From Paucibacter sp. KBW04 (lineage in GTDB: Bacteria > Pseudomonadota > Gammaproteobacteria > Burkholderiales > Burkholderiaceae_C), in contig NZ_QAJN01000001.1 of NCBI RefSeq assembly GCF_003852425.1, positions 1 to 64,000 of the forward strand: a stretch of 64,000 nt of DNA. Direction: 5' to 3'. Position numbers and translations under genes: made by a program. The notes below the pieces were generated by a model. That model saw only the letters and a list, made by a program, of their open reading frames with translations. It had not been told where the DNA came from and ran no database searches. Positions 1 to 64,000 of the stretch are shown here, piece by piece; positions within the stretch are counted from its first letter, which is position 1, and each line of letters opens with the position of its first letter.

Positions 1-26
1 AGACCAACGACGGCTAAAACGCTCAT
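1..26 (-). CDS. 5' end of a probable nucleotide-sugar dehydrogenase (partial)
   Basis: Only the first nine codons lie in the window. They begin at an ATG at position 26 on the minus strand, preceded by a good AAGGAA ribosome binding site. They read MSVLAVVG followed by a CTN leucine codon, which resembles the N-terminal nucleotide-binding strand (VVGLGYVGLP type) of UDP-sugar or GDP-mannose dehydrogenases. It sits just downstream of manC in the exopolysaccharide operon, where such an enzyme would fit. Nine codons are too few to prove the family, so the product name is an inference. Confidence 0.45.
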
Positions 27-91
27 GACAATTCCTTGAGAGGATGGCTTTTTAATTGATGGAAAGACAAGATGACAAGGCTTGGCAGCGC

Positions 92-1537
92 TTACTGGCG
101 GCCATAGCTGTCATCGAAGCGAACAATATCGTCCTCGCCCAAATAGGCGCCGGACTGGACCTCGATGATTTCCAGCGGCACCTTGCCGGGATTGGCCAGG
201 CGGTGAGTCTGACCCAGAGGGATGTAGGTGCTCTGGTTCTCGCTCAACAAAATCGTTTTGTCACCGTTGGTGACCTCGGCCGTGCCGGAGACCACGATCC
301 AATGCTCGGCGCGGTGGTGGTGCATCTGCAGGCTCAGGGTGGCGCCAGGCTTGACCATGATGCGCTTGACCTGGAAGCGTGAGCCCGAGTCGATGCTGTC
401 GTACCAGCCCCAGGGGCGATGGACCTTGCGGTGCAGGGTTTGCTCCTCGCGCTTGGCGGCGTCCAGGCGGGCGACGATGTGTTTGACCTCCTGGCTGCGG
501 GCGCGGTCGCTGACCAGCACCGCGTCGGCGGTTTCCACCACGACCACGTTCTCCAGACCCACGACGCTGACCAGGCGGCTGCTGGCATGGACCAGGGTGT
601 TCTTGCTATCGCTAATCATGGCGTCGCCCCTGCTGGCATTGCCATCGGCGTCTTTGTCCGAGACTTGCCAGACGGCGTCCCAGGCGCCCAGATCGCTCCA
701 GCCCGCATCCAGGGCCAGCATGCGCAACGGTAAATCGCTGCCGGGGCAGCGCTCCATCACCGCATAGTCCACCGACTCCGAAGGAATGGCGGCGAACTCG
801 GCCTTGCCGGGGCGGACGAATTTGGCGTCGATCTTGCGCGCCTCGAAGGCGGCACGTGTCGCCGTCAAGATGTCCGGCCGGAAGCGCTGCAAGGCTTCAA
901 CCCAGCGGCTGGCACGCAGCACAAACATGCCGCTGTTCCAGCAATAGTTGCCGTCTGAGACATAACGCTCGGCGGTGGCGGCATCGGGTTTCTCGACGAA
1001 CTGCTCGACCACCAAGCTCTCGCCCTCGGCGTGGCCGTGGATATAGCCAAAGCCGGTCTCGGCCCGGTCGGGTTTGACGCCCAGGATGACGATGGTGCCG
1101 TCGGCCGCCAAGCGCACGGCCTGCTGCAGGCTGGCCGTGAAGGCCTGGGGCTGGGTGACGGTTTGATCGGCCGGCGTGACGACCAACACCGGGTCTTGGC
1201 CGCTCTCAAGGGCTTGCAAGGCCGCCAGCGTCAAGGCCGGTGCGGTGTTGCGGCCCAGCGGCTCCAGCAGCACGGCACAGGGGTCTTGGCCGGCCTCCTG
1301 CAACTGATCAAGGATCAGGAAACGATGCTCTTCATTGCCGACGATCAAGGGCTGGGCCAGACTCAGATCGGGGGCCGCCAGGGCCGCCAGCCGAGTAGCC
1401 GCCTGCTGAAACAAGCTGGTGTTGCCGGACAAGATCAAGAACTGCTTGGGGTAGCGGGCGCGCGAGAGCGGCCACAAGCGTGTGCCGCTGCCTCCCGCCA
1501 TGATGACAGGTTGAACCTGGATTGCTGAGTCTGTCAT
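92..1537 (-). CDS. manC: Bifunctional mannose-1-phosphate guanylyltransferase / mannose-6-phosphate isomerase
   Basis: This 481-residue protein makes GDP-mannose from mannose-1-phosphate and GTP. It also carries a type II phosphomannose isomerase domain, as in AlgA, XanB and CpsB. The nucleotidyltransferase signature GGSGTRLWPLSR starts at residue 15 and an FVEKP motif lies near residue 180. The C-terminal cupin has the metal-binding segment QMHHHRAEHW after RPWGWYDSID. Full length for the family. It begins 25 nt after galE ends and is the last complete gene of the exopolysaccharide operon, supplying an activated sugar in the cytoplasm. Confidence 0.95.
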   Translation of the reverse strand: MTDSAIQVQPVIMAGGSGTRLWPLSRARYPKQFLILSGNTSLFQQAATRLAALAAPDLSLAQPLIVGNEEHRFLILDQLQEAGQDPCAVLLEPLGRNTAPALTLAALQALESGQDPVLVVTPADQTVTQPQAFTASLQQAVRLAADGTIVILGVKPDRAETGFGYIHGHAEGESLVVEQFVEKPDAATAERYVSDGNYCWNSGMFVLRASRWVEALQRFRPDILTATRAAFEARKIDAKFVRPGKAEFAAIPSESVDYAVMERCPGSDLPLRMLALDAGWSDLGAWDAVWQVSDKDADGNASRGDAMISDSKNTLVHASSRLVSVVGLENVVVVETADAVLVSDRARSQEVKHIVARLDAAKREEQTLHRKVHRPWGWYDSIDSGSRFQVKRIMVKPGATLSLQMHHHRAEHWIVVSGTAEVTNGDKTILLSENQSTYIPLGQTHRLANPGKVPLEIIEVQSGAYLGEDDIVRFDDSYGRQ

Positions 1538-1562
1538 TGCCGTCCCTGTTTTTGCTGTTTTG

Positions 1563-2600
1563 TCAGACCGTCGTTTCGGACTTTGCGAAGCCGTTCGGAT
1601 TCAGGCTTTGCCAACGCCAGCTATCCTCACACATACGGGCCAGGCCATGGCGGGCCTGCCAGCCCAGCTTGTCCTTGGCCATTTGCGGATCGGCATAGCA
1701 GGCCGCCACATCGCCGGCCCGACGGGCCACGATGTCATAGGGCACGGCGCGGCCGCTGGCGGCCTCGTAGGCCTTGACCAGGTCCAGCACGCTATAGCCC
1801 TGGCCGGTGCCCAGATTGACGGTGATGGACTCCTGGCCAGCCAGCAAGAAGCGCAGAGCCGCCACATGGCCCTCGGCCAGATCCTGCACATGGATGTAGT
1901 CCCGCACACCGGTGCCGTCATGCGTGGGGTAGTCATTGCCGAACACTTGCAGGCGTGCGCGGCGGCCCACGGCGACCTGGGCGACGTAAGGCATCAGATT
2001 GTTGGGGATGCCGCTGGGGTCCTCACCGATCAGGCCACTCTCGTGCGCGCCCACCGGGTTGAAATAGCGCAGGGCCGCGGTTTGCCATGTCGGGTCGGAG
2101 GCACCTAAATCGCGCAGAATCGTCTCGCCCATCAGCTTGGTAGCGCCGTAGGGGTTGACGGCCGACAGCGCCGCCTGTTCGTCCAGGGGCAGTTTTTCGG
2201 GCACGCCGTAGACGGTGGCGCTGGAGCTGAAGACGATGCGGCTGCAGCCATGTTGGCGCATCTGCTCGCAGGTATTGATCAGGCCGCCGATATTGTTGCG
2301 GTAGTAGTCCAGCGGCTTGGCGGTCGATTCACCCACGGCCTTGAAGGCAGCGAAGTGCACGACGGCGGCTGGGCGATGGCGGGCAAACACGGCGCTCAAG
2401 GCGGCCGTATCACAAACGTCTACTTTCTCGAACACAGGCGTCTGGCCGCTCAAGCGCTCCAAGCGCGCCAGCACTTCGGCCGAGCTATTGGAGAAGTTGT
2501 CGACGCCCACGACCGAGTAGCCGGCTGCTTGCAGAGCCAGCCAGGTGTGGGAGCCGATATAGCCGGTGGCGCCGGTCAGCAGAATGGTGGGCTTAGACAT
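1563..2600 (-). CDS. galE: UDP-glucose 4-epimerase
   Basis: The 345-residue short-chain dehydrogenase-type epimerase interconverts UDP-glucose and UDP-galactose using bound NAD. The N-terminal glycine-rich motif GATGYIGSH lies at about residues 10-18, and the catalytic YxxxK appears as YGATK near residue 150 after FSSSATVYG. The ATG at 2600 (MSKPTILLTG) was chosen over an in-frame TTG three codons upstream because the protein then begins directly at the first Rossmann strand. It follows the EpsL-like gene by 12 nt, so the two are surely co-transcribed. Confidence 0.95.
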   Translation of the reverse strand: MSKPTILLTGATGYIGSHTWLALQAAGYSVVGVDNFSNSSAEVLARLERLSGQTPVFEKVDVCDTAALSAVFARHRPAAVVHFAAFKAVGESTAKPLDYYRNNIGGLINTCEQMRQHGCSRIVFSSSATVYGVPEKLPLDEQAALSAVNPYGATKLMGETILRDLGASDPTWQTAALRYFNPVGAHESGLIGEDPSGIPNNLMPYVAQVAVGRRARLQVFGNDYPTHDGTGVRDYIHVQDLAEGHVAALRFLLAGQESITVNLGTGQGYSVLDLVKAYEAASGRAVPYDIVARRAGDVAACYADPQMAKDKLGWQARHGLARMCEDSWRWQSLNPNGFAKSETTV

Positions 2601-2612
2601 CGTTCTCAAAAA

Positions 2613-3860
2613 TTACTTGACCATGATTTGGCCGTAGCAGCCGTAGTTGTTGCCTGAATAGGCATAGCCGGGGAAGCTGCTGTCACGCGATTGCCGCCCA
2701 AGCTGGCAGCCCAGGGTAATGCCGCGGGAGTAGGCCCAGCTAATGCCAAGGTTGTAGGAGCGATCCTTGTCGAAATCTGCCGCTGAGTTTTCACCCACCG
2801 ACTGACTGCGATCGGTGTTGCTGAAACTCATACCCCCGGTGAGAGAGACTTTTGAGCTCAGCTCGTAGCTTGCATTGATCTGGACCGCATTGGTGAGGCG
2901 ATCCTGGTCGTAGCTGCTGGTGATGGGGCCGCTTTGGAAGAGAGAAGATTCCAAGCCCGTGTCGCGACTTACTGAGGTCGAGATGTTCCAGCGCGCCGTT
3001 GGGCGCCAGTTCCAAGTCAGCTGACCCGTCAGGCCTGAGAAGGTGTTGTCGCCACCGACGGTGCGCTTGGACTTGCCCGAGCTCAGTCTCGCGTACAAGG
3101 AGCTCTTGCCACTAACGACCCAATCTGCGGTGAGATCGATTTCATCTCGTTCATAGGCTGCAGGCAAATAAACGAGCGGGGTGGCTTTCGGGTCGACGAC
3201 TGAGTAGCGGGGGTAGTCGGTATTGGTTCTTCGCACACCCAGGCCAATTCGCAAGTCGATGCTGGGCTTGTAAAAAAGCCCCAAGGAATAGCGCTTTTGG
3301 TCGAACTCCAGTCGGGCGAACTCATCCAAGGTGAAGCGACGCTGGGCCAGGCCAAAACCACCTTCTAGCGTCAGTTTGGTCACCAAACCTAAGCGAACCA
3401 CGCTGTCTAGTCGGTTGTTGGTCTCGATGTTCTTGGCAAACACCTGGGGAACGTTGCGATCAACGTTGTAGTTCGCCAGGGCTTGGCTGGTGCTGGCGCT
3501 GATGGTGCCTGAGAGCCGCTCGATAGTGGACCAGTCCAGCCCGCCCTTGAGGTTGTAGCCCAGATTGTTCAGGGTGCTGCTCTTGCGATAGCGATTGGCT
3601 TGTACGGACGCATCGACGAAGAGTCGTTGGCGGCCCAGATGCTGATCGATGCCGCCCAAGAGCGAGACGGTTGCCACCTCATCGCTATTGGCGTTGCTGC
3701 TTGCCCGGTAAATATTGGACACATGATTCAGGCTCAGCGAGGCGCCGTAGTAATACGGGCTTTGCTCCGCCCATGCCGTTGAGCTACCGAGGCAGGCCGC
3801 GCCCAGCAAGCCCAGGGCAGCGCTCAGACGCTGAATTCTTTTTGTGTTTGAGGCAGACAT
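2613..3860 (-). CDS. EpsL-like outer-membrane beta-barrel protein of exopolysaccharide biosynthesis
   Basis: The 415-residue protein has a signal peptide (LGLLGAACLGSSTAWA, cleavage near residue 31). The rest alternates polar and hydrophobic residues with many aromatic girdle positions, as in an outer-membrane barrel. It resembles the EpsL family, found in exopolysaccharide operons of betaproteobacteria that carry PEP-CTERM/exosortase systems. The ATG at 3860 has a clear AAAGGA site; upstream in-frame ATGs would put about 29 residues before the signal peptide. It lies between the priming transferase and galE, suggesting a role in exporting or anchoring the polymer. The barrel is inferred from composition, and the EpsL name from recall. 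Confidence 0.7.
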   Translation of the reverse strand: MSASNTKRIQRLSAALGLLGAACLGSSTAWAEQSPYYYGASLSLNHVSNIYRASSNANSDEVATVSLLGGIDQHLGRQRLFVDASVQANRYRKSSTLNNLGYNLKGGLDWSTIERLSGTISASTSQALANYNVDRNVPQVFAKNIETNNRLDSVVRLGLVTKLTLEGGFGLAQRRFTLDEFARLEFDQKRYSLGLFYKPSIDLRIGLGVRRTNTDYPRYSVVDPKATPLVYLPAAYERDEIDLTADWVVSGKSSLYARLSSGKSKRTVGGDNTFSGLTGQLTWNWRPTARWNISTSVSRDTGLESSLFQSGPITSSYDQDRLTNAVQINASYELSSKVSLTGGMSFSNTDRSQSVGENSAADFDKDRSYNLGISWAYSRGITLGCQLGRQSRDSSFPGYAYSGNNYGCYGQIMVK

Positions 3861-3927
3861 GGCAGTCCTTTTTGTTGGCAAGCCCTGAGCCGCGGGAAGG
3901 GCGGCAGAAGGCGTGGTCATCAATGCT

Positions 3928-5316
3928 TCAGTAGGCATTGCGGTCAAACACCATCAGCCGAGCGGTGCGCACAATGATTTGCAGATCCAGGGCCAAGGAC
4001 CAGTTGCGCAAATACTCCAGATCCAGTTCGACCCGGGCCTTCATCTTGTCGATGGTGTCGGTTTCGCCGCGCAGACCGTTGACCTGGGCCCAGCCGGTGA
4101 TGCCGGGTTTGACCTTGTGGCGAACCATATAGGCCTTGATCAGCTTGCGGTATTCCTCGTTATGCGCCACTGCGTGAGGGCGGGGGCCGACGATGCTCAT
4201 GCGGCCTTGCAGCACGTTGATGAACTGCGGCAATTCGTCCAAGGAGGTGCGGCGGATGAAGGCGCCAAATGGTGTCACCCGCGCATCGCCCTTGGTGGCT
4301 TGCTTCACCACAGCGCCGTTGTCCTGGGCACGCATGGAGCGGAATTTGTAGACGATGATCTCTTCGCCATCCAAGCCGTTGCGGCGTTGCTTGAAGATGA
4401 TGGGGCCGGGAGAGCTCAGCTTCACGCCGATGGCCACGGCCAGCAAGATGGGCGAGATCAGCACCAAAATCAGGCTGGCCAGCACCACGTCGCTGATGCG
4501 TTTGACTAACTCGTTGGTCCCCGTGAAAGGGGTTTCGCAGATGCCCACCACCGGCACGCCATTCATGTCCTGCAAGCGACCCTGGATGATGCTGATGCCG
4601 AACACATCGGGGACAAAGAACAGCGAAGCTGTCGTCCCCTGAATCTGCTCCAGCAGTTGCACGATACGAGGCTGCGAACCCAGGGGCAGGGTGATATAGA
4701 CCTCGCGCACATTGTTCTTGCGCACAAACTCACTCAGCTCATTGAGCATGCCCAGCAACATGCTGGAGGCATCGGCGTGCAGTCTGTCGTCCTGCCGGTC
4801 ATCAAAATAACCCAGGAAGTCGATGCCCTTGTCTGGGCCTTCACGCAGCGCGCGGGCCACCTTGACACCCAGAGGGCCTGCGCCCACGATGACCGCGCCG
4901 CGGCGCGCTCCCCGAGCAAAGTGGCGCCGTATATGTTTGCCAATCTCTAGCGCAATGACTTGCACCACGGGCGTGATCGCGGCCCACCACAGCAGCACAT
5001 GGTCTTCGAAATAGCCCATGCTGTTGGTGGCATAGCCGCACAGCGCGAGGATGGCCAGCAAGGCCAGCCAGGCTCCCAAGACGTCGATGACGGCGCTGAT
5101 CGTGTGGTCAGCAAAGCGGTTGCGGCCCGGGAAGGTGAGGGCAAAAACCAGCAGGCACAGGGTGAGGCTGGAGCGCAGAATGGGCTCGTCAAAATAGGCG
5201 TTGACGGCCAGATAGCACAGCACAATGATGCCGGGCTCAAGAAAGGCTGCGACCAGAGATTCGACGGATTGAGGCGCGCTATAGAACGTTCTTTTGTAAC
5301 TTCTATCCTCGAACAT
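3928..5316 (-). CDS. Undecaprenyl-phosphate sugar phosphotransferase (WcaJ-like polyprenyl glycosylphosphotransferase)
   Basis: The 462-residue membrane enzyme should start exopolysaccharide repeat synthesis by moving a sugar-1-phosphate, probably glucose, from a UDP-sugar to undecaprenyl phosphate. Several N-terminal membrane spans are followed by a CoA-binding-like Rossmann segment (GAVIVGAGPLGVKVARAL). A further membrane segment leads into the bacterial sugar transferase domain with FKQRRNG, YKFRSMR, TSLDELPQFINVL and IVGPRPHAV, then KPGITGWAQVNG. The ATG at 5316 is preceded by GGAGCAAGGG. It is the first gene of the minus-strand operon and is divergent from ubiJ, leaving about 200 bp for both promoters. 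Confidence 0.9.
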   Translation of the reverse strand: MFEDRSYKRTFYSAPQSVESLVAAFLEPGIIVLCYLAVNAYFDEPILRSSLTLCLLVFALTFPGRNRFADHTISAVIDVLGAWLALLAILALCGYATNSMGYFEDHVLLWWAAITPVVQVIALEIGKHIRRHFARGARRGAVIVGAGPLGVKVARALREGPDKGIDFLGYFDDRQDDRLHADASSMLLGMLNELSEFVRKNNVREVYITLPLGSQPRIVQLLEQIQGTTASLFFVPDVFGISIIQGRLQDMNGVPVVGICETPFTGTNELVKRISDVVLASLILVLISPILLAVAIGVKLSSPGPIIFKQRRNGLDGEEIIVYKFRSMRAQDNGAVVKQATKGDARVTPFGAFIRRTSLDELPQFINVLQGRMSIVGPRPHAVAHNEEYRKLIKAYMVRHKVKPGITGWAQVNGLRGETDTIDKMKARVELDLEYLRNWSLALDLQIIVRTARLMVFDRNAY

Positions 5317-5513
5317 TGATCCCTTGCTCCTTGGCGCCCTCGGCGCACAGGCACGGGGGCACGGTTGAATTCTTGCTGTTTGTTTTGAGCGATCCGCAGA
5401 CACGCCCCTCCTTTTTCAGGAAATTGCCGCCGATTCTCGCTCAGAACCACAAGACTCTTGCTCACCCCCGCCCCCTAATTCGGCGGGGTAGCTTCACTGC
5501 CTACAATCTGATC

Positions 5514-6071
5514 ATGATTCAAAACTGGTTCTCTCTTTTGACGCCTGCTCTGCAGGATCGTGCAATCCTGTTGCTTAATCATGTCATTTCGCGTGAAAGC
5601 CACGCCATGGCACGTTTGACACCTTTCGCGGGACGCTCCGTCTTGGTGCATTTGCAGGGTTGGCCCTCGATCTTGCCCCCGCTGCCCGATCTGGTCCTGG
5701 CCATCACGCCTGCCGGCTTGTTCGAGCGCATCCCGGCAGCCCATGAACCAGGCGCGGAGTTCCGTGCGGCCGCCGAGGGTGGCGAGGCCTTGCGGATTGA
5801 GTTGGATGCTTCCAACCCTGCCTTGCTGGCCTTGGGGGCCTTGACCGGCGACAAGCCGCGGGTCACGGTGCAGGGGGATGCCGCCCTGGCGGGCGAGATC
5901 AACTGGTTGATGGAGAACCTGCGCTGGGACATTGAGGATGATCTTGCCGCCCTGCTGGGCCCCGCCCCTGCGCACCAGCTGGCGCGCTGGTCCAAGGCCG
6001 TGGCAGGCGCTTTGGCTGCCCTGGCACGTGGCGCGGCTTCCTTCCAGCCGGGTGGACGCAGCGGCGCATGA
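5514..6071 (+). CDS. ubiJ: Ubiquinone biosynthesis accessory factor UbiJ (SCP2 domain)
   Basis: The 185-residue protein fits UbiJ, the SCP2-fold lipid-binding factor that organises the ubiquinone hydroxylation complex. Recognisable parts are the N-terminal helix ([20 protein letters not shown]), the SCP2 strand region, and the C-terminal segment [20 protein letters not shown]. Its stop overlaps the ubiB start by 4 nt (ATGA). An in-frame ATG at 5316 is rejected because it adds 66 residues of unrelated composition across the divergent promoter region. No Shine-Dalgarno is evident at 5514; a TACAAT hexamer at 5502-5507 would place transcription start almost at the ATG. ubiE, usual in this operon, is not upstream here. 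Confidence 0.85.
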
Positions 6072-7624
6072 GGTACTTTGCTCGCCTGCTGGTCATCGTC
6101 TGGACGATTATTCGTTTTGGCCTCGATGAGTTGGCCTTGTCTGGCCTGCGCCGTCGAAGATTCCAGTTACTGAGGCGTTTTGTTTCCTTTGGCCGCAGCT
6201 GGGAGCAGCCGCGCGGCGTGCGCCTGCGCCTGGCGCTGGAGCATCTGGGCCCCATCTTTGTCAAGTTTGGGCAGGTGCTGTCCACCCGCCGCGATTTGGT
6301 GCCGGACGACATCATCGAAGAGTTGTCCAAGCTACAGGATCGGGTGCCCCCGTTCCCGGCGGCTCAGTCGCGCGCCTTGGTGGAGAAGGCCTTCGGCCGG
6401 CCGGTGGAAGAGCTGTTTGGCAGCTTTGACGCCGAGCCTGTGGCCAGCGCTTCGATCGCGCAGGTGCATTTTGCGACGCTGAAGGACGGCCGCGAGGTGG
6501 CGGTCAAGGTCTTGCGCCCCGGCATGCTGGACACCATCGACGACGATATGGCCTTGCTGCGCACGGTGGCCGTCTGGGTGGAGCGGCTCTCGGCCGATGG
6601 CCGGCGCCTGAAGCCACGCGAGGTGGTGGCTGAGTTCAACAACTATCTGCACGATGAGTTGGACCTGGTGCGCGAAGCCGCCAATGCCGCCCAGCTGCGA
6701 CGCAATATGGCCGGCCTGGATTTGGTGCTGGTGCCCGAGATGATGTGGGATATGTGCAGCTCCGACGTCATCGTGATGGAGCGCATGCACGGCGTGCCGA
6801 TCTCGCAGTTGCAGAAGCTTAAGGATGCGGGCGTCGACATCCCCAAGCTGGCGCGGGACGGCGTCACCATCTTCTTCACCCAGGTCTTCCGCGACGGCTT
6901 TTTCCACGCCGATATGCACCCCGGCAATATCCAGGTGAGCCTGAATCCGGCGACCTTTGGTCGTTACATTGCCTTGGATTTCGGCATCATCGGCACGCTG
7001 ACCGAGGTCGACAAAGAGTATCTGGCGCAGAACTTCATCGCCTTCTTCCGGCGCGACTACAAGCGGGTGGCCGAGTTGCACATCGCCTCGGGCTGGGTGC
7101 CAGCCGGCACGCGGGTGGACGAGCTAGAGAGCGCGGTGCGGGCCGTCTGCGAGCCGCATTTCGACCGGCCGCTGAAGGACATTTCCCTGGGCCAGGTGCT
7201 GATGCGCTTGTTCCAGACCTCGCGTCGCTTCAATGTGGAGATTCAGCCTCAGCTGGTGCTGCTGCAAAAGACGCTGCTCAATATCGAGGGTCTGGGCCGC
7301 CAGTTGGACCCCGAGCTGGATCTCTGGGCCACGGCCAAGCCCTTTCTGGAGCGCTGGATGAACGAGCAGGTGGGGTGGCGCGCCCTGATCAATCAGGTCA
7401 AGAAGGAGGCGCCGCGCTATGCCCAGCTCTTCCCCGAGCTGCCGCGCCTGCTGCACGATGCGCTCAAACAGCAGGGCAGCCGGCAGGACAATGCCGTCAT
7501 GCTGGCCCTGATTCAGGAGCAGCGCCGCACCAACCGGCTCCTGCAAGCCCTGCTCTACGGGGCGGTGGGCTTTACCTTGGGTCTGCTGGGGGCAACGATC
7601 TTTCTGCGCACACACGGCTTCTGA
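6068..7624 (+). CDS. ubiB: Ubiquinone biosynthesis regulatory protein kinase-like UbiB
   Basis: The 518-residue protein belongs to the ABC1/ADCK/UbiB atypical kinase family and supports ubiquinone synthesis as a membrane-bound ATPase. The family KxGQ motif is present as [15 protein letters not shown], followed by the alanine-rich nucleotide loop ([16 protein letters not shown]), a catalytic-loop-like HADMHPGNI, and LDFGIIG as the DFG equivalent. A hydrophobic C-terminal hairpin ([19 protein letters not shown]) anchors it to the inner membrane. Translation is coupled to ubiJ through ATGA. Confidence 0.95.
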
Positions 7625-7750
7625 TCGGGTTTTCGAGGCCGGAGCTTAGTGCCTTCTGTGGCGATAATGCGCGCGCTCCAATTTTTCGGGCGCGCGGCGC
7701 CTGAACTCCCCCTCTTGCCCACTGTTCGCCTCAATTAAGAGCCTGATGCC

Positions 7751-9205
7751 ATGCTTTTGACCCTCGTCATCGTCTACCTCCTGGTCACCATCGCGATCGG
7801 GCTTTGGGCCGCCAAACGGGTCAAAAACACCTCGGACTTCGCCATCGCCGGCCGCAACTTGCCCCTGGTGATGATCATCACCACCACGTTTGCGACCTGG
7901 TTTGGCTCGGAGACGGTGTTGGGCATCCCGGCCAAGTTCGTGCAAAGCGGCTTGAACGGCGTGGTGGAAGACCCCTTCGGCGCCGGCACCTGCCTGATCT
8001 TGGTGGGCATCTTTTTCGCCGCCAAGCTCTACCGCATGACGCTGCTGACCATCAGCGACTACTACCGTGAGCGCTACGGCCGGGCGGTCGAGGTGATTTG
8101 CAGCTTCATCATCATCTTGTCCTATCTGGGCTGGGTGTCGGCACAGGTCACGGCCCTGGGCCTGGTCTTCAATCTGCTCTCGGGCGGCGCCATCAGCATC
8201 CCCGTGGGCATGGTCATAGGCACCGCCTCCATCCTGGCCTATACCTTGTTCGGCGGCATGTGGTCGGTGGCGGTGACGGACTTTATGCAGATGATCATCC
8301 TGGTGGTGGGCCTCTCGGCCATCGCCATCTTTGCCGGCAATATGGCCGGCGGCGCCGACAAGGTGATCGATCTGGCCACTAGCAAGGATCTGTTCCGCTT
8401 CCTGCCCGAACCGAGCTTCCACGACATCGTCTTCTTCATCGCGGCGGCCATCACCATGATGTTGGGCTCCATCCCGCAGCAGGACGTGTTCCAGCGCGTG
8501 ATGTCGGCCAAGGATGAGTACGCCGCCACCCGCGGCCCGGTCATCGGCGGCTTCTCCTACATCTTGTTCGCCTTTGTGCCCATGTTCCTGGTCACCAGCG
8601 CCCTGATCATCATGCCGGAGCGCGCTGCCCAGCTGATCGCGGAGGATCCGCAGAAAGTCATCCCCACGTTGGTGATGGAGCGCATGCCCTTCATCATGCA
8701 GGTGATCTTCTTCGGCGCTCTGCTGTCGGCCCTCAAGTCCACCGCCTCGGCCACGCTGTTGGCGCCCTCGGTGACTTTTGTGGAGAACATCTGGCGTCAG
8801 TTCTTCCCGCGCATCAGCGACAAGCAAGAGCTGCGCACCATGCGCGCCGCCGTGCTGATCTTCAGTGTCTGCGTCTGCGCCTATGCCATTGCCTTGCAGG
8901 GCACGCCCATCTACGAGATGGTGTCGGCGGCCTATCAGGTGACCCTGGTCGGCGCTTTCGTGCCCCTGGTTTTCGGCCTGTACTGGAAGCGCGCCAGCAC
9001 CCAGGGCGCCATCTTCGCCATCGTGATGGGCATGTTGACCTGGTTGATTTTCCTGAACACCCCGGCGGGTGAAGTCTTCCCGGCCCAGCTGGCCGGTTTC
9101 CTGGCCGGCATCGCGGGCATGTTGCTGGGTTCGCTGGGCCCGCAAGCCATCCGCAATGTGCATGCTTCTCACCACAAATTGGCAGGCATCGAGCAAAAGG
9201 CTTGA
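7751..9205 (+). CDS. Sodium:solute symporter family protein
   Basis: The 484-residue inner-membrane protein has about 13 hydrophobic helices and the style of the SSS/SLC5 family. The N-terminus FAIAGRNLPLVMIITTTFATWFG matches the family's first core helices, and YTLFGGMWSVAVTDFMQMIIL is the typical mid-protein segment. The family couples substrate uptake to the sodium gradient; the substrate cannot be told from sequence. It lies alone between ubiB (126 nt upstream) and fmdB, with a GATAAT hexamer at 7663-7668 as a possible -10 box. Confidence 0.85.
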   Translation: MLLTLVIVYLLVTIAIGLWAAKRVKNTSDFAIAGRNLPLVMIITTTFATWFGSETVLGIPAKFVQSGLNGVVEDPFGAGTCLILVGIFFAAKLYRMTLLTISDYYRERYGRAVEVICSFIIILSYLGWVSAQVTALGLVFNLLSGGAISIPVGMVIGTASILAYTLFGGMWSVAVTDFMQMIILVVGLSAIAIFAGNMAGGADKVIDLATSKDLFRFLPEPSFHDIVFFIAAAITMMLGSIPQQDVFQRVMSAKDEYAATRGPVIGGFSYILFAFVPMFLVTSALIIMPERAAQLIAEDPQKVIPTLVMERMPFIMQVIFFGALLSALKSTASATLLAPSVTFVENIWRQFFPRISDKQELRTMRAAVLIFSVCVCAYAIALQGTPIYEMVSAAYQVTLVGAFVPLVFGLYWKRASTQGAIFAIVMGMLTWLIFLNTPAGEVFPAQLAGFLAGIAGMLLGSLGPQAIRNVHASHHKLAGIEQKA

Positions 9206-9257
9206 GCTGAAGAGGTCGGGGCAGGGCGGCTAGCGCATCGCAACAGTCCTTGCCCCC

Positions 9258-9263
9258 TATAAT
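9258..9263 (+). promoter_or_regulatory. Possible -10 box upstream of fmdB
   Basis: A perfect TATAAT lies 82 nt before the fmdB start in the gap after the symporter. No convincing -35 hexamer is seen 16-18 nt upstream, so this is only a candidate promoter for the fmdB-DUF502-aspS group. Confidence 0.35.
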
Positions 9264-9345
9264 TTGCGGTTTTGAATCAAGGGTTTAGCGAAGCGCGCGA
9301 ACCTCGCTAACTTCCCTGACTTTGTTTAACGGACCACGAACAGCC

Positions 9346-9669
9346 ATGCCTATCTACGCCTACCGCTGCGCCGAATGCGGTCACGCCAAAGACGTGCTTC
9401 AAAAGCTCTCCGATGCCCCGTTGACCACCTGCCCGGCCTGCCATGCCGAGGCTTTCAGCAAACAAATCACCGCCGCCGGCTTCCAGCTCAAGGGCTCGGG
9501 CTGGTACGCCACCGATTTCAAGGGCGGCGGTGCCGCAGCGACTTCGGCGCCGGCCACTGGCGCGGCGGCTGCCCCGGCCCCGGCCAGCAGCTCCTCCGAC
9601 AGCGGCGCAAGCAGCACCAGCAGCAGCGGCCCGTCCACGGCCTGTGGCGGCTCCTGTGCTTGCCACTGA
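9346..9669 (+). CDS. FmdB family zinc-ribbon protein
   Basis: The 107-residue protein starts with MPIYAYRCAECGH and has two CxxC pairs (C8/C11 and C29/C32), the zinc ribbon of the FmdB family of putative regulatory proteins. The second half is a low-complexity Ala/Ser/Gly tail ending in CGGSCACH, which may bind a further metal. An in-frame ATG eight codons upstream is not used, because the family begins with MPxYxYxC. It stands just before the DUF502 gene and aspS, a common order in Burkholderiales. Its molecular role is not established. Confidence 0.85.
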   Translation: MPIYAYRCAECGHAKDVLQKLSDAPLTTCPACHAEAFSKQITAAGFQLKGSGWYATDFKGGGAAATSAPATGAAAAPAPASSSSDSGASSTSSSGPSTACGGSCACH

Positions 9670-9690
9670 GCTTGCTGTCCTGAGCGCCGC

Positions 9691-10362
9691 GTGAAAACCA
9701 TTGGGTTCATGAAAAAGTACATCATCACCGGCCTCCTGGTCTGGCTGCCCCTGGCCATCACCATCTGGGTGCTGCACTCGGTGCTGGGCGTGATCGACGG
9801 CGTGTTCGCCTCGATGCTGAGCGCTTCGCAGGCCGTGCTGCCCGCCTCCATGACCGAGAGCATCGAGCGCCTGCGTCATGTGCCCGGCTTGGGTCTGCTG
9901 ATCCTGGTCAGCGGCATGCTGCTGACCGGCATGTTTGTGGCCAATATCTTTGGCCAGTGGTGGTTGATGCAGTGGGACCGCCTGCTGTCCAACATCCCCA
10001 TCGTCAAAAGCATTTACAGCTCGGTCAAACAGGTGTCGGACACCTTGTTCTCCAGCAGCGGCAATGCCTTCCGCGAAGCGGTGCTGGTGCAGTACCCGCA
10101 TCAGGGCTCCTGGACCATCGCCTTCGTCACCGGCAAGCCCTCGGGCGAGGTGGCCGAGGCCTTGGGCGGCGAGCATGTCAGCCTCTACGTGCCGACCACG
10201 CCCAACCCCACCTCGGGCTTCTTTCTGATGATGCCGCGCAGCAGCGTGCGGCCGCTGAAGATGAGCGTGGATGCCGCGCTCAAACACATCATCTCGATGG
10301 GGGTGGTGGCGCCGGAAGAAGACGCCCGCCCTTTGCAGGTGCCGCTTAATCAGAAGGGTTGA
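9691..10362 (+). CDS. DUF502 family integral membrane protein
   Basis: The protein of 223 residues (217 if it starts at the ATG at 9709 rather than the GTG at 9691) has two transmembrane helices near its N-terminus (IITGLLVWLPLAITIWVL and LGLLILVSGMLLTGMFVANIF). A conserved soluble part follows (SNIPIVKSIYSSVKQVSDTLFS and YVPTTPNPTSGFFLMMPRSSV), the DUF502 signature. Function is unknown in the family. It follows fmdB by 21 nt and precedes aspS by about 140 nt. Family members often begin MKKYxxTGLLVWxPL, which favours the ATG at 9709. Confidence 0.85.
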   Translation: MKTIGFMKKYIITGLLVWLPLAITIWVLHSVLGVIDGVFASMLSASQAVLPASMTESIERLRHVPGLGLLILVSGMLLTGMFVANIFGQWWLMQWDRLLSNIPIVKSIYSSVKQVSDTLFSSSGNAFREAVLVQYPHQGSWTIAFVTGKPSGEVAEALGGEHVSLYVPTTPNPTSGFFLMMPRSSVRPLKMSVDAALKHIISMGVVAPEEDARPLQVPLNQKG

Positions 10363-10501
10363 GCACCTGGCAGGTGTTCAGCCCTCAGAGCTTTCAACGC
10401 AGCTCCTAAGCGCCGAAGCGAATCGACTTTTTTGCCCTGCCCGCCCTGCTATCTGAGGCCTATGCGCGGTAGCGGTTTCAACCGAATTTTGGAGTGATCA
10501 C

Positions 10502-12301
10502 ATGAGAACTTGTTATGCCGGCCAAGTCAGCGAGAAGCTGCTGGATCAAACCGTTACCTTGATGGGCTGGGCCCACCGTCGCCGTGACCACGGCGGCGTC
10601 ATCTTCATCGACCTGCGCGACCGCGAAGGCCTGGTGCAAATCGTCTGCGACCCGGATCGCCCCGAGATGTTCAAGGTGGCCGAAGAAGTGCGCAACGAGT
10701 TCTGCGTCAAGGTCATCGGCAAGGTGCGTGCTCGCCCCGCCGGCACCGAGAACGCCAACCTCACCAGCGGCAAGATCGAGGTGCTGTGCCATGAGCTGGA
10801 AGTGCTGAACGCCAGCGTCACGCCGCCCTTCCAGATGGACGACGAGAACCTGTCGGAAACCACCCGTCTGACCCATCGCGTGCTGGACCTGCGCCGCCCC
10901 TATATGCAGAACAACCTGATGCTGCGCTACCGCGTGGCGATGGAAGTGCGCAAGTTCCTGGACGAGCATGGTTTCGTGGACATCGAAACCCCCATGCTGA
11001 CCAAGAGCACGCCGGAAGGCGCGCGCGACTACCTGGTGCCTTCGCGTGTGCATGACGGCATGTTCTTCGCGCTGCCGCAATCGCCTCAGCTGTTCAAGCA
11101 GCTGCTGATGGTGGCGGGCTTCGATCGCTACTACCAGATCACCAAGTGCTTCCGTGACGAGGACTTGCGCGCCGACCGCCAGCCCGAATTCACCCAGATC
11201 GATATCGAAACCTCCTTCCTGGGCGAAGAAGAAATTCGTTCCATGTTCGAGGGCATGATCCGCCACGTCTTCCGCAAGGCGCTGAATGTGGAGCTGGGCG
11301 ACTACCCGGTGATGAAGTACGCGGACGCCATGCATTTGTACGGCTCCGACAAGCCCGATCTGCGCGTCAAGCTGCAGTTCACCGAGCTGACCGATGTGAT
11401 GGGCGATGTGGACTTCAAGGTCTTCTCCACCCCCGCCACCACCAAGGGCGGCCGTGTCGTCGCCCTGCGCGTGCCTGGCGGCGCGGCCATGAGCCGTGGC
11501 GAGATCGACAGCTACACCGAGTTCGTCAAGATTTACGGCGCCAAGGGCCTGGCCTGGATCAAGGTCAATGAAGTGGCCAAGGGCCGCGAAGGCTTGCAGT
11601 CGCCTATCGTGAAGAACCTGCACGACAAGGCCGTGGCCGACATCCTGGCCCGCACCGGCGCTCAGGACGGCGACCTGATCTTCTTCGGCGCCGACCGTGC
11701 CAAGGTGGTCAACGACGCCATCGGCGCCCTGCGTCTGAAGGTGGGCCATAGCGAGTTCGGCAAGGCCAATGGCTTGTTCAACGATGTGTGGGCACCGCTG
11801 TGGGTGGTGGACTTCCCCATGTTCGAGCAAGACGAAGAAGGTGGCCGCTGGAACGCCGTGCACCATCCCTTCACCGCACCCAAGGACGGCCATGAGGACC
11901 TGATGGTCACCGACCCGGGTGCTTGCATCGCCAAGGCCTACGACATGGTCTTGAACGGCTGGGAGCTGGGCGGTGGCTCGGTGCGTATCCACAAGGCCGA
12001 GGTGCAGAGCAAGGTCTTCAGCGCCCTGAACATCAGCGCCGAAGACGCGCAAGAAAAGTTCGGCTTCCTGCTGGAAGCCCTGCAGTACGGCGCGCCTCCG
12101 CACGGTGGCCTGGCCTTCGGTCTGGACCGCATCGTCACCATGATGACCAAGGCCGAGTCCATCCGCGACGTGATCGCCTTCCCCAAGACCCAGCGCGCCC
12201 AGTGCCTGCTGACCGGTGCTCCGTCTAACGTCGATGACAAGCAGCTGCGCGAGCTGCACATCCGCCTGCGCAACGCCGTGGCCGCCACGCCCGCGGCCTG
12301 A
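10502..12301 (+). CDS. aspS: Aspartyl-tRNA synthetase
   Basis: The 599-residue bacterial-type class II synthetase charges tRNA-Asp. It has the N-terminal OB-fold anticodon-binding domain ([23 protein letters not shown] in two parts), motif 2 at [16 protein letters not shown], the bacterial GAD-type insertion, and motif 3 at [13 protein letters not shown] near the C-terminus. Length matches the family. The start MRTCYAG is preceded by TTTTGGAGTGATC, a clear ribosome binding site. A strong terminator follows directly. Confidence 0.97.
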
Positions 12302-12326
12302 TTCGCTAGCGATTCAGCTGCCATGC

Positions 12327-12356
12327 AAAAGGGGTGCCGCGAGGCACCCCTTTTTT
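12327..12356 (+). terminator. Rho-independent terminator of aspS
   Basis: AAAAGGGGTGCC, loop GCGA, GGCACCCC, then TTTTTTG: an 8-bp GC-rich stem extended by A-T pairs, with a T-run. It lies 26 nt after the aspS stop. The A-run on its left side may also let it act in the opposite direction for the convergent gene ending at 12375. Confidence 0.93.
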
Positions 12357-12374
12357 GTTTAGACCCGCTCGGGC

Positions 12375-13802
12375 TTAACGTTTTTCCAACAAGCAAGGCA
12401 CGGCAATCTCAAACGCCGAGGTGGAGATATAGCTGCCGCGCGGGAAGTACTCACCCATGTCCTTGGCTTCATCACCGGGCTTGCCGATCGCCTGCACCGA
12501 GTGCTTGAAGTTCTGCGTGCCCAGCATATGGCGCAGCTGCAGCACGGTCACATCCTCGTCCACCGCGCCGTCACCGTCGTCCGCCATCGGCAGCCAGCTG
12601 ACGCCGCACTGTGGGATGGCATTGCGCGGCCGGTCGGCCTTGCGGCTCAGCACCAGGGTGTAGTAACCGTCCGGCCCGACGGGGATGGCCTCGTCATGCA
12701 CACAGGCATTGACCCGGGTGTTGGCAAAGCCCTGGTTGGAGCAGAAGGACCAGTAGCGCAACTCGCCCGTGCCCATCTTGGCGTCGCCGTTCAAGGTACG
12801 CGGCGTGGTCGGCGCCTTGCCGCGCACGACCAGCACCTTGCCCAGCTTGCGGTTGACGATGGTGCGGATGTATTGATTGTCTAGATTGGGATAGAAACCG
12901 CCCTCGCTGCGGCGTGCGTCCGCGGCCGGCGGTTTGCCCGTGTAAATGTCGTAAAGCGCCTGGCGGTCCAGCTGCTGGTGCCAGGTGGGCGGGTTGGTGG
13001 CGGGGAAGAAGGGCGACTTTTTGGCCGCCTCCTTCAGCAGTTCGTAATACTTGTCCATGGGCACGGCCATGGCGGCGGCGTCTAGCTGCAGGGGCTGGCG
13101 GGTGCGCAAGGCCTGGCATGTTTGCGAGCCGCGCAACTCACGGCCATCGGCCAGGGTCAGCACCGGCGTGGGCAGGCCAACACCGGCGCTCTCGTCCGTG
13201 CCCTTGTCCCCCGCGTAGATGCGGTAGAGCACCGCCTGCTGGCCAGGGCCGCCGCCATAGCGCGGCGCATGCAGCTGGGCCCGGTGCTCGCCGACCAAGT
13301 TCATGCCCGTCTTTATGCCGGCCGGGGGCGCGGCGTCCAGCACTTCCAGGCTGTAGCTGCGCTGCGTGCTCTTGCGGTCGGCGCCTTCCAGGAATGGGTT
13401 GCTGGAGCCGGGCAGGGGTTGGATCAGATAGTCCGCCACCGACTCGATGGGTCGGCCGGCGCCGTCATAGCTGATGAAGGACATATAGCGTGAGTGCGCA
13501 AACTTGCCTTCCAGACGCAGCTTGGCGCCGGCCGGTACGCTGAACACCGCCGCCCAGTAATAGGTGGCGGCGTCGGGGTAGGCGATGTTCAGATAGGGGT
13601 CGGCGCTGGCCGGGCCGCGGGCCCAGAAGCAGTCGCGCGGGCCCGGGATGGGGTCGGCACTGCTCGTCACGAGGGGGGCCGAGGCGGGCGCCGCGCTTTG
13701 CGCTTGGCTCGGCGGCGTCGCCAGGCCTAAGAGGCTCAAGAGGGCCGCGGCAAGGCCTGAGGCGGCTGGTTTCAAGGCTGGGCTGAAGGGCTTGAATTTC
13801 AT
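12375..13802 (-). CDS. Exported protein of unknown function
   Basis: The 475-residue protein begins with a Sec-type signal peptide (about residues 1-35, ending SQAQSA). The mature part is soluble and rich in aromatic and glycine residues, with segments such as RDCFWARG, YWSFCSNQGFANTRVN and QCGVSWLPM, and several cysteines that could pair in the periplasm. I do not recognise the family. It is divergent from a Crp/Fnr-type regulator, and the 104-bp gap holds a TTTGTC-N8-GACAAA palindrome, so the regulator may control it. A role in stress or surface chemistry would be a guess. Confidence 0.75.
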   Translation of the reverse strand: MKFKPFSPALKPAASGLAAALLSLLGLATPPSQAQSAAPASAPLVTSSADPIPGPRDCFWARGPASADPYLNIAYPDAATYYWAAVFSVPAGAKLRLEGKFAHSRYMSFISYDGAGRPIESVADYLIQPLPGSSNPFLEGADRKSTQRSYSLEVLDAAPPAGIKTGMNLVGEHRAQLHAPRYGGGPGQQAVLYRIYAGDKGTDESAGVGLPTPVLTLADGRELRGSQTCQALRTRQPLQLDAAAMAVPMDKYYELLKEAAKKSPFFPATNPPTWHQQLDRQALYDIYTGKPPAADARRSEGGFYPNLDNQYIRTIVNRKLGKVLVVRGKAPTTPRTLNGDAKMGTGELRYWSFCSNQGFANTRVNACVHDEAIPVGPDGYYTLVLSRKADRPRNAIPQCGVSWLPMADDGDGAVDEDVTVLQLRHMLGTQNFKHSVQAIGKPGDEAKDMGEYFPRGSYISTSAFEIAVPCLLEKR

Positions 13803-13869
13803 TGGTTCTTCCTGTTTGCCCCTGTCTCATGGGGTCTCGCTGCAATGCTAGGATTCCCGCCAGCCGGTG

Positions 13870-13889
13870 TTTGTCCGGATTCAGACAAA
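13870..13889. promoter_or_regulatory. Palindromic operator candidate for the adjacent Crp/Fnr regulator
   Basis: TTTGTC, 8 nt, GACAAA is a perfect 6+6 inverted repeat between the exported-protein gene and the divergent Crp/Fnr gene, ending 17 nt before the latter's start codon. Size and symmetry suit a Crp/Fnr dimer, and the position suggests autoregulation. This is inferred from position and symmetry. Confidence 0.5.
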
Positions 13890-13906
13890 GGTCTGTCGCC
13901 GTTCTC

Positions 13907-14641
13907 ATGGTTAGTCCTAGTCCTGCCGCAAAACAAGCGCCGCAAGCCGCGCCCGTCGATGTCGAGGCCTTGCTGGCCCAGTCCCCCATCTTTGGCCTTT
14001 TGCCCGAGTCCGCGCGGGCCCGGCTGGCCGCCGTGTCGCGCCTGGAGTCCTACGACTGCAAGACCTTGCTCAATGCCGCCGATCAGCCCCTGGTCTGGCT
14101 GCGCCTGGTTTTGCACGGGCATATCGAAATCATGGCGCGCAGCGCGGCGGGCGAAGAGGCGGCCCTGATCGATGTGGGCCCGGGCGGCTGGGTCACCTGG
14201 GTGGCCTGTTTTGCCGAGCAGGCGCCCGAGCATGATTTCGTCAGCTCGGCTCAGCTGCGCTGCCTGGCCTTGCCGACCTCGGCCGTGCGACAGGCCGGCC
14301 AGCAGCACCCGCAGATCTTCCCGTCCATCATCGAGGCCATCGGCGTGCGTCTGCGCCTGCTGATGGAGTGGACGGGCCAATCCGTCATGCTGGCGCCGGA
14401 GCAGCGCATGGCGCGCCTGCTGCATGTGCTGGCGCGTGCCAACGGCAGTGTGGAGGGCAATCGCGCCAGCTTGCTGAGCACCCAGCAGGCCCTGGCCCGC
14501 CTGGCCCGCTGCTCGCGCCAGTCTGCCAACACCTTGTTGCGCAATCTGGAGCGCCGCCAGCTGTTGCGCGTCTCCTATGGGCGTTATGACATCGACGATA
14601 TGGCCGCCCTGGCGGCCTTCACCGAGCAGGAGTTGCCTTAG
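13907..14641 (+). CDS. Crp/Fnr family transcriptional regulator
   Basis: The 244-residue protein has an N-terminal cyclic-nucleotide-binding-like beta-roll (about residues 20-140) and a C-terminal winged helix around LLSTQQALARLARCSRQSANTLLRNLERRQLL. The usual cAMP phosphate cassette is not recognisable (the region reads GGWVTWVACFAEQAPEHD), so the ligand is unknown; it may sense something other than cAMP. No Fnr-type N-terminal cysteine cluster is present. The ATG at 13907 keeps the start outside the palindrome at 13870-13889. Its stop overlaps the convergent kinase gene by 4 nt. Confidence 0.85.
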   Translation: MVSPSPAAKQAPQAAPVDVEALLAQSPIFGLLPESARARLAAVSRLESYDCKTLLNAADQPLVWLRLVLHGHIEIMARSAAGEEAALIDVGPGGWVTWVACFAEQAPEHDFVSSAQLRCLALPTSAVRQAGQQHPQIFPSIIEAIGVRLRLLMEWTGQSVMLAPEQRMARLLHVLARANGSVEGNRASLLSTQQALARLARCSRQSANTLLRNLERRQLLRVSYGRYDIDDMAALAAFTEQELP

Positions 14642-17600
14642 CTTGCCGATGTGGCTGCCGCTGCCGGTACTTCGACTTCTTGCGGCGCGTTGAGCGGCAA
14701 CTCCAGGCTGACCCGCGTGCCCTGGCCCAGCTCGCTGCTGATTGCGATGCGGCCGCCCAGCGGGCCGGTCACTAGGTTGTAGACGATGTGCAGGCCCAGG
14801 CCCGAACCACCCTGGCCCAGCTTGGTGGTGAAGAAGGGGTCGAACACCCGGGCCAGATGTTCGGGCGGCATGCCGCAGCCATCGTCTTGCAAGTCCAGCC
14901 TCACCCAGCCCTCGGCCAGGGTTTGAGCGCTGATGTGGATCACCCCGCCCTGGCCCGGCGCGTAAGCATGCAGCACGGCGTTGTTGATGATGTTCATCAG
15001 CACCTGGATCAGCGGGCCAGGGTAGCTCTGCAGGGTGATGCCCTCGGGCACCTCTTCATGCAGACGCACGCCGCTGCGGCGCAGGCTGGGGCCTAGGCTC
15101 AGCGCCGTCTCGTGCAGCACCGCACGCAGATCGAAGTCGCGGCGTTGGTGGCTGGACTGATTCACCGCCACCTGCTTGAAGCTGCTGATCAACTCATTGG
15201 CCCGGCGCAGGCTGGCGTCCAACATATCGCTGGCCTCGCGCAAGGTGACCAGGAAGTCGCTCAGCGTGCTGCGCCGCAAGCCGGCCTGCAAGCTGGTCTC
15301 GAACTGCTGCTGCTTGTCGCTCAAGGTGCTGGCCATCAGCAGGGCATTGCCAATCGGCGTGTTCAGCTCATGGGCCACGCCGGCCACCAGGCGGCCCAGC
15401 GAGGCCAGCTTCTCGGCGCGCACCAGTTCGCCCTGGGTGTGTTGCAGATGGTGCAAGGCCTGGTCCAGCTCGCCATTGCGCTTGGCCAGTTCTTGCGTGC
15501 GGGCGGCCACCCGCAGTTCCAGCTGGGCGTTGAGCTCGCCCAGCTCGGCCTCGACCTGCTTGCGGTGGCTGATGTCCACATCCATGCAGACAAAGCCCAT
15601 GCGTCCCTCGGGCAGGGGCATGGCGAAGAGGGTGGCCATGACCCAGGGGCGGCTGCCATCGCGATGGTGCAGCTGCAGCTCCAGCGGCCCCACGGCCTCG
15701 CCGCTGCTGCGTATCTTTTGCAGATGGCCCATGAAGTCCTGGGCCTCCTGCGCATCCAGCAGGCCGACCTCTTCCAGGGTGCGGCCCAGGATCTCATGGC
15801 TGCTGGGGCCGAACAGGGCTTGCGAGGCGGGGTTCCAGTACAGCACCCGGCCCTGCTCGTCATACCACTGCACCGAGACGGCCGGCGTGTTCTCCAGATT
15901 GGTCAGCAGCTGCTGGCGGCTCAGGCGCACGGCGGCGGCGGCCTGCTCGTTTTCGGTGATGTCAAAAAAGCTCACCAGCAGGCTGTCGCCGACCCAGATG
16001 CCGCCCACGATATTGGTCAGCGGGCGCCCGTCCTTGGCGCGCAGCTCCACCTTGAGCGTGGCGATTCTGCCGTCGCGCAGGCGCGCGGCCTCGATGCGTT
16101 CTTGCCAGATCCGGCGGGTGCTGCGCCTGATTTGTTCATCCGGATAGGCCAGCAGCCACCATTCGGTGACCGTCGGGATGTCGTCCATGGTGAAGCCCAG
16201 CAACTGCACCCATTGCTGGTTGAGGGCCAGGATGCGGCCATCTTCGGCCGCATGCATCAGGGGCACCGGCGCGCTCTCGAACAGCTGGCGGAATCGTTGC
16301 TCGCTATCGCGCAGGGCTTGTTCGGAGAGGCGACTCTCGGTCACATCCAGATAGCTGGTCAGAATGATGCGCTCGCCCTGCACGTCAAGGTAACGTCCCG
16401 AGACCTCGCAAATCTTGACCGAGCCGTCGGCATGGCGCAGCAAGGCCTCGCGGCCCACCACCACCTGATCGCGCACCAGATCGGCAATGAAGCCGCTGCG
16501 TGCCTGCGGGTCCTCCCAGAAATTGAACAACAGGCCGCCGCGCCCATCGCAGCTGCCCGGCGCATAACCAAAGCAGTCATACCAGGCGCGGTTCCAAAAG
16601 GTCTGGCTCAGCTGCTCGCTCAGGGGCGAGCGCGCCATCGGCACGGGGGCCGATTCAAACAAGGCGGTGAAGCTTTGCTCGCTTTGCTGCAGCTGGCTTT
16701 CCACCTGCTTGAGCGCGGTGATGTCGGTGGCCACCGAGAGGATGAGCCGCTCCTCGTCCAGCTCGATCAGGCGCGAGGAAAACAGCAGCCAGCGCGTCTC
16801 GCCCTGGGCGTTCTGGATCTGGCTGCTGAGCCCGTCGACCCGGCCGGTCTGCAGCAGCAATTCGTGTTGGGCCTGCAGGTCTTGCTGGGAGCTGATCAGG
16901 TGGAAGTCGCGCGGCCCGTGCTGGCGGGCCTGTTGCCGGTCCACCCCCACCAGGCGCTCAAACGCGGGGTTGATGTCCAGATAGCGGCCGTCCGACACCC
17001 GGATCAGGCTGACCGGATGGGGGAAGACCTCGAACATCAGCCGAAAGCGCTCCTCGGTCGCCGCCAGCGACTGCGCCATGTGATTGAAGGAGCGGGCCAG
17101 CTCGCTGATCTCGTCATTGCCCACGACCGGCGCGCGGGCCTCTTTCTGCCCGGCTTGCAAGGCCGCATGGGCCTGGCGCAGCTGGCGCAGGGGCCGCACG
17201 ACCACGCGGCGCGTCATCGCCGCACCGGCCAAGGCGAGCAAGGTGCAGGCCAGCAGGGCCAGCAAGCCCAAGCGCTGCTGCTCCAGGGCGCGGGCGAACA
17301 GGCTGCGCTCGGGCAGGGCGTAAATCACCCGCCATTCCAGCTCGGGCACACGCACCTGCAAGGCGCGCCAGGCCACATCGTCGATCTCGATGCGCGCCAT
17401 CTTTGTCATCGCCAGCTGGGCCGGCCCCAGGGCCTGGATCAGGGCCGCCGCCTGGGGCGCACTGGCGGCCTTGGGCGCTTGCAAGGCCTCACCCGGCTCG
17501 CCCAGGCCGCCGGCCAGCAGGCGGCCGGTCTTGTCCAAGACCATCAGGTGAGCGTCACGCTGGGTGTTGTTGCCGATGGTGAAGGACAGCAACTGCTCCA

Positions 17601-18108
17601 GCTTCATGCTGCCGGCCAAGGTGCCTACTTTGGCGCCCTGACCGGCGTAGACCGGATTCATCACCAGCATCACCAGCTCGCCCGTGTCCTCGCTGAATAC
17701 CGGGGCGGAATAGCTGGGGTTGAGTTGATTGAGCAGGGGCTGGAGCTGATCCTGCATATCGGGGTCGGGCAGCTCGGCGCCGCTGTGCATGCGCTCTTGC
17801 TGGTCAAAGAAGAAAAAGTTCTCGAAGCGCTCGGTGCTGCCGCGCCAGCGCTGCATGGCCTCGTTGCGTAGCCCCGCCTGGGGCCCGGCCAGGCCCTCGC
17901 TACGGGCCAGGATGCGCATGGTGTCCAAGGCGTCTTCCAGCCCCAGATTGAGACGGGCCACGCTTTGATTGAGGGTGGCGCGGGCCCGCTCTTCGACCTC
18001 TTCGCTGAGCGAGCGTTGCAGCAAATGTATGGCCAGATAGAGCGTGGAAGCTGCCGTCAACAGAATGGGCAGGATGATGCTGACGACGATACGAGGCAGC
18101 AGTTTCAT
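14638..18108 (-). CDS. Multi-PAS membrane sensor histidine kinase
   Basis: The 1156-residue kinase has a transmembrane helix at about 8-30, a long periplasmic sensor (about 35-280, probably a Cache fold), a second helix near 283-303 and HAMP. Four PAS repeats follow between about 355 and 860, with PAC endings such as ILSVATDITALKQVE. Then come a coiled coil (LELRVAARTQELAKRNGEL), the phosphoacceptor box GVAHELNTPIGNALL, and an HATPase domain with N, G1 and G2 boxes (INNAVLHA, DDGCGMPPE, GSGLGLHIV). It has no receiver domain, and no response regulator gene is nearby. It should autophosphorylate at the H-box histidine. Confidence 0.9.
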   Translation of the reverse strand: MKLLPRIVVSIILPILLTAASTLYLAIHLLQRSLSEEVEERARATLNQSVARLNLGLEDALDTMRILARSEGLAGPQAGLRNEAMQRWRGSTERFENFFFFDQQERMHSGAELPDPDMQDQLQPLLNQLNPSYSAPVFSEDTGELVMLVMNPVYAGQGAKVGTLAGSMKLEQLLSFTIGNNTQRDAHLMVLDKTGRLLAGGLGEPGEALQAPKAASAPQAAALIQALGPAQLAMTKMARIEIDDVAWRALQVRVPELEWRVIYALPERSLFARALEQQRLGLLALLACTLLALAGAAMTRRVVVRPLRQLRQAHAALQAGQKEARAPVVGNDEISELARSFNHMAQSLAATEERFRLMFEVFPHPVSLIRVSDGRYLDINPAFERLVGVDRQQARQHGPRDFHLISSQQDLQAQHELLLQTGRVDGLSSQIQNAQGETRWLLFSSRLIELDEERLILSVATDITALKQVESQLQQSEQSFTALFESAPVPMARSPLSEQLSQTFWNRAWYDCFGYAPGSCDGRGGLLFNFWEDPQARSGFIADLVRDQVVVGREALLRHADGSVKICEVSGRYLDVQGERIILTSYLDVTESRLSEQALRDSEQRFRQLFESAPVPLMHAAEDGRILALNQQWVQLLGFTMDDIPTVTEWWLLAYPDEQIRRSTRRIWQERIEAARLRDGRIATLKVELRAKDGRPLTNIVGGIWVGDSLLVSFFDITENEQAAAAVRLSRQQLLTNLENTPAVSVQWYDEQGRVLYWNPASQALFGPSSHEILGRTLEEVGLLDAQEAQDFMGHLQKIRSSGEAVGPLELQLHHRDGSRPWVMATLFAMPLPEGRMGFVCMDVDISHRKQVEAELGELNAQLELRVAARTQELAKRNGELDQALHHLQHTQGELVRAEKLASLGRLVAGVAHELNTPIGNALLMASTLSDKQQQFETSLQAGLRRSTLSDFLVTLREASDMLDASLRRANELISSFKQVAVNQSSHQRRDFDLRAVLHETALSLGPSLRRSGVRLHEEVPEGITLQSYPGPLIQVLMNIINNAVLHAYAPGQGGVIHISAQTLAEGWVRLDLQDDGCGMPPEHLARVFDPFFTTKLGQGGSGLGLHIVYNLVTGPLGGRIAISSELGQGTRVSLELPLNAPQEVEVPAAAATSAS

Positions 18109-18274
18109 GTGCTCTTCAGGCCTTTGCTCGGCGCCCAGGATACCGCGTAAGTCCCGCGCTAGGCGAGGCCGCTGTTGCGGATTGGCGCCGATGTGAAATA
18201 CGTCGGAATTTCAGCCGCCTTGTTGCGCCGCCTTGGCTGCAGGTGGGCGGCATCAAAGAGGCTATGCTTTGGGC

Positions 18275-18775
18275 ATGAGCGTCAGAATTGAACCCAGTGC
18301 CCTGAATCCCAGCTACAAGATCCCCGAGTCGGTGCTGGTGGTGATCCACACGCCCGAGCTGCAGGTTTTGATGCTGGAGCGGGCCGATCGGCCGGGCTTT
18401 TGGCAAAGCGTGACCGGCTCCAAAGATCATCTGGACGAAGCGCCGCGGCTGACGGCCCAGCGCGAGGTGCTGGAAGAAACCGGCATCAGTGCGGGCGATT
18501 TGCGCGACTGGGGCTTGGCCAACCATTACGAGATTTACCCCGTCTGGCGGCACCGTTATGCACCCGGCGTGACCCACAACACCGAGCATGTATTCGGCCT
18601 CACCGTGGCGGCCGACACGCCGGTGCGTCTGGCGCCACGCGAGCATCTGCAATACCGCTGGCTGCCCTGGCGCGAGGCGGCCGACCTGTGCTTCTCGCCT
18701 TCCAACGCCGAGGCGATTTTGCAGCTGCCGCGTTTTGTGACCCACCCGAGCCCGAGTCAAGCCATCACCCCATGA
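18275..18775 (+). CDS. nudB: Dihydroneopterin triphosphate diphosphatase (Nudix)
   Basis: The 166-residue Nudix hydrolase should remove pyrophosphate from dihydroneopterin triphosphate, an early folate step. FWQSVTGSKD is the NudB-style entry to the Nudix box, which continues through LTAQREVLEETGI. The glycine is one residue further from the first conserved glutamate than in E. coli, a spacing I recall for betaproteobacterial NudB. The ATG at 18275 is chosen because MSVRIEP begins the fold; upstream in-frame codons look non-coding. It overlaps the next gene by 4 nt (ATGA). Confidence 0.85.
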   Translation: MSVRIEPSALNPSYKIPESVLVVIHTPELQVLMLERADRPGFWQSVTGSKDHLDEAPRLTAQREVLEETGISAGDLRDWGLANHYEIYPVWRHRYAPGVTHNTEHVFGLTVAADTPVRLAPREHLQYRWLPWREAADLCFSPSNAEAILQLPRFVTHPSPSQAITP

Positions 18776-19599
18776 GCAGCAGTCCCGCCCTGAACGCGAG
18801 CTTGAGCCCAAGTGGCGCCACCCCAGCCCAGGATGCCAGTCCGCATCTGCGCGTGGCCACCTACAACATCCACAAAGGCGTGCGCGGCGTCGGGCCGCAA
18901 AAGCGCCTGGAGATCCACAACCTCAGCCTGGGGGTGGAGGCGCTGAAGGCCGATCTGGTGTTTTTGCAAGAGGTTCGGCAATTCCATCACCGCGAGGCCC
19001 AGCAGTTCCAGCGCACCTTTTTTGGCTGGCCCGAGCAGGGCCAGGCCGAGTTTTTGGCACCCGATGGCTATGAGGTGGCTTACCGCACCAATGCCGTCAC
19101 CAAGCATGGTGAGCATGGCAATGCCTTGCTCTCGCGCTGGCCGCTGGGCGATGTGGGGCACCACGATGTGTCCGACCACCGCTTCGAGCAGCGCGGGCTT
19201 TTGCATGTGCCGGTGATGTGGCAGGGCCGCGAGTTGCACACGGTGGTCGCCCATCTGGGCCTGATGCACAGCGGCCGCCTGCGCCAGGTGCAGCGTCTGG
19301 TCGAGTATGTGCACAAGCATGTGCCGCCCGAGGCCCTGCTGGTGGTGGCGGGGGACTTCAATGATTGGGGCGAGCGCCTGGATGCCCCCATGCGCGCCCA
19401 TGGACTGAGCCGGGCCAGCATGCCGGACGGGCGCTCACGCCTGGCCACTTTTCCCTCGCGCATGCCTTTTTTCTCGCTGGACCGCATCTACATCCGCGGC
19501 CTGCGCTGCGTGAATCTGCAGGTGCCCAAGGGCCCGGCCTGGGCCCGTATGTCGGACCACCTGCCCTTGCTGGCCGAGCTGGCGCTGGAGTCACCGTGA
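18772..19599 (+). CDS. Endonuclease/exonuclease/phosphatase family protein (YbhP-like)
   Basis: The 275-residue protein has the DNase I-like fold. VATYNIHKGV is the first metal-binding motif, LVFLQEVRQ carries the catalytic glutamate, GDFNDW is the third motif, and SDHLPLLAEL near the C-terminus gives the terminal Asp-His pair. No signal peptide is seen. The gene is coupled to nudB upstream (ATGA) and clsB downstream (GTGA). In E. coli the related ybhP also precedes clsB, so it may act on phospholipid head groups or nucleic acid, but its substrate is not known. Confidence 0.85.
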   Translation: MSSSPALNASLSPSGATPAQDASPHLRVATYNIHKGVRGVGPQKRLEIHNLSLGVEALKADLVFLQEVRQFHHREAQQFQRTFFGWPEQGQAEFLAPDGYEVAYRTNAVTKHGEHGNALLSRWPLGDVGHHDVSDHRFEQRGLLHVPVMWQGRELHTVVAHLGLMHSGRLRQVQRLVEYVHKHVPPEALLVVAGDFNDWGERLDAPMRAHGLSRASMPDGRSRLATFPSRMPFFSLDRIYIRGLRCVNLQVPKGPAWARMSDHLPLLAELALESP

Positions 19600-20912
19600 G
19601 CCAAGACAGCCCCACGGGCCACGAGCTGTCCGAGGCCGAGGCCTTGGCGACCTGGCATGCGCCGCATGGCGCCAGCTACCAGGGCGGCAACGAGGTCCAG
19701 CTGCTGCGTGGAGGCGATGAGTTGTTCCCGCTGCAGAACGAGGCCATCACCCATGCTTTGCACGAGGTCTGGCTCGCCACTTACATCTTCAACGACGATG
19801 TGGCCGGCCGTGATCTGGCCCAGGCCCTGCTGGCCGCGGCCGCGCGCGGCGTGCGGGTGCGGGTGGTGGTGGACGGCTTCGGCTCCAAAGCCAGCCTGCC
19901 CTGGTTGCGCGAGGTTTTTGCCGGCTCGCATGTGGCCTTGGCGGTGTTTCGGCCGATTGACCGCTGGTGGCGCTGGTTGCAGCCCGGCCAGCTGCGTCGC
20001 TTGCATCAAAAGTTATGTGTGGTGGACGGCCTGCAAGGCTTTGTGGGCGGCATCAATATCGTTGATGACCGCATCGACATCAACAAAGGCCCGACCGACC
20101 AACCCCGCCTGGACTTTGCCGTCAGCCTGCGCGGCCCCATCGTGCATGGCGTGGCCCAGGCCGCCCGGGCGGTCTGGACGCGCGCCTGGCTGGGCCGCGA
20201 TTTTGGTGAGGAGTTGCGCGCCCTGGTGCGCAGCCCCGAGCCTGTAGCGCGACTGCGCCGCCTGGCTGAACGCCTGCGCATGCCGCGTGCCGCCGGCCGC
20301 CGCCAGCAAGAGGCGCAGCCGCTAGACCAGCCCCCGGTTTGCGCTGCATTTGTGCTGCGCGACAACCTGCGCCAACGCCGCACCATCGAGCGAGCTTATA
20401 TCGAAGCCATACGCGGGGCCCAGCATCAGGTCGAGTTGATCACGCCTTACTTCTACCCCGGCCGAGCCTTTCGCCGCGCCTTGCGCGACGCCGCCCGGCG
20501 CGGTGTGCAGGTGCGCCTGCTGCTGCAGGGCAAGCTGGACTACCGCATCGCCGGCATGGCCGCCCAAGCTCTTTATGCGGAGTTGTTAGGCCATGGGGTG
20601 CAGATTTTTGAGTACACGCCCGCCTATCTGCATGCCAAGGTGGGGGTGGTGGACCAGGGCTGGGCCACGGTGGGTAGCTCCAATATCGACCCACTCTCCC
20701 TGCTGCTCAATCTGGAGGCCAATGTGATCGTGCGCGACGCCCCGTTTGCGCAGACCGTGGCGGCGCAGTTCGCCGCCGCCCTGGCCGTGTCGCGCCAGGT
20801 GGAGCTGAAGAATCTGGGCGGCAGCGGCCTGATCGGCATGCTGCGCCGCGCCCTGGTGGCCTGGGGCGCTTATGTTTATCTGCGCGTAGCGGGTGCAACG
20901 GGGCGGTACTGA
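19596..20912 (+). CDS. clsB: Cardiolipin synthase ClsB-type (phospholipase D superfamily)
   Basis: The 438-residue phospholipase D superfamily protein has two HKD motifs: HQKLCVVD (H137, K139, D144) and HAKVGVVD (H346, K348, D353), the second followed by GSSNIDPLSLLLNLEAN. This is the ClsB pattern; the enzyme makes cardiolipin from phosphatidylglycerol and a second lipid donor at the inner membrane. It lacks the two N-terminal helices of ClsA. A GTG start at 19596 is chosen because it makes a GTGA overlap with the previous gene; the upstream extension would read through that gene in another frame. Confidence 0.92.
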   Translation: MSQDSPTGHELSEAEALATWHAPHGASYQGGNEVQLLRGGDELFPLQNEAITHALHEVWLATYIFNDDVAGRDLAQALLAAAARGVRVRVVVDGFGSKASLPWLREVFAGSHVALAVFRPIDRWWRWLQPGQLRRLHQKLCVVDGLQGFVGGINIVDDRIDINKGPTDQPRLDFAVSLRGPIVHGVAQAARAVWTRAWLGRDFGEELRALVRSPEPVARLRRLAERLRMPRAAGRRQQEAQPLDQPPVCAAFVLRDNLRQRRTIERAYIEAIRGAQHQVELITPYFYPGRAFRRALRDAARRGVQVRLLLQGKLDYRIAGMAAQALYAELLGHGVQIFEYTPAYLHAKVGVVDQGWATVGSSNIDPLSLLLNLEANVIVRDAPFAQTVAAQFAAALAVSRQVELKNLGGSGLIGMLRRALVAWGAYVYLRVAGATGRY

Positions 20913-20961
20913 AGCGCCACGTCTGAGGAAGACCTTGGGCAAACTTGGACAGCAGGGTCAC

Positions 20962-21324
20962 TCATTCGTCCATGAACTGCCAGGTATCGGCGCCATCGAA
21001 TTTGCGCACTCGAACAGAAGCGATGAGCGCGGGATCGAAGTTGCCAAGATTGACGCCATGCTTGCAGCCAGGTGTCGGGTCCAAGGGCTCCCAGTGGGTG
21101 ACGCAGCCACAGGTTTTGCAATGAATGGTTCTCAGCGTCTTGTCGCCCCAGACGTAGGCGGCGGTTTCTGCTGGATGGCCCTCGATCTCCACCGTGCCGA
21201 ACTCGAAGTAGACCCAGGGCCCGCCAATGCGGCGGCAGAGCGAGCAATTGCAATCGGTGCCGACCACCGGCGTCGAGGGCAGCTTCATCCGAACTGCGCC
21301 GCAGTGGCACGAGCCGTGGTGCAT
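20962..21324 (-). CDS. GFA family protein (glutathione-dependent formaldehyde-activating enzyme fold)
   Basis: The 120-residue protein has the zinc-binding cysteine pattern of the GFA/CENP-V fold: CHCGAV, CNCSLCRR and CKTCGCVTHW. Most family members have no proven substrate; the founding member binds the glutathione-formaldehyde adduct. It is convergent with clsB (49 nt apart) and seems to stand alone. The ATG at 21324 is preceded by AAGGAGATCACCC. Confidence 0.9.
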   Translation of the reverse strand: MHHGSCHCGAVRMKLPSTPVVGTDCNCSLCRRIGGPWVYFEFGTVEIEGHPAETAAYVWGDKTLRTIHCKTCGCVTHWEPLDPTPGCKHGVNLGNFDPALIASVRVRKFDGADTWQFMDE

Positions 21325-21492
21325 GGGTGATCTCCTTGAGCCGCCGTTTTGCGGAATGCCTGCTTTTTTGACGAAAGGTGGCAGACATATCGCGCTACCT
21401 CTCGCTTGGACTTTCAGTTTCTGTGCCCCTCAACGGAACCCCAATCCCGGATACAGCCCAGCACCGATGGGGGCACGCGTCAGCAAGAGATC

Positions 21493-23391
21493 TCAATCCG
21501 ACACCCGATCCCGCCCGCTGCGCTTGGCGCGGTAAAGCGCGCCGTCGGCGGCTTCCAGGGCTTCGGCGATGAAGTGCTCGGGGCTGGTGCCGGCCTCGAA
21601 GCGGTCGGGGCGTACGCAGGACACGCCGGCGCTGATGCTGACTCTTTGCAGGGGTGAGCCCAGATGGGGGATGGCCAGATCGGCCACGCATTGGCGCAGG
21701 CGCTCGGCCTGGCCCAGGGCTTGCGCCAGATCGTGCTCGGGCACCAGCACGGTGAACTCCTCGCCGCCGACCCGGGCCGGCAACTCACCGGCGCGGTTGA
21801 AGGTCTGCTGGATCATGCGGCTGACGGCCACCAGGCATTGATCACCCTGGGCGTGGCCATAGGTGTCGTTATAGCTTTTGAAGAAGTCCACATCGATGGT
21901 TACCACCGCCAGCGAGGTGCCGCCGCGCATGGCCCGGCGGGTCTCCTCCAGCTTGACCTCGTCGAACCAGCGGCGGTTGGCCAGGCCGGTGAGGGAGTCG
22001 GTGTTGGAGCGTTGCTCCAGCTCCTGGTGCAGGCGTTGCAAGGCCAGCTGATCCTGCCAGTGGCGCATGATGTTGAACAGCATCTCGGCCGACATCTTGG
22101 CCATGCGGTCGTCGCGGAACACCCATTTTTCGGGCCGCGAGGACATGGCCAGCAGGAGCTGGGTGCCCGAGCTGCCGGTGAAGGCGCAGCAGACCATGGC
22201 CTGGATGCCGTGGCGCTGCATGGCGATGGCGCGCTGGGGCTCGGCGTCGGCCAGGCATTCAAAGCGCAGCACGATCCAGCCGCGCGGCAGGGGGCCGATC
22301 AGATCGGCCAGCAAGGGTTGGTCCAGGGCCACACCGGCCACGGTGTCGCGCGGCGCCAGCCAGACGAAGCGGCAGCTGGCCTGGGGCGCGCCCACCGGCT
22401 GCTCGGCGATGGCCAGGCTGCAGTCGCCGGAGTGGCTGGAGATGTCGCGCAGGGTGGCGCGGATCATGCCGGGGTACTCGTCCACCGCCAAGTTGAGAAA
22501 ACGGCTGGAGCGGCGCGACATGGTTTCCAGATAGCGCGTCACCTCGTGCAGCTCGGTGGTGCGGCGGGCCACGGCCTGCTCCAGCTGTTCGGCACGGCGC
22601 TGGCGCTCGTCCACATAGTGCTGGATCTCGCCCTGCAGGGTGCGAAAGCCTTCCACCACCACATCCAGCTCGTCGCGCTGGGGGCGTGGCGGGCGAGCCA
22701 GCTCCAGCGTCGGCGTGGGCTTGCCGGGGGCCAGGGTGCCGGCGAAATGGGCCAGATCCTGCAAGGGCTGGTGCAGCTCGCGGCGCAGGATGCGCAGGGT
22801 CAGATAACCCAGCCCCAGGGTGGCCAGCAGGCCCAGCAGGCCGACCTGGGCAAAGGTCTGCATCAGCTGCTGGCGCAGATAGCTCTGGTTGAAGTCCAGG
22901 CTCAGCTGGCCCAGGGATTTGCCGCCCTTGGGGCCTGGCACTTCCAGGGTGATATCGCCTTGCTCGCCGGAGCGTTCGGCCTTGCTCAAGGCCTCGCCGG
23001 CCTGGAAGAACTGGCCGGTGCTGACGTTCAGGCGCACCGCCTGGATCTGCGGCGCTTTGGCGATGTCTTGCAGCAGGTGTTGGATGGCCAGGGGCTCGAT
23101 GTCCCACAGGCTATTGGCCAGCAGGGGCAGGTGGGTTTCGCTGACTTTGCTGACGGCGGCCTCGAAGGCTTCACGCTCCTGCTTGTAGACCATGATCAGG
23201 CGCACGCCGGCCACCATCAAGGTGACGCCGACGCAAAGCCAGACGATGCGGCGCGTCAAGCTTTCCGCCAGCGAGCGCAAAGGGCGCAGATCGGGTGTCG
23301 CTTGCGGCGGCGGTGTGGGGGTCAGGCTTTCGTCCGGCCCGGCGCTGGGCGCGGGCAGGGAGCTGCTGAGGGGTTCGTGCAGCCAGTTCAT
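21493..23391 (-). CDS. Membrane-bound diguanylate cyclase (GGDEF domain)
   Basis: The 632-residue protein has a membrane helix near residues 48-70, a periplasmic part, a second helix near 190-210 (LLGLLATLGLGYLTL), a HAMP-like region and coiled coil, a GAF-like middle domain (about 280-450), and a C-terminal GGDEF domain. The active motif is GGEEF starting at residue 542, as in active enzymes that make cyclic di-GMP. The usual inhibitory RxxD site reads RAGE, so product feedback may be weak. Its start overlaps the stop of the upstream periplasmic binding protein by 4 nt. Confidence 0.92.
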   Translation of the reverse strand: MNWLHEPLSSSLPAPSAGPDESLTPTPPPQATPDLRPLRSLAESLTRRIVWLCVGVTLMVAGVRLIMVYKQEREAFEAAVSKVSETHLPLLANSLWDIEPLAIQHLLQDIAKAPQIQAVRLNVSTGQFFQAGEALSKAERSGEQGDITLEVPGPKGGKSLGQLSLDFNQSYLRQQLMQTFAQVGLLGLLATLGLGYLTLRILRRELHQPLQDLAHFAGTLAPGKPTPTLELARPPRPQRDELDVVVEGFRTLQGEIQHYVDERQRRAEQLEQAVARRTTELHEVTRYLETMSRRSSRFLNLAVDEYPGMIRATLRDISSHSGDCSLAIAEQPVGAPQASCRFVWLAPRDTVAGVALDQPLLADLIGPLPRGWIVLRFECLADAEPQRAIAMQRHGIQAMVCCAFTGSSGTQLLLAMSSRPEKWVFRDDRMAKMSAEMLFNIMRHWQDQLALQRLHQELEQRSNTDSLTGLANRRWFDEVKLEETRRAMRGGTSLAVVTIDVDFFKSYNDTYGHAQGDQCLVAVSRMIQQTFNRAGELPARVGGEEFTVLVPEHDLAQALGQAERLRQCVADLAIPHLGSPLQRVSISAGVSCVRPDRFEAGTSPEHFIAEALEAADGALYRAKRSGRDRVSD

Positions 23392-24473
23392 TTGAGCAGC
23401 AGTTCGAAGTCGAACTCGTAGTGGCGGCGTGAGGGATTCAGCACGCGGCTATAGCCGCGGAAGTCGATCGCCCGGCCCTCGTTGGCAAAGCGGGCCAGAA
23501 AGCGCTCGGCGAGGTTTTTGTCAAACAAGATGAACATGGGCTTGCTGAGTTCCAGGCCCTCGTCGGCAAAGTCGCGGCCGTGGTGGTAGTCGTACAGCAT
23601 CACCAGGCTCCAGGCGCCACACATAAAGTGCCCGCCCGCCAGGGCGCTGAGCCGCCCGTTGATCAGGGCTTGCATGGCTTCGGTGGAGGTGTTGATGCCG
23701 GAGACCAGCATGTCGCGGCCGGGCGTGAGGCGGGCATGTTCCAGCACATCCAGCACACCGAAAGCCATCTGGTCGCTGGCAGCCCAGATCAGGCGGGCCT
23801 GGGGGTGGCGGCGCATCAGCCAGCTCATCTGCTCGCCGGCCTTGTCGCGCCGCCAGTCGGCATAGACCTGCTGGTCCAGCACCACATCGGGCTGCTCGGC
23901 CAGGGCGCGCTGCATGCCTTGGTTGCGCTGCAGCGAGGAGGGGGTGGAGCGGTCACCGGCCAAGGCCAGCAGGTGCAGCTTGCCATCCGGCGCTTGCAGG
24001 CGCAGGCGCAGGCCTTCCTTGATGAGGGCGCGGGCGGTCAGGTAGCCAGCGTCCGAGCCATGCGGCTCCAGCGAACCGAGCAGGCCGCTGACGCCGCTGC
24101 GGGGCTCGCCAAACTGGGCCCGCTCTTCATCCGTCAGGCCGTTGAAGGCGGCGAAAGACTTGATGCCAGCCCGGTCCAGAATGCGCACGGTGCTTAGCAG
24201 GGTCTGCTTGTCATTGGTCAGCAGGGCGTAGTCGGGACGGCTTTCCTTGGGCCGGGCGGCCAGGCTGCGGGCAATCTCCAGCACGCGCAGATGATCGCGC
24301 TCGGCATAGATCTGTTCGAACTTGATGCCCAAGCTATTGGCCGCGGCCTGGGCGGCCTTGCCGGCGGTGACCCAATAGGTTTCGTCCGAGCGCCCTGGAT
24401 TGATAAAGGTCACCGACAGCGCCAAGACCTGTTGGCAGAACATTCCACAGAGGAGGGCGATCAAGAATCTCAT
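23388..24473 (-). CDS. Periplasmic binding protein, type 1 (sugar or autoinducer-binding style)
   Basis: The 361-residue protein has a signal peptide (MRFLIALLCGMFCQQVLA) and a type 1 periplasmic binding fold: SVTFINPGRSDETYWVTAG at the N-terminus, LLALAGDRSTPSSLQRNQGM in the middle, and AASDQMAFGVLDVLEHA as the hinge segment typical of the LacI/RbsB/LuxP group. No ABC permease or ATPase is nearby. Instead it is translationally coupled to a membrane diguanylate cyclase, which suggests it delivers a ligand signal to that enzyme rather than feeding a transporter. Confidence 0.85.
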   Translation of the reverse strand: MRFLIALLCGMFCQQVLALSVTFINPGRSDETYWVTAGKAAQAAANSLGIKFEQIYAERDHLRVLEIARSLAARPKESRPDYALLTNDKQTLLSTVRILDRAGIKSFAAFNGLTDEERAQFGEPRSGVSGLLGSLEPHGSDAGYLTARALIKEGLRLRLQAPDGKLHLLALAGDRSTPSSLQRNQGMQRALAEQPDVVLDQQVYADWRRDKAGEQMSWLMRRHPQARLIWAASDQMAFGVLDVLEHARLTPGRDMLVSGINTSTEAMQALINGRLSALAGGHFMCGAWSLVMLYDYHHGRDFADEGLELSKPMFILFDKNLAERFLARFANEGRAIDFRGYSRVLNPSRRHYEFDFELLLK

Positions 24474-24668
24474 GGAATCAGGTGTCCGCTTGGGCTCTCA
24501 TTGAGGGGGCTGGTCCTGCGTTTGGCTTGGAAGTCGATTGGCCGGAATCTTACGTTGGACTGACGCTGTCATCGTTCACGCTTTCACCCACTTCTGCGGG
24601 GTGCTCGGTCTTGCCCAAGCGTGAGTTTGAGGCTAAGCGCCGGCGCCGCGTGGCCCTAAAACGACAAA

Positions 24669-24697
24669 GGCGGCGTTGGAGCAAATCCAACGCCGCC
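24669..24697 (-). terminator. Terminator hairpin downstream of hutH
   Basis: GGCGGCGTTGGA, loop GCAAA, TCCAACGCCGCC is a perfect 12-bp stem between hutH and the divergent binding-protein gene. On the minus strand it is followed by TTTGTCGTTTTA, an imperfect T-rich tract, fitting termination of the hutU-hutH transcript. Confidence 0.8.
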
Positions 24698-24762
24698 TGT
24701 CGGCCTTTTCAGACCGTCTGTGCCCGGCGCTTGAGGGCGCCGGCGGGTCTAGTCATACCGCC

Positions 24763-26307
24763 TCAGGGCAGTACCACCAGGCCGGTGTCGCGGTCCAGCA
24801 ACTGGGCCAGCTGGCCGCTGCCCACCAGCTCGAAGGCGTGCTCGATGTCCGGTGCCAGGTAATGGTCGCTGGGCATGGGCGGGCAGGTCTTGCGGACCAG
24901 GGCGTGCACCTCTTCCAGCGCGGCCGAGCTGGCCAGAGGGCGCAGGAACTCGATGCCTTGCGCCGCAGCCAGCAGCTCGATGCCGATGATGTGGCTGGTG
25001 TTGTCCAGCATGGGGCCCAGACGGCGGGCGCCGAAGGTGGCCATGGAGACATGGTCTTCCTGGTTGGCGCTGGTGGGCAGGCTGTCCACGCTGGCGGGGT
25101 GGGCCAGGCTCTTGTTCTCGCTGGCCAGGGCGGCGGCGGTGACATGGGCAATCATGAAGCCCGAGTTCAGGCCTGCGTTCTCGGTCAGGAAGGGCGGCAG
25201 GCGCGAGACGCTGGTGTCGATCAGCATGGCGATGCGGCGCTCGGCGATGGCGCCCACCTCGGCAATCGCCACGGCCAGGGCGTCGGCGGCCAAGGCCACC
25301 GGCTCGGCGTGGAAGTTGCCACCGGAAATCATCTGGGCCGTGCCGTCTTCATTGGCGAACACCAGGGGGTTGTCGGTGACGGCATTGGCCTCGCGCAAGA
25401 GTACTTCGCGCACATAGCGAGCCTGGTCCAGGCAAGCGCCCATGACTTGGGGCTGGCAGCGCAGGCAATAGGGGTCTTGCACCCGGTCATCGCCCTCGGC
25501 ATGGGACTGGCGGATGGCGCTGCCGGCCAGCAGCTGGCGGTAGGCGGCGGCCGCCTCGATCTGGCCGGGTTGGCCGCGCACGGCGTGGATGCGGGCGTCA
25601 AAGGGGCCGTCGCTGCCGCGTGCCGCGTCCAGGCTGAGCGCGCCGCTGACGATGGCCGCGGCATAGACGTTCTCAAAACGCAGCAGGCCTTCCAACGCCA
25701 GGGCGGTGGAGGTTTGTGTGCCGTTGATCAGGGCCAGGCCTTCCTTGGCTTGCAGCACCAGGGGCGCGATGCCGTGCTTTTGCAGTTCGGCCAGGGCAGG
25801 GCGGCGCTGGCCATCGACCAGCATCTCGCCCTCGCCCAGCAGGGCCAGAGTCATGTGAGACAGCGGTGCCAGATCGCCCGAGGCGCCGACCGAACCTTGG
25901 GCCGGCACATAGGGGATCAAACCGGCGTTGAACACATCCAGCAGGCTTTGCACGACCTCGGGGCGCACGCCCGAGAAGCCGCGCGCCAGCGAGGCCGCCT
26001 TGGTGGCCAACATCAGGCGCACGACCGAGGGTTGCAGCGGCGCGCCCACGCCTACGCAGTGCGAGCGGATCAGATTGAACTGCAGCGTGGCCAGATCGGC
26101 CTTGCTGATGCGGGTGGAGGCCAGCTTGCCGAAGCCGGTGTTGACGCCGTAGACGGGGGCGTCACCGGCGGCGGCGGCCTGCACGACTGCGGCGCTGCGG
26201 CGGATGACTTCGGCTGCACTGGCGTGCAGGCTCAGCTGGACGCCGCCGTTACGGATGTCGCGCAGCTGGGCCAGGGTCAGATGGCCGGGGGTGATTTCGA
26301 GTTTCAT
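24763..26307 (-). CDS. hutH: Histidine ammonia-lyase
   Basis: The 514-residue enzyme deaminates histidine to urocanate, the first step of histidine use. The Ala-Ser-Gly triad that cyclises into the MIO cofactor is at residues 142-144 in [26 protein letters not shown] near residue 53 is the other family hallmark. Length is normal. It lies 25 nt after hutU in the same transcript and is followed by a strong hairpin. Confidence 0.97.
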
Positions 26308-26332
26308 GGGGCAGTCTTCGCTTGGGATGTTT

Positions 26333-28015
26333 TTACTTGTTCAGCATGGGCATGTTCAGGCCCCGCTCTCGGGCCGCCGTCTTGGCGATCTCGTAACCCG
26401 CGTCGGCATGGCGCATCACGCCGGTGCCGGGGTCGTTGTAGAGCACGCGCGAGAGGCGTTGGGCGGCGGCGTCCGTGCCGTCGGCCACGATGACCACGCC
26501 GCTGTGCTGGGAGAAGCCCATGCCCACGCCGCCGCCGTGGTGCAGGGACACCCAGGTGGCGCCGCCGGCGGTGTTGAGCAAAGCGTTCAGCAGCGGCCAG
26601 TCGGAGACGGCATCCGAGCCGTCTTGCATGCTTTCAGTCTCGCGATTTGGGCTGGCGACGGAGCCGCTGTCCAGGTGGTCGCGGCCGATGACGATGGGGG
26701 CCTTCAGCTCACCGTTCTTGACCATCTCATTGAAGGCCAGGCCGGCGATATGGCGCTCTCCCAGGCCCAGCCAGCAGATGCGTGCGGGCAGGCCTTGGAA
26801 GGCGATGCGCTCCTTGGCCATGTCCAGCCAGCGGTGCACCTGGGCGTGGTGAGGGAAGAGTTCCTTGATCTTGGCATCGGTCTTGTAGATGTCCTCCGGG
26901 TCGCCGGACAGGGCCACCCAGCGGAAGGGGCCACGGCCTTCGCAGAACTGCGGGCGCACGTAAGCGGGCACAAAGCCGGGGAAGTCGAAAGCGTTCTTCA
27001 CGCCTTGCTCTAGCGCGACCTGGCGGATGTTGTTGCCGTAGTCCACGGTGGGGATGCCCATGGCCTGGAAGTCAAGCATGGCTTGCACATGCACGGCGCA
27101 GCCCTGTGCGGCGGCGGCCTTCAGTTCGGCATGTCGGGCGGGGTCGGCGGCAGCAGCCTTCCATTGCTCCACGCTCCAGCCTGCGGGCAGATAGCCGTTG
27201 ATGAGGTCGTGGGCACTGGTCTGGTCGGTCACCAGATCGGGTTTGATGGCCGTGCCGGCACGGGCGCGCTTGACCAGTTCGGGCAGGATCTCGGCCGCAT
27301 TGCCCAGCAGCGCGATGGAGATGGCCTTGCCTTCGGCGGTGTACTTCTTGATGCGGGCCAGGGCGTCGTCCAGATCCGTCGCTTGCTCGTCGACATAGCG
27401 GGTCTTCAAGCGGAAGTCGATGCGCGATTGCTGGCACTCGATATTCAGCGAGCAAGCGCCGGCAAAGGTCGCGGCCAGGGGCTGGGCGCCGCCCATGCCG
27501 CCCAGGCCTGCGGTCAGCACCCATTTGCCTTGCAGCGAGCCGCCGTAATGCTGGCGGCCAGCTTCGGCAAAGGTTTCATACGTGCCTTGCACAATGCCCT
27601 GGGTGCCGATATAGATCCAGCTGCCGGCCGTCATCTGGCCGTACATCATCAAGCCCTTGCGGTCCAGCTCGTTGAAGTGTTCCCAGTTGGCCCAGTGCGG
27701 CACCAGGTTGGAGTTGGCGATCAGCACCCGGGGTGCGTCAGCATGAGTCTTGAACACGCCAACCGGCTTGCCCGACTGCACCAAGAGGGTTTCGTCGGCT
27801 TCCAGCTTTTTCAGCGATTCGAGGATGGCTTCAAAGCAATCCCAGTTGCGAGCGGCCTTGCCGATGCCGCCGTAGACCACCAGGGCGTCGGGGTTCTCGG
27901 CGACGACCGGGTCCAGATTGTTCTGGATCATGCGGTAGGCGGCTTCGCTCAGCCAGTTCTTGCAGCTGAGGGTGGTGCCGGTGGGGGCACGGACGACGCG
28001 GGGCTGTGCGGACAT
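26333..28015 (-). CDS. hutU: Urocanate hydratase
   Basis: The 560-residue cytosolic enzyme converts urocanate to imidazolone propionate with tightly bound [20 protein letters not shown] is the NAD-binding glycine motif, and [17 protein letters not shown] and [19 protein letters not shown] are conserved family blocks. The ATG at 28015 has a GGAGA site; an in-frame ATG eight codons earlier lacks one. First gene of the hutUH transcript, divergent from hutC across the HutC-type operator. Confidence 0.97.
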
Positions 28016-28100
28016 GGGGTCTCCGATCGGGTTGGCCAAAGAGGATTGAGTGCAAGCACTCGGTCGAAAGAATTTGCAGAAAGAATGTGGCGAACTCTAG

Positions 28101-28112
28101 TTGTCTATACAA
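28101..28112. promoter_or_regulatory. HutC-type operator
   Basis: TTGTCTATACAA lies in the 121-bp gap between hutU and hutC. It is a near-perfect palindrome (TTGT..ACAA half sites) close to the HutC consensus known from Pseudomonas and enterics. A repressor bound here would control both divergent hut transcripts, including its own gene. Urocanate is the usual inducer. Confidence 0.7.
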
Positions 28113-28136
28113 GTACAGTCAAGTAGGATTCAAGCC

Positions 28137-28877
28137 ATGCCGAAAAAAACCTCTCCCTCCAGCAGCGCGCCGGCGCCGCAGTACCTGAAGGTCAAGAACC
28201 ATCTGCGCGAGCGCATCGCCAGCGGGCATTGGGTGGCGGGGGATTTGCTGCCCTCGGAGGCGGAGCTGGTGCAGCAGTTCGAGGTCAGCCGCATGACGGT
28301 CAACCGGGCGCTGCGCGAGTTGACGCAGGAAGGCATGGTCGAGCGTCTGCAAGGTGTGGGCACGTTTGTGGCCCAGGCCCATCGCATGCACCGCATCTCC
28401 TCCACCTTGACCGTGCACGATGTGCACGACGAGATCAAGGCACGCGGCCACAAACATGAGTCGCGGGTGCATCTGTTAGAGAAAAAGCGTGCGACGGCCG
28501 CGCAGGCGGCGGACTTCGATTTGCCGCCGGGCGCGCCGCTGTTTCACAGCGTGATCGTGCACCTGGAGAACGGTGTGGCCATCCAGTGCGAGGACCGCTG
28601 GGTCAATGCGGCTTGCGCGCCCGACTATCTCGGCCGCGATTTCAGCCAGACCACACCCACCCACTATCTGTTGGAGGTGGCGCCGCTTTCGGAGGCGCGC
28701 TACACCATCGAAGCCTTGTTGCCTACGCCCGAAGAAGCCAAACTGCTGGGCCTGAGCAAGACCGAACCCTGCCTGGTGGTCAAGCGCCGCACCTTCAGTC
28801 GCGGCCAGACCGTGACCACGGTGCGCCTGACACATCCGGGCTCTCTCTACCTTCTGGAAGGAGCGTTTCAAGCATGA
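28137..28877 (+). CDS. hutC: Histidine utilization repressor (GntR/HutC family)
   Basis: The 246-residue protein has a GntR winged helix (about residues 15-80; LPSEAELVQQFEVSRMTVNRALREL) and a UTRA ligand domain (about 95-240). FHSVIVHLENGVAIQCEDRWVN matches the HutC effector region, which senses urocanate. The ATG at 28137 (MPKKTSPSSS) is chosen because an earlier in-frame codon falls in the operator. It begins the hutCDIGF transcript and overlaps hutD by 4 nt. Confidence 0.95.
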   Translation: MPKKTSPSSSAPAPQYLKVKNHLRERIASGHWVAGDLLPSEAELVQQFEVSRMTVNRALRELTQEGMVERLQGVGTFVAQAHRMHRISSTLTVHDVHDEIKARGHKHESRVHLLEKKRATAAQAADFDLPPGAPLFHSVIVHLENGVAIQCEDRWVNAACAPDYLGRDFSQTTPTHYLLEVAPLSEARYTIEALLPTPEEAKLLGLSKTEPCLVVKRRTFSRGQTVTTVRLTHPGSLYLLEGAFQA

Positions 28878-29416
28878 GCTGGAGCATTATTTCTGCGGCT
28901 GAAGTGAGCCCTCAGGCCTGGCGCAATGGCGGCGGTCAAACGCGTGAGCTGCTGGCCTGGCCGCATAGCAGCGACTGGGCCTTGCGCATCAGCGTGGCCG
29001 ATATAGCGGCGGACGGGCCTTTCTCAAAGTTCGAGGGCGTGGACCGCTGGTTCGCCGTGCTGCAAGGCGAGGGCGTGCGCCTGGGTCAGCGTGAGCTGCG
29101 AGTGGGTGATGAGTTGCTGAACTTCGACGGCGCGCTGGCGCCGGCTTGCAGCTTGCTGGGCGGCCTGACCCGGGACTTCAATCTCATGCACAGGCGCGGC
29201 CAGGGCCGTATGCAGGTGCAAGCTGCAAGCCAAGGCCTGCTGCCCCAGGCCCGCTGGGTGGGCCTGTTCAGCGCCGAGGGTGGCCAGCTGCTGCATGGCG
29301 GCCGAGCCATGCCGCTTGCGCCCCTGAGCCTGGCCTGGTGCGAAAACCCCAGCGCCCAAGCCTGCGCTTTCGAGGGCAAGGGCCCGGCCTGGTGGATGAC
29401 ATGGAGCGAGGAATGA
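28874..29416 (+). CDS. hutD: HutD family protein
   Basis: The 180-residue cupin-like protein matches Hut[16 protein letters not shown] at the N-terminus, [19 protein letters not shown], and DFNLMHRRG. HutD is thought to restrain hut expression or bind pathway intermediates, but its exact activity is unsettled. ATGA overlaps join it to hutC before and hutI after. Confidence 0.9.
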
Positions 29417-30645
29417 CGGTGGACAGCACACGCACACTTTGGCAGCACGGCCATCTGGCCACTCTGGCGGGCGATCAGCCCTGGGGCGGGATTGCAGACG
29501 GCTCGCTCGTGACCGAGGGTGAGAAGCTGCTGTGGGTGGGGGCGGCCGATGCCCTACCTGCTGACTTGCTCAGCAGCGTCAGCCAAACCCATGATCTGAA
29601 CGGTGCGCTGGTGACGCCCGGCTTGATCGACTGCCACACCCATCTGGTCTACGGCGGCCTGCGCGCTAACGAGTTTGAGTTGCGCCTCAAGGGCGCCAGC
29701 TACGAAGAGATCGCCCGCGCCGGCGGCGGCATTCGCTCCAGCGTCAGTGCCACCCGCGAGGCCAGCGAGCAGGCCTTGTTTGACTCGGCCGCTGCGCGCC
29801 TGCGCCAGCTGCTGAGCGAGGGTGTGACCACGGTGGAGATCAAGTCCGGCTACGGCCTCAATCTGGCCGCCGAGGCCGCCAGCCTGCGGGTGGCACGCCG
29901 CCTGGGGGTCGAGCTGGATGTGGCGGTGCAAACTACTTTTTTGGGCGCCCACGCCGTGCCGGCCGAGTTCGCCGGGCGGCAAGACGACTACGTCACAGCC
30001 GTCTGCGAATGGCTGCCGCAGTTGCAGGCCCAGGGCCTGGTCGATGCGGTGGATGCCTTTTGCGAGGGCATAGGCTTCACCCCCGCGCAGACGCGCCGGG
30101 TGTTTGAGGCGGCCAAGGCCCTGGGCCTGCCCGTCAAGCTGCATGCCGAGCAGCTCAGCGATCAGGGCGGCACCCAGCTGGCCTGCGAGTTCGGGGCCCT
30201 GTCTTGCGATCATCTGGAGCATTTGAGCGAGGCCGGTATCGAGGCCATGCGGGCCAGCGGTACGGTGGCCACCTTGTTGCCCGGTGCCTTCTACTTTTTG
30301 CGTGAAACCAAGCTGCCGCCCATCGCCGCGCTGCGCGCCGCCGGCGTGCCCATGGCCATCTCCACCGATCACAACCCCGGCACCTCGCCCACCTTGTCCT
30401 TGCTGCTGATGCTGAATATGGCCTGCACCCTGTTCCGTCTGACGCCGGAAGAGGCTTTGCGCGGCGCCACCCAGCATGCGGCGCGTGCCCTGGGGCTCCA
30501 GGACCGTGGTGTCTTGCAGGCCGGCTTGCGGGCCGACTTCTGCGTTTGGGATATCGCCCATCCCAATGAACTGGCCTATTTCTTTGGCCGCAACCCGCTG
30601 AACTTTTGCGTGCGCGGCGGGCAGATTCGAGGAGATTCCAAGTGA
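29413..30645 (+). CDS. hutI: Imidazolonepropionase
   Basis: The 410-residue amidohydrolase opens imidazolone propionate to N-formimino-glutamate. [10 protein letters not shown] holds the first metal histidines, [12 protein letters not shown] and [12 protein letters not shown] are conserved substrate and metal segments, and [11 protein letters not shown] carries the catalytic aspartate. Length is normal. The start at 29413 is fixed by the ATGA overlap with hutD. Confidence 0.97.
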
Positions 30646-31451
30646 CGACGAGCAGCCCCGTGTTCAAGCTCAGCCCGGGCAGCCGCCCCTTGCTGATCAG
30701 CATGCCCCATGTGGGTTACGAGATACCAGCCGATCAACACCACCGTTATGTGCCGCGCGCCCTGCAAAGCGAGGACACCGACTGGCATCTGGAAGCCTTG
30801 TACGGCGAGATCGCGCGCGAGCTGGGGGCCAGCCTGATCGTCCCGCGCTTTTCGCGCTATTTGATCGACCTGAACCGCCCGCCGGAGGACACGCCCATGT
30901 ATCCGGGTGCGGCCAATACCGAGTTGTGCCCGACCCGTTTTTTCACCGGCGAGTCCCTGTATCTGGAGGGCCAAGCCCCCGATGCCGAGGAGAAGCTGCG
31001 CCGCCGCGAGCAGTACTGGCGCCCCTATCACCAGGCCTTGCAGGCGGAGTTGGATCGCCTCAAGGCCCAGCATGGCTATGCCTTGCTGTTCGACGCGCAC
31101 AGCATCCGCTCCGAGCTGCCCTGGTTGTTTGAGGGCCGCTTGCCGGATCTCAACCTCGGCACGGTGGAAGGCAAGTCTTGTGACGCCGCCATCACCGCGG
31201 CTCTCGCCGATGTGCAAGCCTCGCAGAGCGTGTACAGCCAGGTGGTCAACGGCCGCTTCAAGGGCGGCTACATCACCCGCCACTACGGCCAGCCTGCGCA
31301 TGCACAACACGCGGTGCAGCTGGAGATGTGCCAGCGCTGCTATATGAGCGAGCTGCCGCCCTACGCTTACGCACCCGAGCTGGCGGCCCAGGTGCAGCCG
31401 CTGATTCGCCAACTGCTCAGCCGCTTGCTGGACTGGAGTCCACGTTCATGA
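30642..31451 (+). CDS. hutG: N-formylglutamate deformylase
   Basis: The 269-residue enzyme hydrolyses N-formyl-glutamate to glutamate and formate. Family motifs are [30 protein letters not shown] and [18 protein letters not shown]. The GTG start at 30642 is chosen for its GTGA overlap with hutI and because [10 protein letters not shown] begins just before the conserved core. With HutF next door it defines the five-step hut route. Confidence 0.95.
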
Positions 31452-32827
31452 TCAACAAGACTTTTTGGGCCGAACTGGCCTGGGTAGACGGCCGCTGGCA
31501 ACGCGATGTGCGCCTGACGGTGGACGCCCGCGGCCACTGGCAGGAGATCGCGGTGGGCGCGCCCCGGCCCGAGGGTGTTGAGGCCTTGCCCGGCCCGGTG
31601 CTGCCCAGCTTGGTGGACACGCACAGCCACGCCTTCCAGCGCGCTTTTGCCGGCCTGGCCGAACGGCGCAAGTCGGGTGACGATGATTTCTGGTCCTGGC
31701 GCGACCGCATGTATGGCCTGGCCCTGCGGGTCACGCCGGCCCAGCTGCAAGCCATCGCCAGCCAGCTCTATCTGGAGCTGCTGCAGGGCGGTTACACCCA
31801 GGTCTGCGAGTTCCACTATCTGCAGCACCAGCCGGATGGCTCGGCCTACCCGGACGAGTTGGCCATGAGCTGGGCCCTGGCCGATGCCGCACACAGCGTG
31901 GGTCTAGGCCTGACCCTGCTGCCGGTGCTTTATGCCCGTGCCGGCTTTGGCCAGGCCGGATTGCGCGAGGATCAGCGCCGCTTTCGCACCGATGCGGCCT
32001 GGGTCTGGCAGGCCAGCCAGCGCATCAACACCGCCGGCCGGCCCTTGTTGAATGCCGGTGTGGCCCTGCATTCCCTGCGGGCGGCCAATGCCGATGACAT
32101 TGCCCAATTGCAAGCCCTGCTGGGTGATGGCGATGTGCCGCTACACATCCATATCGCCGAGCAGATGCAGGAGGTACGCGACTGCCTCGCCCACAGCGGC
32201 CAGCGGCCGATGGAATATCTGTGCAATACCTTCAAGCCCGATGCCCGCTGGCATCTGGTGCACGCCACCCACAGCACGCGCAAGGAAATTGAGCAGGTCG
32301 CCCAGGCGGGAGCCAGCGTGGTGATCTGCCCCGGCACCGAGGGCAATCTGGGCGATGGCCTCTGCGATTTGCCGGGCTGGTTGAGCGCGGGCGTGCCCAT
32401 CAGCCTGGGTTCGGACAGCCATGTCACCCGCGCTTGGGGGGAGGAGCTGCGTTGGCTGGAGTACGGTCAGCGCCTGGGCCTGCAGCAGCGCAATGTGGCT
32501 GCCTTGCCCGGCCACCAGCCCTCGACGGCAGCCCGCTTGTTTGAGGCGGTACGGGCCGGCAGCGCAGCGCCAGCGGGCTTCAAGCAATGGGGTTTGCAGG
32601 CGGGCGCGCGCGCCGACTTCCTGGTGCTGGACCGCCGCGCCTCGGGGCTTTTGGGCTTGCCCGCCGACTATCTGCTGGACGGCCTGGTCTTCGCGGCCCA
32701 GGGTCAGGTCTTGCGCGCGGTCTTTGTGGCCGGCAAGCAGGTCTTGCAAGACGGGCGGCTGCTGGATGCGCAGCGCGGCACTCAGCTGGCGCAGGCGTTT
32801 GAGGCCGTGATGCAAGATCTTTGCTGA
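31448..32827 (+). CDS. hutF: Formimidoylglutamate deiminase
   Basis: The 459-residue amidohydrolase turns N-formimino-glutamate into N-formyl-glutamate and ammonia, feeding HutG. LVDTHSHAFQRAFAGLAERR is the metal-binding entry with the HutF-type tail, HIHIAEQ and VHATHST supply other ligands, and SLGSDSHVTR holds the catalytic aspartate. Last gene of the hutCDIGF run, starting with an ATGA overlap on hutG. No terminator is evident before the chemoreceptor 186 nt downstream. Confidence 0.95.
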   Translation: MINKTFWAELAWVDGRWQRDVRLTVDARGHWQEIAVGAPRPEGVEALPGPVLPSLVDTHSHAFQRAFAGLAERRKSGDDDFWSWRDRMYGLALRVTPAQLQAIASQLYLELLQGGYTQVCEFHYLQHQPDGSAYPDELAMSWALADAAHSVGLGLTLLPVLYARAGFGQAGLREDQRRFRTDAAWVWQASQRINTAGRPLLNAGVALHSLRAANADDIAQLQALLGDGDVPLHIHIAEQMQEVRDCLAHSGQRPMEYLCNTFKPDARWHLVHATHSTRKEIEQVAQAGASVVICPGTEGNLGDGLCDLPGWLSAGVPISLGSDSHVTRAWGEELRWLEYGQRLGLQQRNVAALPGHQPSTAARLFEAVRAGSAAPAGFKQWGLQAGARADFLVLDRRASGLLGLPADYLLDGLVFAAQGQVLRAVFVAGKQVLQDGRLLDAQRGTQLAQAFEAVMQDLC

Positions 32828-33013
32828 GACTTTTGCAACACCGGCTCGCTTTTGATCCGGCATTTGTCGGGCCGAACCCGCAATCGAGGCTAACAACCCT
32901 TTTCCCGCCTGGGGCTTCCTGATAGCGTAGCGCCAAGACATGAGTTGCCGCCGCGTTGTCGCTGCGGCCTCGTGCCTGGCCCTTGGTGCCCATCAGCAGT
33001 CGGGAGAAGTCAG

Positions 33014-34570
33014 ATGTTTTCGCTTCGCAACTACACCATCCGGGCCCGGCTTTATGCCTTGGCCGCCATGGCCATCGCGGCCATGCTGCTGATTGGCGGC
33101 TACGGCCTGCTGAGTCAGAGGCATTCTCGCGAAGACTTTTCGCACTATGTAGATAACGATGTAGAGGCGCTGACCCAGCTGGCCAATGTGCGGGCCGGCG
33201 TCGGCAATCTGCGTCGCTATGAGAAAGACCTGCTGATCAATCTGGGAGACCCCAAGGCCACGGCCAAATACCACGCCGATTGGTTGAGCGCCTTTGACAA
33301 ATCGATCGAAGGTTTGAAGCTCATCGAGAAGCTGGATCTGGTGGAGGATTTGAAGCATTACCCATTGGACTTGATGAAGTCCCTGGGCGAGTACCGGCGC
33401 GGCTTCCTGGCCGTGGCCGAGCGCGCCGAAAGGAATGAGTTCGCTGACACCCATGCGGCCAATCAGGCGCTGGAGCCGGTCAAGGGACCGGTGCGCGAGG
33501 TGGACAAGATCTTGGCCGAGATGACGCTCAAGATCGACAAGAACTCCGAGAACACCTTGGCTGCCATCCGTGAGCAGGATCGTTTGATCCAGCTGGCCTT
33601 TGTCTTTGTTTTGATCGGCTGCGTGCTCTTGATCGGCATCTTCACCGCGCTCAATATCCGCTCCATCCTGCGCCCGCTGAAGGAGGCGGCCGATGCCACC
33701 TCGCGGATTGCCGAGCATGATTTGCGCCAGGCGGTTCGCACCAGTGGTCGGGATGAAACCGCCGTCATGATGCGCGGCGTGCAAGCCATGCAGGACTCGC
33801 TCAGCGCCGTGGTCAGCGGCGTGCGCGGCGCCACCGACAGCATCGCCACCGCCTCACGCGAGGTGGCCATAGGCAGCCATGATCTGAGTCAGCGCACCGA
33901 GCAGGCGGCCTCGAATCTGGAGGAAACCTCCTCGGCCATGGAGCAACTCACCGCCAGCGTGGGGCATAACGCCGAATCGTCTCGGCAGGCGAATCAACTG
34001 GCTCAAGATGCCGCCCTGGTGGCCCAGCGCGGCGGGCAGGTGGTGGGGGATGTGGTGAACACCATGGGCCGTATCAGCGAGTCTTCGCGCAAGATCAGCG
34101 ACATCACCGCCGTCATCGACGGCATCGCCTTCCAGACCAATATCCTGGCCCTGAATGCCGCCGTCGAGGCGGCGCGTGCGGGCGAGCAGGGCCGCGGCTT
34201 TGCCGTCGTGGCGGCCGAGGTGCGCAGCCTGGCCCAGCGCTCGGCCGAGGCCGCCAAGGAGATCAAGACCTTGATCACCGCCAGCAGCGAGAGCGTGGAA
34301 AGCGGCGCTCAGCTGGTGGAGCGCGCGGGCGACACCATGCAGGAGATCGTGGCCTCGATCGGCCGGGTCAGTCACATCGTTTCCGAGATCAGCCTGGCCT
34401 CGAATGAGCAGAGCACGGGCATCAACCAGATCAGCCTGGCCATCGCCAATCTGGACGATATGACGCAGCAGAACGCGGCCCTGGTGGAGCAGTCCGCCGC
34501 CGCCGCGCAAAGCCTGCAGGAGCAGGCCAGCGCCTTGGCACAGTCGGTGGCGGTGTTCAAGCTGGCCTGA
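33014..34570 (+). CDS. Methyl-accepting chemotaxis protein
   Basis: The 518-residue chemoreceptor has a membrane helix at about 14-34, a periplasmic four-helix-bundle domain (35-190), a second helix ([20 protein letters not shown]), HAMP, and a long cytoplasmic signalling hairpin. The tip sequence [20 protein letters not shown] is the highly conserved CheA/CheW contact. No pentapeptide tether for CheR is seen at the C-terminus (ends VAVFKLA). The ATG at 33014 has a GGGAGAAG site. It follows the hut genes, but a histidine-sensing role is only a guess. Confidence 0.95.
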
Positions 34571-35630
34571 GGTTCAAGGCCTGCAAGCTTTTGCGCAAGT
34601 CGGCGCTGGCGCGCACCGCGCCCACATGGAGGCCGCGCCAGTTGTGCAGGGGCAGATTGGCGTTGCGGCTTAACAAGTCCGCCGCCGCAGGGCTGAGGTC
34701 CTGCAGCAAGGCCTGGGCCACGGCGGCCATGGCGCATTCGGCGCCGCGCACCTGGCCGTCGTCGATCTTCAAGGCCAGGCCCAGGCCCAGCTCGGGCAGG
34801 GCCGCGCAGTAGACGCCCTCGGCCCCGACCTTGCAGAACAGGCGCTCGCCCAGGGCCTGCATCAACACGGTGTCGAAACGGTCGGTGCCTGCCACGTAAA
34901 AAGGTTCTGCCGCCACGGCCTGGCGCAGGCGCTTGGCCGCCTGCGCATGCGCCGGGCTCAGGCCTTGGCCTGTGCCCACGCGAGCGAAGGCCAGGGCCAG
35001 ATCGCGCAGGGGCACAGCAAAAGTGGGAATGGAGCAGCCGTCGGTGCCACGCGGTGCTCGCTCCAGATCGCGGCCGGTGGCGGCGCTCAGGGCGGCGGTG
35101 ATCTCGCGCATCAGCGGATGCTCGGGGGCCACATAGCCGCGCGCAAACTCGGCCGGCTCGCGGCCTTGCGCCAAGGCCATCTGACAGGCCACGCAGACAA
35201 AGCCAGCATGCTTGCCCGAGCAGTTGTTGTGCAAGGCGCTGGCCTGCTCGCCCCGGCTCAGCATGCCGCGCAGCACTGGCTCGCGGCCGGGCCATTGGGT
35301 GCCGCATTCCAGCGCGCTTTCATCCAGGCCCAGCTTTCGCAGCAGGCCCAGGGACGTGGCCACATGGGCCGGCTCACCGCTGTGGGAGGCGCAGGCGATG
35401 GACAACTCGGCCTGGCTGAGAGCAAAGCGATCGGCCGCGTCGCTGGCGACCAGGGGCAGGGCTTGCAAGACCTTGACGGCGGAGCGGGGGAAGATGGGCC
35501 GCTCCACATCGCCCAGGGCGCAGACCAGATGCCCATCGGCATCCACCAGAGCCAGGGAGCCGCTGTGGCGCGACTCGACGGTGTCGCCGCGCAAGACCTC
35601 GACCAGGACGGGATTGTTGGGGGTGCTCAC
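34557..35630 (-). CDS. L-asparaginase II (AnsA-like, COG4448 type)
   Basis: The 357-residue protein matches the asparaginase II family of the Rhizobium type, unrelated to the E. coli enzymes. Blocks seen are [60 protein letters not shown] and [14 protein letters not shown]. The GTG start at 35630 is supported by a GTGA overlap with the upstream peptidase gene and a good site (AAAAGGAACC). The end overlaps the convergent chemoreceptor by 14 nt. It would release aspartate and ammonia from asparagine in the cytoplasm. Confidence 0.88.
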
Positions 35631-37171
35631 GCTGGGGTTCCTTTTGATTTCTTTGGGCTTGCCGAGTCTGCGCGCACAAAAAGGCGCAGCTCCTGAGCCA
35701 TGCGTGCCAGCGAGGGCTGGTGGATATACATCATGTGGCCGGCCTCGAAATAGCTGACCTGGATCTGGCCTTGCAAGGGCGGGCGCAGGCCCAGATGGTT
35801 GAGGGTGTAGTCGCCCGCCGCATGGGGTGTGGCCAGATCGTAATAACCGCTGGCCACATAGACCCGCATCGTGGGGCTGGCATGCAGGGCGCGGCGCAGG
35901 CTGTCGCCCACATTGACGTATTTGTTCTCGAAGCCCTTCCAGGTCCAGCTCTGCCACAGGGGCGAGATCACCTTGTAGGGCGAGTCGCTCTTGAACTGCA
36001 AGGTCTCGAACAGCAGGCGGTTGATGCCCACGGCATAGGCGCCGACCAGATTGTTCATGCCGGCGTCTTCCTCGGCCTGCTCGCCCGCATCGTCGCGGTC
36101 TAGGCCTAGAAAGCGGCTGTCCAGTCGACCCACGGTCTGGCCGCGTTCGCGCAGCAGCTCCTTGAAGAAGCGGAACTCGGTCGGGCGCAGATCGCAGCGC
36201 AGCAGATAGGCGGCGGAGAGGCCGCTGAAACGCGCCAGGCCTTCGGCGATGCGCTGACGCTCCTCCGTGCCGAGTTTGGAGCCCTGGTGCAGGGCCAGCA
36301 GATAGTCGCCATTGGCAAAGGCCTCGGCCTCGGCCACCACAGTCTTCAAGGACTTTTTCTGCATGGCCGGGCTGAGAGCCTTGTGGTACCAGGCGGTGGC
36401 GGCGTAGGTGGGCAGGAAGAGCGGGTAGGGCAGCTCGTTGCCGTGATCGAAGCTGAGGGTCTGGAAGTCCACCGCCAGCGAGACCAGCATCAGGCCATTG
36501 ACATGGATATTGTGTTTGTCCTGCAGATGGCGCGAGAGACCGGCTGCGCGCGTCGTGCCATAGCTCTCACCGATCAGGTATTTGGGGCTGGCCCAGCGGC
36601 CGTGGCGAGTCAGGTAGAGGCGGATGAATTCGCCCACCGAGTCCAGATCGCGCTGGTAGTCGTGGAACTCGGCCATCTTCTCACCCTCGGCCACACGCGA
36701 GTGGCCGGTGCCTACCGGGTCGATGAAGACCAGGTCGGAGTCCGTCAGCAGGGTGTGCTCGTTCTCGGTCAGGCCATAGGGTGGCGCGCCGCACTGGCCC
36801 ATTTCATCGGTGGGCACGCGCTGCGGCCCCAAGATGCCCAGATGCAGCCAGACGCTGGAGCTGCCCGGCCCGCCATTGAAGCTGAAGGTGATGGGGCGCT
36901 GCTCGGCCGCTTTGCTGCTCTTGTTCTTCAGCGTGTAGGCGATGAAGAACACGCTGGCGCGTGCCTTGTCGCCCTTGAACTGGCCCTTGCCCTCGGGTTC
37001 GCTGGAGTCGGGCTCGCGCAGCACGACGGTGCCGCAAGTGGCCTGATAATGCAGGGTGTTCTTGCCGACCTGCAGCTTGTGCTCGGTCGTGACGATTTGT
37101 TCAAGCACCGGGCTGCTGGTGCTGGGTTTGCTGTCTGGCTTGCTCGTTTCCGGGCTGGGGGTCTCGCTCAT
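35627..37171 (-). CDS. S10 family serine carboxypeptidase-like protein
   Basis: The 514-residue alpha/beta hydrolase has SFNGGPGSSSVWLHLGILGP (oxyanion region), the nucleophile in LIGESYGTTRAAGL, the acid in VASGYYDLATPHA and the histidine in YFEAGHMMYIHQPSL, so the S10 triad is complete. No signal peptide is seen; the first 30 residues are Pro/Ser/Lys-rich and disordered, which is unusual for a group of mostly exported peptidases. The ATG at 37171 has an AGGAGA site. It is coupled to the asparaginase gene by a 4-nt overlap, suggesting the two act on peptide-derived amino acids. Confidence 0.88.
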   Translation of the reverse strand: MSETPSPETSKPDSKPSTSSPVLEQIVTTEHKLQVGKNTLHYQATCGTVVLREPDSSEPEGKGQFKGDKARASVFFIAYTLKNKSSKAAEQRPITFSFNGGPGSSSVWLHLGILGPQRVPTDEMGQCGAPPYGLTENEHTLLTDSDLVFIDPVGTGHSRVAEGEKMAEFHDYQRDLDSVGEFIRLYLTRHGRWASPKYLIGESYGTTRAAGLSRHLQDKHNIHVNGLMLVSLAVDFQTLSFDHGNELPYPLFLPTYAATAWYHKALSPAMQKKSLKTVVAEAEAFANGDYLLALHQGSKLGTEERQRIAEGLARFSGLSAAYLLRCDLRPTEFRFFKELLRERGQTVGRLDSRFLGLDRDDAGEQAEEDAGMNNLVGAYAVGINRLLFETLQFKSDSPYKVISPLWQSWTWKGFENKYVNVGDSLRRALHASPTMRVYVASGYYDLATPHAAGDYTLNHLGLRPPLQGQIQVSYFEAGHMMYIHQPSLARMAQELRLFVRADSASPKKSKGTPA

Positions 37172-37252
37172 CGCCGAAGTCTCCTGGCTGTTTCTATCGA
37201 TACAGTGCTGTGGATGCACTCTATCTCTTCCTCCGCCCGGCCGGCTTTGCCC

Positions 37253-38062
37253 ATGCCGCAACGCCTGCTAGGGCTTGATTTCAGCAGCGCGCCCAGCAAG
37301 CGCAAACCCGTGGTGATGGCGCTTGGCCATCTACAGGGTCAGGTCTTGCGTTTGGAACGCTTGCAAAGTTTTGACACGCTGGCGGCTCTGGCCGTGTTTC
37401 TGCAAGAACCCGGTCCCTGGCTAGGCGGTTTTGATCTGCCTTTTGGCCTGCCGCGCGAGCTGGTCGAACAACTCGGTTGGCCCCAGCAATGGGCCGGTCT
37501 GATGGACCATTTTTGCGGCTTGAGCCGCGAGCAGGTCCGCGCCACTTTCGCGGCTTTTTGCGCCGCACGCCCCGTGGGTGCCAAGTTCGCTCACCGCAGT
37601 TGCGACGGCCCGGCCGGCGCCTCGCCCAGCATGAAATGGGTCAACCCGCCGGTGGCCTTCATGATGCATGCCGGCGTGCCGCTGCTGCGCCAAGCCGGCG
37701 TGACGCTGGCGGGTGTGCATGAGGCGGACCCGCAGCGGGTGGCGCTGGAAGCCTACCCGGGCCTGTTGGCGCGCGAGATCCTGGGGCGGCGCAGCTATAA
37801 AAGCGATGACAAAGCCAAGCAGACGCCCGAACGTCTGATCGCCCGCAAGGACTTGCTGGAGGCCCTGGAGCAAGGGCGCAGCCGTCTGGGCCTGCGACTC
37901 AAGCTCACGCATGCCCAGCGCGAGGCCTTGGTGGATGATGCCAGTGGTGACCGTCTGGACGCGGTGTTATGTCTTCTGCAAGCGGGCTGGGCCCAGGGGC
38001 GGCCGCGTTGGGGGCTGCCAGACGGCATCGACCCCTTGGAAGGCTGGATTGTCAGCGCCTGA
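37253..38062 (+). CDS. DUF429-like protein
   Basis: The 269-residue protein starts MPQRLLGLDFSSAPSKRKPVV and includes GGFDLPFGLPREL, VALEAYPGLLARE and a C-terminal GDRLDAVLC block. These match the DUF429 group, predicted to have an RNase H-like fold with acidic active-site residues, though no reaction is known. An alternative ATG at 37214 would add 13 residues. It is divergent from the S10 gene and convergent with the next operon (16 nt apart). Confidence 0.75.
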   Translation: MPQRLLGLDFSSAPSKRKPVVMALGHLQGQVLRLERLQSFDTLAALAVFLQEPGPWLGGFDLPFGLPRELVEQLGWPQQWAGLMDHFCGLSREQVRATFAAFCAARPVGAKFAHRSCDGPAGASPSMKWVNPPVAFMMHAGVPLLRQAGVTLAGVHEADPQRVALEAYPGLLAREILGRRSYKSDDKAKQTPERLIARKDLLEALEQGRSRLGLRLKLTHAQREALVDDASGDRLDAVLCLLQAGWAQGRPRWGLPDGIDPLEGWIVSA

Positions 38063-38078
38063 ATGCCTAGCACTGCGC

Positions 38079-38501
38079 TCAGGCCAGCAGGCTGAAGCTG
38101 GCTTGCAGCCGGGCGTCGTGCTCAGTTGAGGGCGCTGCGGCTTGCAAGAACAAGGCGGTTTCTTGCGCGCTGGCCTTGTGTTGCAGGTGCAGAATCTGGC
38201 CGCTGCTTGTTTGAAGCGTCGCCGCCCCTGGCCCTTGCAGGGCAAAGCTCAGATGAAACTGCTGCAGCCCTGCTTGCGGCTGGGCGCAGGCCTCGCCCTG
38301 AACGGCGAGCAGCCGCAGGCTCAGCCCCGGCTGCCCCAGGACCTCAAAGCACTGGCCCACAAAAGCTTGCCAGTCAGCCAGGCTGTGGGCATCACGCAGT
38401 GGCGGCAGGGCTTGGCTACGGCATTCGGCCAGAGCCGCCACGGGAAGGCCGCCGCCCAGCAGGCCGGCGCAGCCGCTCAAGACAAATTCACGCTTGTTCA
38501 T
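38079..38501 (-). CDS. Exported DUF6916-like small protein
   Basis: The 140-residue protein has a signal-like N-terminus (MNKREFVLSGCAGLLGGGLPVAALAE). GCAG could be a weak lipobox, and there is no twin arginine. The body (FVGQCFEV, LSLRLLAV, FHLSFALQGPGA, ILHLQHKASAQETALFLQ) follows the same pattern as the 98-residue protein at 40669-40965, so the two appear to be paralogues. It is the last gene of the Tail-Collar operon and starts 14 nt before the GNAT gene ends. Function unknown; the family name is by resemblance only. Confidence 0.65.
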   Translation of the reverse strand: MNKREFVLSGCAGLLGGGLPVAALAECRSQALPPLRDAHSLADWQAFVGQCFEVLGQPGLSLRLLAVQGEACAQPQAGLQQFHLSFALQGPGAATLQTSSGQILHLQHKASAQETALFLQAAAPSTEHDARLQASFSLLA

Positions 38502-39003
38502 GATGGGCTTGCCTTTCACAGACTTCAGGTTGGGCCGTGGCGACGGGGCGCCACAGCATATGCAGATGCCGGCCTTGCTGGCCCTGAACTTCAAAGCCCA
38601 GGGCTTGATAAAGCCGCTGCGCCGGGTTGTTGATCTCGACATGCAGGCTCAGTGCCTGGCCTAGCTGGGTTGCCTGCGCTTGCAGATGGCGCAGGCATTG
38701 CCTGCCCAAGCCCTGACCTCGCCAAGGCGGCAGCAGGCTGAGGTCCAGCAGGCCTAGCTCGGTGGCCAGGCGAGCCAGCCACAAGCGACCGACGGCCTCG
38801 CCGTTGCTGAGGATGATGCTGTGTTCGGCTTGTGGATACTGCTGGTGGTAGAAGCTGTTCTGCGCCTGATACTGCATCTCGACAAAAGCCTGTACAGCCG
38901 CCTCATCCCAATCGCTCAGCAAGGCCAACTCGTCCGCGCGTGTGCTGGCGTAGACGGCCTTTAAAAAGGCTTGATCGGCCGGGGTCGCTGGGCGCAGCTG
39001 CAT
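38488..39003 (-). CDS. GNAT family N-acetyltransferase
   Basis: The 171-residue protein has the GNAT core. LRPATPADQAFLKAVYAS opens it, LLDLSLLPPWRGQGLGRQCL includes the acetyl-CoA pyrophosphate loop RGQGLG, and LHVEINNPAQRLYQALGFEV is the C-terminal motif. The substrate is unknown. It starts 5 nt after the third Tail-Collar gene ends, so it is probably co-expressed and may acetylate a product of that operon. Confidence 0.88.
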   Translation of the reverse strand: MQLRPATPADQAFLKAVYASTRADELALLSDWDEAAVQAFVEMQYQAQNSFYHQQYPQAEHSIILSNGEAVGRLWLARLATELGLLDLSLLPPWRGQGLGRQCLRHLQAQATQLGQALSLHVEINNPAQRLYQALGFEVQGQQGRHLHMLWRPVATAQPEVCERQAHHEQA

Positions 39004-39008
39004 GAGGC

Positions 39009-39527
39009 TCAGCCGCGCGGTGGGTAGATGCCGACCAGGGCGATGATGAAGGTCAGCGTTAGAAAGGGCTGCAGATTGTTATGCGGCTGGCCGCCGCCCG
39101 CAGCACCCAGGGTTTGTGGGGCCATCAGCTGTGGCGTGCCTGAGGCGCGGTAGATATTGCCGCCATTGGTGGGCGACAAGGCCACGCTGGCGCTGGGCAT
39201 GCCGGTGGTGGGGGCGAGTGCGGCCTTCAGACCGTGGCGGTGGGCAGGCATTTGGCTGGGCTGCAGGGTGATGGATTCACTGCCCCCAGTTTCACCCAAC
39301 ACGCGCTCGCTCAAGCCCGGCCCCGCACCCCAGAACATGGGCGAGCGGCCCGCCAGATTGGGCAGGCCAAAGGTGCTGCGACCATCGCCTCCAAAATTGG
39401 TGCCCAGCAAGGAAAACAAGGCGGTGTTCTGAGCGATGGGCAGCAACTGTCCGTCGCAGGTGGCCCAGCCGCGGGGCGGGAAGTTGCCCGCGAAGATACG
39501 GATCTCGGCGACAAAAGGATCGGCCAT
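39009..39527 (-). CDS. Tail-Collar domain protein, MdpB-like (third of three)
   Basis: The 172-residue protein has the Tail-Collar fold signature: FVAEIRIFAGNFPPRGWATC, CDGQLLPIAQNTALFSLLG and GGDGRSTFGLPNLAGRSPM. A QMPAHRHGL segment and a hydrophobic end, NNLQPFLTLTFIIALVGIYPPRG without the last residues, follow. Such short stand-alone proteins are called microcystin-dependent protein B or phage tail proteins, but no phage genes are nearby. The ATG at 39527 has a GAGGAGCAC site. Role unknown; three paralogues in a row suggest a hetero-oligomer. Confidence 0.85.
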   Translation of the reverse strand: MADPFVAEIRIFAGNFPPRGWATCDGQLLPIAQNTALFSLLGTNFGGDGRSTFGLPNLAGRSPMFWGAGPGLSERVLGETGGSESITLQPSQMPAHRHGLKAALAPTTGMPSASVALSPTNGGNIYRASGTPQLMAPQTLGAAGGGQPHNNLQPFLTLTFIIALVGIYPPRG

Positions 39528-39537
39528 GCTGTGCTCC

Positions 39538-40056
39538 TCAAGCCTGCGAAGGGTAGATGCCAAACAGCGAGATGATGAAGCTCACCGTTTGGAAGGGGGC
39601 CATATTGCTGTGGGGCTGGCTGCCGCCCTGGCTCGTGATGGCCACCGCCGCCATATCGCTCGTGGGTTGGCCGCTGCCGTAGTACTGGGCGCTGCTCGAT
39701 GCCGCCAATACGCCGGAGGGGCCGGCCGTGGCCACGGCCACCGTGCTGCTGGCCGAAAGCTGGTGGCTGTGGGCAGGGAGATGCGGGACCATCAAGGTGA
39801 CGTCTTCTACACCGCCTATTTCTCCGAGGGTGTGGCCCCCTGAGCCAGGGCTTTGGCCTTGGTGCATGGGCAGGCGGCCGCGCAGATCGGGCAGGGCAAA
39901 GCTCTGCTGGCCGTCACCGCCGTAGGTGGTGCCGATCAGATTGAAGAGGGTCTCGTACTCCGAGATGGGCAGGGTGCTGCCATCGCAAAACATCCAGCCC
40001 GCGGGGGCGAAGTTGCCCCCGAACATGCGGATCTCACCCACAAAGGGATTGGCCAT
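39538..40056 (-). CDS. Tail-Collar domain protein, MdpB-like (second of three)
   Basis: The 172-residue paralogue of its neighbours begins MANPFVGEIRMFGGNFAPAG, then CDGSTLPISEYETLFNLIG, GGDGQQSFALPDLRGRLPM and HLPAHSHQL. It ends HSNMAPFQTVSFIISLFGIY. The middle variable region is rich in Ser, Ala and Gly. It starts 62 nt after the first paralogue ends and stops 10 nt before the third begins. Confidence 0.87.
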   Translation of the reverse strand: MANPFVGEIRMFGGNFAPAGWMFCDGSTLPISEYETLFNLIGTTYGGDGQQSFALPDLRGRLPMHQGQSPGSGGHTLGEIGGVEDVTLMVPHLPAHSHQLSASSTVAVATAGPSGVLAASSSAQYYGSGQPTSDMAAVAITSQGGSQPHSNMAPFQTVSFIISLFGIYPSQA

Positions 40057-40118
40057 GGCGGTCCTTTCCTGTGCGCCTGGGGCGCGATTGATTGGCTGAG
40101 CCTCTCCGTACCGCCCGC

Positions 40119-40631
40119 TCAGTTGCGCGAGGGGAAGATGCCTTGCAAGGCGATGATGAAGCTGAGGGTTAAGAAGGGCTGCATATTGGTATGCGCTTGG
40201 CTAGCCCCGGTGTTCGTCACCGCGGCCGGATTGAGGGGGCCGACCGAGGTCGCCGCTGGGGCATAGATATCGCGTCCACCGCGGGCTTTGGCTGCCGGTA
40301 CGGCCAAGCCTGGCACGCTGGCGTTGGCGATATCGCCGCTGGCCTGCAGGCCGTGCTGATGCTGGGGCATTTCGAGGGTCGTCAGGGTATGGGCTTCTTC
40401 ACCTGCTCGGCTGCCCAAGGGCCAGGCATTGCTGCTGTAACGCGGAACGCGGCCGCGCAGATCCGGCAGTGCAAAAGTGACTCGCCCATCGCCGCCGTAG
40501 GTCGTGCCGAGGATGGAGAACAGGGCCTGGTTCTGGTTGATGGACATCAGCTGCCCATTGCAAAAAGCCCAGCCCCTGGGCGGGTAGTTGAAGCTGACGA
40601 TGCTGATCTGGCCAAGAAACGGTTCAGACAT
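40119..40631 (-). CDS. Tail-Collar domain protein, MdpB-like (first of three)
   Basis: The 170-residue paralogue begins MSEPFLGQISIVSFNYPPRG, then CNGQLMSINQNQALFSILG, GGDGRVTFALPDLRGRVPRY and EMPQHQHGL, and ends NMQPFLTLSFIIALQGIF. It has no signal peptide, so export would need another route. The ATG at 40631 has a GGAGAC site. It follows the DUF6916-like gene by 37 nt in the same operon. Confidence 0.87.
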   Translation of the reverse strand: MSEPFLGQISIVSFNYPPRGWAFCNGQLMSINQNQALFSILGTTYGGDGRVTFALPDLRGRVPRYSSNAWPLGSRAGEEAHTLTTLEMPQHQHGLQASGDIANASVPGLAVPAAKARGGRDIYAPAATSVGPLNPAAVTNTGASQAHTNMQPFLTLSFIIALQGIFPSRN

Positions 40632-40668
40632 GGTGTCTCCAATCTCTAGAAAGAGCCCAGCGAGAAGA

Positions 40669-40965
40669 TCAGTTGAAAATGGCCTCGTACTGCCTGCCCT
40701 GAGCGTCGGCGCCGACGGGCACCAGAAATATTTCCAGCTCTCCGGGCTCGGCCCCGCTCTCACCGAGCTTGCGCAAGCTGTAGAGGCCTTGCTCAAGAGC
40801 GGGCTGGGCGGGCCCGGCAAAGAGCAGGGAAAAGGCCTGGCGTTGACCGGGTACGGCCGTCGCAGACAAGGCTCGGGCCTCTTGCAAGGTCAGCCGGATG
40901 GGCAGCTGAGCGCCTGGCAGCTCAAAGCCCTGGCCCAGCTCGGCCTGGAACTGGCTCAGCTCCAT
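40669..40965 (-). CDS. DUF6916-like small protein
   Basis: The 98-residue protein (MELSQFQAELGQGFELPG, then FSLLFAGPAQPALEQGLYSL and ELEIFLVPVGAD) resembles the DUF6916 proteins found beside Tail-Collar genes in other bacteria. No signal peptide. It begins 2 nt after the PEP-CTERM gene ends, so the two are tightly linked, and it shares its pattern with the exported protein at the far end of the operon. Function unknown. Confidence 0.7.
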   Translation of the reverse strand: MELSQFQAELGQGFELPGAQLPIRLTLQEARALSATAVPGQRQAFSLLFAGPAQPALEQGLYSLRKLGESGAEPGELEIFLVPVGADAQGRQYEAIFN

Positions 40966-40967
40966 GT

Positions 40968-41708
40968 TCAGCTCAAGGGGCGAGTGTCTTTGTCCTGGCG
41001 CCTGCGCAGGCCCACGGCCAGCAGCAGGCCACCGCCCAGCAAGAGCACAGCGCTGGCCGGCTCGGGCACGGCTTGGGTGATCAGCTGGATGCTGATATCG
41101 GCGTAGCCGCCGCTTTGGCCGGTGCCTCGGTTCTTGAGCACCAGGCTGTCCAGGTCCACGCTGAACGAGTTGCCACTGAGCAGATGCACATAGCTGCTGG
41201 GTGTGCTGGGGCTTTGCAGGCCGCTGAAACCGGTGCTTAGGAAGCCATCTTTGTCGGTGATGCTAAGGCCCACGATGGTCTTGCCCGTGAGGCTGAGGTT
41301 GTTGAACTGGTAGCGGGCGTGAGCGCTGCTGTCACCCAGATAACCCGTCACCCATTGTTCATTGGGCAAACCTTCGTTGAGCACAGCGCCCACGCCAATG
41401 CGCAGATTGATGCTTTGGCCCTGGAAGCTGATCTGCTCCAGGCTCAGCATCCAGCCACCGATATTGCTGCCATCGCCAGGCGAGAGCTTGAGGCCGTCGG
41501 CACCGCTGACCTGGTCAAAGGTATTGATGGTGTTGCTTGCGTCACCGACCAAGCCACCCGGTGAAAACAGGCTGATGGTGACCGGGCCGTCAAAGGCCGC
41601 TTGAGCGGCACCGCTGGCGCCAAGGCCGGCCAGTGCGGCACTCAAAATCCAGGCCCAGCAAGGACGGGAGAGGCCGGCGAGCCGGCTGCGAGAGGAGGAA
41701 GGCTTCAT
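40968..41708 (-). CDS. PEP-CTERM sorted exported protein
   Basis: The 246-residue protein has an N-terminal signal peptide (WILSAALAGLGASGAAQAA) and a C-terminal PEP-CTERM tripartite signal from about residue 214: VPEPAS, a hydrophobic helix LLLGGGLLLAVGL and a basic RRR. This tail is the sorting signal of exosortases. The mature part (FDGPVTISLFSPGG, then DGLKLSPGDGSNIGGWMLS) is predicted beta-rich. It heads the Tail-Collar operon with an AAGGAGCTGATGT site before the ATG. No exosortase gene is in the window, although the EpsL-like gene at 2613-3860 points to such a system. Confidence 0.88.
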   Translation of the reverse strand: MKPSSSRSRLAGLSRPCWAWILSAALAGLGASGAAQAAFDGPVTISLFSPGGLVGDASNTINTFDQVSGADGLKLSPGDGSNIGGWMLSLEQISFQGQSINLRIGVGAVLNEGLPNEQWVTGYLGDSSAHARYQFNNLSLTGKTIVGLSITDKDGFLSTGFSGLQSPSTPSSYVHLLSGNSFSVDLDSLVLKNRGTGQSGGYADISIQLITQAVPEPASAVLLLGGGLLLAVGLRRRQDKDTRPLS

Positions 41709-41831
41709 ACATCAGCTCCTTGGCAACGCAGTGTGTGAGCGCGTGACTTTGTTCACGAGTTCGCGATGCAATGTAGCCCTCATGGGGGACGCTGTCATCC
41801 CCTTGTTCTCGCATTCTTTGTGTAACGAACG

Positions 41832-41856
41832 AAAAAAAGGGGACCCGAAGGTCCCC
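41832..41856 (-). terminator. Rho-independent terminator of arginase gene
   Basis: On the minus strand GGGGACC, loop TTCG, GGTCCCC is followed by TTTTTTTC. The 7-bp GC stem, stable tetraloop and T-run lie about 90 nt after the arginase stop. It insulates the arginase transcript from the downstream PEP-CTERM operon, which must have its own promoter between here and 41709. Confidence 0.92.
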
Positions 41857-41944
41857 GCTTTCTGTGCCTGCTTGCGTGTCAAAAGCAGGGCAAACTGACT
41901 TTCTCATCGGAGTGCTTTTGCTGTCTGCCGCAGGCAGGGCAAGC

Positions 41945-42865
41945 TTACTTCCTCATCAAGGTCGACTTGCCAAACAGCGACTCGATCAAATCCACCGCCA
42001 CCTTGGCCGTCTTGTTCTGCAGGTCCAGGGCGGGGTTGAGTTCCATCACGTCCAACGAGGCCATGAAGCCGGTGTCGGCAATCATCTCCATGCACAGCTG
42101 GGCCTCGCGGTAGGTCGGGCCCCCGGGCACGGTGGTGCCCACGCCGGGGGCGATGTCGGGGTCCAGGAAGTCGACGTCGAAGCTGACATGCAGATGGGTG
42201 TTGGCGTCCAGCGTGGCCAGGGCTAACTCCATGGTGTGGCGCATGCCCATCTCGTCGATATAGCGCATATCGAAGACTTCCAGCTCTTGCTCGTGCACAA
42301 AGCGCTTTTCGCCAGCGTCCACGCTGCGGATGCCGATCTGGCGCACCCACTTGGGGTTGATGGCGGGCACCTGGCCGCCGATCTCGATCAGCTGTTGCGG
42401 GCCGAAACCGGCCAGGCAGGCCACGGGCATGCCGTGGATATTGCCGCTGGGGGTGAGGGCGCTGGTGTTGAAGTCGGCATGGGCGTCCAGCCACAGAATG
42501 CGCAGCTTCTTGCCCACCTCGCGGCAGTGGCGGGCCACGGCGCTGATGGAGCCCAGGCCCAGGCAGTGGTCACCGCCCAGCAAGATGGGCATGCGACCTA
42601 ACTTCAATTCGGCATAGACGGCTTCGTGCACCGATTTGTTCCAGGCCGTCACCTCGTTCAGATGGCGGTAGCCGTCCACCGGCGGCAGCCAGGGGTTGGC
42701 CGGGCCCATCAAGTTGCCACGGTCCACCACGTCGACGCCGTGGCTCTCCAAGGTGGCAGCGAGGTCGGCCACGCGCAGGGCTTCGGGGCCCATGCTGGCG
42801 CCGCGTGCGCCGGCGCCGATATCGGTGGGAGCGCCGATCAATGAAACGGATCTGAGGGAGGTCAT
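41945..42865 (-). CDS. rocF: Arginase
   Basis: The 306-residue ureohydrolase splits arginine into ornithine and urea. Metal-binding motifs are complete: LGGDHCLGLGS, LDAHADFNTS and SFDVDFLDPDIAPGVGT. The ATG at 42865 (MTSLRSVSLIGAPTD) has an AAGGAC site and gives the usual arginase length; an in-frame ATG 27 codons earlier is less likely. A strong terminator follows. Confidence 0.93.
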   Translation of the reverse strand: MTSLRSVSLIGAPTDIGAGARGASMGPEALRVADLAATLESHGVDVVDRGNLMGPANPWLPPVDGYRHLNEVTAWNKSVHEAVYAELKLGRMPILLGGDHCLGLGSISAVARHCREVGKKLRILWLDAHADFNTSALTPSGNIHGMPVACLAGFGPQQLIEIGGQVPAINPKWVRQIGIRSVDAGEKRFVHEQELEVFDMRYIDEMGMRHTMELALATLDANTHLHVSFDVDFLDPDIAPGVGTTVPGGPTYREAQLCMEMIADTGFMASLDVMELNPALDLQNKTAKVAVDLIESLFGKSTLMRK

Positions 42866-42994
42866 CTGGGGAGTCCTTGCTGCTGCAGCGCTCAGCAGTG
42901 GGACCTTTGGGGTGGCCTGCTCTGAGCGCTCATACTTGTTCATCAAACCAGCAGTCTATCGCCCCGGCCGCAGGTCCACCCGATGGCTGCGGTT

Positions 42995-43885
42995 TTAGAC
43001 CCCGTCGCCGGCAGCGGGTTGGGCATGCAGATCGTAGGTCGATTCCAGCAGGGCCCAAGCTTCTTCGGCGGTTTCGACGAAGTGGAAGAGCTGTTCATCA
43101 CCGGCGCTGATCATGCCCGTTTCGATCAGCAGCTCGAAGTTGATCAGCCGGGTCCAGAACTCGCGCCCGAACATCAGGATGGGGCGACGGCGGCATTTGC
43201 CGGTCTGGATCAACGTCATGGTCTCGAACAACTCGTCCAGCGTGCCGAAGCCGCCGGGGAAGCAGACCAGGGCGACCGAGCGCATCAGGAAGTGCATCTT
43301 GCGCATCGCAAAGTAGTGGAAGCGGAAGCACAGCTCGGGCGTGATGTAGGGGTTGGGGTGCTGCTCGTGTGGCAGCACGATGTTCAGGCCAATGCTCTTG
43401 CCGCCCACCTCGTAGGCGCCGCGATTGCCCGCTTCCATGATGCCGGGGCCGCCACCGGTGACGATGTAAATCGGGTCGGCTCGCTCGGCCGAGGCGCGGG
43501 TGACGATGGCGGCGAAGCGGCGCGCCTCTTCGTAGAAATGGCTCATGCCCACCTGGGCTTCGGCGCGCTTGATCGCGGCGGCGTCACCAAGCTTTTGAGC
43601 CGTCGCCAAGGCTTCCAGCGCGTCCTCACGCGGCTTGATGCGGGCGCTGCCAAACATCACGATGGTGGACTTGATGCCCTGCTCATGCTGGATCAGCTCG
43701 GGTTTGAGCAACTCCAGCTGCATGCGCACGGGGCGCAACTCATCTCGCAACAGGAACTCGCTGTCGTCGAAAGCGAGCTTGTACGCGCTGTTGGGGCCGG
43801 CGTAATCGGGTCGGGGCTGGTTGGCCCGGACTTCGTCTTTGGCGCTTGGGAAATTGCGCGCGGTCAGGTCTTTGCGTTTGTTCAT
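42995..43885 (-). CDS. LOG family / TIGR00730 Rossmann-fold protein
   Basis: The 296-residue protein carries the two LOG signatures, GGGPGIMEAGNRGA and PGGFGTLDELFETMTL. Family members hydrolyse nucleoside 5'-monophosphates, releasing ribose-5-phosphate from cytokinin ribotides or AMP. The N-terminal 90 residues extend beyond the small LOG core, as in the longer bacterial subgroup. The start MNKRKDLTARNF at 43885 is chosen over an upstream codon that reads as spacer. Confidence 0.88.
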   Translation of the reverse strand: MNKRKDLTARNFPSAKDEVRANQPRPDYAGPNSAYKLAFDDSEFLLRDELRPVRMQLELLKPELIQHEQGIKSTIVMFGSARIKPREDALEALATAQKLGDAAAIKRAEAQVGMSHFYEEARRFAAIVTRASAERADPIYIVTGGGPGIMEAGNRGAYEVGGKSIGLNIVLPHEQHPNPYITPELCFRFHYFAMRKMHFLMRSVALVCFPGGFGTLDELFETMTLIQTGKCRRRPILMFGREFWTRLINFELLIETGMISAGDEQLFHFVETAEEAWALLESTYDLHAQPAAGDGV

Positions 43886-43946
43886 GGAGGCAAGTGTCGC
43901 AGCCCGGCTGGGCCATGCGAAGGCAAACAAATGGGTAGTTTGCCCC

Positions 43947-44708
43947 TCAGTTTTTTGGGGAACAGACGGCGCAATTGGGGTCGGCCTGGGCGTGGATCTC
44001 GCTCCACTCCATGCGGCGGGCGTCCAGCATGAGCAGGCGGCCCGCCAAGCTATCGCCCAAGTTCAGCAGGCACTTCAAGGCCTCGGCGGCCTGCATGCTG
44101 CCGATGATGCCCACCAGGGGCGCGAACACGCCCATGGTGGCGCAGCGCACTTCCTCGACCGGGCTGTCCGGTGGGAATAGGCAGGCGTAGCAGGGGGCGC
44201 CAGGGCGGCGGCTGGCGCGGCTGTCAAACACGCTGATCTGCCCGTCAAAGCCAATGGCCGCGCCCGACACCAGGGGCTTGGCGTGGGCCACGCAGGCGCG
44301 GTTGATGGCCTGGCGGGTGGCGAAGTTGTCGCAGCAGTCCAGCACCACATCGGCCTGGGCCACCAGCGCGTCCAGCAGGGCGGCATCGGCGCGTTGCTGG
44401 ATGGCTGTGACCTGCACCTCGGCATTGATGGCGGCCAGGCCCTGGCGGGCCGATTCCACCTTGGGGCTGCCGATGCGGGCCGTGCTGTGCACGATCTGGC
44501 GCTGCAGATTGGTGAGATCCACCGTGTCGTGGTCCACCAGGGTCAGGCGCCCCAAGCCGGCGCTGGCCAGGTAGAGGGCCACCGGCGAGCCCAGGCCGCC
44601 GGCGCCGATGATCAGTGCATGGGATTGCAGCAGGGTTTGCTGGCCTTCGACGCCGATCTCGTCCAGCAGGATGTGGCGCGAGTAGCGCAGCAGTTGCTCG
44701 TCATTCAT
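43947..44708 (-). CDS. moeB: Molybdopterin-synthase adenylyltransferase / ThiF-family E1-like enzyme
   Basis: The 253-residue E1-like enzyme adenylates the C-terminal glycine of a sulfur-carrier protein (MoaD or ThiS). MNDEQLLRYSRHILLDEIG is the classic start, GAGGLGSPVALYLASAGLG is the ATP-binding loop, DNFATRQAINRAC is conserved, and cysteine pairs CYAC and CAVC form the zinc site. MoeB and ThiF cannot be separated without their partner genes, which are not in the window. It follows ctpA after a terminator hairpin. Confidence 0.88.
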   Translation of the reverse strand: MNDEQLLRYSRHILLDEIGVEGQQTLLQSHALIIGAGGLGSPVALYLASAGLGRLTLVDHDTVDLTNLQRQIVHSTARIGSPKVESARQGLAAINAEVQVTAIQQRADAALLDALVAQADVVLDCCDNFATRQAINRACVAHAKPLVSGAAIGFDGQISVFDSRASRRPGAPCYACLFPPDSPVEEVRCATMGVFAPLVGIIGSMQAAEALKCLLNLGDSLAGRLLMLDARRMEWSEIHAQADPNCAVCSPKN

Positions 44709-44732
44709 GGGGTGCAAGCATAGTGGCTTGGT

Positions 44733-44769
44733 AAAAAACAAAGCCCGCCTGGACGGATCCGGCGGGCTT
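44733..44769 (-). terminator. Rho-independent terminator of ctpA
   Basis: On the minus strand AAGCCCGCC, an 11-nt loop, GGCGGGCTT is followed by TGTTTTTTAC. The perfect 9-bp stem and T-run lie between the ctpA stop and the moeB start, so moeB probably depends on partial read-through or its own promoter. Confidence 0.88.
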
Positions 44770-44792
44770 GCGCTTGAGTGCTGAGGCTGGGC

Positions 44793-46241
44793 TTACTCGC
44801 CTGGCTTGGCTTCGGGCTTGCGCTCCACGGCCGTCTTAGACACCAGCACGGTCTGGCCCTTGAGTTGGTTGAGCGCCTGGGTCAGCGGGAAGTCCTGGGC
44901 CGAGCCGAATTCGGGCAGGGGCTTGGGCGGCTCCAGCTTCTTGGCGTATTCGGCTTCAAGCTTTTGGCGGGCTTCCTCGCGGGCGGCTTCACGGGCCTTG
45001 TTGGCGGCTTCGTCCTTGACCTCGTCGGCGCCGCCCAGATGTTTCTCCAGATCGGCTTCACGGGTGCGGAAGGCGGCGAAGACATTGCCCTCGGCGGTTT
45101 CGTCCAGCATCACATCGGGCACGATGCCCTTGGCCTGGATGGAGCGGCCGCTGGGGGTGTAGTAACGCGCGGTGGTGATCTTCAGCGCGGTTTCCGGGCC
45201 CAGCTGACGCACGGTCTGCACGGAGCCCTTGCCGAAGGTCTGCTCGCCCATGATGATGGCGCGCTTGTGGTCTTGCAGGGCGCCGGCGACGATTTCGCTG
45301 GCCGAGGCCGAGCCACCATTGACCAGCACCACCAAGGGCACCTTTTTCAACGCTGCCGGCAGTTTGCGCAGCGGGTCGTTGCCGCCACGGCGGACGTAGA
45401 AGTCGGGGTTGGCCTTGAGGCTGGCCTTGGATTCGGGGATCTGGCCATTGGTGCTGACCACTTCCACGTCCTTGGGCAGGAAGGCAGCGGAGATGGCCAC
45501 GGCGCCGTCCAGCAGGCCGCCGGGGTCATTGCGCAGGTCCAGCACCAAGCCCTTCAGATTGGGCTCTTGCTTGTAGATTTCTTCCAGCTTTTTGGCGAAG
45601 TCTTCGACCGTGCTTTCCTGGAACTGGCTGACGCGCAGCCAGGCATAGCCGGGTTCGACGATCTTGGAGCGCACGCTTTGGGCGTGGATCTCTTCGCGCA
45701 CGATGGTGACGGGGAAGCTGCGGTTCTCGTTCTTGCGGTAGATGGTCAGCTGAACCTTGGTGTTGGCTTCGCCGCGCATACGCTTGACGGCTTGGTCCAG
45801 TGTGAGGCCGCGCACCGCCGTGTCGTCGATCTTGCTGATCAGGTCACCGCTCTTGAGGCCGGCGCGGAAGGCCGGTGAGCCTTCGATGGGGGAGACGATC
45901 TTGACCAGGCCGTCTTCCATGCCGATTTCGATGCCCACGCCGACGAATTTGCCGGTCGAGCCTTCACGGAATTCTTTGAAGTTCTTTTTGTCGAAGAACT
46001 GCGAGTGCGGATCCAGGCCGGAGACCATGCCGGCGATGGCGTCGTTGATCAGCTTTTTCTCGTCAACGGGTTCCACATAGTCGGACTTGACCATGCCGAA
46101 AACGGCTGCGAGCTGCTGCAATTCCTCCAAGGGCAGCGGCGAGAGGCTGCTGCGTGCATTGGCCTGGAATTGCATGGTGGTCAGCGCGCCGGCAACGGCC
46201 CCGACGGCGACCCATCCAGCAACTTTCAATTTGGCGCCCAT
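44793..46241 (-). CDS. ctpA: S41 family C-terminal processing peptidase
   Basis: The 482-residue periplasmic protease has an N-terminal membrane anchor (VAGWVAVGAVAGALTTMQF), a PDZ domain (GSPAFRAGLKSGDLISKID) and the S41 catalytic core. The serine lies in NGGSASASEIVAGAL and the lysine in GEQTFGKGSVQT, giving the Ser-Lys dyad. The C-terminal region is Lys/Glu/Ala-rich. It trims C-termini of exported proteins. The ATG at 46241 fits the family start MGxKLK; an ATG ten codons upstream is less likely. Confidence 0.93.
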   Translation of the reverse strand: MGAKLKVAGWVAVGAVAGALTTMQFQANARSSLSPLPLEELQQLAAVFGMVKSDYVEPVDEKKLINDAIAGMVSGLDPHSQFFDKKNFKEFREGSTGKFVGVGIEIGMEDGLVKIVSPIEGSPAFRAGLKSGDLISKIDDTAVRGLTLDQAVKRMRGEANTKVQLTIYRKNENRSFPVTIVREEIHAQSVRSKIVEPGYAWLRVSQFQESTVEDFAKKLEEIYKQEPNLKGLVLDLRNDPGGLLDGAVAISAAFLPKDVEVVSTNGQIPESKASLKANPDFYVRRGGNDPLRKLPAALKKVPLVVLVNGGSASASEIVAGALQDHKRAIIMGEQTFGKGSVQTVRQLGPETALKITTARYYTPSGRSIQAKGIVPDVMLDETAEGNVFAAFRTREADLEKHLGGADEVKDEAANKAREAAREEARQKLEAEYAKKLEPPKPLPEFGSAQDFPLTQALNQLKGQTVLVSKTAVERKPEAKPGE

Positions 46242-46486
46242 GTTGCGAGTGTTTCCTAAGGGTGTGATCAATTAAAGCTCGGTGTGAATTCAGGCTGCAG
46301 AGGTTTTGACTCGCGCTGGTCAAGTATATGCGGCGCTTCCAGGCCAACACCTCGCAGACACCCCTATTTGACGGGCTAAATCGCGGCTTTCAAGTGAACA
46401 AAGAGACGAAATCGTGTCTGATTTGTAGCAGCTGCGTGCACGGCTTGTTAGCTTTACTCGCGCAACACCTTGGCTTTACTTTGACT

Positions 46487-47638
46487 TTACTTTGGCGCCA
46501 GGGCCGGGAAGGTCACCACATGGTCCACATTGACGCGAATGCCTATCCATTCGCCCAGCTGATGATCGTGATGCGAGGGCACATGGGCCATCAGCTGTTC
46601 GCCCGAGGCCAGGCGCAGGGTGTAGAGAAAGTCGGCGCCGCGGAAGATCTTGCGCTCAATCTTGGCCTGCACCGGCGCCAGATCGTCGTGCACGATGTCG
46701 TCGGCGCGCAAGAGCACATCGCAGCGGCCGCCGGGGTAGGCGCTGGCCAGCGCGCAGGCCTCAACATCCTTGAGGCTGCCCACGGGGGTTTGCACCAGCG
46801 GGCCGTCCTCGCCCGCCACGATACGGCCGGGGGTGAACACGCCGTGGCCGATGAAGTCGGCCACGAAGCGGGTGGCTGGGCGGTGGTAGACGGTGTAGGC
46901 CGCGTCCCATTGCTCCAGCTGACCTTGGTGCATCACGCCCACCACATCGCCGATGGCAAAGGCCTCGGCCTGGTCGTGGGTGACGAAGAGAGCGGTCGTG
47001 CCACTGGCTTGCAGAATGCCGCGCAGCTCTTGCGACAAGTGCTCGCGCAGATCGACGTCCAGGCTAGAGAAGGGCTCGTCCAGCAAGAGCAGGCGCGGGG
47101 CCGGCGCCAGGGCGCGGGCCAAGGCCACACGCTGCTGCTGGCCGCCGCTGAGCTGGTGCGGCGCGCGCTTGGCCGCATGCGCCAGGCCCACCAGTTCCAG
47201 CACCTCCTGGATGCGCTGGGCGCGCTCGCCGCGCGCCAGATGACGCAGGCCGAAGCCCACGTTATCGCTGACCGAGAGATGCGGGAAGAGGGCGTAATCC
47301 TGAAACACCATGCCGATGCGGCGGGCCTCGGGCGGCAGATGAAGGCCCAGGCTGGCATCGGCCAGCGCCTCGCCGGCAATGCTGATGCGGCCGGTCTCCA
47401 GCTGTTCCAGGCCAGCGATGCAGCGCAGCAGCGAGGTCTTGCCGCAGCCCGAGGGGCCGATCAACACGCCAATCTGCCCGGCCGACAAGCTCAGGCTGAC
47501 CTGATGCACCGCCTGGCCAGGCTGGCGGCCCATGCCAGCGGCGGCAGTGGCGAAGGAGGGGGCTTGGGACTTGGCGACGCCGGCCGCGGCCGCAGAGCCC
47601 GGATAGCGCAGCCCGACGCGGTCGAGTGCAAGAAACAT
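46487..47638 (-). CDS. ABC transporter ATP-binding protein, iron(III)/FbpC-like
   Basis: The 383-residue ATPase has Walker A GPSGCGKTS, signature LSGGQQQRVALARALA, Walker B LLLLDEPFSSLD and switch VTHDQAEAFAIGD, followed by a C-terminal TOBE-like domain. It is closest in style to FbpC/PotA-type importers. About 20 extra residues after the first strand (SAAAAGVAKSQAPSF and following) look like a family-specific insert. It is divergent from the matching permease, with a Fur-box-like palindrome between them. No substrate-binding protein gene is in the window. Confidence 0.9.
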   Translation of the reverse strand: MFLALDRVGLRYPGSAAAAGVAKSQAPSFATAAAGMGRQPGQAVHQVSLSLSAGQIGVLIGPSGCGKTSLLRCIAGLEQLETGRISIAGEALADASLGLHLPPEARRIGMVFQDYALFPHLSVSDNVGFGLRHLARGERAQRIQEVLELVGLAHAAKRAPHQLSGGQQQRVALARALAPAPRLLLLDEPFSSLDVDLREHLSQELRGILQASGTTALFVTHDQAEAFAIGDVVGVMHQGQLEQWDAAYTVYHRPATRFVADFIGHGVFTPGRIVAGEDGPLVQTPVGSLKDVEACALASAYPGGRCDVLLRADDIVHDDLAPVQAKIERKIFRGADFLYTLRLASGEQLMAHVPSHHDHQLGEWIGIRVNVDHVVTFPALAPK

Positions 47639-47672
47639 GGGCCTTATGATAGCGCCCCGGCGGAAAAATCTA

Positions 47673-47691
47673 AATGCGCATCGTTCGCATT
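47673..47691. promoter_or_regulatory. Fur-box-like palindrome between iron-type ABC genes
   Basis: AATGCG, 7 nt, CGCATT is a perfect 6+6 inverted repeat in the 173-bp gap between the divergent ATPase and permease genes. It resembles the AATGCGAATGATTCGCATT style of Fur sites seen in betaproteobacteria, differing only in the centre. It would let iron-loaded Fur repress both genes. Inferred, not proven. Confidence 0.55.
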
Positions 47692-47811
47692 GTTGACGCT
47701 CCTGACCGCTCATTGACGGAAATCAAGCGGAATCGCGCTGTTTTCTCCTCCACTGCTGGTTTGGCTTGTATTTGGCCCCAGCCGAACTTTTTGAATCCGC
47801 CTCCGCTGCGC

Positions 47812-49419
47812 ATGTTGCGACTGATCACCCTTGTTTGTTTCGCCCTGGCCGTGCCCGTGCTGGGGATTCTGGGCTCCTGGCTGGTGCTGGACGCGCAGTC
47901 CTGGGCCATGTTGCAGCACCAGTTCGCTACCGTCTTGCCGGGCTATGCCTGGGCTTCCTTGCTGCTGTGCGCGGGCGTGGGCCTGGGTGTGGTGCTGCTG
48001 GGCGGGGCCACGGCGGCGGCAGTGAGTTTGTTCGACTTTCCCGGCCGACGCGTCTTCGAATGGGCCTTGCTGCTGCCCATGGCCATGCCGGCCTATGTGG
48101 CCGCCTACGCATACACCGACGCCTTGCAATACAGCGGCATGCTGCAAATGACGCTGCGCGCTTGGACCGGCGCCCAGGGGGCGCTCTGGCCCGATGTGCG
48201 CAGTCTGCCCGGCGCCATCGCCTTGTTCATCGTCTGCCTCTATCCCTATGTCTATCTGCTGACCCGCACGGCTCTGAATGAGCGCGCCGTGGGCTTGATG
48301 GAAACTGCCCGCTTGTTGGGCGCTGGTACCTTGCGCCGGGTGCGCGAGGTGGCCTTGCCCCTGGCCCGGCCGGCCTTGGCAGCGGGCCTGGCCCTGGCTT
48401 TGATGGAGACGCTGGCGGACTACGGCGTGGGCGCGTACTTCGGCCTCACCACCTTGACCACCGGCATCTACAAGGCCTGGCTGGTGATGAATGACCGCAT
48501 GGCTGCGGCCCAGCTGGCCTCGGTGCTATTGCTGCTGGTGGCCGGGCTCTTGTGGCTGGAGCGCCGTTCGCAAGCGCGTCTGCGCTTCGCCGGCAGCCGC
48601 AGTGGTGCCCTGCATGCGGCCGAGGCCCGGCCCATGCGTTTGCGCGGCTGGGCGGCAGCCGCTGCTTTGCTGCTGTGCAGCCTGCCCATCTTGCTGGGCT
48701 TTGTGTTGCCTGTGGTCGCCTTGCTCAAGCTGATGTGGCTGGAGGCCCGCTACGGCGAATTCGGTCTGCCGCTGGAGCGCTTTGTGCAGTGGGGCCTGAC
48801 CAGCTTGAAGCTGGCCGGCATTTCCTCGGTGCTGGCGGTGGCCATGGCCTTGGTGCTGGCCTATGCCCAGCGCATGAGTGCGGGCGGGGTCTGGCTGAAG
48901 GGCGCCACCCGCATCGTCTCCCTGGGCTATGCCGTACCGGGCGCGGTGATCGCCGTGGGCATTCTGCTGCCCTTGGGCTGGCTGCAAGAACATGCGCCCC
49001 AGCTGGGCCTGACCTCCATCATCACCGGCACCATCACCGGTCTGGTCTACGCCTATCTGGTGCGCTTCTCGGGCGTGGCTTTGCAGTCGGTGGAGGCGGG
49101 CTATTCACGCATCTCCCGCAATGTGGACGAGACCGCCCGTCTGCTGGGCGCCAGCCGCCGCCGTTTGTTCATGGAGCTGCATGCGCCCCTGCTGGCGCGT
49201 TCGGCGCTCGCCGCGGCCTTGCTGGTGTTTGTGGATGTGATGAAGGAGCTACCCGCCACCCTGGTACTGCGGCCCTTCAACAGCGACACCTTGGCGGTGG
49301 TGGCCTATCAGCTGGCGCGGGATGAACGCTTGGGTGAGGCCGCCTTGCCTTCGCTGGCCATCGTCATCGTCGGCCTGGTGCCGGTGTTGATGTTGTCGAG
49401 AGCGCTGAGGAGGGGGTGA
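47812..49419 (+). CDS. ABC transporter permease, iron(III)/FbpB-like
   Basis: The 535-residue inner-membrane protein has about 12 helices and two copies of the permease core. The EAA-type loops are METARLLGAGTLRRVREVALPLARP without its last residue, and DETARLLGASRRRLFMEL. This is the fused two-domain layout of FbpB/SfuB iron(III) permeases. The start at 47812 (MLRLITLVC) is preferred; the open frame extends upstream through the Fur-like palindrome but codes for non-hydrophobic residues there. It works with the divergent ATPase. Confidence 0.9.
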   Translation: MLRLITLVCFALAVPVLGILGSWLVLDAQSWAMLQHQFATVLPGYAWASLLLCAGVGLGVVLLGGATAAAVSLFDFPGRRVFEWALLLPMAMPAYVAAYAYTDALQYSGMLQMTLRAWTGAQGALWPDVRSLPGAIALFIVCLYPYVYLLTRTALNERAVGLMETARLLGAGTLRRVREVALPLARPALAAGLALALMETLADYGVGAYFGLTTLTTGIYKAWLVMNDRMAAAQLASVLLLLVAGLLWLERRSQARLRFAGSRSGALHAAEARPMRLRGWAAAAALLLCSLPILLGFVLPVVALLKLMWLEARYGEFGLPLERFVQWGLTSLKLAGISSVLAVAMALVLAYAQRMSAGGVWLKGATRIVSLGYAVPGAVIAVGILLPLGWLQEHAPQLGLTSIITGTITGLVYAYLVRFSGVALQSVEAGYSRISRNVDETARLLGASRRRLFMELHAPLLARSALAAALLVFVDVMKELPATLVLRPFNSDTLAVVAYQLARDERLGEAALPSLAIVIVGLVPVLMLSRALRRG

Positions 49420-49446
49420 GGCGGGGGCTGGGGCAGGGGCAGGGAG

Positions 49447-49728
49447 ATGACCCGGCTGATTTCCCAACTCAAGTCCAAGAGCCCACCGGGCAGTCGGGCT
49501 TGAGCATAGGGTCAGGCAGATGAATTCGGCTGATCTTCCAACCCAAACTCAAGAGCCCACCGGGCGTCTGGCGTTGCACATTGAGTGGTCAGATGAACCC
49601 GGTTGATTTCCCAACTCACATCCAAGAGCCCACCGGGCGTGTGGGTGTGCGCGTGGGTAGGGCGGACAAACCCGGCCGAACTTCCAACCCAAATCCAAGA
49701 GCCCACTGGGATCTTGGATTTGGGTTGG
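49447..49728. repeat. Four tandem copies of a 73-bp degenerate repeat
   Basis: The gap between the permease gene and tRNA-Arg holds four units starting at 49447, 49520, 49593 and 49666, exactly 73 bp apart; the last is shortened by the tRNA gene. Each unit has an ATGAACCCGG-like block, then CCAACYCAAATCCAAGAGCCC followed by ACCGGGC-like bases, then a variable half. Short open frames here are by-products of the repeat. No gene or promoter is recognised in this 300-bp stretch. Confidence 0.88.
49684..49728 (-). repeat. Perfect 17-bp inverted repeat overlapping the tRNA 3' end
   Basis: CCAACCCAAATCCAAGA at 49684-49700 and TCTTGGATTTGGGTTGG at 49712-49728 are exact reverse complements separated by 11 nt. 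The right arm includes the CCA end of tRNA-Arg. The tRNA transcript would fold into this hairpin directly at its 3' end. No T-run follows, so it is not a typical intrinsic terminator; it could help termination or processing. Confidence 0.85.
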
Positions 49729-49800
49729 TCCCTCCGACAGGAATCGAACCTGTATTTGCCGCTTAGGAGGCGGCCGTTCTATCCATTGAACTACGGAGAG
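49726..49800 (-). tRNA. tRNA-Arg (anticodon CCT)
   Basis: The minus strand folds as a full tRNA. The acceptor CTCTCCG pairs with CGGAGGG (one G-U pair). The D arm is GTTCAATGGATAGAAC, the anticodon stem is GCCGC/GCGGC with loop CTCCTAA (anticodon CCT), and the T arm is CAGGTTCGATTCCTG. It is followed by discriminator A and an encoded CCA. This reads the rare arginine codon AGG. Confidence 0.97.
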
Positions 49801-49873
49801 ATCGCCCTGAGACAGGGCGGCGCGAATTCTCGCATGAGTTGAGGGCGTCTCTGAGCAAGCTCGGCCGGCCGCC

Positions 49874-52800
49874 TCACTCCCACTTCCACTGCCAGATCAA
49901 ATCCACCGCGTTTTCATCGCCCGATTGAGCGCGCAGGGTGAAGCGTTGGGCGATGCGGTAGATCACCTGCCAGACGCCCGTCGTGGCGTTGAGGCCGCGC
50001 TCATAGCCCACATACCAGCGCTCGGACAGGTACTTGCCCACCCGCACCACCGTGCCTTTGACATCGCTGCCTTGGCCGTCGATGGCCAACTCGTCCAGGC
50101 CCACGGTCTTTTTGAGCTTGCTGGTCATGCTCTCGCCGTCACCGCTCAGCAAGGCCATGGCGGCGCTTTGCAGCAGGGCGTTGTCCCCGCCTTCGAGTTG
50201 ATCGGGCGCGCGGCCCAGCAGCAGCCAGGAGAGCTTGGCGCTGTCCATCATCTCGGGGTCGGAGTAGAGCTTGACCCGCGGGGCTTGCGCCGTGCCGGTG
50301 ACGGCCACACCCACCTTGACCTCCTCGTTAGGCATGGGCCGCAGGGCCAGCACGTCCAGGCGCGGGTTGTCGATCACGCCGCCAAAGGTGATCAGGCCTT
50401 TTTCCACCGTCAGCTTCTGGCCATAGGCATCGAAGCTGCCGTCCACGGTCTTGATCACGCCGTGCAGGGCCGGGCCGGTGGCGGCCTGGCTCAGGGCCAG
50501 ATCACCGGCCAGCAAGGTGTCGATGCCATGGCCACGCACCCGCAGCTTCTTGCCCAGATTGATGCCGACCTTGACCTTGATGGCGCGCTTGGATTTGGGC
50601 GCTTCCGCCACCAGCTCGCGGCGGCTGCCGGGGCGGCGCACCTGCACATCGGCGCCCAGCTCGGGCGCGTTGCCGCGCGAGAAATCGAACAAGCCGTCTT
50701 CCACATCCAGCTTGCCCTGCAAATCCAGGGCCTGGGCGTCCAGCAAAAGCTGCACCTGGCCGTTGATGGCCAGGCGGCGGTCCACCCGGCGCAACACGGC
50801 AAACTTCTTGGCCTCTAGCTGAATCTCGGCCTTGGGCGTGGCGCCCAGCTGCATGCTGCCGCTGCCGCTCAACTCGCCGTCTCCGGCGCGCACCTTGAAG
50901 CTTTCCAAGGTGGCGCGGCCACCGTGCAGATTGAGCGCCAGCTCGCCGTCCCGCATGTCCACCCCCATCAGCGGGTTGCGCAAGGCCAGCTTGGAGGCGC
51001 TGGCCGAGCCATTGATCTCGGGCGCGCGCAGCAAGCCGCCAAAGCTGGCACTGGCATGGAAGCCGCCGCCCATGCGCCAGCCGGCCGGCACCCAGGCACC
51101 CCAGGTGCTGAGGTTGGCGACCTGCGCCTCCAGTACCCCTTGCAGCTGCGAGTTGCCGCTGGGCCACAGGCTGCCGTCGCTGTTGCGGGCGGTCAGGGCG
51201 CCGGCCAGGGCGCCGACATTGCTGCCGGCCATGGATTGCGTCAAGTGCCAGAGGCCCGGGCTGCCGATCAGGCCTATGCGCATCTCGGAGAGGTTCAGCT
51301 TTTGCGTGCCGCCATCGTCGGTGACGCTCAGGTCGCCGCCGCTGCGCTCCAGGGCGATGTCGACATTGAGCCGGGGTTGGGTGGCGACGCGGGCATAGCC
51401 GCCCACCACCAGATCGCCGCCCCAGCCGAAGTCGGGCTGCCAGCGTGCCAGCAAGGGCGCCACGGCCAAGGGCTCTAACTGCAGATCGACGCGGCCTTGG
51501 TCGCCGCCTTGCCAGGCCAGCTCGGTCCAGCGCAGACCGGCGCCCAGCAGCTCCAAGCGGCCGGGTTTGAGCGCGGCTGCTTGCAGCTGTGCCTGCGGCC
51601 CCAGGTTCAGGGCACCGGCCAGATTGCGGGCCTGCAGCCAGGGCTCCAGCTTGGCTTCTTGTGGCCGGGCCAGCATTTGGCCTTGCTCGAACTGCCAACG
51701 CCCGCCCTGGTGCCAGAGCAGGCCCGGTGCGCCGCTCAATCCGCCTTGCAAGCTTAGGGTCAAGGGTCCTTTGGCGATCTGTTCCTTGGGCTGACCCGGT
51801 GGTATCAGGGCCGGCGGAATCTTGCTTTCGCCCAGGGCATTGAGCTGCAGCTGGTGCTTGGCCCAGCTGCCCAGCAGACTCAGGCTGGCCTTGGGGCTGC
51901 TAAAGCCGCTGGCTTGCAACTGCTCCAGATTGAAGCGGGCTTGCAGGGGTGCGTCGAGGCCGCTGGCCAGCTCCCAGCGGCCCTGGGCCGAGGCCAGTTG
52001 CAGATGGTTGTCCTGTGTTTCAAACAACAGGCCCTTGGCCTGCAGATCGGCCTCGCTGCGCCAGTTCCAGCCGCTGGGGTCTTGTTTGCTGGGCGTCTCG
52101 GCCTTGGCATTCAGTTTCAGGCCGGCCATCAAACTGCCGGCCAACTTGGACTTGGGGGCGAAGCTGCTCAGCAGCGGCTGCAGCCCGGCCAGCTGGGGCG
52201 CGCGCAGGTCTAGCGCGGCTTGCCATTGCTCGCCCGGCATCAAGTCCGCGCGGCCTTGCAGCTGATTGCCGTCTAACTGAAGATCCAGGCGGGCCAGCGG
52301 TGCCGAGCCTGCCGCGTGCTCGTAGCGCAGCAGGCCGCTGCTGGCGACACCGCCCAGGGTGCTGGGTTTCAGCTGCAGCTGGGCCGTGCCCAAGGGTGCT
52401 TGTTGTAAGAGGCTGGCCTTGGCCGGAGTTGGGCCGCTTTGCCCGCTTTGTAAATGCGCGCTGAGCTCGGCGTCCAGCACTTGAGCGCTTTGTTGCCAGG
52501 CGCTGCCGACCTCGCCATGCCAGTAGGGGCGCAGATCGGGGGCTTGGGCACGGGCCTCGGTCTTGAGCGTCCAGCCCAGCCTCAGGCTGCCCGCCTCGCG
52601 CAGCAGCAGTTCGGCGCGCGCGTTCAGCTGGGCTTCACCGGAGTTGAGTTTGAGAGCCTGAACATCGATCGCCTTGGCGCTGGCCTGGGCTTGCAGCTGC
52701 AAGGAAAGAGGCAAGGGCGCGGCCTTGGCGCTGCTGGCCACGCCGGCTTTCAGGGGCGCGGCCTGGGCCTGCCACTGCCCGTCCAGCTTGGCGCTGATGT

Positions 52801-54118
52801 TTAGCGGGGCGCTTTCTTTTGCCCCCATCTGGCTCAAGCCCTGGGGGCTGCTGAGTTCGATCTTGCCGCCTGCACGCAGAGGGCGCAGGGCTTGCAGCAA
52901 GCCTTCGCCGCGCAAGTCTTCCAGAGCGATATTGAGCTTGGCTCCCTGGCTGTTGGAGTTGCTGCCGCTCGCCCGCAGCCGGCCGGCCGGCGTTTGCGCG
53001 CTGCCCAACAAGGCGTCCAGGCTCTTGATCTGCAGACTGGCCGGGTCTTGGGCCAAAAAGCTCAGATTCAGATCGAGCTTGCGCAGCGGCAGGCGCTGCT
53101 CGTCCCAAAGCCCGGCCGCGCCATTGCTCAGGGCGGCGGAGACCGCCACCTTGAGCTGTTCTTTGGCATCGGCCTTGGCCTGGATCTGCGCCTCGCCGCT
53201 GAAAGACGTGCGGGGCAGGCCGGAGACCAGGGCCGAGAGGTCCAGATTGCGGGTGTTCAGCTGCAGGCCTTGCAAGGGCCAGGCAGCGAAGGGCGCCAGC
53301 TGGGCTTGGGCGTCCAGCTCTTGGGCCTGGGCGTCCACCTTGGCTTGCAGGCGCAGGGCTTGTAGCGGGCCGCTGGCCTGCACCTGGGCGCGCCAGGCGG
53401 GCAGGCCTTGCTCGGCGCTAGGCAGGGATTCGATCTGCAGGGTCGAGCTCAGGCGCAGCTCGCCCGCGCTTTGGATCTTGGCCTCGCCGCGGGCTTGCAG
53501 CAGGTCCCAGGCCAGATGCTCCAGCTTCAGCTGATGTTGCTCGCCTTGCTCGGCACTCAGGGCCAAGCGGGCGCGCAGATCGCGCAAGGGCTTGTCGCCC
53601 AGTTCGGCGCTGTGCAGTTCTTGAATGCTCAGGGCATCGAGCTGCAGACCGACCGGGATCAGGAGATCGGCGGGGGCCTTGGCCGGCTCTTGGGAAGGTT
53701 TGATCTTGAGCGTCAGCCTTTGGATTTGCAGGCTTTGCAGATGCACATCGGCCCACAGCCTGGGGCTGTGGTTCCAGGCCAGGCTCAGACCCTGCCATTG
53801 CAGGCCCAGCAGCTCGATGCTGTCGCTGCTTTTGAGATCACCAGGCAGGCTGTAGCGCAGGCGCTCGGCAGAAAAATCACCCAGCAAACTACCCTTGGCC
53901 GCGTCGACCTCCAGGCCCGGCACCTTGCTCAAGAGCCAGGCCGTGCCCGGCTCGGTGGCCAGGGTCCACCAGGCCGTGCCACCCATGGCACCCACCAGTG
54001 CCGGCGCGGCCAACAAGGCCAGGATCAGGCCGCGACCGCCCCGTTTTGTTTTCGGCGGTGCGGCGCTGGGTTCGTTGGGGGCCGGCGAGGCGGGAGCCTC
54101 CTTCGCTTGTTCACTCAT
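49874..54118 (-). CDS. tamB: Translocation and assembly module subunit TamB
   Basis: The 1414-residue protein has one N-terminal membrane helix (GLILALLAAPALVGAMGGTAWW, about residues 29-50). A very long region of repeating amphipathic strands rich in Leu, Gln and Ala follows, with a conserved C-terminal TamB (DUF490) domain (GLFDFSRGNAPELGADVQV onward, ending NAVDLIWQWKWE). It spans the periplasm to help outer-membrane protein insertion or lipid transport. It starts 11 nt after tamA. The ATG at 54118 (MSEQAKEA) was chosen because the helix follows soon after. Confidence 0.92.
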   Translation of the reverse strand: MSEQAKEAPASPAPNEPSAAPPKTKRGGRGLILALLAAPALVGAMGGTAWWTLATEPGTAWLLSKVPGLEVDAAKGSLLGDFSAERLRYSLPGDLKSSDSIELLGLQWQGLSLAWNHSPRLWADVHLQSLQIQRLTLKIKPSQEPAKAPADLLIPVGLQLDALSIQELHSAELGDKPLRDLRARLALSAEQGEQHQLKLEHLAWDLLQARGEAKIQSAGELRLSSTLQIESLPSAEQGLPAWRAQVQASGPLQALRLQAKVDAQAQELDAQAQLAPFAAWPLQGLQLNTRNLDLSALVSGLPRTSFSGEAQIQAKADAKEQLKVAVSAALSNGAAGLWDEQRLPLRKLDLNLSFLAQDPASLQIKSLDALLGSAQTPAGRLRASGSNSNSQGAKLNIALEDLRGEGLLQALRPLRAGGKIELSSPQGLSQMGAKESAPLNISAKLDGQWQAQAAPLKAGVASSAKAAPLPLSLQLQAQASAKAIDVQALKLNSGEAQLNARAELLLREAGSLRLGWTLKTEARAQAPDLRPYWHGEVGSAWQQSAQVLDAELSAHLQSGQSGPTPAKASLLQQAPLGTAQLQLKPSTLGGVASSGLLRYEHAAGSAPLARLDLQLDGNQLQGRADLMPGEQWQAALDLRAPQLAGLQPLLSSFAPKSKLAGSLMAGLKLNAKAETPSKQDPSGWNWRSEADLQAKGLLFETQDNHLQLASAQGRWELASGLDAPLQARFNLEQLQASGFSSPKASLSLLGSWAKHQLQLNALGESKIPPALIPPGQPKEQIAKGPLTLSLQGGLSGAPGLLWHQGGRWQFEQGQMLARPQEAKLEPWLQARNLAGALNLGPQAQLQAAALKPGRLELLGAGLRWTELAWQGGDQGRVDLQLEPLAVAPLLARWQPDFGWGGDLVVGGYARVATQPRLNVDIALERSGGDLSVTDDGGTQKLNLSEMRIGLIGSPGLWHLTQSMAGSNVGALAGALTARNSDGSLWPSGNSQLQGVLEAQVANLSTWGAWVPAGWRMGGGFHASASFGGLLRAPEINGSASASKLALRNPLMGVDMRDGELALNLHGGRATLESFKVRAGDGELSGSGSMQLGATPKAEIQLEAKKFAVLRRVDRRLAINGQVQLLLDAQALDLQGKLDVEDGLFDFSRGNAPELGADVQVRRPGSRRELVAEAPKSKRAIKVKVGINLGKKLRVRGHGIDTLLAGDLALSQAATGPALHGVIKTVDGSFDAYGQKLTVEKGLITFGGVIDNPRLDVLALRPMPNEEVKVGVAVTGTAQAPRVKLYSDPEMMDSAKLSWLLLGRAPDQLEGGDNALLQSAAMALLSGDGESMTSKLKKTVGLDELAIDGQGSDVKGTVVRVGKYLSERWYVGYERGLNATTGVWQVIYRIAQRFTLRAQSGDENAVDLIWQWKWE

Positions 54119-54129
54119 GGGGGGCTCGC

Positions 54130-56088
54130 TCACAGGGCAATGCCCACGCTGAAATGTATGCGCCACTTTTGCAGGGATTGGGCGCGGGCAAAGTCCAGGC
54201 GCAGCGTGCCCAGGGGGCTGCGGTAGCGCAGACCCAGTCCATAGGCCAGCTCGGGCTTGAAGCCGCGCCAGCTCATGGCGGCCTGGCCGGCGTCCACAAA
54301 GCCGGCGCCCAGCAGATCGGGCAGGGAGGGCATCAAGGCATGGGCCAACTCCAGGCTGCCGGTCCACATCACCTTGCCGCCGGTCGGGTTGCCGTCCGCA
54401 TCCACCGGCCCTAGATCGCGCAGGCCATAGCCGCGCACCGAGTCGTCACCGCCGGCACGGAAACGCAAGGCCTCGGGCAGGCCCACATCCTCGCGGGCGT
54501 AGATCTGCGAGAAGCTGGTGCGTGCATTGCCAAACCAGCCGCCGGGCAGGGGCTGGTAGCCGTGCAGCTGCAACTCGCCGTGACCGAAGGCGCCGCTGCT
54601 GGAGATGGAGTTGTCCGCCCGGCCCAGGCCCAGCAGCAGACTGGCCGTGTAGCCCTTGGTCGGCACCAGCGTGGAGTCCACCCGGCGCCAGGTCCATTGC
54701 ACATTGCCGGAGACGGCGCCGCTGCTGATGACCTGCTCGGGGTCGGACTCGCGGGCGCGCAGTACTTCGAGGTAGTAGATGCGGTCTTCCTTGTCGGTCT
54801 CGCGCAGGCGGCCCAGGCGGGCGCGCAGATTGACGGAGACGCGGTCGCCGTCCGGCAGCCGTTCGATGAAGAGGGCGCCCAGATTGCGCTGCATATCGGT
54901 CTGCGGGTGGGAGGTCAGTTCCCAGTCCAGCGAGGGGTTGTCCTGGCTGGCCTTGAGCTTGAGACGGGAGCGCAGGTCCAGGCCCCAGGGGCGGCGGTTG
55001 GTGTAATCCAGGCCCAGGCGCGGGCCATTGGTGGTGCTGAGGCCCAAGCTGGCGGTGAGCTGCTGGCGCGGGGCCTCGCGCACATCGACCCAGACCGGGG
55101 TGGTGACACCGCCCGCTGTTGGCGCGCTGGCGCTGGCCTCGGCGGGAGAGGTGGCAGAAGTGGCGGAAGTGGCAGAAGGGGGGGCTGGTTCCAGCTCCGG
55201 TCGGATATTGACGTTGACGCTGTCGAACAGCGTGGTCTTGACCAGGCGCTCCTGGAAGTCCAGCAAGGCCCGCTCGGTATAGGGCTGGCCAACACGGTAG
55301 CCGGCCAGGCGCTCGATGGCGGCGCGGGGCTGGTTTTTGAGGCCCTCGATGCGCAGCTCTCCCAGGCGGTAAAGCGGGCCGCTGTCCAGCACCACTTCCA
55401 ATTCGGCCGCATTGTTTTCCGCATCAATGGCGGCGGTGGACTTTTCCAGCTTGGCCGTTGGGTAGCCCTGGGCGCGCGCGCGCCCCAGCAAGCCGCTCTT
55501 GGCGCTGGACCAGCGGCTTTGCACAAAGTCCTCGCCTTCCTTCATGGACCAGGCTTCTTGCAAGCTCTCACGGATGCGCTGGGCGCGAGCCTCGGCCCGG
55601 GGGGCGGATTCGGCGCTCAGCGATGTGGGTGTTTGCAGCTCGCCGACAAAGCCCAGGCTCAGCTTCTTGACCACGGTACGCGGGCCGGGGTCCACCTTGA
55701 CGGTGACGGTGATGGGGGTTTGCCCAAAGTCGCGCGAGGCTTCCACCTGGGCATTGAAATAGCCCTCGGTCTCCAGCAAGGCGCGGGCTTGCTCCGGGGC
55801 GGCGGCGGTCAGGCGGCCCAGCTCTTGGGTGCTGAGGCGTTGGTCTTCGGGGGTGTTGCGAAAGCGTGCCAGATCCAGATGCTCTTGCAGCAGGTTCTTC
55901 AAGCCCGAGGGCGCTTGCACCTCGAGCTTGTACTCGGCGACTAGGCGCGGCTGGCCGGCCGTTTCGGCACTCTTGGCGGCGGCGTTCTTGGGCAGCAGCT
56001 CGCTGAGGCTGGAGCAGCCGCCGAGAAGGCTGAGGCTGAGCAGGCTCAGGCCCAGAGCGGGCCACAGCGGCCGTGGTGGGGCACTCAT
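54130..56088 (-). CDS. tamA: Translocation and assembly module subunit TamA (BamA/Omp85 family)
   Basis: The 652-residue Omp85-family protein has N-terminal POTRA domains (about 45-300; YFNAQVEASRDFGQTPITVTV) and a C-terminal 16-strand barrel. The barrel has the RGYG-type lid motif as VRGYGLRDLGP, and ends LQKWRIHFSVGIAL with a terminal hydrophobic residue. The N-terminus LSLLSLSLLGGCSSLSELL looks like a lipoprotein signal (LGGC). A low-complexity Ser/Ala/Thr segment splits the middle. It overlaps the upstream VWA gene by 4 nt and is followed by tamB. Confidence 0.92.
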   Translation of the reverse strand: MSAPPRPLWPALGLSLLSLSLLGGCSSLSELLPKNAAAKSAETAGQPRLVAEYKLEVQAPSGLKNLLQEHLDLARFRNTPEDQRLSTQELGRLTAAAPEQARALLETEGYFNAQVEASRDFGQTPITVTVKVDPGPRTVVKKLSLGFVGELQTPTSLSAESAPRAEARAQRIRESLQEAWSMKEGEDFVQSRWSSAKSGLLGRARAQGYPTAKLEKSTAAIDAENNAAELEVVLDSGPLYRLGELRIEGLKNQPRAAIERLAGYRVGQPYTERALLDFQERLVKTTLFDSVNVNIRPELEPAPPSATSATSATSPAEASASAPTAGGVTTPVWVDVREAPRQQLTASLGLSTTNGPRLGLDYTNRRPWGLDLRSRLKLKASQDNPSLDWELTSHPQTDMQRNLGALFIERLPDGDRVSVNLRARLGRLRETDKEDRIYYLEVLRARESDPEQVISSGAVSGNVQWTWRRVDSTLVPTKGYTASLLLGLGRADNSISSSGAFGHGELQLHGYQPLPGGWFGNARTSFSQIYAREDVGLPEALRFRAGGDDSVRGYGLRDLGPVDADGNPTGGKVMWTGSLELAHALMPSLPDLLGAGFVDAGQAAMSWRGFKPELAYGLGLRYRSPLGTLRLDFARAQSLQKWRIHFSVGIAL

Positions 56089-57269
56089 TTGCTCAACAAA
56101 CGCATCGCGCCTTCCAGGCCGGCCAGGGACAGGGGGAACATGCGCTGATGCATGAGTTGCTGAATCAGGGCCACGCTTTGGCGGTACTGCCAGACGCCCT
56201 GAGGTTCGGGATTGATCCATGCGTATTTGGGAAAGGCATTGGCCAGTCTTTGCAGCCATTCGGCGCCGGCCTCTTCATTGTTGTATTCGACGCTGCCGCC
56301 GGGCTGCAGGATCTCGTAGGGGCTCATGGTGGCGTCGCCCACAAAGATCAGCTTGTAGTCCCGGTTGTACTTGCGAATGATGTCCCAGGTGGAGGTTTTC
56401 TCGGCAAAGCGGCGGCGATTGTTCTTCCACACAAAGTCATAGACGCAGTTGTGGAAGTAAAAGAATTCCAGATGCTTGAACTCGGCCTTGGCGGCGGAGA
56501 ACAGCTCCTCGACCCGGTGGATATGTTCGTCCATGGTGCCGCCCACATCCATCAGCAAGAGCACTTTGACCTTGTTGTGGCGCTCGGGAATCATGCGGAT
56601 GTCCAGCATGCCGGCATTGGCCGCGGTCTTGTGGATGGTGTCGTCCAGGTCCAGTTCCAGCTCCGAGCCTTCGCGGGCAAATCGGCGCAGGCGGCGCAAG
56701 GCCACCTTGATATTGCGGGTGCCCAGTTCCAGGTTGTCGTCGTAGTCTTTGTAGGCGCGTTGGTCCCAGACCTTGACGGCGCTGCGGTTGCGGCTCTTGT
56801 CCTGGCCTATGCGTATGCCCTGCGGGTTGTAGCCATAGGCGCCGAAGGGGCTGGTGCCGCCCGTGCCTATCCATTTGCTGCCGCCCTCGTGGCGTTCCTT
56901 CTGCTCCTCAAAACGCTTTTTGAGCGTCTCCATCAGCTCGTTCCAGCCCATTTTTTCGATGGCGGCCTTTTGCTCGGGCGAGAGTTCCAGCTCCAGATGC
57001 TTGCGCAACCATTCCAGTGGCACGTCTTTTGAGAAGTCGGTCAGCAAGTCCACGCCCTTGAAGTAGGCCGAGAAGGCACGGTCGAATTTGTCGTAGTGAG
57101 CCTCGTCCTTGACCAAGGTGGTGCGGGCCAGGAAGTAAAAGTCATCCACCGAGGGCGGGCCTTCGGCCCCAATAACGCCGGCCTTCAATCCCTCCAGCAG
57201 GCTCAGAAACTCCCGGACCGAAACCGGCAGCTTGGCAGCGCGCAAGGTGTAGAAAAATTTGATCAGCAT
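56085..57269 (-). CDS. VWA domain protein, CoxE-like
   Basis: The 394-residue protein has an N-terminal conserved region (MLIKFFYTLRAAKLPVSVRE) and a C-terminal von Willebrand A domain. Its metal site reads LLLMDVGGTMDEHI, where the usual DxSxS has glycine at the second position. It resembles CoxE-type partners of MoxR ATPases, which remodel proteins or insert metals. A MoxR gene is present about 4.8 kb away (62043-62897) rather than adjacent. Its stop overlaps the tamA start by 4 nt, so its expression is tied to outer-membrane assembly genes. Confidence 0.88.
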   Translation of the reverse strand: MLIKFFYTLRAAKLPVSVREFLSLLEGLKAGVIGAEGPPSVDDFYFLARTTLVKDEAHYDKFDRAFSAYFKGVDLLTDFSKDVPLEWLRKHLELELSPEQKAAIEKMGWNELMETLKKRFEEQKERHEGGSKWIGTGGTSPFGAYGYNPQGIRIGQDKSRNRSAVKVWDQRAYKDYDDNLELGTRNIKVALRRLRRFAREGSELELDLDDTIHKTAANAGMLDIRMIPERHNKVKVLLLMDVGGTMDEHIHRVEELFSAAKAEFKHLEFFYFHNCVYDFVWKNNRRRFAEKTSTWDIIRKYNRDYKLIFVGDATMSPYEILQPGGSVEYNNEEAGAEWLQRLANAFPKYAWINPEPQGVWQYRQSVALIQQLMHQRMFPLSLAGLEGAMRLLSK

Positions 57270-57550
57270 GGCGTGGGAGGAAAGGGCTTACGTTCCATTA
57301 TCCACAGCAAAAGCGGCCGAGCTCGGGCTGCGACGGTGGGGGCGAAGGCGTGAAGCCCTGGACTTGTCAAGGCGCAGGCTCCCGCATTCATAGGGGGGGC
57401 ATTTGTTGGAGTGACAAAGGCGTGGTGCCGGGCAAAATCCCCTGAGGCTCGCAAAGCCTGGACTTGGCTGCCAAGGCGGTGGGCAGAAGCACCGGGCCTG
57501 AGTGCTTGGCCAGGGCGCTGCGCGAGCGAGCACAAGGGACAAAACATTTC

Positions 57551-59623
57551 ATGACGGCAATGCCTAAGTCCAGATTGAATCGGCTCGCGCAAAGCCGCTT
57601 TGTGCTTTGCATGCGCGAGAGTTTTCTGTCGGTCTTGCCGGTTTACTTGTTTTTGCAGCTGACGGGCTTGCTGGTCGTGATGCTGCAAGCACTGGCGCCC
57701 GACCTGGTCCTGCGCCTACAGCCCGAGCTGCTCTTGTTTGCAAAGTTCAAGCTGTTTTGCTGGCCCTTGGTGATGATGAGCTCCTTCACCACCCATTTCG
57801 CCAGAGCTTATGGCATCGATCCCTTGTATGCCCTGATGCTGGTGCTGTCCCTGACTTTGCTGGCTTTTTTGGGGGGCTCCGGCGGGCAAAGCGTGTTGCA
57901 AACCTCGGCTTGGTTGATGTTGGCTTCATTCGTCTTGCCCCTGGCATCGGTCATGCTCTTGTGCAAGCTGATCGCCTGGATGCCCAGCATCAATATGAGC
58001 GGCGTGGCTCGGTTTTCACCGGCGCTATCCAAGACGGTGGTGCATGGGCTGCCCTTCTTGCTGATCCTGGTGGTCCTGGCCTGGCCAGCCATGCTGCTGT
58101 CCGATGTTCTGTCCAAGCCCCTGCTCAATCTCGGAGATCAAATTCCGGTCGGCCTGTACCTGGTGGCCCACATCATGATCAGCACTTTTCTTTGGTGGAT
58201 GGGGATCAGCGGCTCATCGGTGCTGAGCTTCCTCACCGGAGACTATGCGGCCCACCATGAGGCGATTCCCGGTGTGTCCCTCGGCTCCTTGATCTACGAC
58301 TTCATGGTGCCGGGCGGTTGCGGCGCCAGCCTGGCGCTGACCTTTTGCCTGATGTGGTACCAGCGCAAACAAAAGGGGCCCAAGATCTGGCATTGGGCCT
58401 TGCCCTTGCAAACCTTCAATATCAGCGAGGTGCTGATCTTCGGCTTGCCGGTGGTCGGCAATGTCAGCCTGCTCATCCCCTTTATGTTGGCGCCATTGCT
58501 GAACTGTGTGCTGGTGTATTTGGTGGTGGTGGAGTTCCGGCTCTTGCCGGTGCTGGGCTCTTGGCAAGGACATTGGATGACGCCTTACGGCCTGAACGCC
58601 TGGCTGATTGGCAGCACGACGGCGAGCGTGCTGGCCTTGCAGCTGGCTGTGCTGACCCTGTCCACCGCGGTTTACCGCCCCTTTGTGAAACGCTGGGTGC
58701 AGGAAGCGCAGCTGGGCGAGGCCAGCTGGGCCCTGGCCAAGCGCATGAATATCGGGCCGGGTTTGGAGATGTTTGCGGAGGCGCGCTTCGTCAAACGGCA
58801 TGAGGCTCAGAATGAATGGGGGCTGCAGGCCCAGGCCGCCTTGCGCCTCTTGCAGACCGGCACCTTGTGCATGCATTACCAACCCAAGCTCAATCTAAGA
58901 ACCGGGCAGGTGGTGGGCCTGGAGGCCTTGCTACGCTTGCGCCTGGAGGACGGCAGCTTTGTCCAGCCCGGGCGCTTTATGCCGGCCTTGGAGCAGACCG
59001 GCTTTGGCGATTTGCTGGACCTTTGGGTGGCGCGGCAGGTGGCGGATGATTTGCAGCGCTGGAATGCGGCGGGCTTTGCCAGCAAGGTGGCCATCAATCT
59101 CTCGGCGGCCACCATAGGCAATGACGATGCCTTTGGAGAAATTCTGGCCATCATGATCAAGTTCAAGGCCTTGGGCCTGGAGGCCGAGCTGCTGGAGAGC
59201 AGTCTGATCAAGGAGCCCGACTTGGTGCGTGCCCGCCTGGGCCGTTTGCGCGAGGCCGGGGTCAAGGTCTATGTGGACGACTTCGGCACCGGCTACTCCA
59301 ACCTCACCGTCTTCCACAGCGCCGAGGTGGATGTGGTCAAGCTGGACCGCTCCTTGCTAGAGGCGGCGGCCAAACCGCGCGGCGCCGATCTCTACCGCGA
59401 GGTCTGCGGCGCCATGCAGAGATTGGGTTATGAGGTCTTGGCCGAGGGGGTGGAAACCCCCGCCGAAGCGGACTTTGTCGCTGCTAGCGGTGTGTGTTTG
59501 ATCCAGGGGTGGTGGGTGTGCCGCCCCCTGGAGGCCGCTGCAGTGCCGGCCGGGGTGGCGGCCGTGTCCTTGCGCTTTAGCAAACAAGCCCGGGCAGATC
59601 CGGCAGCCCTGGCTCAGGCCTGA
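57551..59623 (+). CDS. PTS EIIC-like membrane domain fused to EAL phosphodiesterase
   Basis: The 690-residue protein has an N-terminal half with about ten membrane helices, in the style of PTS EIIC of the lactose/cellobiose class (MVPGGCGASLALTFCLM and EVLIFGLPVVGNVSLLIPFML). Its C-terminal half is an EAL domain. Active-site residues are present: EALLRLRL, AINLSA, LLESSL, VYVDDFGTGYSNL, VVKLDRSLL and LAEGVET. It should degrade cyclic di-GMP in response to a ligand, probably a sugar, bound by the EIIC part. No PTS IIA, IIB or HPr gene is nearby. The 281 bp upstream hold no recognised gene. The end overlaps the S9 peptidase gene by 10 nt. Confidence 0.88.
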   Translation: MTAMPKSRLNRLAQSRFVLCMRESFLSVLPVYLFLQLTGLLVVMLQALAPDLVLRLQPELLLFAKFKLFCWPLVMMSSFTTHFARAYGIDPLYALMLVLSLTLLAFLGGSGGQSVLQTSAWLMLASFVLPLASVMLLCKLIAWMPSINMSGVARFSPALSKTVVHGLPFLLILVVLAWPAMLLSDVLSKPLLNLGDQIPVGLYLVAHIMISTFLWWMGISGSSVLSFLTGDYAAHHEAIPGVSLGSLIYDFMVPGGCGASLALTFCLMWYQRKQKGPKIWHWALPLQTFNISEVLIFGLPVVGNVSLLIPFMLAPLLNCVLVYLVVVEFRLLPVLGSWQGHWMTPYGLNAWLIGSTTASVLALQLAVLTLSTAVYRPFVKRWVQEAQLGEASWALAKRMNIGPGLEMFAEARFVKRHEAQNEWGLQAQAALRLLQTGTLCMHYQPKLNLRTGQVVGLEALLRLRLEDGSFVQPGRFMPALEQTGFGDLLDLWVARQVADDLQRWNAAGFASKVAINLSAATIGNDDAFGEILAIMIKFKALGLEAELLESSLIKEPDLVRARLGRLREAGVKVYVDDFGTGYSNLTVFHSAEVDVVKLDRSLLEAAAKPRGADLYREVCGAMQRLGYEVLAEGVETPAEADFVAASGVCLIQGWWVCRPLEAAAVPAGVAAVSLRFSKQARADPAALAQA

Positions 59624-61725
59624 GTCCTTGGCTTTGCCTTGCCTTTTTCCTTCGCTGGTTTGGCCTTCTTGCCATGCGCCGAGCCGGATTGGCTCGCCGG
59701 GTCGTGTTTTTTCAACCAATCAAAGAACTCGCCGTACCAGAGCTTGCTGTTCTGGGGCTTCAAGATCCAATGGTTCTCGTCCGGGAACCAGAGCAGGCGA
59801 GCGTCCACATCCTGGGCCTTGAGCGTGTTGTAGTAGGCCAGGCCTTGGGCATCGGGCACGCGATAGTCCTTGGCACCGTGGATGACCAGGGTGGGGGTGC
59901 GCATATGCTGGGCAAAGGCGGCCGGATTCTGGCTCGCGACCCGGGCTGCATCGTCCCAATAGTAGGCGCCCAGCTCTTTGGCGAACCAGTGATAAGCGTC
60001 GCCGGCGAACATGGCTTGCCAGTCAAAGCAGCCGGCATGGCAGACATAGGCCTGGTAGCGGCCGGGTTTGATATGCCCATTCATCCAGGCCACCATATAG
60101 CCGCCATAGCTGCCGCCTGTGGCGAAGAGCCGCTGCTTGTCCACCCAGGGTTTTTTGAGCAGCCAATCGCTGCCGGCCTCGATGTCTTGCAGCTCCAGCT
60201 CGGTCCAGTGGCCGGTGATGGAGTCCAGGAAGGCATGACCAAAGCTCGATGAGCCGTGGTAGTTGACGCAGGCCACCACATAGCCTTGCGCGGCAAAGAC
60301 CTGATGGTTCCAGCGCCAGTGCCAGGAGTCGCCAAAAGCGGTGTGCGGGCCGCCGTGGATGACATGCATCACCGGGTACTTCTTTTTGGGGCTGAAGTCG
60401 GGCGGGTAGATCAGCCACATCTGCACCGGCTCATTCAATGCGCCCTGCACAAAAACTTCCTCGTGGCGGCCGAAGCGCTGTTGTTCCAGGCGCTGGCTGT
60501 TGAAGTGCTCGATGGCCTGCGCCTGGCCTTGCTCGTCCAGCACCGAAATGCGCGGCGGGTATTGCACGCTGTCGTGGTTGAGGACGATGACGCCGGCGGC
60601 CAGATCGAAGCTGGCGGCATGGCCGCCTTCGAATACGATGTGCGCCTGCTGGGCTTGCAGAGCAAAGCGCCAGAGATGGCGGCGACCGCGTTCCTCGGCC
60701 GCAAAGAGGATGGACAGATCGTCCGCATCCCAGATCAGGGGTGCGCTGACCTCCAGATCCAGCGCCTCCGACACCACGGCCCATCCGTTCTTGTAGGTGC
60801 CCTGCGTGTCCAGCACCGCCAGCTGCGCAGGCATGGTGTGTTTGAGTCCTTGATGGCTGGCCAGAAAGGCCAGGTGCTGGCCGCCATGGCTGTAGCGGGG
60901 GGCCTCAAAAGTCCAGTCCTTGTCCTGCAGCAGGGTACGGATGCGGCCGGTCTTGAGCTCCACTTCGCCCAGGGCGAAGCAGTCGTCCAGACGTTTGCTT
61001 TTGGCCGGGTTGAAGGAGAAGACGATGCAGCGACCGTCGGGCGAGATGTCAAAGCTATTGGCGTCCACGGCGGACCAGGACAGGCTGACCTCTGTGCCCT
61101 CGAACAAATCGCTGACCTTGCCGGTTTGCACATCCAGCACATGCAGATGAGGCACCCGGCCCTGGGGGATGTTTTGGTCCCAGTAGCGGTAGATGTTCTC
61201 TGAGGTGGCGTAGCCCGTGCTCTTGCGCGCCTTGAAGTCGGCCAAGGCCTTGGCCTGCGCCGCTGAACCTTTGAGTTCGGGCCAGACCCAGGAGACGAAG
61301 GCGATGCGGCGGCCATCGGGGAACCACTTGAAGCATTCCACGCCGGTGGCAATGCCCTGGCCCTTCTCTTGCCCCTGCCCGCCCAAGCGCCGCGCCTCGC
61401 CGCCGTCCGGGGCGATCAGATAGAGCTGGGCTTCCTCGTCCTTGTGGCCTTCTTGCTCGCGCCGGGCGACGAAGGCGATTTGCTCGCCGTACTTGGAGGC
61501 GGGGCTCCACTGCGGCGCACCATCTTTGTCGCCCGCGGCCGTCAGGCGGCGGGGCTCGCCGCCCAGGGTAGAGAGCAGGTAGAGGCTGCTGGTCCCGGCG
61601 TTCTTCTCCATCGAGAACTGGCTCAGGCTGACCACGGCCTGCGCCCCATCGGGCGAGAGGCTGGGCGCGCCCAGGCGATCCAGGGCCCAGAGGGCGTCGA
61701 CGTCAAAAGCTTTGCTTTGGCTCAT
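59614..61725 (-). CDS. S9 family peptidase (prolyl oligopeptidase family)
   Basis: The 703-residue protein has an N-terminal beta-propeller with WD-like PD40 repeats (SLSPDGAQAVVSLSQ, DISPDGRCIVFSFNP) and a C-terminal alpha/beta hydrolase. The nucleophile is in TGGSYGGYMVAW, the acid in IHGAKDYRVP and the histidine in DENHWIL. No signal peptide, so it is cytosolic and probably cleaves short peptides or acyl-peptides. It follows the small membrane protein by 11 nt. The C-terminus is Lys-rich. Confidence 0.93.
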   Translation of the reverse strand: MSQSKAFDVDALWALDRLGAPSLSPDGAQAVVSLSQFSMEKNAGTSSLYLLSTLGGEPRRLTAAGDKDGAPQWSPASKYGEQIAFVARREQEGHKDEEAQLYLIAPDGGEARRLGGQGQEKGQGIATGVECFKWFPDGRRIAFVSWVWPELKGSAAQAKALADFKARKSTGYATSENIYRYWDQNIPQGRVPHLHVLDVQTGKVSDLFEGTEVSLSWSAVDANSFDISPDGRCIVFSFNPAKSKRLDDCFALGEVELKTGRIRTLLQDKDWTFEAPRYSHGGQHLAFLASHQGLKHTMPAQLAVLDTQGTYKNGWAVVSEALDLEVSAPLIWDADDLSILFAAEERGRRHLWRFALQAQQAHIVFEGGHAASFDLAAGVIVLNHDSVQYPPRISVLDEQGQAQAIEHFNSQRLEQQRFGRHEEVFVQGALNEPVQMWLIYPPDFSPKKKYPVMHVIHGGPHTAFGDSWHWRWNHQVFAAQGYVVACVNYHGSSSFGHAFLDSITGHWTELELQDIEAGSDWLLKKPWVDKQRLFATGGSYGGYMVAWMNGHIKPGRYQAYVCHAGCFDWQAMFAGDAYHWFAKELGAYYWDDAARVASQNPAAFAQHMRTPTLVIHGAKDYRVPDAQGLAYYNTLKAQDVDARLLWFPDENHWILKPQNSKLWYGEFFDWLKKHDPASQSGSAHGKKAKPAKEKGKAKPRTQA

Positions 61726-61736
61726 GGGGTGCTGCT

Positions 61737-61988
61737 TCAGGGTTTCTTTTGTTGTTGCTGCTGCTTTGCTTGCCATTGGGCCAGGGCCTGGCGGCACAGC
61801 CAGCGACCGGCGCCGCTGCCAGCCAGGATCAGCGCCAGGCTGATCATCTCCGGCATGCCCCAGGCCTTGGAGGCGATGAAGTCAAGCCCGAAGGCCTGGC
61901 CCACCCACCATCCGGCCAGGGCGCCCAGCACAAAGCCGAGCGCGTCCGCCAGGCCTTCTTGCAAGGCCTTTTTCATTGCTGCATCCAT
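61737..61988 (-). CDS. Small membrane protein of unknown function
   Basis: The 83-residue protein has two hydrophobic segments (ALGFVLGALAGWWVGQAFGL and ISLALILAGSGAGRWLC) and ends in a Gln/Lys tail. It resembles small two-helix inner-membrane proteins of no known function. The start may be 61988 or the next ATG at 61976. It sits between moxR and the S9 peptidase gene on the same strand. Confidence 0.65.
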   Translation of the reverse strand: MDAAMKKALQEGLADALGFVLGALAGWWVGQAFGLDFIASKAWGMPEMISLALILAGSGAGRWLCRQALAQWQAKQQQQQKKP

Positions 61989-62042
61989 GTTTTTTTGTCT
62001 CCCTCGTGTGCTTTCGACTTCTACTTCTGTTTTAGGCCCTGC

Positions 62043-62897
62043 TCAGCGGTTGCGGCTTTGCATAAAGACCAGCTTCTCGAACAGGGTCAGGTCTTGCTCA
62101 TTCTTCAGCAAGGCGCCCACCAGAGGCGGCACCGCGGTGGCGGCGTCCTGGGTCAAGAGCGACTCGGTAGGGATGTCTTCGGCCACCAGGAGTTTGAGCC
62201 AGTCCAGTAGCTCGGAAGTCGAGGGCTTTTTCTTCAGGCCCGGCAGATTGCGCACCTCGAAGAAGGTCTTCAGCGCGGCAGCCAGCAGCTCTTTCTTCAG
62301 GCCGGGGAAGTGCACGTCCACGATGCTCTGCATGGTCGCCGCATCGGGGAACTTGATGTAGTGGAAGAAGCAGCGGCGCAAAAAGGCGTCGGGCAGCTCT
62401 TTCTCGTTGTTCGAGGTGATGAAGACCAGGGGGCGGTGCTTGGCCTTGATCAGCTGGCGGGTCTCGTAGACGTAGAACTCCATGCGGTCGATCTCACGCA
62501 AGAGATCGTTAGGGAATTCGATATCGGCCTTGTCGATCTCGTCGATCAGCAGGGCGACGGGCTGCTCGGACTCAAAAGCCTGCCAGAGCACACCCTTGAC
62601 GATGTAGTTCTCGATATTGCGAACCTTGTCCGAACCTTCGATGCCGGCCAGCTGGCTGTCCCGCAAACGGCTCACTGCGTCGTATTCGTAGAGGCCTTGC
62701 TGGGCCTTGGTCGTGGATTTGATGTGCCATTGCAACAGGGGCATACCCAGGGATGCGGCCACTTCCTCGGCCAACATCGTCTTGCCGGTACCGGGCTCGC
62801 CCTTGACCAATAAGGGGCGTTGCAGGGTGGCGGCGGCGTTCACCGCCAACATGAGATCGGGAGTGGCGATGTATTGGTCCGAGCCTGCAAATTTCAT
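62043..62897 (-). CDS. MoxR family AAA ATPase
   Basis: The 284-residue ATPase has Walker A GEPGTGKT (residues 33-40), Walker B VALLIDEIDKAD, sensor 1 region PLVFITSNNEKELPDAFLRRC and a C-terminal lid. It fits the MoxR group that works with VWA proteins such as the one at 56085-57269. The ATG at 62897 gives the family start MKFAGSDQYIA; upstream in-frame codons run antisense through the cytochrome gene. It is divergent from cytochrome c4. Confidence 0.92.
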   Translation of the reverse strand: MKFAGSDQYIATPDLMLAVNAAATLQRPLLVKGEPGTGKTMLAEEVAASLGMPLLQWHIKSTTKAQQGLYEYDAVSRLRDSQLAGIEGSDKVRNIENYIVKGVLWQAFESEQPVALLIDEIDKADIEFPNDLLREIDRMEFYVYETRQLIKAKHRPLVFITSNNEKELPDAFLRRCFFHYIKFPDAATMQSIVDVHFPGLKKELLAAALKTFFEVRNLPGLKKKPSTSELLDWLKLLVAEDIPTESLLTQDAATAVPPLVGALLKNEQDLTLFEKLVFMQSRNR

Positions 62898-62945
62898 GCT
62901 GTAGATCAAGTGATAGATTGGAAAAATCAGTATAGAGCCGCGACC

Positions 62946-62951
62946 TATAAT
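62946..62951 (+). promoter_or_regulatory. Possible -10 box of cytochrome c4 gene
   Basis: A perfect TATAAT lies 33 nt before the cytochrome start in the 87-bp gap shared with the divergent moxR gene. The best upstream -35-like hexamer, TTGGAA at 62918-62923, is spaced 22 nt away, which is long, so confidence is limited. Confidence 0.45.
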
Positions 62952-62984
62952 CGCCGCCGAACTAGACCAAGACCCCCGGAGACC

Positions 62985-63644
62985 ATGAAAAAACTGTTGC
63001 AGAGCTCGCTTGTCGTGGCCGCTATGTTTGGCGCCTCGTTTTCCGTTCATGCCCAGGCAACAGCCGCGGGTCAGGGCAGTGTTCAATCCAAGATTGCCAT
63101 GTGCATTGGCTGCCACGGCATTCCAGGGTATCAGGCCACCTTCCCTGAGGTGCACAAGGTGCCCATGATCGCAGGTCAGAACGCCAAGTACATTGCCACG
63201 GCGCTGACGGCCTATGCCAAGGGTGATCGCAAGCACCCCACCATGCGCGGCATCGCTCAGACCCTGAGCGAGCAAGACATCGCCGATATCTCGGCCTACT
63301 ACGAGAAACAGGCCGTTGTGCCCGCAGTGCCCGAGACGCCCGCCGCGCCCTCGGCCCAGGTGTCCGCCTTGCTGACCAAGGGCGCATGCGCCTCCTGCCA
63401 TGGCGCCAACTTCAGCAAGCCCATCGACGGCAGCTATCCCAAGATCGCCGGCCAGCATGCCGACTACCTCTTGGTGGCCCTGAAGTCCTACCAGACCGAA
63501 GGCAACCCCGTGGTCGGCCGCAGCAACGCCATCATGGCCGGCCAGGTCAAGCAGTTCAGCCATGCCGAGCTGAAAGCCATCTCCGGCTACCTGGCCAGTT
63601 TGCCGGGTGAGTTGCGCACCGTGCCGCAAAGCAAGTTCCGCTGA
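62985..63644 (+). CDS. Diheme cytochrome c4
   Basis: The 219-residue periplasmic protein has a signal peptide (ending SVHAQA) and two class I heme c domains with CIGCH at 40-44 and CASCH at 135-139. Likely axial methionines are in HPTMRGIA and AIMAGQVKQF. The two-domain layout and length match cytochrome c4, which carries electrons to terminal oxidases. It is the first gene on the plus strand after the moxR group, with a GGAGACC site before its ATG and a structured terminator after it. Confidence 0.95.
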   Translation: MKKLLQSSLVVAAMFGASFSVHAQATAAGQGSVQSKIAMCIGCHGIPGYQATFPEVHKVPMIAGQNAKYIATALTAYAKGDRKHPTMRGIAQTLSEQDIADISAYYEKQAVVPAVPETPAAPSAQVSALLTKGACASCHGANFSKPIDGSYPKIAGQHADYLLVALKSYQTEGNPVVGRSNAIMAGQVKQFSHAELKAISGYLASLPGELRTVPQSKFR

Positions 63645-63693
63645 ATCCAGCGTTAGGCCGTAGCGGTGCCAGTGGCGCGGCTGCGGAATTGAG

Positions 63694-63760
63694 AAGCCGC
63701 CTTGGCTGTGGACTTCTTGCAGGCGAAAGCCTGCAAAAGGTCGCAGAAAGGCGGCTTTTT
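63694..63760 (+). terminator. Terminator with nested hairpin after cytochrome c4
   Basis: AAGCCGCCTT at 63694-63703 pairs with AAGGCGGCTT at 63748-63757 and is followed by a T-run. Inside, TTGCAGGC, loop GAAA, GCCTGCAA forms a second, stable hairpin. The outer stem with T-run can act as a terminator; the enclosed hairpin is unusual and might be a regulatory or stability element. Confidence 0.75.
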
Positions 63761-63842
63761 CATGTTTATCTAGAGGTGTGCATCCTCTCGGGCTGCGTGA
63801 TACTGGGTGTTCCTGACTTTCTCATCTCGGCTGCACCCAGCG

Positions 63843-64000
63843 ATGCTCAAGAAGATTCCCACACAGCAGGTTCAGTTGGGCATGTACCTCCAGTCCATGG
63901 AGGGCTCCTGGCTTTCTCATCCTTTTTGGAAGACCAAGTTCGTCCTGAAAGATCAGGCCGATCTCGAAGCCTTGTTGACCAGCGGCGTGCCCATGGTCTG
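63843..64000 (+). CDS. HD-GYP protein, N-terminal DUF3391 region (partial)
   Basis: The first 52 codons run to the window edge: MLKKIPTQQVQLGMYLQSME, then SWLSHPFWKTKFVLKDQADL. This matches the DUF3391 domain that begins many HD-GYP cyclic di-GMP phosphodiesterases. The catalytic HD-GYP domain lies beyond the window, so activity is assumed from the N-terminal match only. It starts 83 nt after the nested terminator. Confidence 0.75.
   Translation, partial: MLKKIPTQQVQLGMYLQSMEGSWLSHPFWKTKFVLKDQADLEALLTSGVPMV

Follow-up and report, generated by a model that had tools for sequence, protein, structure and literature searches.

Bdellovibrio produces mosaic adhesive trimer (MAT) fibres, phage-fibre-like trimers that the bacterium uses for recognition; these are long fibres, unlike the collar proteins described here, and they are not known to include a three-gene collar set with a GNAT acetyltransferase and DUF6916 proteins. 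In gp37, the tip protein of the long tail fibre of phage T4, iron is held by H-x-H motifs (PMC11705849). RhiB (COG4675), encoded in the rhiABC operon of Rhizobium leguminosarum, is a Collar-domain protein of a non-phage operon with a proposed role in plant interaction (PMC13133039, PMC6969944); the passages on rhiABC in these two reports mention neither GNAT nor DUF6916. A Collar-domain protein, comparable to the cassette collars by its domain, is also reported from the exoproteome of R. pomeroyi (PMC4949626), and one soil metaproteome study lists COG4675 (PMC5579227).

The window, a stretch of 64,000 nucleotides from Paucibacter sp. KBW04, encodes three proteins (C1, C2 and C3) that resemble T4 gp12, the short tail fibre, and gp37 in carrying the Collar domain (PF07484) and the H-x-H motif, and cassette collars match the structures 1ocy, 5iv5, 8kec and 9nxk by profile. 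Unlike the phage proteins, the cassette has no shaft and no virion genes, comprises three paralogues judged old from their tree in place of one homotrimeric protein, and is tied to GNAT, DUF6916 and surface proteins. Among the matches listed, one on an R. leguminosarum plasmid is weak (28% identity, E 0.03) and is not identified as RhiB. No description of the cassette was found in a literature search that covered mainly open-access papers, and the same search found no paper that names DUF6916. Together, the analyses suggest that the genes encode a surface device of bacteria not described so far, and are not what is left of a virus.

As the sequence-only reading had proposed, seven open reading frames form a minus-strand unit at 38079-41708 with no gap larger than 62 nt (Table 1). 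In the order of transcription they encode the PEP-CTERM protein, DUF6916a, C1, C2, C3, GNAT and DUF6916b, separated by 2, 37, 62, 10, 5 and -14 nt; this spacing suggests that the seven genes are co-transcribed. The families of all seven proteins were assigned by profile matches above curated cut-offs. Terminator-like and promoter-like sites precede the unit, in numbers close to the chance expectation of the scan. The seven-gene unit is more than a chance arrangement, because dN/dS is 0.13-0.43 for all seven genes in comparison with a syntenic relative (G009) and because the complete gene order recurs in that genome and in two others (G010, G024), the latter two copies lying in different neighbourhoods.

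Table 1. Features of the seven-gene unit and of the interval upstream of it
Feature	Coordinates	Strand	Evidence
Exported PEP-CTERM protein of 246 aa, first in the unit	40968..41708	-	PF07589 21.1 bits (cut 20.7), TIGR02595 21 (cut 16)
DUF6916a, 98 aa, no leader	40669..40965	-	PF21880 87.1 bits (cut 27)
Collar C1, 170 aa, no leader, type 1	40119..40631	-	PF07484 98.5 bits (cut 24); H-x-H 40361-40353
Collar C2, 172 aa, no leader, type 2	39538..40056	-	PF07484 103.1 bits (cut 24); H-x-H 39771-39763
Collar C3, 172 aa, no leader, type 3	39009..39527	-	PF07484 94.0 bits (cut 24); H-x-H 39242-39234
GNAT N-acetyltransferase, cassette-associated subfamily, 171 aa	38488..39003	-	Acetyltransf_1 PF00583 47.1 bits (cut 20.7)
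DUF6916b, 140 aa, N-terminal export signal (by eye)	38079..38501	-	PF21880 28.7 bits (cut 27, marginal)
Terminator-like hairpin, interval between arginase gene and unit	41839..41856	-	7 pairs and T run at end of preceding gene
Promoter-like sequence upstream of unit	41770..41798	-	9/12 matches; one found vs 0.7 expected

Membership of the Collar family and matches to PHROG tail families could mean that the locus is a remnant of a prophage, a tailocin or another contractile system, an origin that we reject and to which we give almost no credence. Each of the ten flanks tested is a cellular gene (asparaginase II, S10 peptidase, DUF429, arginase, lysine-decarboxylase-like, ThiF, S41 protease, two ABC transporter parts and a chemotaxis receptor), in agreement with the earlier remark that no phage genes are near, and neither these flanks nor the seven genes themselves include a recognisable sheath, tube or baseplate gene. 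Ten members of the genus have an empty site at the corresponding place. The genome has just one further Collar match, some 105 kb from the unit, and its surroundings resemble, by eye, a cluster of phage tail genes. Phage relatives are distant: C2 shares 35.7% identity with the top-ranked phage record, all 775 matching phage records are below 60%, and a search of 50,697 phage records with DUF6916a gave nothing at E 1e-3. Among 80 loci on viral contigs, GNAT is present in two and DUF6916 in one, and in the window all seven genes are under purifying selection. Confinement of the collar genes to prophages, which would have spoken against a cellular system, is not what the survey found, since the trio recurs in at least nine phyla. 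The same genes could instead constitute an anti-phage device or receptor decoy, given their patchy occurrence in the genus (trio in 5 of 18 genomes) and the resemblance of collars to phage receptor-binding tips. We consider this highly improbable: in a PADLOC scan of the seven cassette proteins, six have no match and C2 is weakly AbiEi-like (E 0.0047), and none of the neighbours, to which the family scan did not extend, stood out as a defence gene.

The window locus is one version of a conserved cellular cassette. The 80 best loci of a survey of genome contigs are distributed over at least nine phyla, Gram-positive as well as Gram-negative; 76 have exactly three collars, 69 have a GNAT of the cassette type and 62 have DUF6916. 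In a sample of the class, collars are present in 11 of 11 genomes with DUF6916 and in 13 of 359 others (Fisher 7e-15, a value that ignores relatedness); seven of these 11 genomes had contributed sequences to the collar profile, and their collars had been detected beforehand with a profile lacking them. In a sample of the phylum, a collar match lies in the fetched region of 30 of 32 DUF6916 genomes, the profile having been built from cassette members. Cases of DUF6916 with no collar in the region that was fetched also occur (L068, L070, L077, L079, G466, G486).

C1 and C2 are 47% and 45% identical to C3, respectively. By their tree, the three collar paralogues are old: one collar of each type is present in 85 of 91 triplets, and the label for position changes 23 times on the tree, against at least 115 times in 200 shuffles. 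The same tree rules out that the trio arose by recent tandem duplication. This conservation of types is consistent with a heterotrimer, and C1, C2 and C3 probably assemble one of each; a heterotrimer is not a strict requirement, since some versions have a single collar (e.g. L076, L080, L331). AF2 gave a poor model (pLDDT 50) for a two-collar fusion that occurs naturally (L130). The H-x-H motif is present in all 271 cassette collars and aligns with that of the solved fibres 8kec and 9nxk; it is a general trait of the Collar family, being found also in 69 of 75 viral collars. By analogy with the homotrimeric tips of phage fibres, the three H-x-H motifs of the trimer would clamp one metal ion at the centre of the knob. 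Across sampled loci, identity in the middle region of the collars (100-141) is 22-25%, whereas the collar and C-terminal regions reach 67-75%. Between the window and the syntenic relative, no positive selection was seen on a putative binding loop, the dN/dS of the middle region being 0.09-0.30.

Collars are leaderless in most loci. By eye, they have leaders in seven loci, none of which has GNAT or DUF6916, and in one genome a leader, three collars and PEP-CTERM are fused in a single protein. A same-strand gene of at least 900 aa directly adjoins the trio in 43 of the 80 best loci; a looser count of called genes of at least 900 aa within three upstream or four downstream genes gives 59 of 80, and includes calls that lie on the wrong strand or seem unrelated (e.g. 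L089, L094, L107). Four of the six large neighbours tested have an anchor or secretion domain (SLH, CWB2, T9SS or TPS) and the other two (L087, L272) show no anchor. In Comamonas antarctica, the trio adjoins a 3937-aa TPS/YDG protein and a ShlB/FhaC transporter, as in two-partner-secreted FHA-type adhesins, but this is one variant and the window cassette has no adjoining TPS gene. Partners are diverse across loci, including Ig/cadherin, SLH and YDG/TPS proteins and the 246-aa PEP-CTERM protein of the window, which occupies the position of giant proteins in many other loci and has homologues in 4 of 59 relatives (own genome counted), always at the trio. The surface types of the large neighbours tested, the leaders of some collars and the PEP-CTERM fusion bear out the proposed link of the cassette to the cell surface, which is well supported.

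The 246-aa protein of the window is a predicted exosortase-sorted PEP-CTERM protein, as its motif scores above both cut-offs and the genome has two exosortase (PF09721) matches. Exosortase is present in 13 of 13 tested genomes with a PEP-CTERM-type protein at the collar locus and in 3 of 18 without one; a motif scan of all loci of these 31 genomes found a PEP/PAP-type tail plus hydrophobic stretch in 13 of 13 of the former and only low-complexity P-x-P frames in the 18 others. The pairing with an exosortase-sorted protein that the sequence-only reading had emphasized thus holds in a lineage-specific manner, where the locus has a PEP-CTERM-type protein. Exosortase as a universal partner is rejected: 15 of the 18 genomes lacking a PEP-CTERM neighbour have no exosortase match, and other anchors accompany the cassette elsewhere.

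On balance we favour a chromosomal, non-phage surface-attachment system in which a collar trimer is displayed on an anchored partner while GNAT and DUF6916 serve the collars. C1, C2 and C3 would correspond to the collar or tip part of a tail fibre, and the knob would be shown at the cell surface on a partner anchored by the host's own means, by exosortase and PEP-CTERM in the window and elsewhere by SLH, cell-wall-binding, T9SS or two-partner-secreted giants; its function may be attachment to a ligand or recognition of one. The exoproteome report for R. pomeroyi fits this reading. An alternative is that the collars are never displayed and that, inside the cytoplasm or the periplasm, they serve as a trimer that clamps the neighbouring beta-helical or PEP-CTERM surface protein during folding or chaperones its export. 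The prevalence of leaderless collars and the direct adjacency of trio and large protein fit such a role, as does the C-terminal region shared by the giants, which is confined to genomes with the triplet (4 of 370 genomes; three of those four loci were in the query). The absence of this region from five of nine class genomes with the triplet counts against the favoured reading. We think the clamp or chaperone role unlikely, since leader-bearing collars and the PEP-CTERM fusion place collars outside the cytoplasm in several lineages and the partner proteins vary widely. Less probable still are secreted, diffusible metal-binding or lectin-like proteins, physically free of the surface protein; universal H-x-H motifs and the exoproteome and soil metaproteome reports mentioned at the outset agree with free proteins, but the trio is often linked to large proteins, of surface type where tested, and the collars are fused to a sorting signal in one genome.

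If the collars are displayed, GNAT and DUF6916 would act on the leaderless ones while these are being exported or earlier. The collars may be N-acetylated by GNAT, as its cassette-associated subfamily and its absence where collars have leaders suggest; a profile of this GNAT (A4) has 10 matches in 59 relatives, seven of them in the cassette, and those seven were members of the profile. The second residue is Ala, Ser, Gly, Thr, Pro or Val in 247 of 271 collars. The DUF6916 pair, one without and one with an export signal, is perhaps a chaperone or carrier for leaderless collars. By eye, the leader of DUF6916b is Tat-like with K-R in place of R-R (K-R-E-F-V-L), and R-R-x-F/L leaders occur in DUF6916 of some relatives (R-R forms e.g. 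in L046, L084, L131, L144). The AF2 model of DUF6916a (pLDDT 91.5) has one helix and six strands, for which Foldseek gave no confident match and, among viral models, nothing at E <=0.001. Its best matches, PilZ domains at E 0.022 and TM ~0.46, are too weak for us to claim a role in c-di-GMP signalling. In a more specific and speculative version, the details of which we doubt would all hold, C1-C3 trimerise one of each around a metal in the cytoplasm, are N-terminally acetylated by GNAT, cross the membrane folded by way of the Tat-signal DUF6916 and cap the surface-anchored partner. The cassette would then encode an undescribed surface organelle shared across phyla, a cell-built, heteromeric tail-fibre tip with its own modification and export factors, fitting any host anchor chemistry.

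If the favoured interpretation is correct, the cassette encodes an undescribed attachment system in which DUF6916 and the GNAT subfamily gain a place of action; it would also become possible to test what RhiB and the soil COG4675 proteins do. The NCBI product name of these collars, 'tail fiber protein', invites their being taken for phage remains, and caution is advisable in the use of prophage callers. Two contigs labelled viral (L161, L162) have gene lists that look bacterial, and a third so labelled (L165) has both GNAT and DUF6916.

The operon comprises genes for a PEP-CTERM protein, a DUF6916 protein (DUF6916a), three Collar (PF07484) paralogues (C1, C2 and C3), a GNAT acetyltransferase and a second DUF6916 protein (DUF6916b), all of which exceed the curated cut-offs of their families. 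The sequence-only reading had described a minus-strand unit with gaps of at most 62 nt, and all seven genes are indeed present, at spacings of 2, 37, 62, 10, 5 and -14 nt. Upstream of the unit lie a hairpin resembling a terminator and a site resembling a promoter, both of kinds whose frequency in the scan was about that of chance; they make a single transcript likely on sequence grounds. Between the window and G009, a member of the same genus with the identical seven-gene set at the identical site, dN/dS is 0.13-0.43 for each gene. The unit behaves as one whole. Among the remaining 16 of the 18 genus members searched, the site of the cassette (collar trio, GNAT, DUF6916 and surface-protein partner) is empty in ten, with DUF429 and arginase 19-249 nt apart, too close to accommodate it; in G006 duplicated pieces of DUF429 adjoin arginase, in G011, G013, G016 and G017 arginase is absent from the stretch examined, and in G010 a DUF429 match is absent. 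G010 and G024 possess the complete seven-gene order but in different neighbourhoods, and G048 keeps the order with a single DUF6916 gene.

The profile built from C1, C2 and C3 (E <= 1e-15) matched 11 genomes out of 59, the window's own among them, and the seven genomes with DUF6916 all fall within these 11; homologues of the window's PEP-CTERM protein occur in four of the 59, always at the trio. Seven of the ten GNAT matches (E <= 1e-15) in the 59 genomes belong to the cassettes of the seven DUF6916 genomes (E <= 2.3e-59); as these sequences were part of the GNAT profile, the informative result is that only three, weaker matches (E 4.7e-29 to 7.6e-16) lie elsewhere. Across 370 genomes of the class, collars occur in 24 (profile A3, E <= 1e-20) and DUF6916 (Pfam) in 11, every one collar-positive (Fisher 7e-15, ignoring kinship); A3 included sequences from seven of the 11, whose collars were first detected with a profile containing none of them. 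Across 397 genomes of the phylum, DUF6916 occurs in 35 (profile A6, built from cassette members, E <= 1e-6), and the regions examined in 32 of these (all except G000, G041 and G376) contain a collar match in 30 (E <= 1e-4; none in G466 and G486), at least three collars in 17 and GNAT in 28. Four of the 13 class DUF6916 regions examined lack a collar (L068, L070, L077, L079), as do the stretches examined at L318 and L321; such matches are possibly orphans or parts of cassettes split elsewhere.

A cross-phylum scan with the C2 alignment gave 582 confirmed relatives, of which the best 80, biased towards close kin, represent Pseudomonadota, Chloroflexota, Bacteroidota, Actinomycetota, Bacillota, Acidobacteriota, Verrucomicrobiota, Hydrogenedentota and Myxococcota (according to names in record titles) and include some metagenome bins as well as isolates, e.g. 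Nocardioides, Paenibacillus, Dyadobacter, Mesorhizobium and Sulfidibacter. These 80 loci, whose counts are lower bounds owing to contig ends, contain exactly three collars in 76, GNAT in 69, DUF6916 in 62 and both of the latter in 59, and in at least 43 a same-strand called gene of at least 900 aa directly adjoins the triplet. Large plasmids carry the trio together with GNAT in Deinococcus ficus, Aminobacter niigataensis, Ruegeria TM1040 and Comamonas antarctica. An extra gene of about 380-495 aa separates C3 from GNAT at L098, L118, L120, L139, L271, L272, L273 and L320 (Mesorhizobium, Stappia, Deinococcus, Aminobacter, Ruegeria and one further genome); in Deinococcus its annotation is ABC transporter substrate-binding protein. 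Single collars accompany GNAT at L076, L080, L331, L339 and L341; DUF6916 is also present in no fewer than four of these (L076, L331, L339 and L341), and all except L331 adjoin proteins of about 2000-2400 aa; this form is perhaps a minimal cassette. Lone collars at L048 and L051 lie near related genes of another cluster (by eye, a binding-protein-like gene and two conserved neighbours). In the literature, a Collar-domain protein is reported from the Ruegeria pomeroyi exoproteome (PMC4949626), RhiB is assigned to the Collar/COG4675 group (PMC13133039, PMC6969944) and COG4675 is listed for a soil metaproteome (PMC5579227); the name DUF6916 was not found in the literature searched.

The non-phage nature of the cassette is well supported. 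In agreement with the claim that no phage genes are nearby, the ten flanking genes tested are all cellular; all 775 phage records matching C2 fall below 60% identity (35.7% for the best-ranked); at E 1e-3, DUF6916a matches none of 50,697 phage records; and the best 80 viral-contig loci include GNAT in two and DUF6916 in one. L161 and L162, among the viral-contig loci, look bacterial by their gene lists; the L161 contig, labelled viral, carries a tandem pair of collar trios. Nine viral contigs (L173-L177, L180-L183), several alike, each have three collar frames, every one about 228-253 codons long. The sole further Collar match in the window's genome, its fourth, lies in a cluster that by eye resembles phage tail genes, a context unlike the operon.

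Coordinates and domain content of collar loci and their large neighbours
Feature	Locus (genome or host)	Coordinates	Strand	Content
Seven-gene operon	window (G000)	38079-41708	minus	
Fourth Collar match	L005 (G000; contig C1:134000-153000)	C1:144658		
Single-ORF fusion	L275 (G153)	8664-10268	minus	leader (by eye), three Collar domains, PEP-CTERM motif
Tandem collar trios	L161	5723-8909		preceded by a collagen-like repeat protein plus three proteins that look secreted
Large neighbour	L125 (Paenibacillus)			SLH (Pfam)
Large neighbour	L100 (Desulfosporosinus)			CWB2 (Pfam)
Large neighbour	L103 (Dyadobacter)			T9SS sorting domain (Pfam)
Large neighbour	L274 (Comamonas)			TPS domain and YDG repeats, adjoining ShlB/FhaC (Pfam)

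The three collars fall into distinct types. A tree of 271 sequences representing 91 triplets (only loci with exactly three same-strand collars and only sequences of 140-215 aa were kept) resolves a type-3 clade, pure and with 86 members (support 0.96), as well as a type-2 clade with 90 (0.91); type 1 denotes the remaining 95, whose best clade of their own is weak (0.19). One collar of each type is present in 85 of the 91 triplets, in the order 1-2-3 in 69 and 2-1-3 in 16, the departures being L049, L050, L071, L142 and, with one sequence excluded in both, L109 and L124. An H-x-H motif occupies the identical alignment column in 271/271 collars and is a trait of the collar family, 69/75 viral collars also having it. 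The collars may form a heterotrimeric, metal-centred tip; because the predicted model of a two-collar fusion (L130) is poor (pLDDT 50), what argues for the heterotrimer is gene content and motif retention. The confidently predicted structure of DUF6916a (pLDDT 91.5) comprises six strands and one helix, and fold and sequence comparison yielded no confident relative. We infer an attachment role for the cassette, together with an export route for the collars and a target for the GNAT enzyme.

The surface link of the cassette, which had been proposed from the sequence, is well supported. An anchor or secretion domain is present in four of six large neighbours scanned with Pfam (Table). The G153 fusion scores 235.4 (Collar) and 34.3 (PEP-CTERM) bits with Pfam, in a genome that carries exosortase. 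In Paenibacillus eucommiae (L130), two fused collars, types 2 and 1 by eye, precede a third. Both fusions join collars with one another and, within a single lineage, with surface sorting. Of the other two large neighbours, L087 has Ig/cadherin repeats only, with no anchor domain, and L272, an Aminobacter protein of 4174 aa, has no domain match. The Roseateles group has a PEP-CTERM protein as partner. The suggested co-occurrence with exosortase held for 13/13 tested genomes with a PEP-CTERM-type protein at the collar locus but not for the other collar genomes tested (3/18; Fisher 3e-6), a split confirmed with a single motif scan. In a TIGR02595 library scan of 11 of the 13 loci (without L043 and L044), the cut-off of 16 was reached at nine of 13 (window, L045, L046, L049, L050, L069, L275, L278 and, exactly, L325), with L276 (14.5 bits) and L277 (13.8 bits) below it. 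A 123-position profile of the C-terminal region of giant proteins upstream of C1 (27 sequences) matched 4/370 class genomes, each with a triplet; three of the four loci were in the query, and in G376, outside it, the match adjoins C1. The other five triplet-bearing genomes of the class (G000, G128, G270, G312, G325) gave no match. G214 has a second match on a different contig.

Collars with an N-terminal leader (by eye) occur at seven loci: L049 and L050, which are close kin, L052, L275, L278, L280 and L281, which is truncated by a contig end. With the profiles used, neither GNAT nor DUF6916 was found in any of the seven, as against 69/80 (Fisher 5e-6) and 62/80 (8e-5), respectively, in the mostly leaderless best 80 of 582, which suggests that both proteins are required only by leaderless collars. 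In the same best 80 of 582 loci, 20 of 76 DUF6916 proteins exceed 115 aa, and 13 of these 20, one doubtful, have a loose Tat-like pattern.
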